Below, in pieces: positions 1 through 64,000 of a stretch of 64,000 bases of DNA (its first letter is position 1; each line of letters begins with the position of its first letter). Source of the DNA: Centroberyx gerrardi (taxonomy: Eukaryota; Chordata; Actinopteri; Beryciformes; Berycidae); NCBI RefSeq assembly GCF_048128805.1, contig NC_136004.1, positions 18,846,185 to 18,910,184 of the forward strand. The letters are read 5' to 3'. Below the pieces are notes generated by a model. It saw nothing but the letters and a program-made list of their open reading frames with translations. It had not been told where the DNA came from and made no database searches. The position numbers and the translations under genes are program-made.

Positions 1-143
1 AACATGAGCATCAGCTGAGGCGCTGCAGTTTTCTGAAATTAACAACATAAAAAGAGCTGCTCTTTTGACTTGGGACTTGTGAGAAAGTAACCTTGCAGGG
101 AAGGAAGTCGTATGAATTTTATTGAAATAAAATGATCCCTTAC

Positions 144-1733
144 CAGAATCAGGCTGCGATGGGTCTTCGTCTTCGTCCTCCTCATTCAGGCAAAACATGA
201 GCGGCTCCTCGTAGTCCTGAGTGGAGACATTGAAACAGGGAACCTTTCACCAAATAGCACGCACATTTCCACAGTGGGGCTTTTCATCATGCTACAAACA
301 TGCCATGAAAACAAAAAAGGAGTAGGATTAAGTACAAAAACAGGAGTGTTTGACAAGTGCCTTGGTGTGTGCATGTGTGTGAGAGAGTGGGAGAGAGAGG
401 GATCAATTAGCTAACCATCTGTACCACATAAACCAGGTCCTGGAGGATGACCAGAATCATGTACATGCGCCACACCTCTCAAAACACCAATACACACACC
501 GCCGCTCACAAAGTCTACTATTCACCCATGTGTGCCGACACCTCAACAATGAGAGTGAAACAATATGGAGTATTGAGGGGCAGCGAGGGAGTGGGAGCTC
601 AACGCCCAATTCCAGCCAGTGTGTTCACACAGAGGTCCGAGGTATGAGAGCGGATGGAGCAAATGGTCATGGAGGTAGAATGGAGAGGAAGAGTTTTGCT
701 TTCAAATTTGATATCCGGCATTTGAAAAAAGCGACACCTGCTGTTGCAAAATAGTTGACAGCGCAAAATTAAAACTGTGTGTGGTACTTTTTTGAAGGGT
801 AGTAGATGACTTATGTTCATGTTTGACAAAATGACTACACTTTTACAGACAGTATCCTACCTATATATTTTAGAAATATCGAATGATGAACTTCAGAGTT
901 TTTTGTAATGAATATAAATATCACCAGATGTACTTAATTTACACATGAGTCCTCAGGAGCCTTGTGACAGTATGAGCATAAGATATTCTGGTTGCAATTA
1001 TTTAGCTCTCTGCTGTGTATGTGAATTAATATGGAAAAATTCTTTCTTGTATTTTAATAAAGTACTCACATTTTCTTCCACAGCCGAGTTGCCTCCATTG
1101 ATATCAGGATACAGCGCTGGAAGGAGAGAAAACTTATTCAGAGTTGGTCATGCAGCAGCCATAAAACTTCAAAAGTGATTCAAGTATGCACACATGTTTG
1201 TCATAGTTTTTAACGATGTATGCTCTATGTACCACATGCTTTACGTATCTCTGATGTCGACTAAATAAGCTCTTATTTTTCTTTTCTTTTCATAACCTGG
1301 AGGGATCTTTACCGTTTTGCCTTGATCTCCATTTCATTTAACTACCGTGTGTCTCCCAGATCAAAGGACGCGGTGTATGATCACCCACCAGAAACAAAGC
1401 AGCGACACACACAAATTAGTGTTTGGGTGGCGTGATATGCAGTCTGGGGTCACGTAAAAATAAGACAGGAAATCCAGGAGAAGGAAGTGGTAGCGACTCA
1501 TAAAGGATTCAAAGGTTGGGAGAGAAAGCGGAGATGAAAATGAAACCATGAGAGCAGGAGGAAAATCGAGAGAGAGAAAGCAAGGACGATGTAGAGCATA
1601 AGGAAATGCTGAACTACATGGAGGGACATAAGCTGACAAAGGTCTTTCTGTGCCTCAGCATGATGCCATAAAATATGTTCATTCACTGGGGCTGGTACAC
1701 TGATGCCAGCTGGCTCTTATGTTGCATCCCAGT

Positions 1734-1789
<56 letters not shown>

Positions 1790-1902
1790 ACAACCTTAAA
1801 CATATTGCCTCATCCACTGGGGCAGTGAGAGTCTGCAGACATCTTTCAACCTGTGTCTTCTGCTGAGCTACAAGATTCATACCAGAAATCATTGTGTACA
1901 TA

Positions 1903-1937
<35 letters not shown>

Positions 1938-4900
1938 ATATGTGTGTGTGCTTTCAGACTTAGTCTTTTACAGATTGTTCAATGTTTCCTACCCAAACGG
2001 CCCCAGTATCAGCCAGCTAGAAGGGTGCTGACTGATCTATATGACCATTGCTTGCACTGTTTCTTATTTATATATGTACATGTATTATTATTATACGTTT
2101 ATGTACATATTTCTGCACATTCATATATCTCTGAGTCTGGACGCATTTTTTGTACACATGCCACCTCCATCCACAACAACAACAATGCACATAAGCCTTG
2201 CACATTGGCACTTTTCTGTACGTTTTCATCCATCTGGTGACAGGTAGTAATATACATTTCCAAATGCGCATGTTATCTACAGCTGTAATTTGATTGTATT
2301 TGGTGCATAGTTTTTTTTTGTAAATACTTTTCATTATTTTTTTCTTTGTCTCAGTTACTTCTCCTGTTGTTACTACGGCTATTTTGCACACTCTCTTAAT
2401 GCTGTAATCTATACCTTTTCATAGGTTGATTCATACATTTCTACTTACATGTTCGTTGGGTATGTTTATATGGCCGTTTTTCACTATTATGCTCTTATTT
2501 CTATTCTATTTTATATTCATTTATTATTCTTTGCTGCATGCTGTTATTATTTGCTGCTGCAATGGCCCAATTTCCCCACAGGGATGATTTAAGTTTCATC
2601 TTATCTTTTCACTCCCAAAGGGTTTCACAGACTTGCAGTACCCAAAACTCCCAATGGAGGGCAGTCAATTTACACAAACATTGTATCCTGATCCCACAAA
2701 GCAGAGAGACTTGGAAAAGTATCATACCGTTCTCTGTAGGATCATCCACTAGTTCTTCTTTCCCTAAGATGGTCTCTGCCCGCTCCCTCCTGAGCGCTTT
2801 GATCTGAGGGAGAAATGATATATTGAAGAGAAGAAATACACTGAGCTCCATAAATATTTTTGCCGGTGACAGGCTGCTTGATGTTTTGGCTCCATGCTCA
2901 TTACTTTAGATGTGAAAGAACACAATGGCTGTCTGGCTTTAATTTGAGGGTATTTTCAGGTGTATTAGATGAACAGGTAAAGAACTGCATCTCTTTTTGA
3001 ACATGATCCCCCTATTTCTGGCCAAAAAGTACAGATTACTGGACAGATTATAATTATATTCAACAAAGAAGTCATTTTTGGTTAGTTTTTTTTTTATATA
3101 TATCTTTGACATCTGAAAGTACATGATAAACATTTAGATGAATCTGAATATAAATGTTTATCATGCAATGATTTTAGATGTCAAAGATCTATAAAAATAA
3201 ATAAATAAATACATAAAAAACACCAGAATCAGGCTATTTTTTGGCTCTAAATTACTCTGAAGCAGTATGAAGCATAGGGTTAGGGTGTGTGACAGTAGAC
3301 AAGGATCTGAATTACCAATCAAGTGTCAAAATCTACATTCTACTGCAATAGAACTTCAGATTGGGGCATATGATGAGCATTTCCCCCGACCAATTTTCTC
3401 ATTGAATTTGATGTGAAAATGAAAAGTATTTTATTAATATTATTTTATTATTAGTAATAGTAGTATCAGTAATACTAGTAGTAGTTACAGTAGTAGTAGT
3501 AGTTACAGTAGTAGTAGTATAAGTAATTGTAGCAGTAATAGTAGTTGTAGTAGTGTCAGTAATAGTGTAGTAGTATCAGTAGTTGTATTGTTATTGTTGT
3601 CAAATAATACATAAATACTAAATAATGAGAGAAAAAAAATCCTAATGTTGGACATCCCAGACTTCTGTAGCAGGAGCATGACTGCTGAAAGCTAGATTAG
3701 TAACTCAGATCCTTGCTTACTTCTTCTTATTTACCACAACCATACTACCTCTGACTAATTTAGAGCAGAGAGTACTGAGCCAAAACATGATGCAGAAAAT
3801 GAAAAACAAAAACAAACTAGAAATAACCGCCTCGCGGTTGTATCCTTGGTGTCATCCTTGAGTCCAAGTGGACGTTTGTGCCAGATGTAATTAAATTCCC
3901 TCCAGGCGTTCCTGAGATATCGCGTTCATGAGAATGGGACGGACATGAGGTCACAGTGACCTTGACCTTTGACCTTTGACCACCAAAATCGAATCAGTTC
4001 ATCCTTGAGTCCAAGTGGACGTTTGTGCCAAATTTGAAGAAATTCCCTCAAGGCGTTCCTGAGATATCGCGTTCACGAGAATGGGACGGACGGACGGACG
4101 TACGGACAGACGGACGGACAACCCGAAACCATAATGCTCCGACCACGGCTGTCGCCGGAGCGGAGGCATAAAAACAATCAGTAACAGAGGCAGTGTCCTC
4201 AATTTGGTGAGAGTTTTTTCTTACATCCAGAAGACAAAAAAGACACAATTCAAAAAGGCCTGATGAATGAATAGGGTTAAAGGACTTTTGAATTAGCTCA
4301 ACTCTCAACCCTAGGGTCAATGATCACCATCATCACCATCATCATCTCCACCACCATCATCATCATCATCACGACACTGACCTCTTTGAGGAAGTCCTCG
4401 TCCCTGAGCCTGTCTCTGAGAAGCAGGATGTCGGTGTGCCGGCTCTGCTCTGAGCTCCATCTCAGGTTTTGTCGGACGGTCAGCGTCAGGTTCTCCGTGT
4501 CATGACAGAACCTGAGCAAGCGGGACCGGTCCGCCCACACCTGGGACAGTCCTGCTGGAGGCGTTGCCAGGGGGTTGGGTGGGCTGCGGCACACCAGGTG
4601 AGTTAGTTCCAATCACATTCAAAAATAAAAAGAGAACTCTCGAACGCTAATTTTCTTACTGTGTATTGGAGAACATTTTTCATCAGCTGGTACATGCATA
4701 AAAAAAGCTTTCCAAATATATTCCTCCATTGTAATGTTACAGCTTCTCTCCCTAAAACTGCTGTCACTCACTGCAGATGATGGTCTTGTCGTTTTTCAAG
4801 TAAACAGAGGCCCATAAAGCCCTGCCCTAGATTTATGGATCCCAGATTGAGCCCAACCGGTTGGACACAAAACATTCCTGAGTTTGACAGGTAATACTAA

Positions 4901-7081
4901 CAGGTGTTTAACATTTTATGATTTGAGCATTAAATGTACCTCTTACAGTAGATTTATAACATTTGAGAAATCTGAAGAATGCAAATTGTCTGGGGTAACA
5001 GCTATTGTAAAACTGAGTCGTTTTCCCCTCTCTGTTAGAAAGAAAATGTTTCCTTACTGCTGTGAGTGTGAAAGCTCTAAACTGTGGGCATAAACAACAC
5101 AGCAGTGTATTTTTTGTTCTGTTATAGTCTATACGTATCGTACTGTGTAAGCAGCTCCAGCAGCTCCGTGTTGCCTGCTGTCTGTGCCAGCTGCAGCGGT
5201 GTGACCCCCTCCTCGTTCGGCAGACTCACAGCCATCAGACCCCCCGGCTGGCAAAGCAGCAGCTCCGCCAGCCGACACAGACCCCATCGCACCGCCAGGT
5301 GGAGGGGAGACTCTCTGGGACTGCGATCTGAGGAGGAGGAGGAGGGGGAGAGAGACAGAGAGACAGAGAGAGAGAGAGATGTAGAGACAGAGGGAGATTA
5401 TTCATGCAGTGGATAGATATGTTAAAAATATAACTCTGTATAGATAAAAGCATGCAGTGGGCTGGGATCTGAGAAAGCTGCTGAATGGAAGAGGGAGATA
5501 AGCAGGAAGAGAGAAAAGGGGCCAGAGGAAAGAGAGGGGGAACATGAGAAAAATAACATGTAGAGCATCTCGTCTTAATAACCACTTCCTCTTGATAATT
5601 AACCTCAATAACACTGACTGATCAGTCCCAATTTTTCTACTCTCGTCCCCGTTTTCTTTTCTCCTCTGGCACGGCACTGGATACCTCTGCTCCACTGACC
5701 CACTTTAACGCAATAAAAGCCTTTCAACAATCCAGTGACAGGTTCTTATTTCTGAGTCTGCCACTCAGTAAGGTCCAATAAGGTCTGTATCCAGGTAACC
5801 GGCCAGTGTCAAAATGACTAGCGCCAAGTCATGGCCAATCAGCTCTATATTTGTTCCCACTGTACCAAATTTGGGGAAAATTAGCAGGGCGGTTATGTCT
5901 AAACTGGAAATGAGCTCTCCAGTACTCCCATGTTGTTTGATTGGACCAATAATGGATGGTTTGCCTCTTGGTGATGGTGTTAAGTGAATCAGTTCGTCAG
6001 TTACATGGCCAATCGGTGTGAAACGTTAATCACTTCTTCCTTTCCCCCGAGACTAACTTTTCCAGAAAGTTTTATGCAAATCCATTCATAACTTTTTGAG
6101 AAATCCTGTTAACAGACAGGTGGAATGGGGCGAAGGTGTAACTCAAAGTACATTTCAGCTTTGTACTATGAGGTTCCCATTCAATCAAGACCTTCAATGT
6201 TTCAGTAAGGACCAATCAAAATCTACCGTTCAGCCTCAGCCTGTCAGAGGTTAGCTAATGTAGCCTGAAAGGGTCGCAATGTTGGCACACAAGCCAGAAA
6301 ATAGGAAGCTTTTTCAAGTTAATGACAATATCAACTTAATCAAGGCTAAGTGCTGGCTTGCCAATTAAAGTATTAGCTTTCTGATGCACTAGCTATAGCT
6401 AAGTGTAGCTACACAGACTAATATCAGATAATCATTATTGTTTCCTAACAGATTCTTTCTTATTATCTGCTGATGAATCTACAGTATGTGGATGCACTTA
6501 GTCTTTTGCAATTTAATGCATTCTAGTGTGCTTCAAAATTGACTTGATAATTCAATTTTACCATTAAATCAGATTCATCATCAGTTCCCCATTGAAACAG
6601 AGGTACAGATTTTACTACATAACAATCCCTGCTGGGATGTCAACACTTTAATGCTCAATTTCTCATAACTGCATTCCACCCAGTTAGAACCTTATAATTC
6701 CAAGCTCACAAAATCTAGATAACAAACATAAATCTACAAGCTGTCTCATGATATTGTGACAATAAGAAGGATTTATAAGTTCTTCACATTCTTCAAACAT
6801 GCAGAACACACTGTAAACAGAAACTGACGACCAAAGGCAAGTTGGGATTTGATAATTCAGTCGAATACAGCAACATCAGCAATAGAGTGATGTCATAGGC
6901 AATGTTATCCAATTAGACTGCTTAACTGCAGACATTCATAGGGAGACGCTGCGATGAAGCAGACTGCCATAACTATATTAACGCAAAATCAGATTTATTA
7001 TTTATGTTAGTGGCCTACACACCCACTCAACTCATACAAACAGATGGTGGCATCTCGTAAACATGGTGGTCAGCATACAAA

Positions 7082-7117
<36 letters not shown>

Positions 7118-7317
7118 GTACTCACAGATTTATTTAACTCTGCCTATAACCTGGAGCTGCTTCCAGATGGAGAAGCTCTATTAACCGCATTACACGCTGC
7201 TTTATTGGCTTTGATGAATTCAGCAGAAGCACACATGTGACCACGGTCACTTCCGATCCCAGCCCAACGAGCGTGGAAAATGGGAATGATGGCAGAGAAA
7301 ATAAAAGGGGGGTGGGG

Positions 7318-7352
<35 letters not shown>

Positions 7353-9424
7353 TGTGGTGGTGGTGGTGGTGGTGGGGTGGGGGGGTTGAGTTGAAAAGTT
7401 CACCTGCCTTGGATAGCATTGGGTCCAAGTTTCCAGTGCTGATGCTGAGAAATGAGCTTACTAAAAAGCCTGTCAACTTTATCTCTGTTCAGACATTGCC
7501 CTCAAGCAATTTTGCTCATGACACAGCATGCATATAATAAGTTATTCTTTATCTAGAGAAGAGCATGTCTATCAATGACTTCAAAAAGAAATTGCAAAGT
7601 ATCTGTACTGTATTCAACATTAATATCTGCGCATATTATCCTAGACATGGTTAGAAACACCAAAATAGCAGTACATATATACAGTATATAATCAACATTT
7701 CTGTGCTGAAACAGCCCTTCAGCAACATTAAATGATAAACCTCTCACCCTCTCCACTGTGGCCACCCAGTACATTCCAGTTCTGGGGAATATCCAGGTTG
7801 GCCATGGCCAGGGCCACGCGACGGTCCATGGCCCAGCGAGAGCTCTCCTGGCCCAGGTTGAAGAGGCTGCTCAGCTCCTTGTGATCCGTGGAGCTGAGAC
7901 GATGACCGTGGATTACCAGGTGCTCTGCCAGGTCCTGACAAGAAAGCAGTCGTGAATATGATAGAATGTGTGATAATTGTTGCGTGCAGCCATGCTCAAT
8001 ACACGCCCAGCAAATGTTAATCTTCAAAAAAAAATCTGCCAGTGGGGTGAGATGATTTCACTTGTTTCAAATGCAAATCAACTTGTTTCAAGAATTTAAT
8101 CAAGTTACTTCTTAAATCTCAAAACTGGTGAAACGACACTGAAAACAAGATTTTAATATTAGACTTGTTAAGACAGACATTTTTTTTTTACCACAGGGAT
8201 GCGTGCAATCTTGCTTGAAATGTGCTTGAGCACATCAGTGTGTCATATCTACCTGAGCATCATCTTGGACATACTCCAGTGTAGCTCCGCCCACCCAGGT
8301 GAGGGGCGTGGTTTCAGAGCACAGGTAGGCCTGGACAGAGACCACCTCAGCCAGGTTATGTCCTGCAGACCAAAAGGGAACGAGGTCACACCACAGCAAA
8401 AGCTGGAATTTATTCCCAACAGACTCTACCTCTTGTTAATGTGTTACTATGTATGAGACTCATACAGCCTTATTTCTCTCTACTTCACTAATGTCCTGGG
8501 GCACCGTATTGGAGAATAGGGGCACTGAATACCCAGGACCCCAAGCTGAGGGAGGGCCCCTAATCTGTTACTTTTATTTATAGTTTATTTATAGTGCATT
8601 TATTTCACACAGCTCTGGTTTTGAAAAATAAAAAAATAAAAAAAAACTTTTGCAGCAATATGACATAGCAACTGTTGTGTTATCTGAGACAAACTGGCTT
8701 AAGCAGGAATAAAATTGGTCTAGATTTTTCCTGAGCAGACTACAACTAAAGTGCCCTCCTTAGGCAGATTTTGAACAGGGGACGACTGGTTAAAATATGG
8801 TTATGACAGCTGATTAGGCCTATCAGGGTATTGACCAAAACAAATAACTTTAATTAGGCATTTGTGCGATAATTGATCAGTAAAGGAACATGTGGAGGTG
8901 TGTTTGAGTTGTGGATGGCTAGACATAGATGTTTGTCATAGTTGGAATAATGGTGGCGTGGAAAGTGGGGGGCCCAGAGTCACCTCCTGTGCACAGGGCC
9001 CAGAATTCCTAGCTCTGCCCCTGTAGGTGAGTGTTGCGTGCTGCAAGAACTTTGTAATGCAAACTTTGAAACTAGGACAAAAAACAAAGAGCTTCTAAGA
9101 GCTTGATAAAAATACAGAGACATTTTCAGAATCTACCGTCGGTGTCTAAACGTGAATTACACAGCTGCTGTGTGAGTAGTCCAGTTGCTGTTGAGAGTGC
9201 GCAGGCCTGCAGGACTGTCTGTTGTCTGTGTCGACCTCTACAGGGGCGGAGTCATGTTGATATATTGTTTATGGGACTAGTTTCCCTCCTGAGAGGAAGC
9301 TGATAAGCTTCTGTGAACTTCCAGACCTCAAGACTCAGACAGTTTGTGTGTCTGTACGTGCTGCTCTGTCTCAAGATTCACCTAGTGTGAAGGTGCAAAA
9401 GCAATACACACAGTCGTACTGCTG

Positions 9425-9475
<51 letters not shown>

Positions 9476-11785
9476 GGGGGGGGGTCCTTCTGAAGCTGTA
9501 AGCTCCAGTTCCTGAGTGTATTACAAACAGGAATGAAAAACCCGGGTGGTGCAACGTTTTAACATTCAGGTTTCTAGAAAAAACAGGGACAGGGCTTCCT
9601 TGCATGTAAAAAAAAAATCACTTTAATAGAAGACCTGTTTAGGTTGAAACGTGTTGTGTGTAAGTTGGTACCTGAATGCTTTGTGGTATTTTGTTCTTGA
9701 CTTTGGAAGATATGCCACCTCTGTTCATTTTTGACATGTGGACACAAATACTTTACTTACTATTGAAGTGTTTTTTTTTGTATATGCAAGGAAGCCCTGC
9801 TCCTGTTTTTTCTTGTTTGCTCTGCCATTTTTGGGCCCCTGTTCTTTCCAAACTGTCTTTGAGGTTCCCTCCGACATGGATTTCTAACAATTTCTCCCTT
9901 TTCGATAATAATAAATGACCCTCGAGACATGAAAACATGTATAACATCAACAAACGCTGACACACACATACTGCACCCACATACGCAGACACACACATGC
10001 ACATACCAGGCACTATAAAGCAGAGCATGACATCACTCTGAGCCCTGATGACATGGATCAGTGTGGATCCTTCCAGAACAATAAAGACCTCGGCGTCCTC
10101 TGGCACCGAGTCTAAACCCTCCAGCAGAGCAAACACCTTCGCCTGGCCCTGAGAAAAAGGGAGGTGAGAGAAGGTAAGAGGGAAAGAGGGGAAATGAAGT
10201 GAAAAAAGTGAGAGAGCAAAACGTATTCCTACAGATACATGGCTCATTTCAGAGGAAGAGTCTATTCTGATGCAGCGTTCTACATTTCTCGTCAAGTTGT
10301 AAAGTACACCAAATCCCCTTACAGCATTCCTCTTGGGAGTGCAATATAACATTCCCCTTCAACTCAATAAAAATAGGAATGCCTTAGTGTCTACTGCAAA
10401 GATCTGTGCTGATCCCAACCGTCCAGAACACTTTAGACCTCTGATCTGAGAGAGAAGAAGGTGAAATGGGGAGAGGACAATAAGAGTGATGCTCAGTCTG
10501 CTTGGTATCCTCAGAAAACTCTGTGCAAGTCAAATACAGGTGTGACAGAATTACTGAGGCTATAGCCTCACCTGAATGTAAAATCTTTACTTGAGAGGCC
10601 CAGGGTGAGCAAGTCAAACTATTATATGAGCCATAAATATGAATGTGCAAAAAGGTTACATGTCCTCTCGACTCTGGACCGGACGGAGTTGGGTAGTATT
10701 TATTATATTGTGGCCTAGCCATTTTTTCTAAATATCTATCTATTTTATATCTTGTTATCTTCTTGTTTTTATGTGTATGAATGATCGTATATTGTGGACT
10801 CTTGCTGTTTATGAACTCGCTGCCTTGAGGGATGAATAAAGTATTTTGAATGATTGATAGAAATTTCAGATAAGCTTGGCACACAGATCTATTATGCCAT
10901 CAGAAGCTATTAAAGTTACAGAATTTAGTAAAAAAATAAATAATGTAATAGGTTACAAAAAATGTGTGTATTATTAATTTAGCACATGCTGTATATGGCA
11001 CAGCTCTACACAAGCTTTGTAACAACCAGACCACTTAAAGCATCAAAAAAGAAAGGCTCCGTAGCACCCATGTGTCAAACCTACAGTGCAACAGTCTAAC
11101 TCAGAGACACAGATACAAGAAGTGAGTAAGGGCGTAGTGGGTTAGCCTCAGACACCCATCACTGCCAAGATTCTCTTACAGGCCCTTAAAGGAAAAAATC
11201 CACCTAAAACACTTTGCATTTCTGGGTCCATTTTATTGTTTGGGGGTATATTTTTCTTATTCCTGTGGATAACTGACCAAACGTAGATGATGTGGCGTCA
11301 GGTTGAGATATTTCCAGCGCAGCTACAATGGAGTTTGACAGCAGAAAATGTTTCAGCTCTAATTCCTCTAGCTTAAAACATCTAAAACATCAACAGTAAA
11401 CATCAGGTTTTGGTGTCAGCCCCTCAGAATCAAAGAAAAAGGGTTTCTTTCTAGAGCCGTTCAACAATTGTATAGAGAGAAATCCATTATAGAAGAGGCA
11501 AAGATACCAATTTCTCCAACAGTAGCCTCGGTAGACCAGAATGCAATGCAGCCAAAAGACATGCAGTGCTTTGAGTAAGTTGCGCGGGTCATTCTGGGAA
11601 ACACTGGAAATCAGTAATTGAGGTCAGGATGAGAGAAAGCGGATCTAAAACCAAAAAAGTTAATTACAAAATAACTCCTGGAATGCTTTGAACATCACAG
11701 ACTGATGACATAAAAGAGTGTAGGAGTATCTGAAGCTGGATTTTTCCTTTTAAGAGAGCAAGGAGCTTTGCATATGAGGGCTCTC

Positions 11786-11825
<40 letters not shown>

Positions 11826-13329
11826 ATGAGAGTCTATCTATTAGCCTTGTATCACCTCAAAAGCTGACCTGATTTCTCGCTCAAAGAAAGTGAGAGGAGG
11901 CTTTTCTCTTCACTTCTCTCGTTCTCTCAAACTGGCACTCTCACAGTAATCCTGCCTCCCCATCTCTCTCGCCTAATTCCCATCTTCAGGTTTGCTTATG
12001 CATTCTGTATCCCTAGTTGTCTACCCTTTGACAAAACTACATTCGCTCAGGTTTATCAGCTTTTATAACTTGCACACAGCCTCTCCTGTGCCTTCAGTAC
12101 GACTCCACACCACTATAGGATACAGCGGATGCTGAGCTGGTCCAGTGATCCAGAGGCAGAGCAAATACGGAAAGGAAAAGCCCGAGACAATGGCTGCATA
12201 ACAGAATTTGAAACTCAATATAGTGGCTTCTGCATTAAGTGATGGGGCTTTATGGAAAGTAAGCACAGTATTTGAGGAATAGCGGTTTCATTTTGTGTTA
12301 TGGGCAAAATGGGGCATCCTCATAAAATGTTGGATAACCTTTAGGTGACCTGGGTGTAACAGGAAAAAACAATGCAACATGTCAAATATAAAAACTGAAC
12401 TCCTATGAATATTTCTTTTACATGACTCCTAGCGCTGGATGCTTCACATTCAAATGGTTGCATACAATATGACCAATGGATTCGCACTTTGATCTTCAAA
12501 GAAGCACAGTCAACAACAAAAAGGTACTTGACCGCAATTCTGCTCTATTTGACTACAGCTTAGCCTCACTGACAACAGATCCATTCAAAGGCGTAACATC
12601 ACCACAGATACCACAAATCAAACAAATAGCAAATAAAAGTTCCTTTTCAACCTTGTGCAAGTTAAAGCATACTAATAAAAAACACCATTGTGAATGAAGC
12701 AAAGAGTTATTGATTTACTAGTTATATACACAAATGGCGAGGCGCTATTGTCGCTGTTGTGCTGATGGATAACATTATTTTTTTCCCTAAGAAAGTATGA
12801 TTCAGTAAGCAAATAATACAACAGCAAAACCACAGACGTTTCATTCAAAGAGTAATGAAAGTTCCTGTTTGACCAGAGCAGAAAACGTCTCCTGTCCTGA
12901 TGATGTTGGTAAGAAATGCCCTCATCGACCCCAGTGTCTCATTTATAAATGTATACATACGACCACTTCAAAGACTGCTATGAAATAAATAAAAATGATA
13001 TGTATTGCATCCATATGTTGGATAATAATAGAATTGTATTACATAAAATTGGACAAAATGTAACTCACTGACTTTGGCTTTAAGAGACATTTTTATAAAT
13101 CACAACTGTTTGTTCATGAGCACAATCTTTGCTTAAGACGTTTTTTTGTTTTGTTTTGTTCCATAAATGAGGCTGCTGATCTCTCACTACATTCCAAACC
13201 CGTTTTGCAGAGGTTTTCCACGGGGCCAACTAACTCTTGAGGTTAATTGTGAAGGACGGTCTCAAACTAGACTGCAAACTAAGTGCACATACTCACATAC
13301 AGAGGCACTTTCCTCCTGCTCAGCTCCAT
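144..13329 (-). CDS. arhgef28: Rho guanine nucleotide exchange factor 28 (p190RhoGEF), N-terminal part
   Basis: Nine coding exons can be read on the minus strand: 13329-13297, 10148-10007, 8362-8253, 7934-7748, 5327-5144, 4583-4382, 2803-2728, 1116-1070 and 216-144. Phases are compatible throughout and give about 351 residues; the gene continues off the left edge. The start ATG at 13329 opens an 11-residue exon (MELSRRKVPLY) like the MELSCSEAPLY start of mammalian ARHGEF28. The next exons match its N-terminal region (PEDAE..., then LxLP-type ankyrin-like segment with RWGL, QPGG and LPNEEGxTPLxLA, about residues 160-215), and the sixth exon has TENLTLTVRQN like the mammalian SSETLTLTL segment. 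The C1, DH and PH domains lie outside the window. The mammalian protein activates RhoA downstream of focal adhesion signals and binds neurofilament mRNA (family knowledge). Linkage to utp15 and btf3 supports this over the related AKAP13. The last three exons (acidic, low complexity) rest on splice sites and phase alone. Confidence 0.88.
1741..1786. repeat. GA microsatellite
   Basis: Uninterrupted GA dinucleotide run in an arhgef28 intron. A GT run follows at 1907-1936. Confidence 0.9.
3432..3600. repeat. Degenerate TAG/TAT trinucleotide tract
   Basis: Imperfect TAGTAG, TAGTAT and TAGTTACAG units over about 170 bp in an arhgef28 intron. Confidence 0.8.
3827..4168. repeat. Dispersed fish repeat with duplicated module and nuclear-receptor motifs (arhgef28 intron)
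   Basis: A module starting CATCCTTGAGTCCAAGTGG occurs at 3853 and again at 4000 (offset 147), each followed by GGCGTTCCTGAGATATCGCG. An ACGG array (4083-4122) follows. The ends CCGCCTCGCGG and CCGGAGCGGAGGC are roughly inverted. Non-coding and probably a widespread non-autonomous element; family not named. Confidence 0.55.
3948..3982. promoter_or_regulatory. Estrogen response element plus DR1-type half-sites inside the repeat
   Basis: 3948-3962 reads AGGTCACAGTGACCT, the palindromic consensus ERE (identical, from memory, to the Xenopus vitellogenin A2 element). It runs directly into TGACCTTTGACC-type direct repeats spaced by one base (DR1), to about 3982. Activity is not shown. Confidence 0.5.
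4321..4372. repeat. CAT/CAC trinucleotide tract next to an arhgef28 exon
   Basis: A CATCAC-type run ends 10 bases from the exon end at 4382, so length changes here could approach the splice donor. Confidence 0.8.
7081..7115. repeat. CA microsatellite
   Basis: CA run in arhgef28 intron. Confidence 0.9.
7319..7386. repeat. Compound GT / GGT / G tract
   Basis: GT run followed by GGT units and a G run, in arhgef28 intron. Strongly purine/GT-biased on the plus strand. Confidence 0.9.
8495..9023. repeat. Probable hAT-like element relic in arhgef28 intron
   Basis: The right end, reverse-complemented, reads CAGGGGCAGAGCTAGGAATT, a known-looking fish hAT end. The left end near 8495 (CCTGGGGCACCG) is degraded. 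GGGCCC-rich words lie near both ends. No clear target duplication. Confidence 0.35.
9427..9484. repeat. GT microsatellite with G run
   Basis: GT run of about 40 bases followed by GGGTGGGGGGGG-type sequence, in arhgef28 intron. Confidence 0.9.
9578..9813. repeat. Inverted-repeat element in arhgef28 intron; part repeated in utp15
   Basis: Arms at 9578-9617 and 9771-9813 share GCTTCCTTGCAT / ATGCAAGGAAGC with few mismatches, leaving about 150 bp between. The right arm plus following bases to 9836 reappears at 20370-20433 inside utp15 (GCAAGGAAGCCCTGCTCCTG then CTTGTTTGCTCTGCCA). Probably a MITE family. Confidence 0.45.
10690..10860 (+). mobile_element. LINE 3' end fragment in arhgef28 intron 1
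   Basis: It ends in CTGCCTTGAGGGATGAATAA AGTATTTTGAATGATTGA, the style of fish non-LTR retrotransposon tails (conserved hairpin-like end, AATAAAG, short tandem tail). No coding part is left. Confidence 0.4.
11783..11826. repeat. GTCT/CT microsatellite
   Basis: GTCT units then CT units in arhgef28 intron 1. Confidence 0.85.
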
Positions 13330-13898
13330 CTGCACAGCAGCTGAAAGCAAAGGAAGACATTGAAAAGACGTGAGAGACAAAAAAAATAAAAAATATGACA
13401 GTAAGCAGCACACACCCACTGGGGCCATGTGATTTCTCTTTTTGTTTCTTTGGTTATTTTGGCTATTCCGCCTGCTCCTCTCATCCTGACAAGATTACAA
13501 GTCTGATCTGTGCCAAGCAGAGTCAGAGGGCATCTGATGAGACAGGTTAATCTTTTGATCCTGACTCAGTATGTGCATAATTATTTTAATGAATGTTGCT
13601 GTACTTCCCAGTCTCGTGTAGACACTGTACCAGAAGCACCAAGTAGGCTACACAGCTCATTATCCACTGTGGTTTCCTGTCTTGATGAAGGCCTAGGCTA
13701 TATAATGTGTCCAGGTTTGATGCGGTGTCAGTGTGTCGCCTCCTGCATGTGTGTGGTCTATAGTGAGAAATGTATTGTATTTCTGTCCTGAGGGAACAGA
13801 CCTCTGTTCTGTTCTGTTCCTTATCAGCGGCCACTTCCTAAACAGGACACAGCACAGCATCGGTCTTCATAAACATAACCATTTCTCAGAGAAAATAA

Positions 13899-13900
<2 letters not shown>

Positions 13901-13946
<46 letters not shown>
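13901..13946. repeat. GA microsatellite
   Basis: GA run upstream of the arhgef28 start codon. Confidence 0.9.
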
Positions 13947-13949
<3 letters not shown>

Positions 13950-14486
13950 TCTGGTGCTCTCTCTACAATCAGTCTACTATCTTATTAGCACTTACAATCG
14001 ATTGTTATGGGTCAAATATTGTAGTGAGCAAAGGCATATAAGATAAACTGATCAGGAAAAGAGGCTCTAATGGCAAAGAGCTATAGTAGCCTACTCCCAC
14101 AATACATTTTAGAATATAACACATCAAAAATGCAAGTCATTATAGTGATACCGTAGGAGATAAAAAATTGCCTTAGGTCATTATAAATTCACTAGAGTAC
14201 CACAGACACAAACGTCCCTATAGTGATTTTTTCACAAGAATCTCAAATTCAGTTCAATTCCGGCCCATTTGAACTGAATTCACTCTTAAATTAAATGTTG
14301 AATTGGTTGATTTACCTGCGGACTAGAGCTGAAGGTTTAGACATTATTTTTGCATTTCATTGTTCAAAGAGTTCAAATAGAAGGAGATTGGCAACTACAA
14401 GAAGATGAGAAGCAGTTTTAGAAGACGCGTTTTTTTGTTTTTTTTAAAGAGATGTAGAAGAAAGGGTCATTCCTTGGTGTACCTAC

Positions 14487-14794
14487 CTTTAGAGACACTC
14501 AGAAACTCCCGTCAGAGGAAACCTGCATGTGCGCTTCAACCTGGGAAAACGAGCAGCTGACTTGGACTTACTCTCCGTTCATTCATAAGCGGTGTGAAAG
14601 CGAAGGTGAGAAACAAGTCTTCGGTCTGTCCCACCGGTGTTCCCACAGTCTGAGCTTCTGCAACACCGCACACTTCACTGCCCGAGCATCCTTTCAGTCT
14701 TTCCTGGTGGTGCGTCTGACCAAATCCTCAAGCTCTTCCTACAGGAGGGCCAGTATTTGTTTGTTTGAGGTTACAGCGACCTCTGTTGGACACA
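14487..14794 (-). other. arhgef28: Possible 5' noncoding exon and promoter side of arhgef28
   Basis: A good minus-strand donor (AAAG followed by GTAGGT) ends at 14487, and the first coding exon at 13329 is preceded by a strong acceptor, so a noncoding first exon here is likely. The upper limit is a guess, set by a MITE that begins at 14797. There is no coding evidence. Confidence 0.3.
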
Positions 14795-14796
14795 TA

Positions 14797-14882
14797 CGGA
14801 AGAGGATTAGGGCCACGTGAAGAAAAAAGTCAGAATTCTAACTTGAAACTCAGATTTTTCACGTGACCTTAATCCTCTTCTG
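14797..14882. mobile_element. Short palindromic MITE next to the arhgef28 5' exon
   Basis: 86 bp flanked by TA on both sides. The arms CGGAAGAGGATTAGGGCCAC and its near reverse complement at the right end each include CACGTG. The TA flanks point to a mariner/Tc1-type origin. Confidence 0.6.
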
Positions 14883-15536
14883 TAGAAACAGATAACCCAG
14901 TGAGTCGTTACTTTACGGCCTATGGTTACAACCCACATGTAGTACAATTCATCCCTGAAGTAAACAATCCGAGGCCGTTAAAGCTATTATTGTTATATGG
15001 CATTATCAGTGCAAATTTACAGACAGTTTTTTCATTCATTTTTCAAACTTATGATCATTCACCAGTTCCAATATTATAAAGATTTATTAGTCTACAAAAC
15101 AGACGTTGGAAAATGCAAATCATATCAAAATACAAAGTAGATATCGACTGATGGATATCACACAGACACACACAACATTTACAGTGGAAAGTGTAATTAC
15201 AAGACTTCCAGTAAAAACAGTGCCTCGCTTCACATCCATATATCCAGAGATTCTTTATACATAAATGTATGTATACATTAAGAACATATTCCTCTTTGTT
15301 GCCCAATGTGTTTTGAGTCATTAAAACACCCCAGGTACCAGAGGTTTGTTTCCTGTCTCTTAAAACCTGTACCAAAATGTTTCTGCTTTGAGTTGAAGTC
15401 CAGATGATGGCTGTAGCCTCCTGTCTTGAAGGTTTCTATCAGTTGTCAGTTGTTCTTTGCTGGGCTGATGTTCTAATAAGAGGTTTCAGAGGCACTCTCA
15501 TCCCCTATAAAGCAGGTTCCCCCCCCCCTAGAGGCC

Positions 15537-18500
15537 TCAGGTGGCCTGAAGCGGGGCACTTGTGTCTCCCTGAGCCAGGCCATTGGGTCTGCTGATGCCA
15601 GAGCATGGCACCTCTTTCCTAGGGAGGGAGGAGGTGAACATCGTGTCCAGCATTCCCAGCACCTCCAGCAGGTCCTGCTGGTAGTCGATCTCTCTCTCCA
15701 GCAGCTCCTGCAGACGCATCAGCTGTCGGTCCACTACTGGTGACTGTCCGATTACCGACTGATAGATGTCAAGGATCAACTCAGTCGCTGTTACCAGGAC
15801 AGGGGCAAACCTGGGGTCAACCAAATTCCTGGACAAGAAAAGGGGAAAAAACAAAAATAGTTTCAGTCAGCATGTGAACAAATGTGGCCACACACACATC
15901 CAATAAGACATCATGTCACCTTTTGGAAAGGTGTGCATGCTGGGTAACAAGGTGTTTTCTGAGTCTTACCCTATGAGGAAGTTGAGCAACTGGGAGAGCG
16001 TCTGTTCATCTCTTCCTGCCAGAGCATTCTTCAACGTTCCTCTTCGATCCAGCTCCTTCATCACAGCAACTGTGATCTCTGGCTTTCTAAATCTTGTCCA
16101 CGTCTAGAAACAAAATAGAAATATCTATTGGTATATAAAACATTGCTAAAAGCATGATATTACTAACTATCCAAATTGTTTATCAGTTGATGGATGAGGA
16201 CCACTCAAGAGAATCACTCTAGGGATCATCACTTGAGTTGCCCTCCAGCTCCCAACATTCAGCATAACCAACACTAGCCCTTCCACTTAGTTAAATTCAG
16301 CAATAAAGAAGTCACATGATATTTGAAATACATACCTCCAGAGCTGTATCCAAAGCCTTGGATACATTGAACTTCTTGAGCTGCTTGTCATATTTGGCCA
16401 AATGCTGTTTTACTGGCTTACTGACCAGATAATCATCCTGGAAAAAGATGCATATCACAACAATGGAAGAGGGAAACAAGCAATAAATTCAAAATGAAGC
16501 GAAAAATGAACAAACATAACATAACAAATATATAGGCATTGGCTGTTGTCAGACAGTTTGAGATCATCATTAGTTGCATTCAGTCGATGGATCACTCAGG
16601 GAATAATCACTCAACAGCCTTAAACCGTTCACCTCAGCTACACAACGGCACTGAATGTAATCTTAGTTCCTTGCCTGTTTGGGGACGTAGTTCTTCCCTT
16701 TCACAAAAACACGATATGCCGGTCGCCGCTTCTGTTGGCCTGAGATTTCCTTCGTCTCCTCGGGGCTTTTCCTGTGTTTGACACTCAAAACACCGTTGGT
16801 CATCCCAACGACTATGGACTCATCATCCGGCTGAGAAGACAGACAACCTCAAAGTTAGTTTTACAGTCTCATCAGGAATCTCCCTGAAGTGCAGCGAGCA
16901 GGTCCGAAAACGTGGTGCGGTTACGGATGCCGATTTGAACTTCCAAGGTGACATTAACAGCAGCATCACTGGAAAAGCTTTCAATCATCAAACATTTCTG
17001 AAGTCACAGTTTTTTTTTCTATTACAGACTCTTAAAAACTTGTGCACATCTTTATTACAGGTAGATGAGACTATAGTAATGGCCTCTTCTCAGATCTTTT
17101 GAAAAGGTATTTTGTCTTAACTAGGACAAGAAACATGAATACATGACATCTAGATGCAGGTGGCATGAGTGAAAACTGTACCTCCTGATTCACTGGATTA
17201 AAAACACATTTTTTATCCAATATCAATGTACTGAAAATGCCAGAATGTTATACAGACGACCGATAATATAAACCAATCACAGGAAATGTGACGATGCATC
17301 ACCATTTGGGCCTCTGTATGGTGTGAATGCAGCAGTTAGGGTTCATTTTCTCTTCACACACACATAGTATACAGAATGGTTTTAGCTGGGTTATAGCTAT
17401 TACTGTTAGGATAGTGCATGATTCTAACAAATGTGTGACAGGACAAAAGATTGTGCATAGATTGTGGTGGTGATAGAAATGTGTGAAACTATGAGTATTG
17501 AATGCCTACAGTAAAATATGCCTCTTGTCAGCTGATATTCAGCAGCAGCACATGGTGTTCTGGAAACACTACACTCTTGTACCGACGGCTATAAAAAAAA
17601 GATGGGTCTCATGTCAACACCAAGAGGAAAGGGTGTAGTGTTTCATCTATTTTTCATGAAATCTCTGGAAATATTGGATATTTTTGTTGGCTGCTGCAGA
17701 AATTGAATCTTTGCCTTTCCAGTCACAGGGACGGTTTCTCTAATCGCTACTCCCTCTTACATTTTAAATATCATCCAGGTCTTCAAATATTCATTATTGT
17801 TCACAGATAATAATTTCATGCAAAGACAGGTAGTATTTAATTTCTTACAGCCAAACCCAGACTAAGGATGGAGGCAGCGTAGTCAAAGTTGTGGACGACT
17901 TTATAGTTGGTTGTGTTGTACACCTTCACATGCCTGCAAAGACAAACAGAAGCTCTATATTAGATCAGACTACTATTAAAGCTCTTATGAAATACAGTGT
18001 TTAACAGTCACAATGGAGATAACTACAGTTTCTGTTATGTTTTTCCTCTTTTGTCCGCCATCTGTCACACACACATATACAGTATATATATAGCACAAAC
18101 CTGTCCAGAGAGGCTGACAGCAGTCTCTGTCCGTTGCTGCTGAGACACAAACAGGTGACAGTTTTGTGATGGTTCTTCAGCGACACCAGAGGCTGGCCTC
18201 CTTTCAGCAGATCCCACACTTTCACATAGCGGCCCCCTGAAAAGAGAAGAGAAGAGAAATAAAATAACGAGGGCTGTTGTTAAAGTCCTCAGTTGCCGAA
18301 GAGAATTTGGGATATTTTTAATGAGTTTCTATATAGAGTAATCTTTTGGAAAAAAATATGGGGAAAATCTAAAGTGATCTTTGTGCATGATTGCATTAAT
18401 TTGCAGGGAGGCAATAGTGTAGGAAAAACAATTTTACCTTTTTTCCCCAGATTAAAGTCACAATGAAACAAAAATGTTTTCCATATCACAGCATACATCT

Positions 18501-21500
18501 ATTTTACAATAAATACCAAAAAAGTATACATTTTTTTTTATCTTCTTGTATTTTTAGATCAAAATCCCATTACTTTTACGTCCTAAAAAAATGGCGGATT
18601 TTTTGCGGGCTATTCAATCCTCCCTCCACCCTTCCCATCATATAATTCTTGCCACTTCACAACTTTCAAAGTTAATCTCATTTGTGTGTGTGTGTGTGGT
18701 CTGACGATCGGTTAGCACCAGTTTTACTGAGGAGGGAAGGAAGGAATCCTCACTCAGCTGTTAACGTGAAGTGCGCTGACTGAACATAATATGTTTGAAT
18801 GGCGCCTACCTGCTGAGACGAGGAGTCCCTCTGAGGGATACAGCAGCAGACTCTCCACTGGGTGGCCGTGGTCCATGCTCATCACACTCTTATCCACTCT
18901 GGCATCAAACAGCTTCAGTGTGTGGTCATACGAGCCTAGACACACACAAACAGACCAAACTCCTTCACTCTGGTCCTCATTCCTTCATCTGCATTATCAC
19001 TGCCTCCAACAACTTAAAGGCAGTGTTGGGGACTATAGTACTCACATTACTTTTTGTTGTTACTAGTAATGAGTTAATTTTTCAATTCTTGTAATCCGTT
19101 ATTCATTACTTTTTTCATATTAGAACGTTGTTACTTTTATTTTTCTTTCACATCGTTTCATTTTCGTTAGCACAAATAGAAAAAGTAAATCCTGTGGCAT
19201 CTCATGCAGACAACATGCTGCTAATTGAAAAAAAAAAAAACACAATCCAAGTATGCTAGATAGTACAAATGAGATTGTACAGAGCAAACAGAGCAAAAGT
19301 CTTGCACTGCATTTTAAAAAATGTATCAACAACACACTTGACAGCACAAGCCATTTTGCTACGGCATGTTTCTGAAGTGGGTAACGCAGAAGTACTCTCA
19401 ACAAGTTACTTTTAATAAAGAGTAACTTCCTCACATAATTAGTTTGTTTTTATGGTAAGTAAGTAACACTGTAATGTAAAGTACCTAATTAGTTTTAAAA
19501 GTAAATGAGTACTTCAACTAAAATACAATGCAGATTCATTATGGACATAAATGCAAATATTATTGCACAAATTTGCTTGGTTTGACAGTTACCAAGATTC
19601 AATAAGTTTGAATTTGTCATTAGTGTGATGTCCAGAGAACAATCATTCCATGTAGTCAGTTTATACAAAATAGCATCAGCTAGAGCCTCACTGACTGATG
19701 TGTGGAAATAAATTATTAAGTTAATGTATATACCAAATACAGAGAGTAGGGTTTTGTAGTTATTACAAACAAAGAAACACAACCAGATATCTAGTGAACT
19801 AAAGCTAGCTTAATTTAGCATTGACACCATACAAATTATTTAGCTTCTATCTCACCGGTAATGAAGAGATCTCTGTTGAGTTTGCTTGTGGTGCCACAGC
19901 GGATGTAATCGGTGTGCTCCTGGTAGCAGGTGAGCTCAGTGGAGTTGGGGATGTCCCAAAGTCGACAGGTGTAGTCGTCTGACCCTGTGAGGATCTGGTA
20001 ACGGTCTGAGGTGAAGTCTGTTACATGTACGGCCCTGATGGGAAAGAACCAGACAAAACAGTTCAGGACAGTTCAGTCTCATAACCACACGTTTGTCAGT
20101 CAGTTTGACAGTTGGCAGGAACAGGTTGTCAGAATTATTGAGATCATCATAATATTCAGTCGATGGATCACTCAAGTAATCATCACTCAACCTGCTGTAC
20201 ACTCCCTTCAATACAAAAAAAAAAAAAGAAGCTCAAGAAGACCCACACAGCCAGTCAAAAGTGAGTGAAGAGGAGGAAAAGGTGTTATAGAGACACCGAC
20301 AGGGGGCACTGACTACTGTAAAAACACCAACAAAATGTTTTTAAAAACAAAAGTAAAAAAATTAAAGTGATGTTTTTGTATGCAAGGAAGCCCTGCTCCT
20401 GTTTCTTCTTGTTTGCTCTGCCACTTTTGGGCCCTTAAACTTTACTGGCGAACACCCTTCCGCACTCCCAAAAGACTCTTCATTCAGTTTGTTACATTTG
20501 GCATGTGAGCTCTACTACTAAACAACATCAGCCAGTAGCCCAGGACACCTACTTTGTGTGACCTTTGAACATCCTGAGTGCCACTTTGCCACTGACATCG
20601 AACAGCCGCACCACAGAGTCCTCGCATCCTGCCACCAGCAGCTGGCCGTCTGAGCGGAACCTCCCAGAGTACGCAGTGTCCTTAAAACGTGTAAATGTCT
20701 TCACCGGCTCCTGGGAGAACGGCCCGTAAATGTGGATCTGTAGAGAAGACAGTGTTAGAATGAGAAGAAATCTCCAACTCAAACTGATATTCCATTGCTT
20801 CCATGTTCATCATATACTGGCTTGGTAGATTGGTTAATTGGGAGTCTATTGAAGTCTTGAAGACACCTTGTACATTTTCATCCAGCCCTACCAACCTGAA
20901 CAAAAACATAACATATGACTTATATCAGGTAGGATATTCCTGCCACACATTTGAACATGGGTAACCCAATCGGAAAGATAAAATGCTTTTCTAAATGACT
21001 GTACTGTACATAGGTTTACTGTACATATCTTAACTCCAGTTGAGGTAAATCTTGGGAAACAAACCAAACTAGTGCAATACTTTTCTGTTCAGCAGATTGC
21101 TTTGCATTGTTTTGAATGTGTTTTATGGAGAGCACCGCCTATTCTACCTTGAAAGGAGGGTCTGCTTTCTACAATACAGCAACAGCTTGCACAAGATATG
21201 ATTAACAATGTATTCCTTTAAAGAAAATGCACTCTACCAAATCTTGTATATTCCACGACTCACTGGAAACCAGTATTTTGTACTGGGTGAATCCTTATTG
21301 AATTAAGTGAACATAACTGAACTAAATTCATACAAAAAGAAGCCAACATACTCTTGTGAATGCTGTCACAGCGTAGTTATGTGGAGCCACAGGGGAGAAG
21401 TCTATGTTTGTGACCGCTCCAAATTCTTTAATCTGGACTGGAGCCTGTGAAACGAGCAACAAGGACACAGTAAATTACAATCAATGAGAATTAAAAGAGG

Positions 21501-21674
21501 AATTACTGGCAACTCCAAACATCAAACTTAGTATGTAACATTTCTTGGCAACTGTTACCTCTAAACAACGTACAGCAAGCTCACCTTGTAGTTTTTCCAG
21601 TACAATGTGTCCTGTGTGACTTTCTCTCCCAGTTTAGGATAGACTTGGATTTTCGTAGGTTTGAATGAGGCCAT
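15537..21674 (-). CDS. utp15: U3 small nucleolar RNA-associated protein 15 (SSU processome WD40 protein)
   Basis: Eleven coding exons: 21674-21585, 21444-21352, 20737-20553, 20034-19856, 18935-18810, 18236-18101, 17933-17849, 16830-16675, 16437-16336, 16103-15970 and 15828-15537. They sum to 1578 bp (525 aa; human about 518). It starts [19 protein letters not shown], followed by WD40 blades (for example [27 protein letters not shown] and LLSASLDR) and the conserved UTP15 C-terminal domain ([41 protein letters not shown]). UTP15 belongs to the t-UTP/UTP-A subcomplex of the nucleolar small-subunit processome and is needed for pre-rRNA transcription and 18S processing (family knowledge). The intron after 16675 has a GC donor (CAG then GCAAGG). 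Two introns carry box C/D snoRNAs. The gene is divergent from btf3. Confidence 0.96.
16183..16235 (-). ncRNA. Decayed snoRNA relative in a third utp15 intron
   Basis: On the minus strand AAGTGATGATCC (C-box like) is followed by CTTGAGTG, then a diverged ATCCATCAACTGA that resembles the D' guide plus CTGA of copies A and B but contains extra bases. No C' box, second CTGA or closing stem is seen. It is probably a non-functional copy. Confidence 0.35.
16541..16619 (-). ncRNA. Box C/D snoRNA in utp15 intron, copy A (SNORD71-like, 5.8S Um14 guide)
   Basis: On the host strand a perfect 8-bp terminal stem (GGCTGTTG / CAACAGCC) encloses a C-like box GTGATTA (one base off RTGATGA), D' CTGA, C' ATGATGA and D CTGA, 79 nt in all. 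Upstream of D' lies GAGTGATCCATCG, which can form 13 pairs (one G-U) with CGGUGGAUCACUC near the 5' end of vertebrate 5.8S rRNA; the D'+5 rule then points to U14. In mammals that methylation is assigned to SNORD71 (from memory), whose host gene there is different. Spacing to the intron ends (about 55 bases to the exon at 16675) suits intronic processing. The weak C box makes this copy less certain than copy B. Confidence 0.75.
16559..16560. other. Marker: start of the sequence shared by the two utp15 snoRNAs
   Basis: From here rightwards the plus strand (to about 16614) matches 20139-20191 with small gaps. This shared stretch first looked like a dispersed repeat and is explained by the paired C/D snoRNAs. 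Confidence 0.4.
16872..16968 (-). other. Unidentified coding-like segment inside a utp15 intron
   Basis: It is GC-richer than the surrounding intron. Read on the minus strand after a plausible acceptor (TTTTCCAG), one frame runs for about 31 codons (beginning [12 protein letters not shown]) to a TGA at 16874-16872. The phase does not fit the preceding utp15 exon (which ends in phase 0), so it is not a simple alternative utp15 exon. It could be a captured exon, an ancient repeat or chance. Confidence 0.2.
19018..19505. repeat. Probable dispersed repeat in utp15 intron
   Basis: It opens with CAGTGTTGGGG and is full of TAACT/GTTAC words (for example ACTAGTAATGAG, TGTAATCCGTTATTCATTAC, AAGTAACTTCC). 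This is the composition of a widespread fish repeat family that starts CAGTGTTGGG. A clear right end was not found. Confidence 0.3.
20122..20194 (-). ncRNA. Box C/D snoRNA in utp15 intron, copy B (SNORD71-like, 5.8S Um14 guide)
   Basis: Canonical on the host strand: stem CAGGTTG / CAACCTG, box C GTGATGA, D' CTGA, C' ATGATGA, box D CTGA, 73 nt. It has the same D' guide as copy A (GAGTGATCCATCG), predicted to place a 2'-O-methyl on U14 of 5.8S rRNA. The region upstream of box D differs from copy A, so only the D' guide looks constrained. It lies in the intron between coding exons 3 and 4 of utp15. Confidence 0.82.
20370..20433. repeat. Second copy of the 9771-9836 repeat, in utp15 intron
   Basis: It shares about 65 bases with 9771-9836, with few differences, including GCAAGGAAGCCCTGCTCCTG and CTTTTGGGCCC. 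No inverted partner is seen nearby. Confidence 0.5.
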
Positions 21675-22210
21675 TTCTTTGCATTGATGTTTCCTCCCTG
21701 TCAAGATATGTTTTGTGTCTAGTTAGGTCGCATAAAGGGAAAACATTAGCAATAAAAAAATATTTAAAGATGACATTAAGGCTGATTGGTTAGCAAATAT
21801 TGATCCACAAGAACAGTCTAAAGAGAGAAAACATATCCATTTTATATCCATAACGCATTTCATGTTAATATTAGCACTATTAGCACAATAATAGCACCTC
21901 ATCAAACTCCCAGTACAAGTTTGCAATCCGTTATGGTACTTAGCACATTAGCTAGCTAACTAGTTCCTTCGAAACGGTGCGTATTCTTCACTTTGACTAC
22001 ACATATAGAGTTTAATAACGTGGAAAACGTCTACAGTCAATCATTCTCTTATAAAACGTTGAATTACAAAAGGTGCTTATCAGAAAGCAACAGCAGATCA
22101 CCAGACATCAGCCAACGTGTTCACTGCAGCAGAAGCTAGCCAACATGTTAGCTTGACGACGCAGGTTAGCTTATAACCTTAGCTACAAACTGTCGTCTGA
22201 TGATTCTCAC

Positions 22211-22345
22211 CTTTGAATCAGAAATTCCTGGAATACGGATTTAGTTACAGTGTCGCGTGATGAAATTAGATAAGATTGATGTTCGTTGCTAAAGTAAACC
22301 AAAAGTTGCTCATTTTAATGAGCTATCACGTTGCCCCTATGTGCA
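22211..22345 (-). other. utp15: Noncoding first exon of utp15 (upper limit uncertain)
   Basis: On the minus strand a donor (CAAAG followed by GTGAG) ends an exon at 22211. The matching acceptor lies just above 21697, 23 bases before the ATG. The transcription start must lie below the YY1/ETS-type motifs at 22352-22380. Confidence 0.55.
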
Positions 22346-22351
22346 CAGGAG

Positions 22352-22380
22352 GCCGCCATATTGTAACGTAACTACTTCCG
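22352..22380. promoter_or_regulatory. YY1-like and ETS-like motifs in the utp15-btf3 divergent promoter
   Basis: Positions 22352-22362 read GCCGCCATATT, the reverse complement of a YY1 core (AATATGGCGGC). ACTTCCG, an ETS-type site, follows at about 22374. Both are typical of TATA-less housekeeping promoters. They sit just upstream of utp15 and about 550 bp upstream of btf3 exon 1. Confidence 0.4.
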
Positions 22381-22898
22381 TTATGAAATGTACAACTTTA
22401 TTGTTCATTGAAACGGTACAATTTGCACATGTAGTGACAACTGTAACTAACAGCTAATAGCAATGAACATACCGATGTATTTGCTTTTTTTGCTCTCTGT
22501 AATAAAAATAACACAACTATCTTCAATTCATTTTCAGTTAACTAGAAATTAAAATATAGTTCACAGTATCATTAGATGTTGGAGATGAATTATGAATTGG
22601 TACGGTCTATGGTGTGGAGGTGTAATAAGTTGCTGAATATCACTCATACGAAATGAGAGCTGTTTCAAATCACTTCAGCCTCTTTTGACAAGGTTTCCAA
22701 AATATGATCTGATAACAACTTGCTCGTATTTATTAGAATATGCGCCCAATTTGTACTACAGGGTAGTCTCGTTCAAAGGAGTTTTTGCGGCCGGTCAGTA
22801 TTAAAACCGCCTGTCGTCCATCCATGTGACCAAAACCAAATGCACCTAGTGAGTGGTGGACTCAACCAGCCCGGCCCGTTAGCGACCTCAGTGCGTCA

Positions 22899-22966
22899 CT
22901 TCCTCTCTTCCCTCCTTTCTCCGAGCTTCCATCGACTGTGTGACCCGCGTGTTTACACACTCCCAG
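22899..22966 (+). other. btf3: Noncoding first exon of btf3 with pyrimidine-rich start
   Basis: A long pyrimidine tract at 22899-22920 precedes an exon that ends at a good donor (CCCAG then GTCAGT) at 22966. Such a tract is what a 5' TOP mRNA needs at its cap site; BTF3/NAC mRNAs are reported TOP mRNAs (family knowledge), so translation under mTOR control is an inference. Confidence 0.5.
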
Positions 22967-23849
22967 GTCAGTTCTGAGCTCTGCGCACTTTATAAGCTTT
23001 ATCTGGCTTATTAACGTTTTGTAAAGAAAGAGCTGCTTATTATTGCCCTGTATGCGCCCAAAGCACAAGGAAACTGTGGAGCATGCGTCTATGCTAGCCC
23101 CAAATTGTAGAGGCCTAACGGTTAGCTGTTTAGCTTGCTTGCTTGCTAACTGGCAGTTGTCAGATTTGTAAGTTAACACCCACGTTTCATAGCTTCCTAC
23201 CCGCTGAAAGATGATCAATGGTCCTAATTTGTAACAGCATACCCTTTCTTATTCCCCCAACACATCTATTCGTTATGGCATACCAGGAAAGGCAGGGTAT
23301 TGATAGTAGCCACCTTCCCCGATCCGTGCCGAAATTTCTTTGGAGAGAACTGGGTGAAACGGGGCGAGGTAGCTACTAACTTTAGCTGTCCACCTCTGCC
23401 TGGTTCCTGCACAACTTCAGTTGAGACTCAATTGACGAACAACGAGTGTGCAGCTATTTTAAGGCGTGTGGCAGCTGCAAATTCAGGGCGTCCGCTGTGC
23501 CAAAAGAAGTGGAAAGATTTTTGAGAGATTCATGTCTCGCGGATCATTACAGTTGCAAATGCGATAGAACAGCCCAGATAGCCTTTGGTGCAATTTTTGT
23601 CTTGGCGATAATCATAATCTCAATTGGTGTCTATGTAGATGCAGCCACTGACTAGATGGCAACTGTGTTGACCGTGGCTAGGGGAAACTTTGGGGTTTGC
23701 ATCTAGTGAGGATTCTTCCAGTAATTGATTGCCCGAATGTCATGCTACAAATGTCAGCCTACTGCTTCTTGTAACTAAAGTTGGTCTTGTGACAAGCGTT
23801 ATAATTGCAGATTTGTGTGCATCTGCTGTGTGTTTTGTTTGTGTGTCAG

Positions 23850-25757
<1,908 letters not shown>

Positions 25758-26088
25758 CAAACACCAGCAACATTTCAAGGCTCTTCTCGACATGCCATAC
25801 TTTGACACAACAGCTTTTATTTTATAACTGTTCGTCTCCCTCTTTGCTCTGTGGCTACAAATACAAGTTGCTCTTATCTTAATTGTAACCGTGACCATTG
25901 GGCTGGGATAAGTAAATGAGACTTTTTATGACAACCCTTACCTACACTTTTGTCTGATTTGCCTTGTTCTGCTGTCCCAGTGAAATGAATTAATTCAATG
26001 AAATGTGTATACCTTTCTCTTTCTCACGCTGCCTCTCCTGTGTTGTGATGCCAACACATCAAAAATGTATCGGTGGAATCAATCATGT

Positions 26089-26094
26089 AATAAA
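26089..26094 (+). terminator. btf3: btf3 polyadenylation signal
   Basis: AATAAA lies 332 bases after the btf3 stop codon, followed by T-rich sequence. It is the best candidate for the main cleavage signal. Confidence 0.6.
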
Positions 26095-26749
26095 GATTAC
26101 ATTTAAATTTCTCAATTTGTTAATTTTTTGTGCATGTTTCACCAAGTTTTTGTTAGACATAAGGAAAAGACAAAATTTTAATGAATGAAACTCATGATAT
26201 CCATTTCTTGGTGTTCATTTTTCACAAGTGATTGGGTAATCCAGTGGCACTTAGTACCGATATAAATTTCCAAGAGAAAATATTGAATTTTGTTGCTTTT
26301 TTTGTGTTTTCATTGAAGAACAATTATTGGGACATCAGTCTTGAAGAGTTGTAAGTTACCAAATTGAGCACAAGGTGGCGCTCAGGTATCTGGAGCGAAG
26401 GGACCTTCAATTTAACTTTTATTATGTTTAATAAAACATTTTTTAATAAAGCTACCAAAAATACAAACACTAGAAATTACACTGAAAGCTAAACTAAACA
26501 TTAAAAAAAAACTGGAACTACCAAACACACAAAACTGAGCTAAACCAAATTGAAATAAAAAATGAAAATGATATATTAAAAACAACTAATTAAAAATCCA
26601 AAACTTTAACAATACTGCTACTGAAGAACTGATATAAAAAATGAAATGGTAGCCTAATATATTTAACATATTCTGCCAGTCTACCAACACTAATAATGTA
26701 ATTCCCACGTAATTTCTGGGTGACACATTTCTGCTGTCCTCACCCATCA

Positions 26750-27240
26750 GCGCATCAACCGGGACATTTACCTGCTCTAGATGAGTTTGTATGATAATTA
26801 GTTCCTGGACTTGAACATTTCAAAAGACAGAATTCATTGTGGATTTTAAATGAAGACTCACTTGTCACTCGGAGAGCCATCCACAGGGAACCAACTGAAA
26901 TGATCCATATCCTTAAAAATATCTTGGGGCTATAGTTGATGACAAGCTGACATACTGAAAATACACTTGGCATCAATAGGAAAAGCCAACAAAGACTACA
27001 CTATTGAAGACAAGTAGACTACTAACTGGGCACAGTGGGGTCCTGGACCACCAAAGGCCTTGAAACTCCTGGTTTAAATTTGTGATTTCATTTGTGAATT
27101 GCTGCATTACAGATCCTCCTGTGTGGTAGAGCTGCAGCACCCTCTCATGCGTCTCTCTCATCTCATAGTAAAAATAAAGGGAAGTCCCCAGCTGCTCAGA
27201 CACTGCAGCAGCAATTCATCAGTCTCTTTCCCAGAGAGTG
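26750..27240. mobile_element. Possible decayed LINE fragment
   Basis: Short peptide stretches on the plus strand in changing frames resemble the end of a non-LTR reverse transcriptase ORF (for example a KILGAIVDDKL-like piece near 26915 and CVVELQHPL near 27120). It is full of stops and very diverged. The family cannot be named. Confidence 0.25.
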
Positions 27241-27570
27241 TTTCAAAGAACGGTGATTAATGAACAACTATTTAGGATTTTAAGGAAGTGAAACCTGCAA
27301 CCAAGTTCTTAGAAAGACTATTTTATGCTCAAATGACCCAATACGTGTCACAGAATGAGAAATCATTAACATGATTACAATTTGCATGTGTCACAATAGT
27401 TCATGGTCATATGTTATATGTGTGAAATATATATTTAGCTCCAAAGTTCAGCTCAACTTGTAATAAGACAAAGAAAAATGTCCACGCAAAATAATCATGC
27501 AGATGTATAGTGAATACTCACTCATTACATGATGAATTCCAATTCTAACCTTCTGGGAGGTGTTTTAGAG

Positions 27571-27911
27571 CAGTGATTCTCAACCTTTTTCATATCAAGG
27601 ACCTCTACTTTAGTCCACATTAGGGCCGTGGACCCCCATTTGATGAGATTTTGTCTCTCAGACCCAAATCTGAGAATATTTTTATTGTTAGATATGATTT
27701 TGTCCAGAATTCCATGACTATCTATAATGTAGGTAGAGAGATAACAGTGAAACTATGATCAAAACAGTCATTTTTCTACATTCTCTAATTGTGTTAACTT
27801 CTTGTAAATGAAATAATGCTGAAGTTTAACAATTCATCAGTTTGCTGGGGACCCCCTGGAACCCCCTCAAGGACCCCTGGTGGTCCCCGGACCCCACGTT
27901 GAGAACCACTG
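27571..27911. mobile_element. hAT-type MITE, copy 1
   Basis: A 341-bp element with terminal inverted repeats (CAGTGATTCTCAAC left, GTTGAGAACCACTG right) is flanked by an exact 8-bp target duplication TTTTAGAG at 27563-27570 and 27912-27919. It has no coding capacity. It is related along its whole length, in inverted orientation, to 54905-55240. Confidence 0.85.
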
Positions 27912-28861
27912 TTTTAGAGTGCCAAAACCCAGTAAAGATGATTTTAAAAGGTCACTTGTCCCTAGTGGAGTAAAGATTATAAACTAAAAACAATATGCCC
28001 CCTCCCTTCCCAATTTGTATCATTAAACAAGAAATTTAGTGTCAAGGTCCAGGGACGTGGGATTTACTAAAATGTCCTTGCAATTTTGCTGAGGTGGGAT
28101 CGCCAAGGCCACACCTGAACAATATTCTGTAACTGTTTTTTTTACTGTTTTTATTGTCCATGTTGTTTACCAGGTTTGTACTGATTGTCTTGTCTGTCCT
28201 GTTACTCGTGGTAAAGCGAAAGACACATTTCTAGAAAAGTTTTCATATTCGTATTCGTATATGAAGTGAAAGAGAAATGCCAGTCACTTGACACAGAATC
28301 AACACATAACACACATTAACGTGTTGGGATAGGAATGAGAGCAAAATGTGTTTTTCCTGAGTGAGTAGGAAGTGATATTTGGTGGTGGGTGGGTTGCCCC
28401 CTGAACTGGTGAGTAATGGTCAGTGGGAAAGTCCTGTTAAAAAGACTGACAAGGTAACTCCTATCATTTGTGTGTGTGAGAGTGTGTGTGTGTGCATGAG
28501 AGCAAATATGTTTGCGTAATACCAAGTCTGTTTATCTGAAATATCTTGTCAGTGGCTGACATGTATTATGTTGCAGTATTTCAGCTAAGGCACGGGACAA
28601 CCCCCGAAACCTACAGTACACACAGCATATCTCTCGCCATCTTGCAGTCATTTATTAGAAACACACATACGTATTATATTGCTGAAATTTGACATGCAAA
28701 ATAGTTTTGAGGAAATGCATTCCCATCCCCTTGAGGCTCTGTATAGTATCTTATCTAATAACTGTATCTGTACTGTTTCTGACTCACGTCACCAATGTGC
28801 CATGATGATGCATGCTGATGTGTTGGTGTGTTTACAGTCTCTCTGACACTTATGCCAATGA

Positions 28862-28868
28862 TATAAAA
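28862..28868 (+). promoter_or_regulatory. il12b: TATA box of il12b
   Basis: TATAAAA lies 112 bases upstream of the il12b start codon, predicting a transcription start near 28890 and a leader of about 90 nt. A TATA promoter fits an inducible cytokine gene. Confidence 0.6.
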
Positions 28869-28979
28869 TGAGCCCCGCCAAGCAGTGTGAGCATATCATC
28901 ATCAGGATTACTAAGCCTGAACTTCTGCTCAAGATTTTCTGAAGGGTCATCAAACACTAGACAGTGTTACTTCATCCAA

Positions 28980-29642
28980 ATGGTAAGAAAAAGCTACGAG
29001 GAGAAAAATCTTCACTAAATGACAAGATGCTTAAGACAGGCTATAGTGAACGGCTTTTTTAAAATTACATTTATCATCTGGTCATACACTATGGTATATG
29101 CTCTAGTCTGATTGTATGTGGTAAATGATAAGAATGAGACATTAATTTGATCAACTTTGCTATTTTGGGCCGTAAGTTAAATTCAATTTTTCAAAAAAGT
29201 TGTGTGACAATTTTTTTTTTAATTGTCACGCAATTAAAAACATTGTGCTTTTCTGAATATAAATATCAGCCCAGTGAAATGTAAAGTGCTCATAGGCAGA
29301 GAGATATCTCATTCTTTCTCAGTTGCAGATAAAATAAATAATTATCACCAGGTATAAAGGTAGCATACCAATGGGTTATTATTCAGAATTTAGTAATCAT
29401 TTATCATTTTCAATATCCCTCTCTTCCTCTTTCCCTTTCTCTCTGTCACACTCTCAGGGGACTTTGTCACTGTGGATATTTGGGATTCTGTTCATCAGCC
29501 TGCCAGCAGCATATGGACTCACTTCCTTCCCTAAAAATGGTAAGTTTTGGGTGTTTTTTTTTATTCATTTTGCCACATCTTGTAACATATCCTCACTTGT
29601 CAACGTGTTCTATATCTGTTTCTTCTTTGATATAAATGACAT

Positions 29643-29698
<56 letters not shown>

Positions 29699-32600
29699 TG
29701 TGTGTTTACCTGTATCTATGTGTCTGAAGTGGTAGCGGCTATGAAGGATGATCCCAATCCAGTCACACTGACCTGTGATGTGGAGTCTGGCGTGCCCGTT
29801 GAGTGGAAGTTTACCTCTAATGGGGGGGAAATGGAGAAGATGGATTGGGACAGTGCCCAGCAGGTCGGTGCAAATCTGAATGTGAGCGAGGTGGACGAAC
29901 CGATGGTAGGAGAATACAGCTGCTGGAGTGGAGGAAAAAAGTTTTCATCAACCTATCTTCTGCTGCGGGTTCCTGAGGAAGAGGTGGAAGATGCAGGTGA
30001 GACTTTCTTGTTTGTTTGTTTTTTCCACATTTTTCTCTTTTGCGTACTTGCAGAGCAATAAAGAAGGGAGCCACTGAAATATAAGAACTCATATAGGGTG
30101 AAGGTACAGTCTATGAAAGTGGGATACATACTTGTGAACATGAACGAAGCTAGGGGTGACAAAGCGACGTCTTGACTCTGTGATGCCATCGAGAATGGAA
30201 TATTTCTCTTATCTTTGACACCAAAATTGGCTTTATTTTGTGGTAGTGCTTTCAGTTCTGAATCAGATCACAAAATACACTCATATCTGCATAAAACTAT
30301 CTTGAGTATTGTCACAGTCAAACAAACTTTCTCATTTCTGGCTGTGTAGGCCAACATTGAAAGTTCACATACAAACTGAACTGTAACACAGAATAGTTCA
30401 GTTTGTATGTAACATAAATGACTGAAATTCAGTAGTATTTTCCCCTTGAAGCCTAGAGCCTAAACGGTCACAAAAGCCAAACATTTTACATGAAACTTTT
30501 AATCACTTCCACTGTGTGTCTTTATAGATTCAGATTCAGCCATCAGATGCTGGGCTCGGTCTTATAACTGTAACTTCAACTGTAGCTGGACCCTCGGTAA
30601 ATACACAGCAGTGCGCCTTGGACTGGGCCAGGACTGGTAAGACAAAAAGAGAACACAGACAGATTAACCCAAAGCAGCCAGCAATCATTGGGAGAGACAC
30701 AACGCTTGCTATTTGTGACAGACAAGAAAAAAGACAGAAGCAATTCTCAGCTGCATAATATCTCACTCAGTGTCCGTTTTACCACCCGCCTCTGCAGCAT
30801 TGAAGGTAACAAGTCTTGCGACTGGGTCAGCAGCAGTGATGGGGGATTCCAGTTTGAGCTGTCCCACACCCTCTCACCCTACGCTGAGGAAAGCACCATG
30901 TTTGAAGTCACTGCTGAGGCCATCAACGACCAGGACTTCCTCAAGATGACCAAGAGATTTTATCTCAGAGACATCAGTGAGTTGAGCAAAACTAGTTAGA
31001 TAAAGGCAGAGTCTTCTTCCAAAAAGTCATTTACAGGATTTGAAAAAAACAAAAAACAAAACAACACCTCTTACAAAATCATTGCTCACATAATAGAAAA
31101 AAGAATATTGCGTTATCTTTCAAGTATTAGAAAGTTTAAGATATTTTCTCAGGGAGGGATGAAATTACACATTTTAATATAGTGGAATACTCTTTAACTC
31201 TGATGATTCAGCGTTAGTAGCCTACATGTGGATGAAACTTTCAGATGGAGTAAAAAACCCAAGGCATATTCCACACACTTCTAAAACTTAGCTAGAAAAC
31301 AGTATAATCCCAAAAAAACAAAGTGACAAACTTTAAGATGCAAGTGCCAAAACAAAGGGGCAAATAAAGAAAATAAAAAGTGCGATTCATGCCATCATCA
31401 GTGCTTTATGCCAATTTATAGAAGTGTGTAGAATATGTCTTTGACTTTTCATATAATTATATACTTTATATATACTATTGAAATAATGAATAATTAATTT
31501 CAGCCAAAATTCTAGTGCATATAGAGTTATAGAGTTATATAGTTATGTAGTGTTTTTTTAGATGATTCTTTACTGACACTTTAACCTGTGTTGTTTCTTT
31601 AAACTCTGCAGTCCAGCCAGACAGTCCCGAGATAGTTCGGTGTCAGGAGGTCGGTGAGGAGCTGAACGTCACCATAGATCCACCATCCAGCTGGTCCACT
31701 CCTCACAGCTTCTTCAGTCTGGAGCACGAGATAGAATATGTATATAAAGACAATGGCAAGGTACTGAAAAGACACTCAGACACACACACAAGCAGGCAGT
31801 GACTCCTGAAATAAAACAAAGTCTAACGATCTCTCTCTCTCTCTCTCCACTGCATTTTTTGGTACTGTCCAATCCCTTTGGCTTCAGACTGAGAGCTCAC
31901 CCGCTCCTGTGATCCCGAAGAGGATCAGCAAGCTGAGGGTTCGCACCAGAGACTCGCTGGTGCGCTCAGCCTGGAGCCAGTGGTCTCCCTGGAAAAATGT
32001 AACCCACTGAAATTATTTAAACCCACCACTTATCTCCTCCTGCTCTCCCTTTTATACTTGCATCTCTACCAATATCCTTTCATACTGTCCCTCTGCTGTC
32101 TTCACTATCTGTTTCACCCTTTCAAACAGCTCAGATGTCTCTTCTGTGGCTGTTTCCCTCTGGGGCAAACATAGGCTGATGGCCCAGTGATGCCACAGTA
32201 CTCACCATATTCTCACTTTAAGAGTTTCATGTTGGAATGTAAAATCAGCACAGCACACCTTTATTTAAGTACTTCACTCAAAACGATCTATTTATTCATG
32301 TATCTATTTATTTATTTAGTTATTTATTTATTTTAACTTATCAGCTCAAAAAGTGAAGCCAATATCAATACAGATATGTTGCCAAATGTGAAAGGAAGGC
32401 CAAAGGAAAACTTTCTTTTCAAATAACAGCACTAAATAAGAAAACAATTGTTCCTACAACAGTTGTGAACTCATGACCATACTGTAACTCATCTAATAGC
32501 CCATCTAACATTAACATATTTATAACTTCATGTAATAAGGAAACTTAATTTGAATTGCAAACAACGGAGTCCAGCTCAGTTTACAGTATAGACAGACTTT

Positions 32601-34447
32601 GATATACAGCGTGCTTCCAGTCCCTCTTATTTTTGTATGAGTGTGTTGGTGTTTCTGTGTAGTTTGGTGGTTTGGCTCTGTGCACCACAAGTGGCTATTA
32701 AAAGAGCTCTGTGTTTCCTTCCTTATACGTGTTCCTTGTTCATTTATATGTGTAGATTTGTGAACAGTATGTTCCTTAATTTTTACTGTATAAAGTTCAA
32801 AGCTTCTGCAAATTTGATTTGTTCTAAAATACTGAATGAGTCAGGGTGATGTAATATACCACTTCTAATGTAAAATAAATAGGTTAGAAAATGAAAGTAG
32901 TCATTTTTACCATTTCCTAAAAGGCACTAGTCACTAAAAATGAGGTACTAGTATTTATTTTTAGTCACTATTCACTATCCTGCCCATTAAAAGGCATGAG
33001 TCACTAGAAATTAGGCCTAGTACTCTAATCCAGTTCTACTAGTTATTATTCATTCATTACTAGTAACTATTTATTAAAGACTAGTTGGTATTCCACTCTT
33101 CACTAGTGAATGTTGTATTGTTACGGTCGCTACTGACTAGGGACGAGTGGTTTTTCAATAATGATTAGTTTTTATTCCATTTGATACTACAATTTTTTGT
33201 ATTTTTTGTTTTCAGTTTGACTACTAACACATGCAGTATGATCAACATCTAGTTTTGAGAAGTCATTATCATATGTCAAGTATTTAAAAATATGTCTAGT
33301 ATTAACAAAAATGTTGATATCTTCATTCGGAAAAAAAAATAGAAGTTAACAAACTATTTAGTAGCTACAGTGACAGTGGAAAAGTGACAAGAAAAAATGA
33401 AATTAGGAACTAGTGATTAATAAATAGTTACTAGTAACTAACTAGGCTAGTAGAAGTGGATTAGAGACTAGTAAGTATTGAAAAGCTGATATCTAAAATC
33501 TGTAGCCCCATAGGATTCAAATGAAAAACTGCTTATTTTTTTGTTTAAGAACATAAAAGTGACAAAATGAAATAAGATAAGTACTAGTATTAATGGAAAT
33601 TAATTAAAGTAATGTTACTAGTAAAAAGAGACAAGTGACTATAGTCAAAACCAAACAAGTCATTAGTATCTTGTTTGCTTTTCAGTATGTTTGGAACGTC
33701 TCTTCCTGCATACTTAGCTGTTACTTCTGAATACCAATTGCAAAAAATGAAGAATTGCTCAAAAGACAACAAGGCTAGCAATCATACCGACTTTATCAAT
33801 GAAAATTTTGACTGTGGCTGCTAAACTTGTCTACTCTACCAGCCAAATTGGTGGCTGGTAATTAATTATTATTTTGAGTTTATTTTCTGTTCTTAAAGTC
33901 AGTTGAATGTGTGAAATAGTGAGATTGGCACCTGCATGTAATCTATTAGGCTAGTCACTGTGGCTGGTGGATGTAAAAATCAGTTTACCTGTTGAAAACC
34001 CAACAAAAAATGCAATGCAACAAATGCTGCCCATTGAACGCCCCACCTTGCCATGGAGTAGAGCTTAAATGGCTTGAAGCTTCAGCAGTAAAAGACACTG
34101 ACACACAGCACTAGGTCTAACATGAGGGAAATGTAAAACCGCACACCTTGATTCAAAGCAAAACAGCAAGTCCTCCAATTTTTACACATTTCAGATTATT
34201 AGGTTTAGAGCAGCATTTTATTATTGCTTTTTAAACGTCATTGTCATGGTATCCCCAGTGAAAACAGTGGGAATTTCTGCTTTTAGATCCTAATCTCTCA
34301 TTTGCCTCATTGCAGGTGTTGACAGGAAAAAAGAAGCTATGCAAATGCAAAAACACAGCCAAATACTGCTGTCCAGAGCTGCTACCTGAAGACATGGGCC
34401 ACTGCAAGAGAAAGCAGGGGGGAAAGACCAAATCAAAGCCAAACTAA
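28980..34447 (+). CDS. il12b: Interleukin-12 subunit beta (p40)
   Basis: Eight coding exons: 28980-28982 (only the ATG), 29458-29539, 29730-29996, 30528-30636, 30798-30976, 31612-31760, 31888-31998 and 34316-34447; 1032 bp, 343 aa. A hydrophobic signal peptide (about residues 2-21) leads into an Ig-like domain (Cys44...Cys93, N-glycosylation site Asn79). Two fibronectin type III/cytokine receptor domains follow, with CWxRSYNCNFNCSW at about 125-138, FYLRDIIQPDSP at the domain junction and the signature WSQWS at 292-296. p40 is secreted and pairs with p35 (IL-12) or p19 (IL-23), driving Th1/Th17-type responses. The C-terminal 43 residues (exon 8) extend beyond the mammalian end and are rich in Lys with five Cys. 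Fish carry several p40 paralogues; which one this is cannot be decided here. Confidence 0.94.
29647..29698. repeat. GT microsatellite in il12b intron 2
   Basis: GT run ending 31 bases before the acceptor of the Ig-domain exon at 29730, a place where length change could affect splicing. Confidence 0.9.
32890..33640. mobile_element. ACTAGT-rich foldback element in il12b intron 7
   Basis: The region is dense in CTAGT words. Arms at about 33015-33085 and 33408-33475 are inverted relative to each other (the reverse complement of the first matches the second over roughly 60 bases with small gaps). It is non-coding. A related CTAGT-rich stretch lies at 53020-53290. Confidence 0.4.
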
Positions 34448-34516
34448 TGAGACGATTCTGGTTTATGTGCATAACCGAATCTTGATGGTTTAGGATAGTT
34501 ATTTGGAAAAGAGTTC

Positions 34517-34522
34517 AATAAA
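34517..34522 (+). terminator. il12b: il12b polyadenylation signal
   Basis: AATAAA lies 70 bases after the il12b stop codon and is the nearest usable signal. Confidence 0.55.
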
Positions 34523-34539
34523 AAAACAAGCATCCCAAC

Positions 34540-36022
34540 CTAGCTGGAATTATTTTGTTATACAAGCACATTCCCAGTCATTTAAGACTAGAGACACATA
34601 AATGAGTGAATGGAAAAAATATTTGGATGTGTATATGCAGAAATGAAATATATATATATATACATAGCATGTACCACATTTTTGATTACTCTGCAGTGGT
34701 TGATTTAAGATTTAACAATGGTGGGGATGGTGGGGAGGTTAACTGTTGTCTAACATTTTACTATACTTTACATTAAACTATAACAAGAATAGAGTTATAT
34801 CTTAGCAGACAGGTAGCCTACTGGCTTCTTTACTGAACCGAATGTTCACTTGAATGTTCACTTGGCATACAATTAAGAGTAATAATGTAGAGATGACTCA
34901 AGTAAAATTTTGAGCAGGGGTAGGAAGGTTCCCAAAAATTAATTTACTCATTTTTAAAATCAGTATAATCAGTATCAAGTGCTACTTGATTCAGTCATAT
35001 TTCTGGCCCCATCTGGTGGAGGTTACAAAAATAAATATGCATTGTCCCACTGCTGCCACATCAATAGGAAACAAAACTAAAATAAAACGTGTTATTCCAG
35101 TGGTCTAGGGGAAGTCCAGCCAATACAACTCTCCCAAAGCAGAAAACCAGAAATCTAAGACTCAAAAATACCTAAATTTTTTAAAATGTTTTCTCAATGT
35201 GCATCACGTGTGTCCTCCAAGAAAATTTTTCTGAAAACCATGTGAACTGTGTTAAACTTTCCACAGGTTGCCCCTGCCCTTTGTGTCCTATAGGTGCCCT
35301 TTTCAGACTGAAACACTGAGATAAGAGTTTCATTGCTAACACTGATCACACAAGGAGATATAAGCTGAAAGGGGCTTATAACCAGTCTGAAGGGCATTTA
35401 TACCACAGCATTCCCTACATGTAGGCTCTTCAAACCCAGCACACATGCCTTACTCTCTTCAAGAGCCTATGTTGGTCAGCAGTGAGGCCTACATCTATTC
35501 TAATTGTCACACCATTAACTTTATGATTGCTTTTGGTCTGGATATCATCCATATTTACAAAAAAATGGATGTCAGGGGAAGTGGACTTTTAAATATATTT
35601 TTTAATGGCATTTCTGCTTTATTAGACAGTTAACAGTGAAAAGAGACACAGAAAAAAGAGTTCCACAAGGATTTGAACCCAACATGTTGCAATTACATGG
35701 TAGGCAACTGTCAGTCCAGAGTTTTTTTTTTTCGTTTTTTTCTCGAGAATTTCAACCCTGACCGAGTCACTGCTCGCTGCATATGGTACAGGTAAGATCA
35801 GAGATAAAACACCGAAGGCTCTCTGTAAGGCTCTTTGTCAAGCTCCAGGTACGCACGCGCAAGGAAACAAACACGGAAGTGCCTCATAAACAAACGTTCG
35901 AATCGCTCTCTCCTCAGCCAATCGATGTGGACACTTTGGCAAAAGCCCGCCTTCAAATATATAAAGCCACACTGAGTCTGGTGGTGTTTGTAACGTCGCG
36001 TAGCTCTGCAAATGTCTTGAAC
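34540..36022. other. Intergenic region il12b-pradc1
   Basis: No gene is seen. It holds a SINE-like repeat relic (35575-35725) and, at the right end, the probable pradc1 promoter and 5' UTR (GC-richer from about 35830). Confidence 0.5.
35575..35725 (-). repeat. tRNA-like (SINE-type) repeat relic
   Basis: The minus strand contains GGGTTCAAATCC, a good Pol III B box, and a tail matching a common fish repeat (plus-strand motif TTTCTGCTTTATTAGACAG). It is diverged and short, with no clear target duplication. Confidence 0.4.
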
Positions 36023-37729
<1,707 letters not shown>

Positions 37730-40700
37730 AGCCGACACACACCTGCAGATGTACCCGCATCCCCACATGAATTTACATCCATGCACCCACATGCATATCC
37801 TGTCGGCAGTGAATAAACACACAGCCTCACGCAACAACAAAACAAGCATATGCACACATGCATTAGAACAAACACCCATAGGCGCATGGGCTTGGCGCAG
37901 TGCACTTTGACACCTGTGTGTGTACAATGGACTCTTTGCTAGAGCCTCTCTGTTCCACCGTCTGTGGCAGCAGCTTCTTTAGACACCTGTCACTGACAGA
38001 TGATTCAGCAGAAAACACCTTCACTAATTCTCAGTTCTCTGGCTGAAGCTGACTGAATTGTCCAGTGGTTGTGAAGATGATAAGATGAATTTATCTTTGA
38101 GTAGAGCAGACTCCAGGAAGTTCAATGCAGATGTGCTGTTGGTCACTACTCAGTGATGAAACTATAAGACAATAAGATATACAGTGATATACAAGTTTAA
38201 ACCAACACATACAGTATGTGCTTGGATTGCACCATTCTTCTGTCCTCTCCAGTATTGCAAGCTGTTGAGAAGGCCTCTAGGGTGGGAAAATGAAACCCTG
38301 GCCCTCTCATGACAGCATGCTACTGTATTGAAAAAAGGGAATGTCTTCTCATTGTCAAAATGTGAATTAATCTTGCTCATCTGCATGAATTTAGACAGGG
38401 TGGCACTCAGATAACACTGTCCATTATGGCAAATAAATATAAAAAGATGATATTTTTTGCATAAAATATTGTGTATATTTATTAGCTTTTCTGAGCTACA
38501 TTTCTACACCTTGCAAGACCATAGGCACATTCTGTTTACATGTGCTTTGCCCCTAATCGCCCAGACTGCTGTGAGTAATAACTGTAGTTGTTGCATTTTT
38601 TAAAACTGAAACCCGAGTGATAGCAATGGACTCACTTCATTAAATTAACATTTCTATTTGTGATTTCAAATATGAAATGCTATGCTTCTGCTCAATTAAT
38701 CTAGCTAAATTAGCTGTTTCAAATATTCATGGCATGGCAAACATGCAATGAAATGCACATTCCCAGTCCACTTGTCACTTATCCTACCACTACCAACAGA
38801 GGGTGCTGCATGGCAACTTTCCCTTGTAGAAATGTAAATTTACTGAGACTAGTGTCAGATCAATAGGATCCTCTCATTTCAAATGCTTCCTTGATCATTT
38901 AGGTGGTTCCAATAGCCAAATGGCTATTGGCTATACAATGGCTAGATGGCAGAATGCACATTGCAACATGCCTTTGAATTAATTAGGCGTGAAAGTGCTG
39001 TCCAGTGTGTTTACCAGAAAACGTAATACTCCGATCATTACTTTGAGAAAATCCATGAGAACAAGTAGTCCTATGAAAAGATATTCACCCTCATCTTTTA
39101 AATGAGGTAGGACGATCAGAAAACTCTGGTCAAATCGAACTTTAATTGAAATTTCTGCATTACTTTTTATTAGTGACTTTGACAAACTTATCTTGAAAGG
39201 TTGGCTATGACTATATGACCATCTCAATCTGTTGCGTGAGTGATTTGAATGTAAAATATTTGCGACATTTTTCAAGCTCAACAGGGCTAAATACGTTTAT
39301 TTTTGAAGAAAAATAGACCTGTTAGCCATTTCTGCACTTTTTTGGCCACAAATGAGACTTGTCCATTATGTCAGTTATCCTCACAGGGATCATGCATCTA
39401 ATCTACTGCTAAACCAACCCAACACACCATGCAAAGAACTATTTGAATTGTGTTAAATATAAAGGCACCGTCCTGCTTTTCCCTACTTTGTCTGTATTCA
39501 ATCTTAATTTTCTTTCATATTGTAGTGGAGTAATTTTTATGTCCAGGTTTCTGTTAAGGAATTGGTTATCTATCTAGTGTACATTGTATCACTTCCCTGA
39601 GGTGGTTCTTTGGGGCAGTAGTAACCTCAGCCTCTTTTTGTGGTTAGCTACCTTTTCTTGGTGGCTTTACCTTTTTGCAGGCACTGACGACTTCCCTGAA
39701 ACATCACATTTGGTTTGCATGACTAGCAGTTAACTTTCTGCTCAATAAAAGCAAAATTACATTACTCTAATAGAACTACTTAGAGGTAAGTGATACTGTA
39801 TGCAGTATATATTTTTTTCAATTGGTTGACTTACACTGTATGAAATCCGTCCTGAAAACAGTTTTTGGTTTGTGGCTTTAAGTTCTGTGTGCAAGGGTAA
39901 AAACAGCTTTTTTAAAGAACTGAACAATCCATTAATTTGCCCGGAGGCAAGCTGTACGGGCTCTGTAAGTGGACCAAACATTAAATATTTGATCAATTGT
40001 GTTCTCGATTTCATTGTTTTAATCCTCCGTCTTGTTCTAAATAAAACCAGTTTTATGGATTATCACATGGCAAAATTGAGTTTGCAGATATAGGCATTTA
40101 AAGCTGGAACATCAGAAGCTTAATGATAGTTAATTAAGATTTTACTCCCTTGGGCACTTAGTGCCTTGACATTTTATCATGCAACTACATAGAATAAGAC
40201 TGCTAAAATAATATAATAATATATAATAAATGGTATCTGAACAATTCTGAACAGCTTCAAAATGGTGCAGTAAATGTTCAGCATAATATCTCAAAGGAAC
40301 ACACATGGTCTAGATCGGCTGTAATCTTGGGAGGCATTTAATACACTTTGCAACAAAGGATGTGGGTAATTATGACAACATTTTATAGAATGAAAGTTAA
40401 GAAATAAACTATTTCTGAACATTTGCTTTTAAATTTGAAAATCAGACATAGGCTAATTCTGTTTGACAAGAACTCAAGACACATGAAGAAGGCAGTAGAA
40501 AAGCATTTCAACCAAAGGGGAAATTCCAAATTTCACTGTTTACTCTACGTTTACTAGTAACCTGTTGATAGTCTTACATTCCACTTAATACAGATGGAAA
40601 AACTTTCATTAACCCTTCAGTTGGATTAGAGTAACAGCCTGGTGTTATAGAAATGCCAAAAGAAGAGCCTGGAATAACCTTTTGATGATTTACATATGAG

Positions 40701-41980
40701 AACATTATAGATTTTGACACTATGATTTGGAAGCTAGAGGGAGGAACAAGCTATGTCAACAGACTGATGTCTTACTCTATAAGATTGCCAACTACATCAA
40801 GAAAATTCTTTAAATGTATGGCCACTCTTGATAAAGATAAAGTTATAGCCGGCTGCTGCTCCACTGTTGGACATACAGTAAACTATGTGTCTTTCTTGAC
40901 TCTTCTGTATCATTTTCCAAAGAAGGCCATCATTTGAACTGAATCTGCAAAAGAAGAGGAAGAGCTTTGAGACGCATATTAAATTATATTAAGATTCATA
41001 ATTATGGAATATATAGCCAAAATTATTAATGCCAATATGGTTTTATGTTGTTTGCAGATACCATAGTGTTTTCTATCAGATTATGAAGATCAAACCAGAC
41101 CAGGAGTTTTATTAAACTTTTGACTTGGTCTGTTTAAACACAATTGTAAAAATCACAAGTTGACTGCCACCACTTTTCACTTAAATCCCATAAGTGACCA
41201 CACAACAATATTTGCTAAACATGGTGTGTAGAAATAGCCCATGGGAAATTGGTCTGCTCAGATAAATGAAAGGTGTGTTAATTCCCTCTGCATTGGTGAC
41301 AAAATTCCCATGTTCTGCAGTCAAACTACAGATTATATTATAAAGACCAATCCTTATTCAAAACGTAAACACAGGAGCAGGATGTGGAATCTGGTGACAT
41401 TTTTGGATTCATAAATTGTCTGACATTTTTTATTTATTATCTAGATATTGACATTTTTCAAACTAGGCCTATATAGAATCTTGTCACAGCCCCACGAGTT
41501 CATCTGTCATCTATTTTATGATTGTCCGGTTTACAATTTTCGGTATAAACGTTCTCAACATAATAACAAATAAACAGTAGCCTAAATGGGAATATTTTTA
41601 TTCATAAAAGATACAATTTATTTTGAATGTGAAAACGATCCATGCATTGTCTTGTAAGCTATGGCATTTTTTTTTTTTTATTCAGTCAGACTTTAGAATC
41701 CTGACTGGCTTGCTCATTTCTAGCCTACATTAACTGCTTCTCTGAAAAGCTGATATAATAAAAAAGAGTAGATACAAATTGAGTGAGAGAGATCTTGGCA
41801 AAACTCTGTGACAGCTAAAATGTGTTTAAAATATTCCGCACAGTGATTTTGGGGTAAGGTGTGTTTATATTGGTCTTTGATAGGCTGAGGATAGACTGTT
41901 TGGAGTCAAGGCACCTGCAGTCTATTTGGAAATGGAATGAGAAAAAGCTTGTTTTGCATCCAGTCTATGCGCACATGTCG
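37730..41980. other. Gene-free stretch pradc1 to first receptor
   Basis: It begins with the pradc1 3' UTR. Otherwise AT-rich DNA with only short open frames and no recognisable protein, RNA gene or complete repeat. Confidence 0.5.
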
Positions 41981-42865
41981 CTATAAAGCTACCTTATTTT
42001 GTAGTTTGGGGAAAGCTCTCGCCCATACGGTTTTCCACACCGCTGCCCTCAGTGAAGGACTCGCCCACAGGTAAACCGCCGGCGTGCACAACACGTTACA
42101 CCGGGCCAAGATGCTCACAGGGTTTACAGCTTCATTTTCAAACATCACACCATTTCCAGACAGACCTCTCAATATCAAATTCACCAGGGATGGAAACCAT
42201 AAAGTCAAAAAACACACCACCACCATCACGATGATCTGCAGCGACTCTTTCTTGCTTTCTTTCTCTGGGCTCGGCGGGTCTCGTTCGAGTTGGTATTTGG
42301 CCACGACAAGTAATTTAATAGTCATTGTTATTTTCGTAAGGATTATAAATTGTAAAGTGATCAAGCCGTATACTTGTATCTGTATAGCTTTAGACAATGG
42401 GAGCAGTTTTTGTATCAGTAATTGACCGTAAATTTGTATCCAACTATATGCATTAATACCCAGTATCAAATGCCTGGTGATAAACCGGCTATAGAAGAAT
42501 GGATGGCACACAGCAAAATACCGATCAAACTGGGCGAATAGAAACGTCAAGATGTTCACACCGAGGAGTGACGTTAAAATGTAAAAGGTTCCGTTTTTAC
42601 CCGACAAGCCCACTCGTACATCAAAGAGACAAAGATAGAAAACAGCGAAGCCAGACAGCGTGTCACTAATACTTGTGTTGACCATAAATATAAACCGATT
42701 TTGGATGCGCAGATTGTGGGTGCCCAGTATGCCGACTGTCACCGAACCAGCGAGAAGCACGGCGCTGACACCGAACATGATGTGGAAACAGAAAAGTAGA
42801 TAATCTCCAGCACTGTCGAAGTCAAATGCCAAAGGAACCAGCGTTATATTTACAGGAATCAGCAT
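41981..42865 (-). CDS. Orphan class A GPCR, tandem copy 1
   Basis: One uninterrupted 294-codon reading frame without introns. Short N-terminus with a glycosylation site (NIT), seven hydrophobic segments, TM2 NTSISDTLSG (D2.50), TM3 end FAQFDRYFAVCHPFF (DRY motif), Trp in TM4, long TM5, KKESLQ before TM6, FLTLWFPS in TM6 and TPAVYLW in TM7 (TPxxY in place of NPxxY). There is no Cys at the start of TM3 and none in the very short ECL2, so the standard disulfide is absent. It is the most diverged of the intact copies. The tandem intronless arrangement suggests a chemosensory role, but the family was not identified and it is not a canonical odorant receptor (no MAYDRY, no SHL or NPxIY). Confidence 0.8.
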   Translation of the reverse strand: MLIPVNITLVPLAFDFDSAGDYLLFCFHIMFGVSAVLLAGSVTVGILGTHNLRIQNRFIFMVNTSISDTLSGFAVFYLCLFDVRVGLSGKNGTFYILTSLLGVNILTFLFAQFDRYFAVCHPFFYSRFITRHLILGINAYSWIQIYGQLLIQKLLPLSKAIQIQVYGLITLQFIILTKITMTIKLLVVAKYQLERDPPSPEKESKKESLQIIVMVVVCFLTLWFPSLVNLILRGLSGNGVMFENEAVNPVSILARCNVLCTPAVYLWASPSLRAAVWKTVWARAFPKLQNKVAL

Positions 42866-42925
42866 TGTGTGAGTCGGAGTCCCAGTCTGTCTGTCAGTCT
42901 GTCTGTCTGTGTTTCAAGTCGCTGG

Positions 42926-42933
42926 TTTAAATA
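42926..42933 (-). promoter_or_regulatory. TATA-like box of receptor copy 1
   Basis: The minus strand reads TATTTAAA, 61 bases upstream of the ATG at 42865. It is weaker than the boxes of the other copies. Confidence 0.35.
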
Positions 42934-42939
42934 GCCTAA

Positions 42940-45900
42940 CCGCGCCTCGTTGCTTCATTCTCTTGTGACCAATTAGTCAGGAAAGTTAAAGTTAGGCTAA
43001 CTAAAGCAGCCAATATGCAGATGCAAAAATCTTCCTGGAACCAGCATCAAACGAGGGAAATTGTACAGCATAAGACAGATAAACTTTAGTCCTCTCCCTG
43101 AGGGGGTTTCGTGTCACGTTATCAGGTGAAACCAAATGCAACATACCGTAGAAATCACTGTAAATGTTCAAAATTTCCGGAACTCACCAATTTGGCGTAC
43201 ATGTAGTTTAGTAAGTAGGGTACTTTTATGATAAGAAAAATTCCACTTTGTGCTGGTCTCTTCAATATTTTTTTTACTTATAGCACTTCTAACAGTAGTT
43301 AGCTATAACTAGCTAACTGCTATAGCTGTTACACCAACCTCTTCTAATGTATGCTAGGTCTAGCTAGCTTGGAAGTGTATGAAAACACTTTTGCTGTCGG
43401 AATGTTGACCAGAAAAAATAATACCATTATTGCTGCTTCTGTTGCCTCAGATAATCTCCTTCATAAATAAAGGCAACCGCCACTCCTCCCACCCCACCCC
43501 CTTTCTGGATGGGACCCCCAGACTTGACTCAATTTGAACTGTAACCATAGAAACGCCTGTAGCTAGCACCTATAGGGTACACTGTAGCAGAATGTAACCA
43601 TAGAAACGTCTGTAACTAGCACCCATGGGCTAGCTACACTGACTTCGTGCTGATTCAGCACCACAGACAGCGCATCCGGGGTCTCATTTATGAAGCTTGA
43701 GAGAGAAAAAAAAACAGCCAAAATTACGCACATTCTTTAAGCTCAATTTGAGTTTTATAGGCTTTCATCTTGACCTGATAACTTCCCTTGGCCTGTATGG
43801 GTTGATATGTTTGATTCTTTCCACATAAAAACTAAATGTGTTCCCCTCTGCTGGTACCAAATTCACTGACAAATAGTGACAGAGATGGTAGCCTACAATA
43901 AAGGAGACTTCTGAAAGTCTACCTCTGAAAACAGAAAATATTTTTGGTCTTTTTCAATCGAAATACACAAACAGAAATACTGGTAAATCAGAAGCAAGGT
44001 GACATATATACCCAAATATTTGAATCATTAACTGGATTATTTTCAATGACGGAATCATTCTAATCGTGCAGAGGTAGGCTACTGTTTCAACCAGTCCTCA
44101 AGAAATCTTTATTTTTCTAACAAAAAGCAGAAATCCCTCTTGCATCTTTATCATTTACAATATTCACTGACATTGTCAATATTTCAATATTCAAGTTTAT
44201 TTATACAACGATTTGGATAAATAGGATTGACACAAAGTGGTGTACATAAAACAAAGGGCATAAAAACAGATAGAAAGCAAACGAGATAAGTGCATGAGAG
44301 CTCCAAGAAATAGGATCAGAGTGTGTGTGTGTGTGCTCCTGTGTGTGTGCACGTGTTTTTAGCAATGTATTATGAACAATCTGTGGCTGTAAAGTCACTT
44401 TACACATTTTAGTGAGGAAAACATAATATAGCCTTCTCTGTTGTTAGACAGTATCAAACTAAATCATGAAAAACTAATAAACACATTTGCCAAATTATTA
44501 ATAAGGAGAGTAAAATTATGTAGAGAGACAAGTTTTACTGGAGGCAATATTGAGAACATAAACTGGAGATAGGCTTAACTTATAGGTGCTCTATTTCTAA
44601 TCAAGTAAAGGAATTATCTTTCAAAAGTTTACATACAATTTATTTAAGAAAACGTTTATCTAGGATCATACTCATTTTTTAATGTGTTGACACAGTGTGA
44701 CAAAAAATTGACAAACTAATGCAGATAAATAACCTACCACTGAGTAGTAAAAAGTGTGATAACTAGCCTAGTCACCCGTGCTACATCATCTCTGAACAAG
44801 AACCTATTCCAGTCCTTCCCATTATTTCCTTCAGACTGTATTCAGAACATAAATAACCAGGCCCATATGGCTGCCATTTGTGGTTTCTTTGGATTTGTTT
44901 AACTCATTTGTGCTGTGACAGAATGACGAGCCTCCCTATGGTGTTTATTTATTATTCTCATGTATTGTAGGCCACAAGGACAAGTTACATATTATTAGTG
45001 GTATGGAGTCGAAAATAAGTTATTGCAATAACCTTGGGATCTCACAATGCCCCTGAAATACCTCACTTATCTAAGGGAACCCTTACATACAACACACAGT
45101 TTGCAGGGGAAGAAACCGGTCATCCCATCACAGTGTCCTTTGTGTCTTTTAAGTGTTGGCAAACAAGTTAAAACAGATAAGTTCAATGCCAATGTTTTAC
45201 TGACCTGTTGTATGTCCCCACTAAATGTAGAACAGGCTGCAATACAGACACGTCATGTAAACGTTTCTAACCTACTGACCTTAGAGCATTACGGAGTGGG
45301 ACTTGGATCTATTGTCTTGTTCATACATGTCACAAATACTATAAAATTAAATTCATTCTGAGTCTACATAGTCAAGCTCCCATTTTTAGTCAATGGATTG
45401 TACCATAATCCAATGTGAAGAGGAAGGAGGGCTGAATTAGTGCATGATGGAGAATCTAAATGAAAATACAAGTTAGAGGCCTATGAACAAAGAACAATAT
45501 ACTGCATGAGAAGTGAAACTGAGAAAAAATATTTAATTTATCTCCTGTCCGAAGTAGGTCATTAGAAGTGGAGTGAACATTGTTTTGTAGGATTAATGGG
45601 TTGCTGATATGAAATCTAAACCCTACTGTTGATCTTGAAAACACACAAAAAGAAGTTACTGCTGGTTGTCTTTGTAGGGCAAAATGATTGGCCTTTTCCT
45701 ATGATAATAAAGTGTTAGGCAAAGTTGCACAGTTGGCCTACTGTTCAGTTGGAATAAATCACGATAATTAAAAAGGCCTGCCATCATTTTGCCATCTCAT
45801 TATTTGAAGAAAATTACAGAATTAAGATTCAATTTGAGTGTGAAATTGTCACCAGGAGGACAGTGAATCATGCGTGAATTACAGCTGTGTGAATGCAGAT

Positions 45901-46158
45901 GAAAAATATGCTTGGCCCAAAATCAGACAGAGAGAAAGAGAGGGAGAGATGGCAGAAACACACAGGTGTCCCCTCGTCCTATTTTCCCACAGCGTCACTT
46001 AGTCGTCCACGGCCTTTTTTTTTATTTTTATCTCCCTTCCTTTGGCAGGAGCCCACTCTGCAGGAAGGGGACAGACAATTCAGTTGAACGCACATATAGA
46101 AAAACATGCTGAACCTGGCAGTGGTTTTACGTGCAGCTTATTTGTGTTTTCCTACCCC
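42940..46158. other. Intergenic region between receptor copies 1 and 2
   Basis: No gene is seen. It contains a 53-bp tandem duplication (43541-43645). About 46000-46158 is the downstream flank of copy 2 and resembles the downstream flank of copy 4 (shared AGGAGCCCACTCTG), so the duplicated unit was larger than the gene. Confidence 0.5.
43541..43645. repeat. Two-copy 53-bp tandem repeat
   Basis: GTAACCATAGAAACG begins at 43541 and again at 43594. Both units continue with CTGTARCTAGCACCYAT-like sequence. Cause unknown. Confidence 0.6.
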
Positions 46159-47046
46159 TTACCTCCTCTTGCGCCTTGGACACACTCTGCCCCACACCGT
46201 CCTCACCATGGCTTCTCTCAGAGCCGGACTCCCCCACATATACACGGCCGGTGTGCACACGGCGTTCAAACGAGCCATGGTGGCGAAAAGGTTTGTCGCC
46301 TCGTTTCTAAAAGTCAACCCTCTTCCTATCACCAGTCTGAGTATAATGTTGACAAACGAGGGGCACCACAACACCAAGAAGCTTATCACAACAAAAATGA
46401 TGATTCTTAACGATTCCTTCTTGCTTTCTCTCTCGGCGCTGGGAGGCTCGCGCTCGAGCTGGAACTTGGCAACAAAGTACAATTTAATAGTCATGACCAC
46501 TTTGGTGAGCACAATGATTTGTAAACTAACAATGCTGAATGCGTACAGTTGTATGGATTTAGAAACTGGCAACACATTTCTGGCGAGCAAGTGAGCAAAA
46601 TTATAAAACCAACAGTAAACATTAATGCATATCACAACCTGTCTGGTTATGAAGCGGCTGTATATGAATGGATAACAAACAGCAAAATATCGGTCAAATT
46701 GTGCGAATAAAAATGTCAGTATATTGACCCCGAGAAGTGAAGTTAAAACATTATAAGTGCCATTTCTCGACGGATATCCCTCCTGAACATCAAATAAACC
46801 AAGATAATACACTGACAATCCAACTAGTGTATCACAAATACTGGTGTTCAGCATAAATATAAACCTATTTTGAAGGCGAAGTGCTTTTGTGGCCAAGATC
46901 CCAATGACTACCGTGCCGGCTATGAGCACCGCAGTTGTGGCGAATAGAAACTGGAAAATAAAGATGAGATAATCCGCGGGACTGTCGAAGTCAACTGAGA
47001 GAGCCACACCTCCAGTCAGAGTGTCTGTGATGTTGACGAGGACCAT
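46159..47046 (-). CDS. Orphan class A GPCR, tandem copy 2
   Basis: Intronless, 295 aa from the ATG at 47046. An upstream in-frame ATG at 47070 is rejected because it would lie only 16 bases after the TATA box and the paralogue at 55556-56476 starts at the aligned Met. Asn5 (NIT) is a glycosylation site. Motifs: D72 in TM2, D118-R119-Y120, W146 in TM4, LWCPS about 226-230 in TM6 and TPAVY 265-269 in TM7. TM4-loop-TM5 is about 140-190, with a loop of only some 10-15 residues and no Cys. The 3' 384 bp of its reading frame region is identical to copy 4 (46171-46554 against 55601-55984). Function unknown; a chemosensory receptor is inferred from the array only. Confidence 0.82.
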   Translation of the reverse strand: MVLVNITDTLTGGVALSVDFDSPADYLIFIFQFLFATTAVLIAGTVVIGILATKALRLQNRFIFMLNTSICDTLVGLSVYYLGLFDVQEGYPSRNGTYNVLTSLLGVNILTFLFAQFDRYFAVCYPFIYSRFITRQVVICINVYCWFYNFAHLLARNVLPVSKSIQLYAFSIVSLQIIVLTKVVMTIKLYFVAKFQLEREPPSAERESKKESLRIIIFVVISFLVLWCPSFVNIILRLVIGRGLTFRNEATNLFATMARLNAVCTPAVYMWGSPALREAMVRTVWGRVCPRRKRR

Positions 47047-47085
47047 TGTTTTGGCGCATAGTGAATGCAAATAAGACTAGGTCTA

Positions 47086-47092
47086 TTTTATA
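47086..47092 (-). promoter_or_regulatory. TATA box of receptor copy 2
   Basis: TATAAAA on the minus strand ends 40 bases before the ATG at 47046, predicting a leader of roughly 10-20 nt. Confidence 0.55.
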
Positions 47093-47204
47093 GCTACACT
47101 GCCACCGATAAGTCACCAACAATGTCCTCTTGGGACATAATGACATAATGAAGAGTCTTTTTTTTTTTTTTAATTTTTTCAAATTGTGTTTTTCAAAAAT
47201 CAGA

Positions 47205-47602
47205 TGGGCTGGGTATCAGCACTGATCTCCTGATTCGATTCGATTTTGATTCACAAGGTCCCGATTCGATATTGTTTCGATTCAATATTGATTCAATCGG
47301 GGTACTTCAGTTACAATACCAATACTGGTTAGATATGAAAGAAATTATCTGAGAATTAATGCTGTGAACTGTACAGGGAACCCTCTGTAATATGGTGCAT
47401 TACTAAAAAGGTTAATGCTTAACATTGACAAAAGGAGGAAGGGAGGCCCTCTACAAATACAATTTTTGCAAAAATCAGCACACATCCACTGAAAAAAGGC
47501 ATAGATTAAAAGATCGATCTGTGGATTTTAAGAATCGATATCAGATTGTCCAAATGAAAATAACAATTAATCGGAAAATCAATATTTTTACCTGGCCCTA
47601 AT
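47205..47602. repeat. Dispersed repeat, probably a DNA-transposon relic
   Basis: The left end GGGCTGGGTATC and right end CCTGGCCCTAA are roughly inverted. The interior is rich in GATTCGATT and ATCGAT words typical of a common fish non-autonomous element. No clear target duplication. Confidence 0.35.
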
Positions 47603-47762
47603 GAAAACAATATCAGTTGTACAGCAATACATTTAAATATTACTGTATACATCAGAGATTTACCTTAACAGCAATTCCCTAATTCTGATATTCTGAGTTT
47701 TTGGCTCATTTTACCCCACAGCCATTTTGAAAAAAAAAAGTGCATCCCACAGTAATTCAGGA

Positions 47763-48165
47763 CTAGGTCAAGTCAAAGTTTATCAAATAAAACACCAAGA
47801 TTTCTGACAGTTGGGCTCTGGGTGATGATGCAATCATCAAGTTCCAAGGTGAAATTGGACACCTATGTTTGACTGGTCCGACGATTAGCAGTTCAGTTTT
47901 GTTCAGAGTTTAACAGTAAAAAATTAGAGGACATCCAGTTTTTAATGTCAGACAGGCAGGCTTTGAGATTAGACAAATGGGACCGCTTAACAGATTGTAA
48001 AGGTAAGTATAACTGAGTATCATCAGCATAGCAATGAAACTGAACACCATATTTACGGATGATATCGCCAAGTAGTAACCTATAGATATAGAAATGTAAT
48101 GGACCAAGTACTGAACCTTGAGGCACACCAGATTTAACAGTGGAGGGAGCTGACATATTATTGTT
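47763..48165 (-). mobile_element. L2-type LINE fragment (reverse transcriptase part)
   Basis: The minus strand encodes [12 protein letters not shown] and the catalytic [14 protein letters not shown], then LNSEQN and, after a frame change, the SNI...LDDCIITQS-like and NLGVLFD words of L2-type reverse transcriptases. Truncated at both ends and broken; old. Confidence 0.75.
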
Positions 48166-48169
48166 ACTA

Positions 48170-48940
48170 ACCTTTTGCTAATTAGTTCAAGTTTTTATAC
48201 CTTAGCAAATCAACATGAACACACTGCGGAGTGCATCATACTTCAAAAGCAACAAACCCCGCAAAAGCAGCGGTCGGGGGGAAATCTTTTCAGAAATGGA
48301 CAGCCTGACAAGGTTTTTCCTGTTTTCGAGTAAGCAAGTATGTCAAAGAATTATTTCGGCACACTGCCTCCAACAGAGAGGGAAAGGTACATTGAAAAAA
48401 TTAACTTAATTGGCCTCCATCAATGTCCTTTTTCATTACTCCAATAAAGCTGGATAAATGATCCCACACAGTGGCCTGAAGTGAAATACTTAGACATTTA
48501 CCACTACGTAAGATAATAAGTTGACCTTGAGTAATTTCACTTCATATTTAAAAATTTGAAATACAGCTATGCTTTTCAGACTATAAATTTGGGCCACGCT
48601 GACGTGACATTGGTTATTAAAGTGGATTGTTGCTAAGTTAACTATCTTATGTTAACTAACAAGTCAGTGAGATTTCTCATTACTTTTGCACCTTGGAATG
48701 GCAATCAATACAGAGCAAAATATCCTGAGACCCACACATGAACACACAACTCATCTGTTTTATAGAGAGGAATTGGCTCAGTAATGTTAGCTTAGTAGCA
48801 ACCTAATGTTAGGACAGCAGCTTTTAAACAAATCTAACATTCAGGTTATCTTATAAGAATATAACTAGATAATTAGCCTACTGGTAACTTACTTGCCAGT
48901 GACAAAATGCTGGCCACATTAAGTGTAGGCTATTTAGTCG
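48170..48940. other. Gene-free stretch
   Basis: Nothing recognisable: AT-rich sequence with short open frames only. Confidence 0.4.
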
Positions 48941-48944
48941 CGGG

Positions 48945-49109
48945 GGCCCACTCTTCTACCATGTACCACTGTCAGCGCCTCTCTCCTTATGGCCTGGATG
49001 CACATTTTTCTTCTTAACGGCTCCCTTGTTTTGCTCGGGAGCACAAAAAACTGTAATTCACGGTTTTTAAGTGTGCTGGCGTGCAGCCCACCACACAACA
49101 GCTAGGCAT
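48945..49109 (-). pseudogene. THAP zinc-finger domain remnant
   Basis: From the ATG at 49109 the minus strand reads MPSCCVVGCTPAHLKTVNYS, the start pattern of THAP domains (M-P-x-x-C-x2-4-C). After a frameshift near 49017 it continues with RRKMCIQAIRRE, like the W/x-x-AI-R segment of the domain. The downstream CxxH half is missing. It is either part of a P-element/THAP9-like transposon or a broken THAP gene copy. Confidence 0.45.
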
Positions 49110-49244
49110 GTTTAATTTGGGGAATAATGACAATGATGTACATTCAGTCACACAAGGTGAATGGAGAGCGGTGCAGTGATTTCTCCCACGATGGGCGTGG
49201 CCTATTTTATGCACTGTCTCTATAGGCCTAACTATTTTCATATT

Positions 49245-50090
49245 TCAAATTTGCATTGACACAACAGTCATTACACCCAATATGTAACAAAAAAAGTGCT
49301 TAGTCCTACTACTTTTCCCATGTGCTTTCTTCCATTACAGCCAGAGCAAAATGGAGAAAGTCAGTTTACCCACTGGCTAACCTTACCCCACTCTCCCCTA
49401 CCTGGGGTAAATTTATCAACTTCCTTATAGAAGTTTGTTGTTTGAGATAACAACCTCACCAACAAGTGTGATCTCCATTCATTTCGAGGCAAATTGGTTA
49501 TTACTATTAGGCTACTTTCATTCTTTGTAATCCCGTGAAATGTTTTTAAAACGTTTTTTTACTGTTTGAAAGGTCAGTAATAGGAAAACAATCCACAAAA
49601 ATGTAACCTCAATTCCTTAAGCCTATTTTCTCCCCTGGCGTGAAATTGAGGCCAAGACACACCGCCAGGGTAAACACATTTTTAGGGGATACATTATTTG
49701 ACACAAACCACCGGGACAAAAACAACATTTAATTAGAAAAAAATTGCATAACGGCGCATCAAAAGGGCAGGCTACTACAGAGTCGACAATACGAAAATAC
49801 TCAGCATAAAACACACAACGTCGACCGCACAAGTACAGTCATCCATATGCATCACATCCACAGCTGCAACACCATGTCAATCGAACAATGCCAATATCAC
49901 ATCTACTGTAGAAAGCACCAGTGCATGAAGACCTGGCTTCACTCTTCAATGTCACAAACCCGACTCAACAGCGTGGCTGTTTGTCATGTTCACAGAGAGA
50001 GAACGGAAAACTTGGACAAGAAGAAACTGTGTCAAGAATTTGTTAAAGTTACTGATCGGCGCATGCACGTTTTTGGGTCATTTTAGAATC
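49245..50090. other. Gene-free stretch
   Basis: No gene or complete repeat recognised; short open frames only. Confidence 0.4.
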
Positions 50091-50092
50091 AG

Positions 50093-50651
50093 TGTCCCCA
50101 GCGTCCCCAGTGTAAATGACACCTATGCCCTCTCCTGCTCTTCAATCTCCTTTTTTCCTCCAGTGGCTCTCTCCCTCTTCCTCTTCCCTGTAAAAACTGT
50201 TCACCTCAACAAATAATTTCATCTCTAAGTAAAGTGTCCACCACACGTGAGCGGAATGAAATGCTGGTATGTTTAATAGAGACTCTGCAATTGCAGCCAC
50301 AGCAGGTGCCATGGAGGTCCATTCGAGAACTGGCTGTGCGCAAATAATGTGAAATATAGAACAAACTACATGGATTTTTTTTTTTGATTTTTTTTTTTAG
50401 CTTACATTACTTTTTTTTGGACAATGCACATTTGTTTCTTCTATATTTACACTGCATTGTATGTTTTCTTATTGTGCAAATAAACCTTTCTCAAAGCGTT
50501 CTCATTTGTTAGTTAACATTTCTTGGTGCAAGCTATTTTTCAGAACATTTTTAACAAATTATGCTTTTAAAAAGTGATGGGGACAAAATCGGCCATTTCA
50601 AAAAGTGGTGGGTACATGTCCCCAGCGTCCCCAGTGTAAATGACACCTATG
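50093..50651. repeat. Region bounded by two identical 35-bp direct repeats
   Basis: The same 35 bases, starting TGTCCCCAGCGTCCCC and ending ACACCTATG, occur at 50093-50127 and 50617-50651. The second copy is preceded by GGACAAAATCGGCC and the interior is T-rich and non-coding. They look like the same end of two copies of one repeat family rather than a complete element. Confidence 0.45.
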
Positions 50652-50754
50652 GTTGTAGGAGTAACTGACTGTAGATGTGTAACCAACTATACACGTTGAC
50701 ACACACATTGTATCGAATTGCTGTTAGATTATTACTGTAGATCACTGCATTCTG

Positions 50755-51996
50755 ATCGAAAGGCTTAGGCAGTGGGTGGGTGTCTCTGGGAGCGCCCTGG
50801 ACTGGTTCTCCTCCTATCTCTTGGATAGGAGTTTTTTTGTGTCAGTTGGTCCCTACATGTCTGCAACTGCTGCCCTATCCTGTGGTGTGCCCCAGGGTTC
50901 TGTTTTGGGTTCTATCTAATTTGCTTTATATATGCTTCCCCTAGGACTGATTATTAGCAAATTTAAAGGTATTTCTTATCACTGCTACGCTGATGATATT
51001 CAGCTGTACATCTCTTTTAAGCCAGATAAGACTGACAAACTGTCTGTTTTGCACGATTGTCTGATTGCCATTAAGGACTGGATGGCCAACAACTTTCTAC
51101 AGCTTAACGCAGACAAGACTGAGGTTCTTATTATTGCTTCAACCAGTTCAGACAGTATCGTTTCCAAGGTTGCTCAGTGTATTGGGTCCCTTTCCTCAAC
51201 TGTACGGTCTAACCTTAGAAATCTTGGTGTTATTTTTGATCAGGCTATGTACTTTGATCAACATATTAAGTCATTGTCCCGTACATGTTTTTTCCATCTT
51301 AGAAACATTGCCAAACTCAAGTCTGTTGTGTCACAAGCTGAGTTGGAGATGATTATTCATGCCTTTATATCATCCCGCCTGGACTACTGTAATTCCCTTT
51401 TCACATGCCTCAGCAAGTCATCCCTGGACTGTCTACAAATGGTCCAGAACGCTGCTGCAAGGCTGTTGACCAGGTCCAGCAGGACGTCTCACATCACACC
51501 CATCTTAGCTTCCTTACATTGGCTTCCCATCAAGTTTAGGATTCAATTTAAGGTTCTTGTAATCACATATAGAGCCCTGCATGGTCAGGCACCTGTGTAC
51601 ATCTGCGACCTACTCCATCCCTACATTACCAGCAGGTCACTTAGGTCTTCCGACCAGGGCTTACTGGTTGTCCCTCGCTCTAGGCTCAAAACAAAAGGTG
51701 ATGGAGCCTTTGAAATTGTGGCACCTAAACTGTGGAACGCTCTTCCACTGGACTTAAGATCTGCGGTCTCTGTTGACACTTTTAAAAAGCAGCTGAAGAC
51801 TCATCTGTTCAGACTGGCCTTTGTCTAGCCTCTTGTGACTGTATTTCTGTGTGTTTTTATGTCCTTTGTTTTTATGTTTTATTGTTTCTTACTATTTGAT
51901 GGTCTTATTTTAACTATTTTACTCCTGTGAAGCACTTTGTGAATTTGCTCTGTGAAAGGTGCTATATAAATAAACTTTACTTACTAAACTTTACTT
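50755..51996 (+). mobile_element. 5'-truncated L2-type LINE with intact 3' end
   Basis: Reverse transcriptase motifs run from ALDWFSSYL and [12 protein letters not shown] (with a break near 50917) to YHCYADDIQLY. An open frame follows to 51828 with the typical L2 C-terminal words LRNLGVIFD, HAFISSRLDYCNSLF, ASLHWLPIKFRI and FKKQLKTHLF. The 3' tail has the family pattern GTGCTATATAAATAAA followed by a short ACTTTACTTACTAA repeat. The open C-terminal half suggests moderate age. Its 3' end abuts the truncated receptor at 51998. Confidence 0.9.
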
Positions 51997-51997
51997 A

Positions 51998-52390
51998 CAA
52001 TCACTCGTCTGGTAATGAAACGCCCATAAAAGAATGGATGGCACACGGCAAAATATCGGTCAAACTGGGCAAATAAAAACGTCATGATATTAACTCCAAG
52101 AAGCGAGGGCAAAATGTAAAAAGTTTCATTTCTATACGGGAAGCCCACTCGCACGTCAAAGAGGTAGAAAATGCCTAAGCCATTGTGTCACATATGCTTG
52201 TGTTCAGCATAAATATAAACCGATTTTGTTGTAATAGCATATTCGTACTGAAGATGCCAATTATGACGGAACCAGCGACAAGCACGGCACTCGTTCCAAA
52301 TAAAATGTGAAAAAGGAAGAGGAAATAATCTCCCGGGCTATCGAAATCAACTGACAGAGGAACAAGCGTTATGTTGACCGAGAGAGACAT
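51998..52390 (-). pseudogene. Orphan class A GPCR, tandem copy 3, truncated
   Basis: It starts MSLSVNITLVPLSVDFDSPG like copies 1 and 5 and reads through TM1 and TM2 to CDTMA, where a small deletion/frameshift near 52175 removes several residues. It then continues in another frame with FDVRVGF, LLGVNIMTFLFAQFDRYFAV and GRFITRR, and stops at the L2 3' tail. TM4 to TM7 are absent, and no matching 3' half was found on the other side of the LINE down to 47.1 kb. Non-functional. Confidence 0.88.
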
Positions 52391-52458
52391 TATGGGAGTA
52401 TTCGGTAAAGGCAGCCCAGCCTAGTCTAAACTGCGCTTGAAATAGAATAACACTCTTA

Positions 52459-52465
52459 TTTTATA
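52459..52465 (-). promoter_or_regulatory. TATA box of receptor pseudogene copy 3
   Basis: TATAAAA on the minus strand, 69 bases upstream of the former ATG at 52390. Preserved although the gene is broken. Confidence 0.4.
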
Positions 52466-52586
52466 GACTCGTTGGAACACACTTTTTTCTGTGCTCCATT
52501 TCCCTGTTAATGCTGAGGAGGGAGGAGGCAGCCCGTCACACTTCAGACTGTGCGCCACATTTAGCACCATGGACAGCGCAGGGTGC

Positions 52587-52618
<32 letters not shown>
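52587..52618. repeat. CT microsatellite
   Basis: CT run upstream of receptor pseudogene copy 3. Confidence 0.9.
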
Positions 52619-52624
<6 letters not shown>

Positions 52625-53019
52625 TTGTTTTTCATTGTTCCAGACAGCATGTAACATTAATTCACAAGGGATGACTTACAGTATAGGAGTACAGTAAGAG
52701 TAGCCTACAAGGAACAACGCGAAAATTGATGACAACATATAGGTGACATCAGAAAAAGCATGTGTTACATTAGGACATGGACTCAAACATTTAAGAAGTT
52801 GTCTGAATTTTGATGTTGAGATAAATCAAAGATTATTTCTGGTATTGATATATATCATACAATCTGATGAAAGGGGGGTTAAAACTGAATCAGAGTGCAG
52901 GAGCAGCCTGGACGGGTCAGCGTCTTGTTCAACAGCTCACAGTCAATGTGCAGACAGAGTTGATTTCAGAAACTACGTTTTGTCATTTAGGCCTATTTCC
53001 TTAAATTTTGTGTAGGCCT

Positions 53020-53290
53020 ACTTATTTTCAGTCACTAATCATGCTAGTCGCTATATAATCTACTAGTTGCTAGATAATTCCAATTTAATATGTAGGCTAA
53101 CACGTAGGCTAATTTTTCTCACTTTTCTCTATTTAGCCTACTAGTAACAATTTAGTAAGTGCGCCCTTCTATTTCTTATTTTGTAGTCACTAGCGACTCA
53201 TTTTATTTTTACTATTCTCTCAAAGACACCAGTCACTAAATATTACGCACTAGTAGCCTACCTTTTTTTATGTCCCGTCACCGGTAGTCT
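53020..53290. repeat. CTAGT-rich stretch related to the il12b-intron foldback element
   Basis: Dense AGTCACTA, CTACTAGTTGC and CACTAGTAGCC words resemble 32890-33640. Partial, with no clear ends. Confidence 0.3.
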
Positions 53291-54904
53291 ACATGATGCC
53301 CGACATGATGTCGTCATGGTGGCGTCTGTTCCTCTGTGTTGACACAATACATGATAGAAACGTCATACTTACACCACAGGTACACCCTATAGAGTAGATG
53401 ATCTGGTAGCACTTTACTTTACGGTACACAAATTACAGGGTAATTACTGTGTAATTAGCCTACATCGAAATTATCAGGAAGTAACTGGTAATTTCTGGTA
53501 ATAACAAGTATTGTAACAACTATTTGTAATTATAAAGTGTAATTTCTTGGTTAAACGCTGGTCATTTCTGGTTTTAAGTAATTATTAGCGTGATAACAGT
53601 GGCTATAGTAAGTTGTGCAATCATTACTGAATAATTCCTATACTCTGGAAACATTTGCCTAACGGCCTTTCCAATACCTTATGAAAGTACTAAATAACAC
53701 CATGGGAACAACTGCCAATTGGCTTGATATCTCAATATTACATTGATTTTACTCTGTAGTTACTCTATTCCTTGGTTCCACATCAAAAATAATATCATTG
53801 CTCCTAAACATGTTGAGTTAACGGCTGCATCAAGTTCTTGAGTAAATGCAATAAGATATAGCCATTGTGTGCAACTGCAACATGTTATATTGTGTTATAT
53901 TGTAGTCGTCATTTTACTAGTTTGCATGGTGAGCATTTTGAATCTTTATGTGTCTGTTAAAATTGAATGAAACAAAGATGTTGCTGTTGGCCTGGGCTTT
54001 GTATAATCTTCACCAGGATAATTGAAACAGTTTGTTGGGAACACAAACACATTTCCCTTTAGGTGATGTTTCACCATTCTTTGAATGTAGAAAAATAGTG
54101 TAGGATTTGAAACATAAATGTGGTATGAATATATTCAAAACATAAAAAATCAAGACTTGACCTCATTCATTTTAGGACAACAGTAATAATCATAACATCT
54201 TATTACATTTTATTCTATGAGAATTAAAGCATCATGAAGTGCCTCGGAAAGTTACAAATGTTATATATGGGGAACATTTTTATATAATGTTGGGATAGCT
54301 ACAATTAGAGTTGAATGACAAAATATACAATGATAAATCATAAAACATATTACTTAATGATATTTTAAAGAGAAGATAGATAACGCATTTTCACAGATTT
54401 CAACATTCATGGGGGAAAAAATCACTTGTGATCTGTAAAGCACTAGATAGAACACACAAGGCATTTTAAGGAAATATCAACATGCATGAGAATAAATCGT
54501 TTCAAGTCTGTCTTCCATTGCTAGATTTTCAGGGTTTGATATTCAAATCAGCACTTTCAGATAATAGTTTCAGATCTGGGAGGAATGTAGCAATAACACC
54601 AAGAACAGATGCATTTTGAAGGCATTAAAACAGAACTTAGCCACCAGAAGTTGAAACTTCAGCACTAAACCACGATAATGTAATACAACACATACAAATC
54701 AATGAACAGTAAATTAGCGTGGATCAAACACACTAGTTTATATTATAACGGAACCTGTAGCTACTCCATAAACAATAGGCTACAACGGGAAAGATCACCA
54801 GTCAGTTTCCTGGGGGCAAAGGTACATTTTTCTTGACCAAAAAATATAGATGGGGATTATTTGGGTGTAAAAGCTAAAAAAGAGTTTCAACCCAACATCT
54901 AGAT

Positions 54905-55240
54905 CAGTGGTTCTCAACGTGGGGTCCGGGGACCACCAGGGGTCCTTGAGGGTATTTCAGCGGGTCCCCAGCAAATTGACGACTTGTTAAACATCGCCAT
55001 TATTTAATTTTCAATACCTTAACGCAATTAGAGAATGTAGAAGAATGACTATTTTCATAGTTTCACTGTTGTCTCTCTATACAATACAGATAGTCATGGA
55101 ATTCTGGACAAAATCATATCTAACAATAAAAATATTCTCAGATTTGGGTCCGAGATACCAAATTTCATCAAATGGGGGTCCGTGGCTCCAGTGTGTACTA
55201 AATTAGGGGTCCTTGATATGAAAAAGGTTGAGAATCACTG
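54905..55240. mobile_element. hAT-type MITE, copy 2
   Basis: 336 bp with ends CAGTGGTTCTCAAC and GTTGAGAATCACTG, flanked by an exact 8-bp duplication ATCTAGAT (54897-54904 and 55241-55248). It is the inverted relative of 27571-27911. Non-coding. Confidence 0.85.
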
Positions 55241-55555
55241 ATCTAGATTATAGATAAAAGTAGCCTATATCTACAAAGTGTTATCATTCATACAAATTAT
55301 GACTGATCAAGTGATTACAAATCTTTGGAAGGTGCACGTCCATCTGCCATAGCCTACATATAGCGTAGCCTACATTTTCCTAAAATACGTGCAATACTGT
55401 AGGCTACTGTAGTCCTCTGGTCCTACATTTTTCCACAGCCTCACTCATTCTTCCCCGGCCTCTGCCGTCTCCCTTTCCGTGACAGGAGCCCACTCTGAGA
55501 AGGAAAGAAGCAGATAAACATTATTCTACTTATTGCATGTTGACTGAAGCACGTG

Positions 55556-56476
55556 TCATCTTTGCTGCATGAGTGTATTTGGCCCATACCTCTTCTTCCT
55601 GCGCCTTGGACACACTCTGCCCCACACCGTCCTCACCATGGCTTCTCTCAGAGCCGGACTCCCCCACATATACACGGCCGGTGTGCACACGGCGTTCAAA
55701 CGAGCCATGGTGGCGAAAAGGTTTGTCGCCTCGTTTCTAAAAGTCAACCCTCTTCCTATCACCAGTCTGAGTATAATGTTGACAAACGAGGGGCACCACA
55801 ACACCAAGAAGCTTATCACAACAAAAATGATGATTCTTAACGATTCCTTCTTGCTTTCTCTCTCGGCGCTGGGAGGCTCGCGCTCGAGCTGGAACTTGGC
55901 AACAAAGTACAATTTAATAGTCATGACCACTTTGGTGAGCACAATGATTTGTAAACTAACAATGCTGAATGCGTACAGTTGTATTGCTTTAGGAAGTGGT
56001 AAGAAATGTGAAATGAGCAACTGAACATAGACATGAAGCCAACAGTAAACATTTACAGATATAACTACCCGCCTGCTTAGGAAGCGGGAGTAAATAAACG
56101 GGTAACAAACGGCAAAATATCGGTCAAATTGTGCGAATAAAAAAGTCATGATATTGACCCCGAGAAATGAAGGTAAAACATTATAAGTTCCATTTCTCGA
56201 CGGATATCCCTCCTGAACATCAAATAAACCAAGATAATACACTGACAATCCAACTAGTGTATCACAAATGCTGGTGTTCAGCATAAATATAAACCTATTT
56301 TGAAGGCGAAGAGCTTTTGTGGCCAAGATGCCAATGACTACCGTGCCGGCTATGAGCACCGCAGTTGTGGCGAATAGAAACTGGAAAATAAAGATGAGAT
56401 AATCCGCGGGACTGTCGAAGTCAACTGAGAGAGCCACACCTCCAGTCAGAGTACCGCTGATGTTGAAGTGGAGCAT
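55556..56476 (-). CDS. Orphan class A GPCR, tandem copy 4
   Basis: Intronless, 306 aa, starting MLHFNISGTLTGGVALSVDF with an N-glycosylation site (NIS). Same motifs as copy 2: CDTLVG in TM2, FDRYFAVCYPF, LWCPS, TPAVYMW. The C-terminus is longer and basic (RRRKKRYGPNTLMQQR). Compared with copy 2 without any gap, my hand count gives 0 differences in 384 bp at the 3' side, 3 in 263 bp at the 5' side and about 44 in the 205 bp between, where TM4, ECL2 and the start of TM5 are encoded (VYCWLHVYVQLLISHFLPLP here). Confidence 0.82.
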   Translation of the reverse strand: MLHFNISGTLTGGVALSVDFDSPADYLIFIFQFLFATTAVLIAGTVVIGILATKALRLQNRFIFMLNTSICDTLVGLSVYYLGLFDVQEGYPSRNGTYNVLPSFLGVNIMTFLFAQFDRYFAVCYPFIYSRFLSRRVVISVNVYCWLHVYVQLLISHFLPLPKAIQLYAFSIVSLQIIVLTKVVMTIKLYFVAKFQLEREPPSAERESKKESLRIIIFVVISFLVLWCPSFVNIILRLVIGRGLTFRNEATNLFATMARLNAVCTPAVYMWGSPALREAMVRTVWGRVCPRRRKKRYGPNTLMQQR

Positions 56477-56508
56477 TGTTTTGGCGCAAAGTGTTAGTGC
56501 AGCATGGA

Positions 56509-56515
56509 ATTTATA
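56509..56515 (-). promoter_or_regulatory. TATA box of receptor copy 4
   Basis: TATAAAT on the minus strand ends 33 bases before the ATG at 56476, implying a leader of only about 10 nt. Confidence 0.5.
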
Positions 56516-58596
56516 TTAGACAGCTGAGGTGTGATGATGAAGAAGCCACTACCCATGACATCTTAGCCAATGATCAGGCCGCCAATTTGTTCAGTTACTC
56601 TAATGATGATTTTTGTATCACAAAAACGATCTTTTCTATAAAGCTATATGGCATTTGACGTTGTATTTAGCTAATTTGTGGATAAAAGACAAAGTATGGA
56701 ATGTTGCAGTAAAATGCAACAACATTGCTAGTAGCCAACATAGGCTACAGTATCAGCGAAAAGACATCGATTCTTTCACTCTACGAATTTGAGAAGAGCC
56801 AAAATTGACAATGTAGGAAAGTTAAAATATTTCACAACAGTTAATTGACTGTTGATTACAACAGTCTGAGAACAATTTTGATACCTGAAAGTAGGCTAAA
56901 TAATGAAAATCTTAGTGTTTTTCTTCTCATTTTTTATTTTCAAAATAATTTTCTTTTCTTTCTTTTTTTCGAAAATAATTACACATTGTGACACATAAAA
57001 GCAAGGGTCAGTTATAACTTGATAATAATTTTGAATGTTTTAGTCAAGCTTATGTGCTCAGGGAAGAGATCTTTGTCAGGAATGCCTGCTTGGGGCATGT
57101 TGTCACATTGATTTCGGGGCATATTGTCATAACTCTCTGGTTGTTTGTTTTTGTTAGAAATAGCTTTAGATTCATTCTTTTCTGAACAAATATTATTTTT
57201 GTACTTTTGGTACCCACAAACCTTTGGCTTGTGTAGCAAGTGGCCTCTCTGCTAAATGTGTATATATTACGTGTACCTTAATACTGTATATCATAGTTAG
57301 GATCAGAATTTGTGTTTGTCTGTGCATCCCAGCCCAGGATGGTGAGGGAGTGATTACTTTACCTGGTGTGTGGTGGGTGACATGAAGTATGTTGTTTTCA
57401 ATACAAGAGTATGTTTTTCATGTTATTGTAGTATACTGTATATACTTAAGAGGAAATGGAATTGAGTGCAGAATCGCAGCACACTTGCCTATGTGACAAC
57501 ATGCCCTGTCATGTGTGACAGCAGTTCCAGATGTGGGGTGAGTTGTCACATGTTGCCAAGTGGTATTTCATCAGAAATAACTTTTGTTTCTAGTAAATTA
57601 TTCAAAATGTAAAAATGGCATTTTTTAGAAAAGACCTTAGACTATAAAAATGTAGGCTATATTGTAGCCTATCTCAGTAGTAAGGCACTGATGGGAAATA
57701 CACCAATGACATGCCCTGGTCCCCCCTAATATTGAAAAATTATAGACACCACAAGGCCAAGAAGTGACACCCAGGGGTGCAGCTAGTCAGTTTTACGTCC
57801 CATACTTGAGGTTTTTAGTTTCTTCTCCATTTAAAGTGTCTTTAATTATGCAATATTTAGTACATGAACAGTATTAGATGAAGTGTTTCTGTGTATCCAT
57901 TTTGAATGTGTTTCCTGATGTTTATTGTTGAATATTTTAAAAGCACAACTAGTTGCAGCTATTAGGCTGCCTAAAATGTTGCTGAAGTTCTTATGATGAC
58001 TCATAAATTTAAAAATAATCCATACAATCCATTTTATTTTCATTCCAGCTATAATTTTGTCAGGGTGATATATATATATTTTTTTTTTGTGTGGAGGTCT
58101 CTGAATTAAACTGAAATATTTTCAGTTGATGGACACAGGATTTTGGAATTAAACTAAAATATTGGTAGGCCTATTGCTTCAAATATTGATATCAGCATAT
58201 ATCGGCAATATCATTTATTCAATGGTTAAATTCCATATTTTCAGCAGTGATATACTTTGGCTCATATTGAATAGTTTCGTGAGTTAAATATCAAGCAAAC
58301 ATTGTGAAATTTTACTTCCCATCAAAAACAGCCAGGAATTAATTGATATAGGGGGGGAAATAGCCAGTAAGGTTTGTCAAGAGATTTAATTTCTTAATAG
58401 ACAGATTTCACAAAAGGCAGCAGGACTAACATTGAGCACGGCATCCTGCAGTGCTACAGCACGGCATGCCGAGCTCAAACTGGAATATAAGACAAGAGCC
58501 CAAGTTCACGATTTCAATTGGCACCTTTGAAGAAGATGAGTTCTGTAGAAGATGATATTCTGTGCTCAAAACATATAAAAGTATATATCAAGGCAA

Positions 58597-59055
58597 TTGT
58601 TAACATGGGTTTATTTCAATGTAGCCTGTGACTGCTCTTATTCAGGCAAAGGCGTTTATGACATCGACATCCTTTGTTACAAAGTGCTGTGTAATTTGTT
58701 GCGCAGTAGGCTCAACTGCTTCCACTATGACTCCTCTAATCATGTAGTAGCCGGTTTCTTTGGACAGCTGTTTTGTCTTGTATTTGAATTACTCTCGTCG
58801 AGTTTATCATCCGATTTAGCAATTGTTCTCTACGAGTATCAAGTGACTTTAGGTGTTTTAGCCTTAAACTATTGCTTAACTACCTCCTTATATCAAAATA
58901 TATGGCACAAACATTCTGAACTCTCCTCGCTCCATCCCAACCACAGAGGCACTGCACATCAAACCTTTCATGCACCTTTGACATCAACAAACCTGAATTC
59001 CCACACAGAAGATGCTTCCAGGTGCAGTTTTTCAATCAGTTTTGACACATTCTGA
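58597..59055 (+). other. Unidentified 152-codon open frame
   Basis: A single open frame rich in Ser, Leu and Cys (starts MLTWVYFNVACDCSYSG), with no known domain, signal peptide or neighbouring exon recognised. In AT-rich DNA this length can arise by chance. Listed only because it is the longest unexplained frame in the gene-free part. Confidence 0.12.
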
Positions 59056-59275
59056 AATTAAAATGCCGTGATTGAGAAACGTGTGCGTTAAATTCAAGAG
59101 TAATTGAACCAAAGGCCTTTTTGAAATGGCAGTCCTGGCATCAGCAGTGATCACGAAGATGCATTTTGTCCATTCTCTCCATGATGCCTTGCTGATCATG
59201 CTGGTTGCTTCGTTATTCTTGCTATATTAAAGATTCCGTCTTTGTTGATCACTCCATCGAAATTAAAGCCGATCC

Positions 59276-59285
59276 TGAGAGAGAG

Positions 59286-59325
<40 letters not shown>
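59276..59325. repeat. GA microsatellite
   Basis: GA run with one interruption, between receptor copies 4 and 5. Confidence 0.9.
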
Positions 59326-59328
<3 letters not shown>

Positions 59329-59764
59329 ATGAACTTATAGGCTACATTAATTAGCGTGCATTTAATATTCAGATTGTTCATTTAAAGAAACGCTGCTGCT
59401 GTAATCAGAAGCTGCAACAATGTGTTTTTTCAATCGGTTTGACACATTCAGTTCACTTTATTCATTATTGTGCAATTTTTAAATGGAAGTTTTTGATTAG
59501 AGTCGAAATTGCTCTTGCACGTTTAAAAAAAAGAATGGAAATTGCCTGTGTAGATGCGGCTATATCAGTTATTTTAGTATTACACCAGGCTTTTGATTTG
59601 ACATTCATAAAGGCCAATAGGGTTATGTATTTAGGCTATCCAACACAATGATGACCATTAGGCCGCAACAGCAAATACGCGTTTTGATCTTTCGTCTGTG
59701 CGTTGCCTCGTGAGAGTGAAATGAAGTGAAATGCTAGGAAGATAAAATGGGCATTAAAATGCGC

Positions 59765-60081
59765 CAACCACAGGTGATTTCACCGATTAGAAAGCCTTCA
59801 GCCAGAGAGGAGGAACTAACCAGTGAAATCACCTGGTGTAGCCTAATCTTCGGTTGGAAAGAAAACGTGCTGACCGTCGGTCATACTACAGGGATGGGCA
59901 ATCATGTGCCGTGGGGGGCCGAGAGTCTGCAGGTTACATTCAAACAGAAGGCTACATCAGGTGATAGTCCCTCCTCTCTGGGTGAAGGTGTGTTAATTAG
60001 GAAAAATCACCTGGTGTAATCTTTGTTTAGAATGAAAACCTACATACTCGGCCCTACATGGCACGTAATGGTCCACCCCTG
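59765..60081. mobile_element. hAT-like foldback MITE with a partial relative beside it
   Basis: 59889-60081 (193 bp) has long imperfect inverted ends: CAGGGATGGGCAATCATG at the left and, reverse-complemented, CAGGGGTGGACCATTACG at the right; flanking octamers TCATACTA and ACCTACTG agree at 5 of 8. The stretch 59765-59880 repeats its AAATCACCTGGTGTA and GGTTGGAAAGAAAAC words, so one copy seems to have landed in or beside another. Confidence 0.5.
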
Positions 60082-60297
60082 ACCTACTGTTCAATAGGCG
60101 AAAAAGTAACATATAGGCCTGTAATTACAGATTTAAAAAAATCAAATATTGGTTGAACATTTGTCTTTTTGGTTAGAATGATGTGTTGTTATATAAAAGC
60201 AATAAGCCACGAGAGGCCGCCTATTAACAGCTGAGAGGCATGACACTTAAATACAACGTTTAATCACACGTAGGCTGGCTGATCCCTGTGTTGCGTC

Positions 60298-61164
60298 TTA
60301 CCTCGCCATCCGTCTGGGACAGACTCTCCGCCACACTGTTCTCCACACGGCGCCCCGCAGCGCCGGGCTGCCCCAGATGTAGAGCCCCGGGGTGACCAGC
60401 GCGTTCAAACGTGCCATGGTGGCGAACAAGTTAGTGGCTTCATTCCTAAACTTCAGACCTTTCCTAGTCAACTGTCTGACAATGATGTTGACAAAAGATG
60501 GACACCATAATGCCAAGAAGCAAATAACCACAAACACAATAATGCGTAGCGACTCCTTCTTGTTGTCTCTCTCAGTACTGGGCACCTCCCGCCCCAGCTG
60601 ATTTCTGGCTATGATGTATAATTTAATGGTCATCAAAACTTTGGTGAGAACTATAATCTGCAGAGTCATTACACCAAACGCGTTTATTTGAGCCGCTTTT
60701 GAGATAGGCACTATGTTTTGTACCGTTAGAATAGAATAGGTGTAAATCCAGCAAAACGCACAGATACCAATGACAACAGATCTGGTGATGAAGCGGTTGT
60801 AGAAGAATGGATGGCACACGGCGAAGTAGCGGTCAAACTGAGCAAACAGGAAGGTTAAAACATTGACCCCTAGAAATGAGGGTAAAATATAGTACGTCCC
60901 GTTCCTCGAAGGATAGCCCTCTTGAACGTCGAAGAGGCCGAGATAGTAGACCGAGAACCCGGTCAGCGTGTCACTGATGCTCGTATTCAACATGAATATA
61001 AAGCGGTTCTGGACTCGCAGAGACCGGGTACTGCATATACCGACGACCACCGAGCTCGCGACGAGCACGGCGCTTGTGGCGAACAGAATATGGAAGATGA
61101 AGATGAGGAAGTCCTCGGGACTGTCGAAGTCCACCGACAGAGGAACTGTGGCGTTGGAGAGCAT
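60298..61164 (-). CDS. Orphan class A GPCR, tandem copy 5
   Basis: Intronless, 288 aa from the ATG at 61164 (MLSNATVPLSVDFDSPEDF), which aligns with the starts of the other copies. An upstream in-frame ATG at 61191 lies only 7 bases below the TATA box and should not be in the mRNA. Asn4 (NAT) is a glycosylation site. Motifs: NTSISDTLTG in TM2, FAQFDRYFAVCHPFF, a Trp in TM4, ERDNKKESLR before TM6, FLALWCPS in TM6 and TPGLYIW in TM7. As in the others there is no Cys before TM3 or in ECL2. The C-terminal tail is short and basic (RRVCPRRMAR). Its third positions are GC-richer than in copies 2 and 4, so it has not shared recent conversion with them. Confidence 0.82.
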   Translation of the reverse strand: MLSNATVPLSVDFDSPEDFLIFIFHILFATSAVLVASSVVVGICSTRSLRVQNRFIFMLNTSISDTLTGFSVYYLGLFDVQEGYPSRNGTYYILPSFLGVNVLTFLFAQFDRYFAVCHPFFYNRFITRSVVIGICAFCWIYTYSILTVQNIVPISKAAQINAFGVMTLQIIVLTKVLMTIKLYIIARNQLGREVPSTERDNKKESLRIIVFVVICFLALWCPSFVNIIVRQLTRKGLKFRNEATNLFATMARLNALVTPGLYIWGSPALRGAVWRTVWRRVCPRRMAR

Positions 61165-61197
61165 CGTTATGCTCCACCAGTCAAGGCGCATTGATTG

Positions 61198-61205
61198 TAT
61201 TTATA
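61198..61205 (-). promoter_or_regulatory. TATA box of receptor copy 5
   Basis: TATAAATA on the minus strand ends 34 bases before the ATG at 61164. Confidence 0.5.
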
Positions 61206-61209
61206 GATG

Positions 61210-64000
61210 AATGGGGCTACTTGTCAAAGCTCAAGCAAACCGTTAATGAATCTCCAGGGAGCACAGGCTTCAAATGAGTGACATGTTTACAATTAGAGAT
61301 GAGGCATGTAAGACATAGGGAGAGGAAAAATTAGGCCTAAGCACCATAAGTCCCATGGGGTTTTGTAATGGTGAAAAACAAGCTGATCACCAATCACTAG
61401 CCATACTTGTGCATCCTGGTCTCCATAACACTTTGCTTGATTCCCTGATGTTGGTGGCTGCGTTTCCATTGATCTCATTTCACCCTGGATCCTTAAGCCC
61501 AGTGGTTCAGTTGGACCCATAGTTTAATTTCACTTTCACCCTGGAAGAAGATGCAGTGAAAGAATGGACAAGAGTGACTATTTATTCATAGCGTTCACTG
61601 TCCCCACTGTTAGCTCCCCACCTACAGAATAGGAATGCAGTTATATTCTAAATCACACCCAATAGCAAAAATCTGTTCAGATGGCTTACCTTACAAATTT
61701 TTATCAAACAGGGCTCTGTGGTCTATTTATCTGTGGGTCCTTGATGTGAACCCCTGCATGCTTTATTCCGTCTGGCATGTGTGCCAGTATACTGTAGCCT
61801 ACCAAGAAAGAAATTTGAGTTTTCCTTGACTCTCTCAGTTCCTTGGGCCTGCCCTTCCTCTCTTTCGAATGATGGCACGCCACCAGCTGCTATGACTGAT
61901 TTTCACTGACATTTCCCCCACTGGAAATGTGCCTAAGATAATTTTGCACTGCTGCTTTTATCTCACTCATACTGCCAAAAACTACACCATAAGATGGATA
62001 ATCACATGTGATTCATACAATCAAATACCCTAGTGGCCTTGCACATATGGCCTATAAATATGTGGCAATTGAAAAAAAAAAAAAAAAAACAACAACTAAA
62101 AACTCTGCACATTTCCTCCAGGCAAAGAATATTTCCTCTCTGGCCTAAAGTTACAAAGAGGGTTGAAGGTCTTTGTCTCTCCACAAAGAGGAAATCTTCT
62201 AGACTCTAGCCTTATGGCCTGAATGAAGAGAGCATGCTTATTTCTCTCAATCATTACTCTCTGTGTCCCCCACTGATGACTTCACAACCGTGCCCCATTT
62301 TAGATCCATTTTTATCAGTTATAGTTATATTTTGTCATTTCTATCGCCTATTAATCCCTTAAAGCCTAAAACCTCTGCTTACAAAATCAGTATTTTGTAT
62401 GTAATCATCACCATAAGGCTGGGTCGAGAGAGACAACGGTATAGTTTTAAGTCAGACTTCATTCTTACTTTTAAATTTGAGGCTCATTACTTCACAGCTT
62501 GACTTCAAAGTTTCATATATGCATGTACTTTTTAAAACAGTATTACGTATTCTTTAATGTATTTATAAAGCACTTTTAAAAGAAGAAAGAAATTAGAAAT
62601 TAAATACTTAAGAAGAAATGAATTACTTAAGCTCCGCGTAATCAAAGTCTGTATAGCCCATGAATTAATTATTTTTAACCTTTCAAACTGAAGCAAGCAC
62701 ACACATTTTGAAATAGAATCTTTTCTATTTCAGCTATAGAGCTAAATAGGAACAGGATGGATGCAGTGATCGATCAAATAATAAGAACCACATAAGACAA
62801 GTGTAGTTTAATAGCCTATATGAATGGAGTTTTTTCTGGGTATGGTGTTTCTCGCTGGAATAGTTAAATATCTTTGTGTAGCTACTCTTAATTAAAAGAA
62901 AACCACAGTGGCACTGAGTTTGTGCTTTACAGCTATCGTTATGCAAGGTCATTCATTCTACTGGCGTGGCTCAAGACAACCCAGCCCAGCGCTAATAAAG
63001 TTACTTCTCTTTTCTATTTTCGTTAAAATAACTATCTTTTGTGTCATTATTTATTATTCCCAAAACACGAATTCCTAACGAAATATAATTCTACGAGGCT
63101 GTGAATCTCCCATAGGCCTACCTGCTCTTGCCTGTCAGAACTAGACACTATCTGTCTGGTTTCATGTTTTTTCCAGTCTTATTGTGAACATTCATGAACA
63201 TTTGATCATGTAGACACAGCAGCTTATTACGAATTTGCAGTAACGCACAGTTCAGGTTTCACTAACATGGGTAGCTTTTCATAGCTCCAACTTAAAATAA
63301 ATAAAAAATAGCCTACACAGATAGCCTAATAATAAAACAATAGGCTACATGCCATAGCAGACATTTTATCCAGGTAACCTTTTGCATATAGCCTAATCTA
63401 GTGGGTTTTTGCATACAAATGAGCTGCAATAAAAAGTAGTCGAAATGAAATGGATTAAAATCAGTTTTTAGTCTTGTGTTCCTTTACAGCCTACAGCCAG
63501 TATCTGATAGCCCATAACTGCCTCTTTTATGACAGTCTTTCGATCACGTTTGCGGACCCGTTTGTTTTCGCTGCTGAGCTATTTATTTGACCACTTGCAC
63601 AAATGTAGATCTAGTAGCCCACCTGCCGTCTGCCCCCGTCCTTCCTCGCGTTACTGTTATTTGAAACATTGAAATCTAACGACTTGCAATAGGCTATGCG
63701 CTGAACAACAACTTATTGGGGTCACAGGTGAGTAAATTGCACACATTATAGTAAAGCTCAATAAGAGCTGTGTTTTTAAGGTGAACTTAAATATTGAAGA
63801 AAACAATTTGTATCCCATATTGGATAAACTGTGTGACAACCAGCCCCGGTCTTCCTTGTTTAGCACTACACAGCTCCATATACTCGGCTTCTACTAAAAT
63901 GTTTTGTCAGTTTTGACAGTTTTCATGCGATTTCTCTTGCATGATCGCTCTCTCAGTTTTAGCTGATTTCTGTAGAGGATCGCACTGCAGTTTGACAGTT
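61210..64000. other. Gene-free right end
   Basis: No gene, RNA gene or complete repeat recognised. Short AT-rich frames and poly-A/T runs (for example 62071-62089) only. Whether the receptor array continues beyond the window is unknown. Confidence 0.45.

Follow-up and report, generated by a model that had tools for sequence, protein, structure and literature searches.

Paralogous SNORD71-type box C/D snoRNA copies in two utp15 introns of Centroberyx gerrardi, probably duplicated from ap1g1

Two introns of utp15 in the fish Centroberyx gerrardi each carry a sequence that is best explained, with a probability of about 0.86, as one of two paralogous SNORD71-type box C/D snoRNA genes (copies A and B), which were duplicated into this gene from a guide still found in ap1g1 and which would direct the methylation of 5.8S rRNA U14. 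At the level of sequence, the analysis established the anatomy of the copies, the homology of three copies, the retained pairing of the closing stem, the placement ahead of 3′ splice sites, an intact-looking copy in ap1g1 and two probable relics. Transcription, processing and U14 methylation in this species, together with the age of the duplication and the way it went, are what we infer. We read the case as a known snoRNA undergoing birth and death, and it has the look of an ordinary but well-preserved duplication. All coordinates refer to the window, the whole 64 kb stretch of DNA that was analysed.

Anatomy and placement of the utp15 copies

The host gene, the two introns and the two copies are located as follows.

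15537..21674, minus strand: host gene utp15, coding region of 525 aa in 11 coding exons
20035..20552, minus strand: utp15 intron 3, carrying copy B; splice sites GT-AG
20122..20194, minus strand: copy B, SNORD71-type box C/D snoRNA, in utp15 intron 3
16438..16674, minus strand: utp15 intron 8, carrying copy A; splice sites GC-AG
16541..16619, minus strand: copy A, SNORD71-type box C/D snoRNA, in utp15 intron 8

An earlier note on this DNA had described two box C/D snoRNAs in utp15, and on re-reading the sequence the coordinates, strand, boxes, stems and common guide of both sites were recovered as it had given them. Its naming of the host also held, in view of a Pfam UTP15_C match and of a UTP15 homolog as the top match in the PDB; no mention of UTP15 as a snoRNA host was found in the literature searched.

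Copy A contains box C GTGATTA, box D′ CTGA, box C′ ATGATGA and box D CTGA, enclosed by a closing stem of 8 bp. Its box C is imperfect, with one mismatch to RTGATGA, at a position that pairs with box D. In copy B all four boxes are canonical and the stem comprises seven Watson-Crick pairs, or eight pairs including one G-U if it is extended by one base on each side. Thus, both copies show the box order C, D′, C′, D and the closing stem by which a box C/D snoRNA is recognized, in agreement with the identity proposed earlier. Intronic C/D snoRNAs usually lie about 70–100 nt upstream of the 3′ splice site, which is found 103 nt downstream of copy A, 87 nt downstream of copy B and 101 nt downstream of the ap1g1 copy described below, two of the three distances falling slightly beyond the upper end of that range.

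When A and B were aligned, 53 of 64 core columns were identical. Their flanks were dissimilar, since shuffles equalled or exceeded the observed similarity in a fraction of 0.508 downstream and 0.992 upstream (500 shuffles each), and therefore only the snoRNA unit is shared between them. A segmental duplication of the introns was rejected as their origin on account of these flanks.

Family assignment and predicted 5.8S target

SNORD71 (RF00576) was the top Rfam snoRNA family at both sites, with 30.5 bits for A and 28.7 bits for B and with the lowest E-values among snoRNA families (0.0029 and 0.0095, respectively); snoR38 equalled it in bits at copy B (28.7), but with an E-value of 0.29. The gathering threshold of SNORD71 is 34 bits, a curator's cut-off and not a biological trait, and it was missed by A, B and the ap1g1 copy (26.0 bits), so that annotation at the cut-off would omit all three. 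Nothing in the 64 kb window reached an Rfam gathering score. In a genome-wide SNORD71 search, where 55 of 84,794 candidates were scored, A was returned with an E-value of 0.053 and the ap1g1 copy with 0.98, and copy B was absent from the matches; sub-threshold SNORD71 matches were also obtained in 5 of 14 prokaryote control genomes. Because A and B are located in utp15 and not in AP1G1, they are classed as SNORD71-type paralogs and not as the positional ortholog.

The guides precede box D′ and lie at the following positions.

16585..16597, minus strand: GAGTGATCCATCG, the guide of copy A, with a predicted duplex at nt 11–23 of the general vertebrate 5.8S sequence
20161..20173, minus strand: guide of copy B, the same 13 nt as in copy A

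One 5.8S pattern was searched in this assembly and gave no matches, nor did it match in viral contigs; the target is thus taken from the general vertebrate 5.8S sequence and not from the species' own. On that sequence, the +5 position of the D′ guide falls at U14 in both copies, the predicted target that the earlier note had named, and the pairing spans 15 nt including a G-U, with duplex energies of –26.5 kcal/mol for A and –24.5 kcal/mol for B. For the D side, pairing with the opening 50 nt of this sequence is weak, at –4.9, –1.7 and –3.2 kcal/mol across the three copies. According to PMC12288042, earlier work found that SNORD71-knockout cells make ribosomes without the U14 methyl group, and a review gives three methylation sites for zebrafish 5.8S.

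The ap1g1 copy and the probable relics

A third, intact-looking SNORD71-like copy was found in coding intron 11 of ap1g1 (contig C1) in the same genome, where boxes and guide are enclosed by a closing stem of 8 bp. Because the exact guide served to locate it in the first place, its agreement in the guide is in part built into the search, though it was also among the Rfam matches. The guide, D′ and D are identical across A, B and this copy, the D′ guide being the longest unchanged stretch, and the loops vary. The closing stem is paired in all 24 cells (eight pairs in three copies) and is present in the predicted fold of each, with fold z-scores of –1.87, –2.30 and –3.18, modest for A and B. In this test of three sequences only, five of the eight pairs were changed on both sides, a number reached by 4 of 500 shuffles, and slid controls gave at most two; between A and B alone, both arms were changed at three pairs. 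The two extra copies have therefore altered stems on both arms with the pairing kept.

The earlier note held that the guide had been moved or duplicated. Duplication is supported by these results and movement is not, given the copy kept in ap1g1. The note's further view, that the D′ guide is all that selection maintains, is plausible but thinly founded: of the 11 letters on the D side A and B still have 7 in common, the ap1g1 copy diverges further, and the D side was set against the opening 50 nt of the general vertebrate 5.8S.

Beyond the intact-looking copies, utp15 intron 9 and ap1g1 intron 12 each probably carry a decayed relic.

16183..16241, minus strand: probable decayed third utp15 copy, in intron 9, alignment score 36

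In the intron 9 relic, the part from box C to D′ could be aligned over 32 nt with a single mismatch. Three insertions, of 3, 10 and 6 nt, interrupt it, and the 6-nt one falls inside the guide; neither closing stem nor box D was seen by eye. Its score was reached by none of 1000 shuffle sets and none of 1044 real tiles, the best tile having 26.5. A second scoring gave 18 bits (E 0.046, a rough value), and the Rfam search gave no SNORD71 match in this intron. A functional third snoRNA was rejected here, considering the guide split by an insertion and the stem not seen. The earlier note made no mention of this relic, and the ap1g1 intron 12 relic lay outside its view. Weak alignments in utp15 introns 4 (27.0) and 7 (22.5) are unproven; the former score is slightly above that of the best 232-nt tile, yet intron 4 is 920 nt long.

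Competing explanations and known systems

Chance C/D-like sequences in two introns are hardly conceivable as an explanation. It is true that the guide 13-mer is not rare: it occurs twice exactly in the window, shuffles contain a mean of 0.68 matches with at most two mismatches (at least two matches in 15 of 100), and genome-wide the exact word has 5 places versus 3 for a reversed control. The guide word by itself is therefore weak proof, and the identification depends on the architecture of the boxes. Both strands of the window were scanned with a descriptor allowing one mismatch in box C and two in C′, with CTGA boxes and a stem of at least seven pairs, which was composed after the sites were already known; A and B were its only matches, and it had none when the minus strand was simulated 30 times by a first-order Markov model. 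The similarity of two full architectures and the double changes in the stems also stand against coincidence. The guide-plus-boxes pattern found nothing in collections of prokaryote genomes and viral contigs, as expected for a vertebrate intron. The 13-mer sites on contigs C19 and C22 were rejected as snoRNAs, with no box C seen in the 70 nt upstream and no CTGA directly after, and were treated as chance; the covariance model gave one weak match at C22 (13.4 bits, E 0.047 over 6,026 bases) and none at C19. A relocation of the guide from ap1g1 to utp15 is very unlikely, since the ap1g1 copy retains its boxes, stem, guide and position, even though the utp15 copies outscore it against SNORD71.

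One or both utp15 copies could instead be recent unexpressed pseudogenes, with the ap1g1 copy doing all U14 guiding, a reading that seems rather unlikely. Probable decayed family members nearby and the imperfect box C of copy A speak for it, but stems that differ at three pairs and still pair, and a guide and D boxes left intact while loops changed, are not expected of drift after loss. It is distinctly less probable that the utp15 copies mainly serve a role other than U14, such as a D-side target, with the D′ guide as a leftover. The motif TCTCAA after C′ and the D-side letters common to A and B would fit such a role, as would the Rfam consensus, which has ACUCAaa at about the same place; however, the guide is the best-kept stretch, and the D side varies and pairs weakly.

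Under the favoured duplication from ap1g1, copies A and B would be released from spliced utp15 introns and would assemble with the C/D proteins, fibrillarin among them, the D′ guide then directing 2′-O-methylation of 5.8S U14. The guide would have entered the utp15 introns with the original remaining in ap1g1, other copies having decayed, and expression of host and guide may be coupled. More tentatively, and as a possibility rather than an expectation, the lineage might have three working U14 guide genes, two of them driven by the promoter of a gene for ribosome biogenesis. U14 methylation could then track ribosome production, in the egg for example, independently of what ap1g1 supplies, and the relics might reflect a guide that was gained and lost more than once between these two hosts. 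A one-target guide, a copy kept in the usual host, two extra copies and two probable relics in introns of those two genes make this a clear case of snoRNA birth and death. The loss of SNORD71 was reported to alter ribosome function in cultured cells (PMC12288042), and the dosage of a SNORD71-type guide is therefore worth testing.

Compared with SNORD71/HBII-239, the AP1G1-hosted 5.8S U14 guide, A and B share the guide word of the Rfam consensus and the predicted target nucleotide, and the D half of copy A resembles that of the family; they differ in host (utp15), in being two copies, in the sub-gathering score and in the outer pairs of the closing stem. Its AP1G1 host matches the ap1g1 copy of this genome. 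A table in PMC2653536 places the chicken U14 guide, HBII-239, in intron 11 of AP1G1, which supports a different host in amniotes, as the earlier note had it for mammals. There, chicken GGgCD1 resembles A and B in targeting 5.8S U14 with a 13-nt 5′ guide, and differs in its length of 98 nt, in the one isoform listed and in its place in AP1G1 intron 11. The same table has a U57 homolog in NOL5A intron 9, which like A and B in utp15 is intronic, one per intron and hosted by a gene for an rRNA-maturation protein. The ap1g1 intron number found here, 11, is that reported in chicken in PMC2653536.

Two box C/D snoRNAs in utp15 introns

Two box C/D snoRNAs had been proposed for utp15 introns by the earlier note, and reading of the sequence confirmed both elements at the following positions, with the same D' guide word:

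16541-16619, minus strand: copy A, GGCTGTTG-A-GTGATTA-TTCCC-TGAGTGATCCATCG-A-CTGA-...-ATGATGA-TCTCAAACTGT-CTGA-CAACAGCC
20122-20194, minus strand: copy B, laid out as copy A, with a canonical box C and the closing stem CAGGTTG/CAACCTG

A C/D descriptor, drawn up with the sites already known, was run over the full 64 kb in both orientations and matched only these two loci, through one box combination at copy A and two at copy B; 30 minus strands simulated with a first-order Markov model gave no match. At the gathering threshold, Rfam listed nothing within the window. Under an E-value threshold over 14000-24000, SNORD71 (RF00576) ranked first among snoRNA families at each site, with 30.5 bits (E 0.0029) for A and 28.7 bits (E 0.0095) for B, both scores lying below the family's gathering score of 34, and snoR38 reached equal bits at copy B (28.7) with an E-value of 0.29. 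The RF00576 entry labels SNORD71 as HACA-box despite its C and D boxes and SNORD name, which looks like a database slip. The guide word by itself would not convince, since the exact 13-mer occurs at five places genome-wide (two in the window, the others single sites on contigs C1, C19 and C22) versus three for its reversed control. Predicted folds gave z-scores of -1.87 for A, -2.30 for B and -3.18 for the C1 copy, so that fold energy alone would lend modest support. Copies A and B are ordinary SNORD71-type box C/D guides.

The identity of the host as utp15 was upheld by Pfam UTP15_C and WD40 matches and by a UTP15 homolog (7mq8) as top PDB match, the frame comprising 525 residues in 11 coding exons joined at GT/GC-AG sites. 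Both copies lie on the sense strand, B in intron 3 and A in intron 8, with the 3' splice site 87 and 103 nt downstream, respectively, which is about the 70-100 nt usual for intronic C/D snoRNAs. Because many snoRNA host genes encode ribosome-making proteins, utp15 is a fitting host. The earlier note proposed that host and guide would be coupled in their expression. At 16669-16680 (minus), the donor of intron 8 seems to be GC (CAG|GCAAGG), an uncommon splice site.

The predicted target, U14 of 5.8S rRNA, also held, the fifth nucleotide from box D' falling opposite U14 in A, B and the C1 copy; the predicted pairing spans 15 nt, G-U counted, with the 5' end of vertebrate 5.8S. A 5.8S pattern search of this genome gave no matches, and the target was therefore not read from this species. 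Um14 is described as guided by SNORD71, with knockout cells reported to lack Um14 (PMC12288042); a review passage gives three 2'-O-methyl sites in zebrafish 5.8S without naming them (PMC8393311).

A third copy in ap1g1 and the probable direction of duplication

The C1 site carries a SNORD71 match (26.0 bits, E 0.98 genome-wide) and boxes C ATGATGA, D' CTGA, C' GTGTTGA and D CTGA; its stem has 8 bp, one of them G-U. Its host is ap1g1 (top PDB match AP-1 gamma-1), where it occupies the intron following the eleventh coding exon, by our own count over tblastn pieces, with the 3' splice site 101 nt downstream. The 13-mer sites on C19 and C22 were rejected as snoRNAs, both being without snoRNA architecture; C22 had a single weak model match of 13.4 bits.

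In the three-copy alignment, the 8-pair stem shows standard pairs in 24/24 cells, and five of the eight pairs are changed on both sides, a count reached by 4/500 shuffles, with two pairs at most in slid controls; three double changes separate A from B. All three copies share the 14-nt TGAGTGATCCATCG and the two CTGA boxes unchanged, although guide identity at C1 is partly by construction because that copy was first selected through the exact 13-mer (the Rfam search also returned it). Variation falls in the loops and D-side stretches, where A and B share 7/11 letters (the printed 9/13 is inflated by two gap columns).

Core identities (A-B, 53/64 columns; A-C1, 45/66; B-C1, 46/62) make A and B the closest pair. 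Their intron flanks share no sequence, consistent with the snoRNA unit having been copied by itself. The earlier note had proposed that the guide was moved or duplicated into utp15; duplication stands and movement does not, a SNORD71-like copy being still present in ap1g1. Since that copy is retained and a table row lists the chicken U14 guide in AP1G1 intron 11 (PMC2653536), ap1g1 would most simply be the old site and the utp15 pair additional copies, a direction that we infer.

No paper combining UTP15, snoRNA, intron and host gene was found in the literature searched, which is no proof of novelty because many snoRNA papers and databases lie outside its coverage. UTP15 with SNORD and intron returned solely a blood expression study, and the SNORD71 and zebrafish papers, including PMC8467515, were by title not on fish snoRNA genes.

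Probable relics in both host genes

16183-16241, minus strand: probable decayed third SNORD71-type copy in utp15 intron 9, guide split by an insertion
Contig C1, about 16547895-16547949: probable decayed relic in ap1g1 intron 12, from alignment to the A and B cores

Both were spotted by eye before scoring, thus the chance estimates are somewhat generous, and the scoring scheme of the alignments was self-chosen. In alignments of all ten utp15 coding introns with the A and B cores, the snoRNAs being masked in the two host introns, intron 9 scored 36, a value reached in 0/1000 shuffle sets (eight other introns) and 0/1044 real tiles (best 26.5). Its stretch between boxes C and D' is retained over 32 nt with a single mismatch, interrupted by insertions of 3, 10 and 6 nt. 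This copy looks dead, as the last insertion splits the guide and no closing stem was seen by eye. A covariance model trained on the three copies placed it fourth, behind those three, in 103,601 bases (18 bits, rough E 0.046). Counting against it, Rfam gave no SNORD71 match there, the top snoRNA match being SNORD82 (18.3 bits, E 0.31).

The ap1g1 intron 12 fragment scored 42 against B, 39 against A and only 16 against the ap1g1 copy, the best controls being 32.5 among 2000 shuffles and 35 among 1296 real tiles. The same covariance model supported it weakly (10.1 bits, E 6.3) and ranked a window match at 56847-56866 higher (13.3 bits, E 0.85). This probable relic resembles the utp15 copies and not the neighbouring intron 11 snoRNA; A/B-type copies were thus probably once present in both genes.

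Surroundings of utp15

An inverted repeat at 14795-14884 (30-nt arms, 87% complementary, 30-nt spacing) has a weak Rfam match to the microRNA family MIR2871, at 32.6 bits versus 99, probably by chance. Near utp15 there also lies:

24793-25035, plus strand: open frame matching the NAC domain (PF01849), probably a btf3 exon

A NAC-domain exon near utp15 agrees with human synteny, in which BTF3 lies near UTP15.
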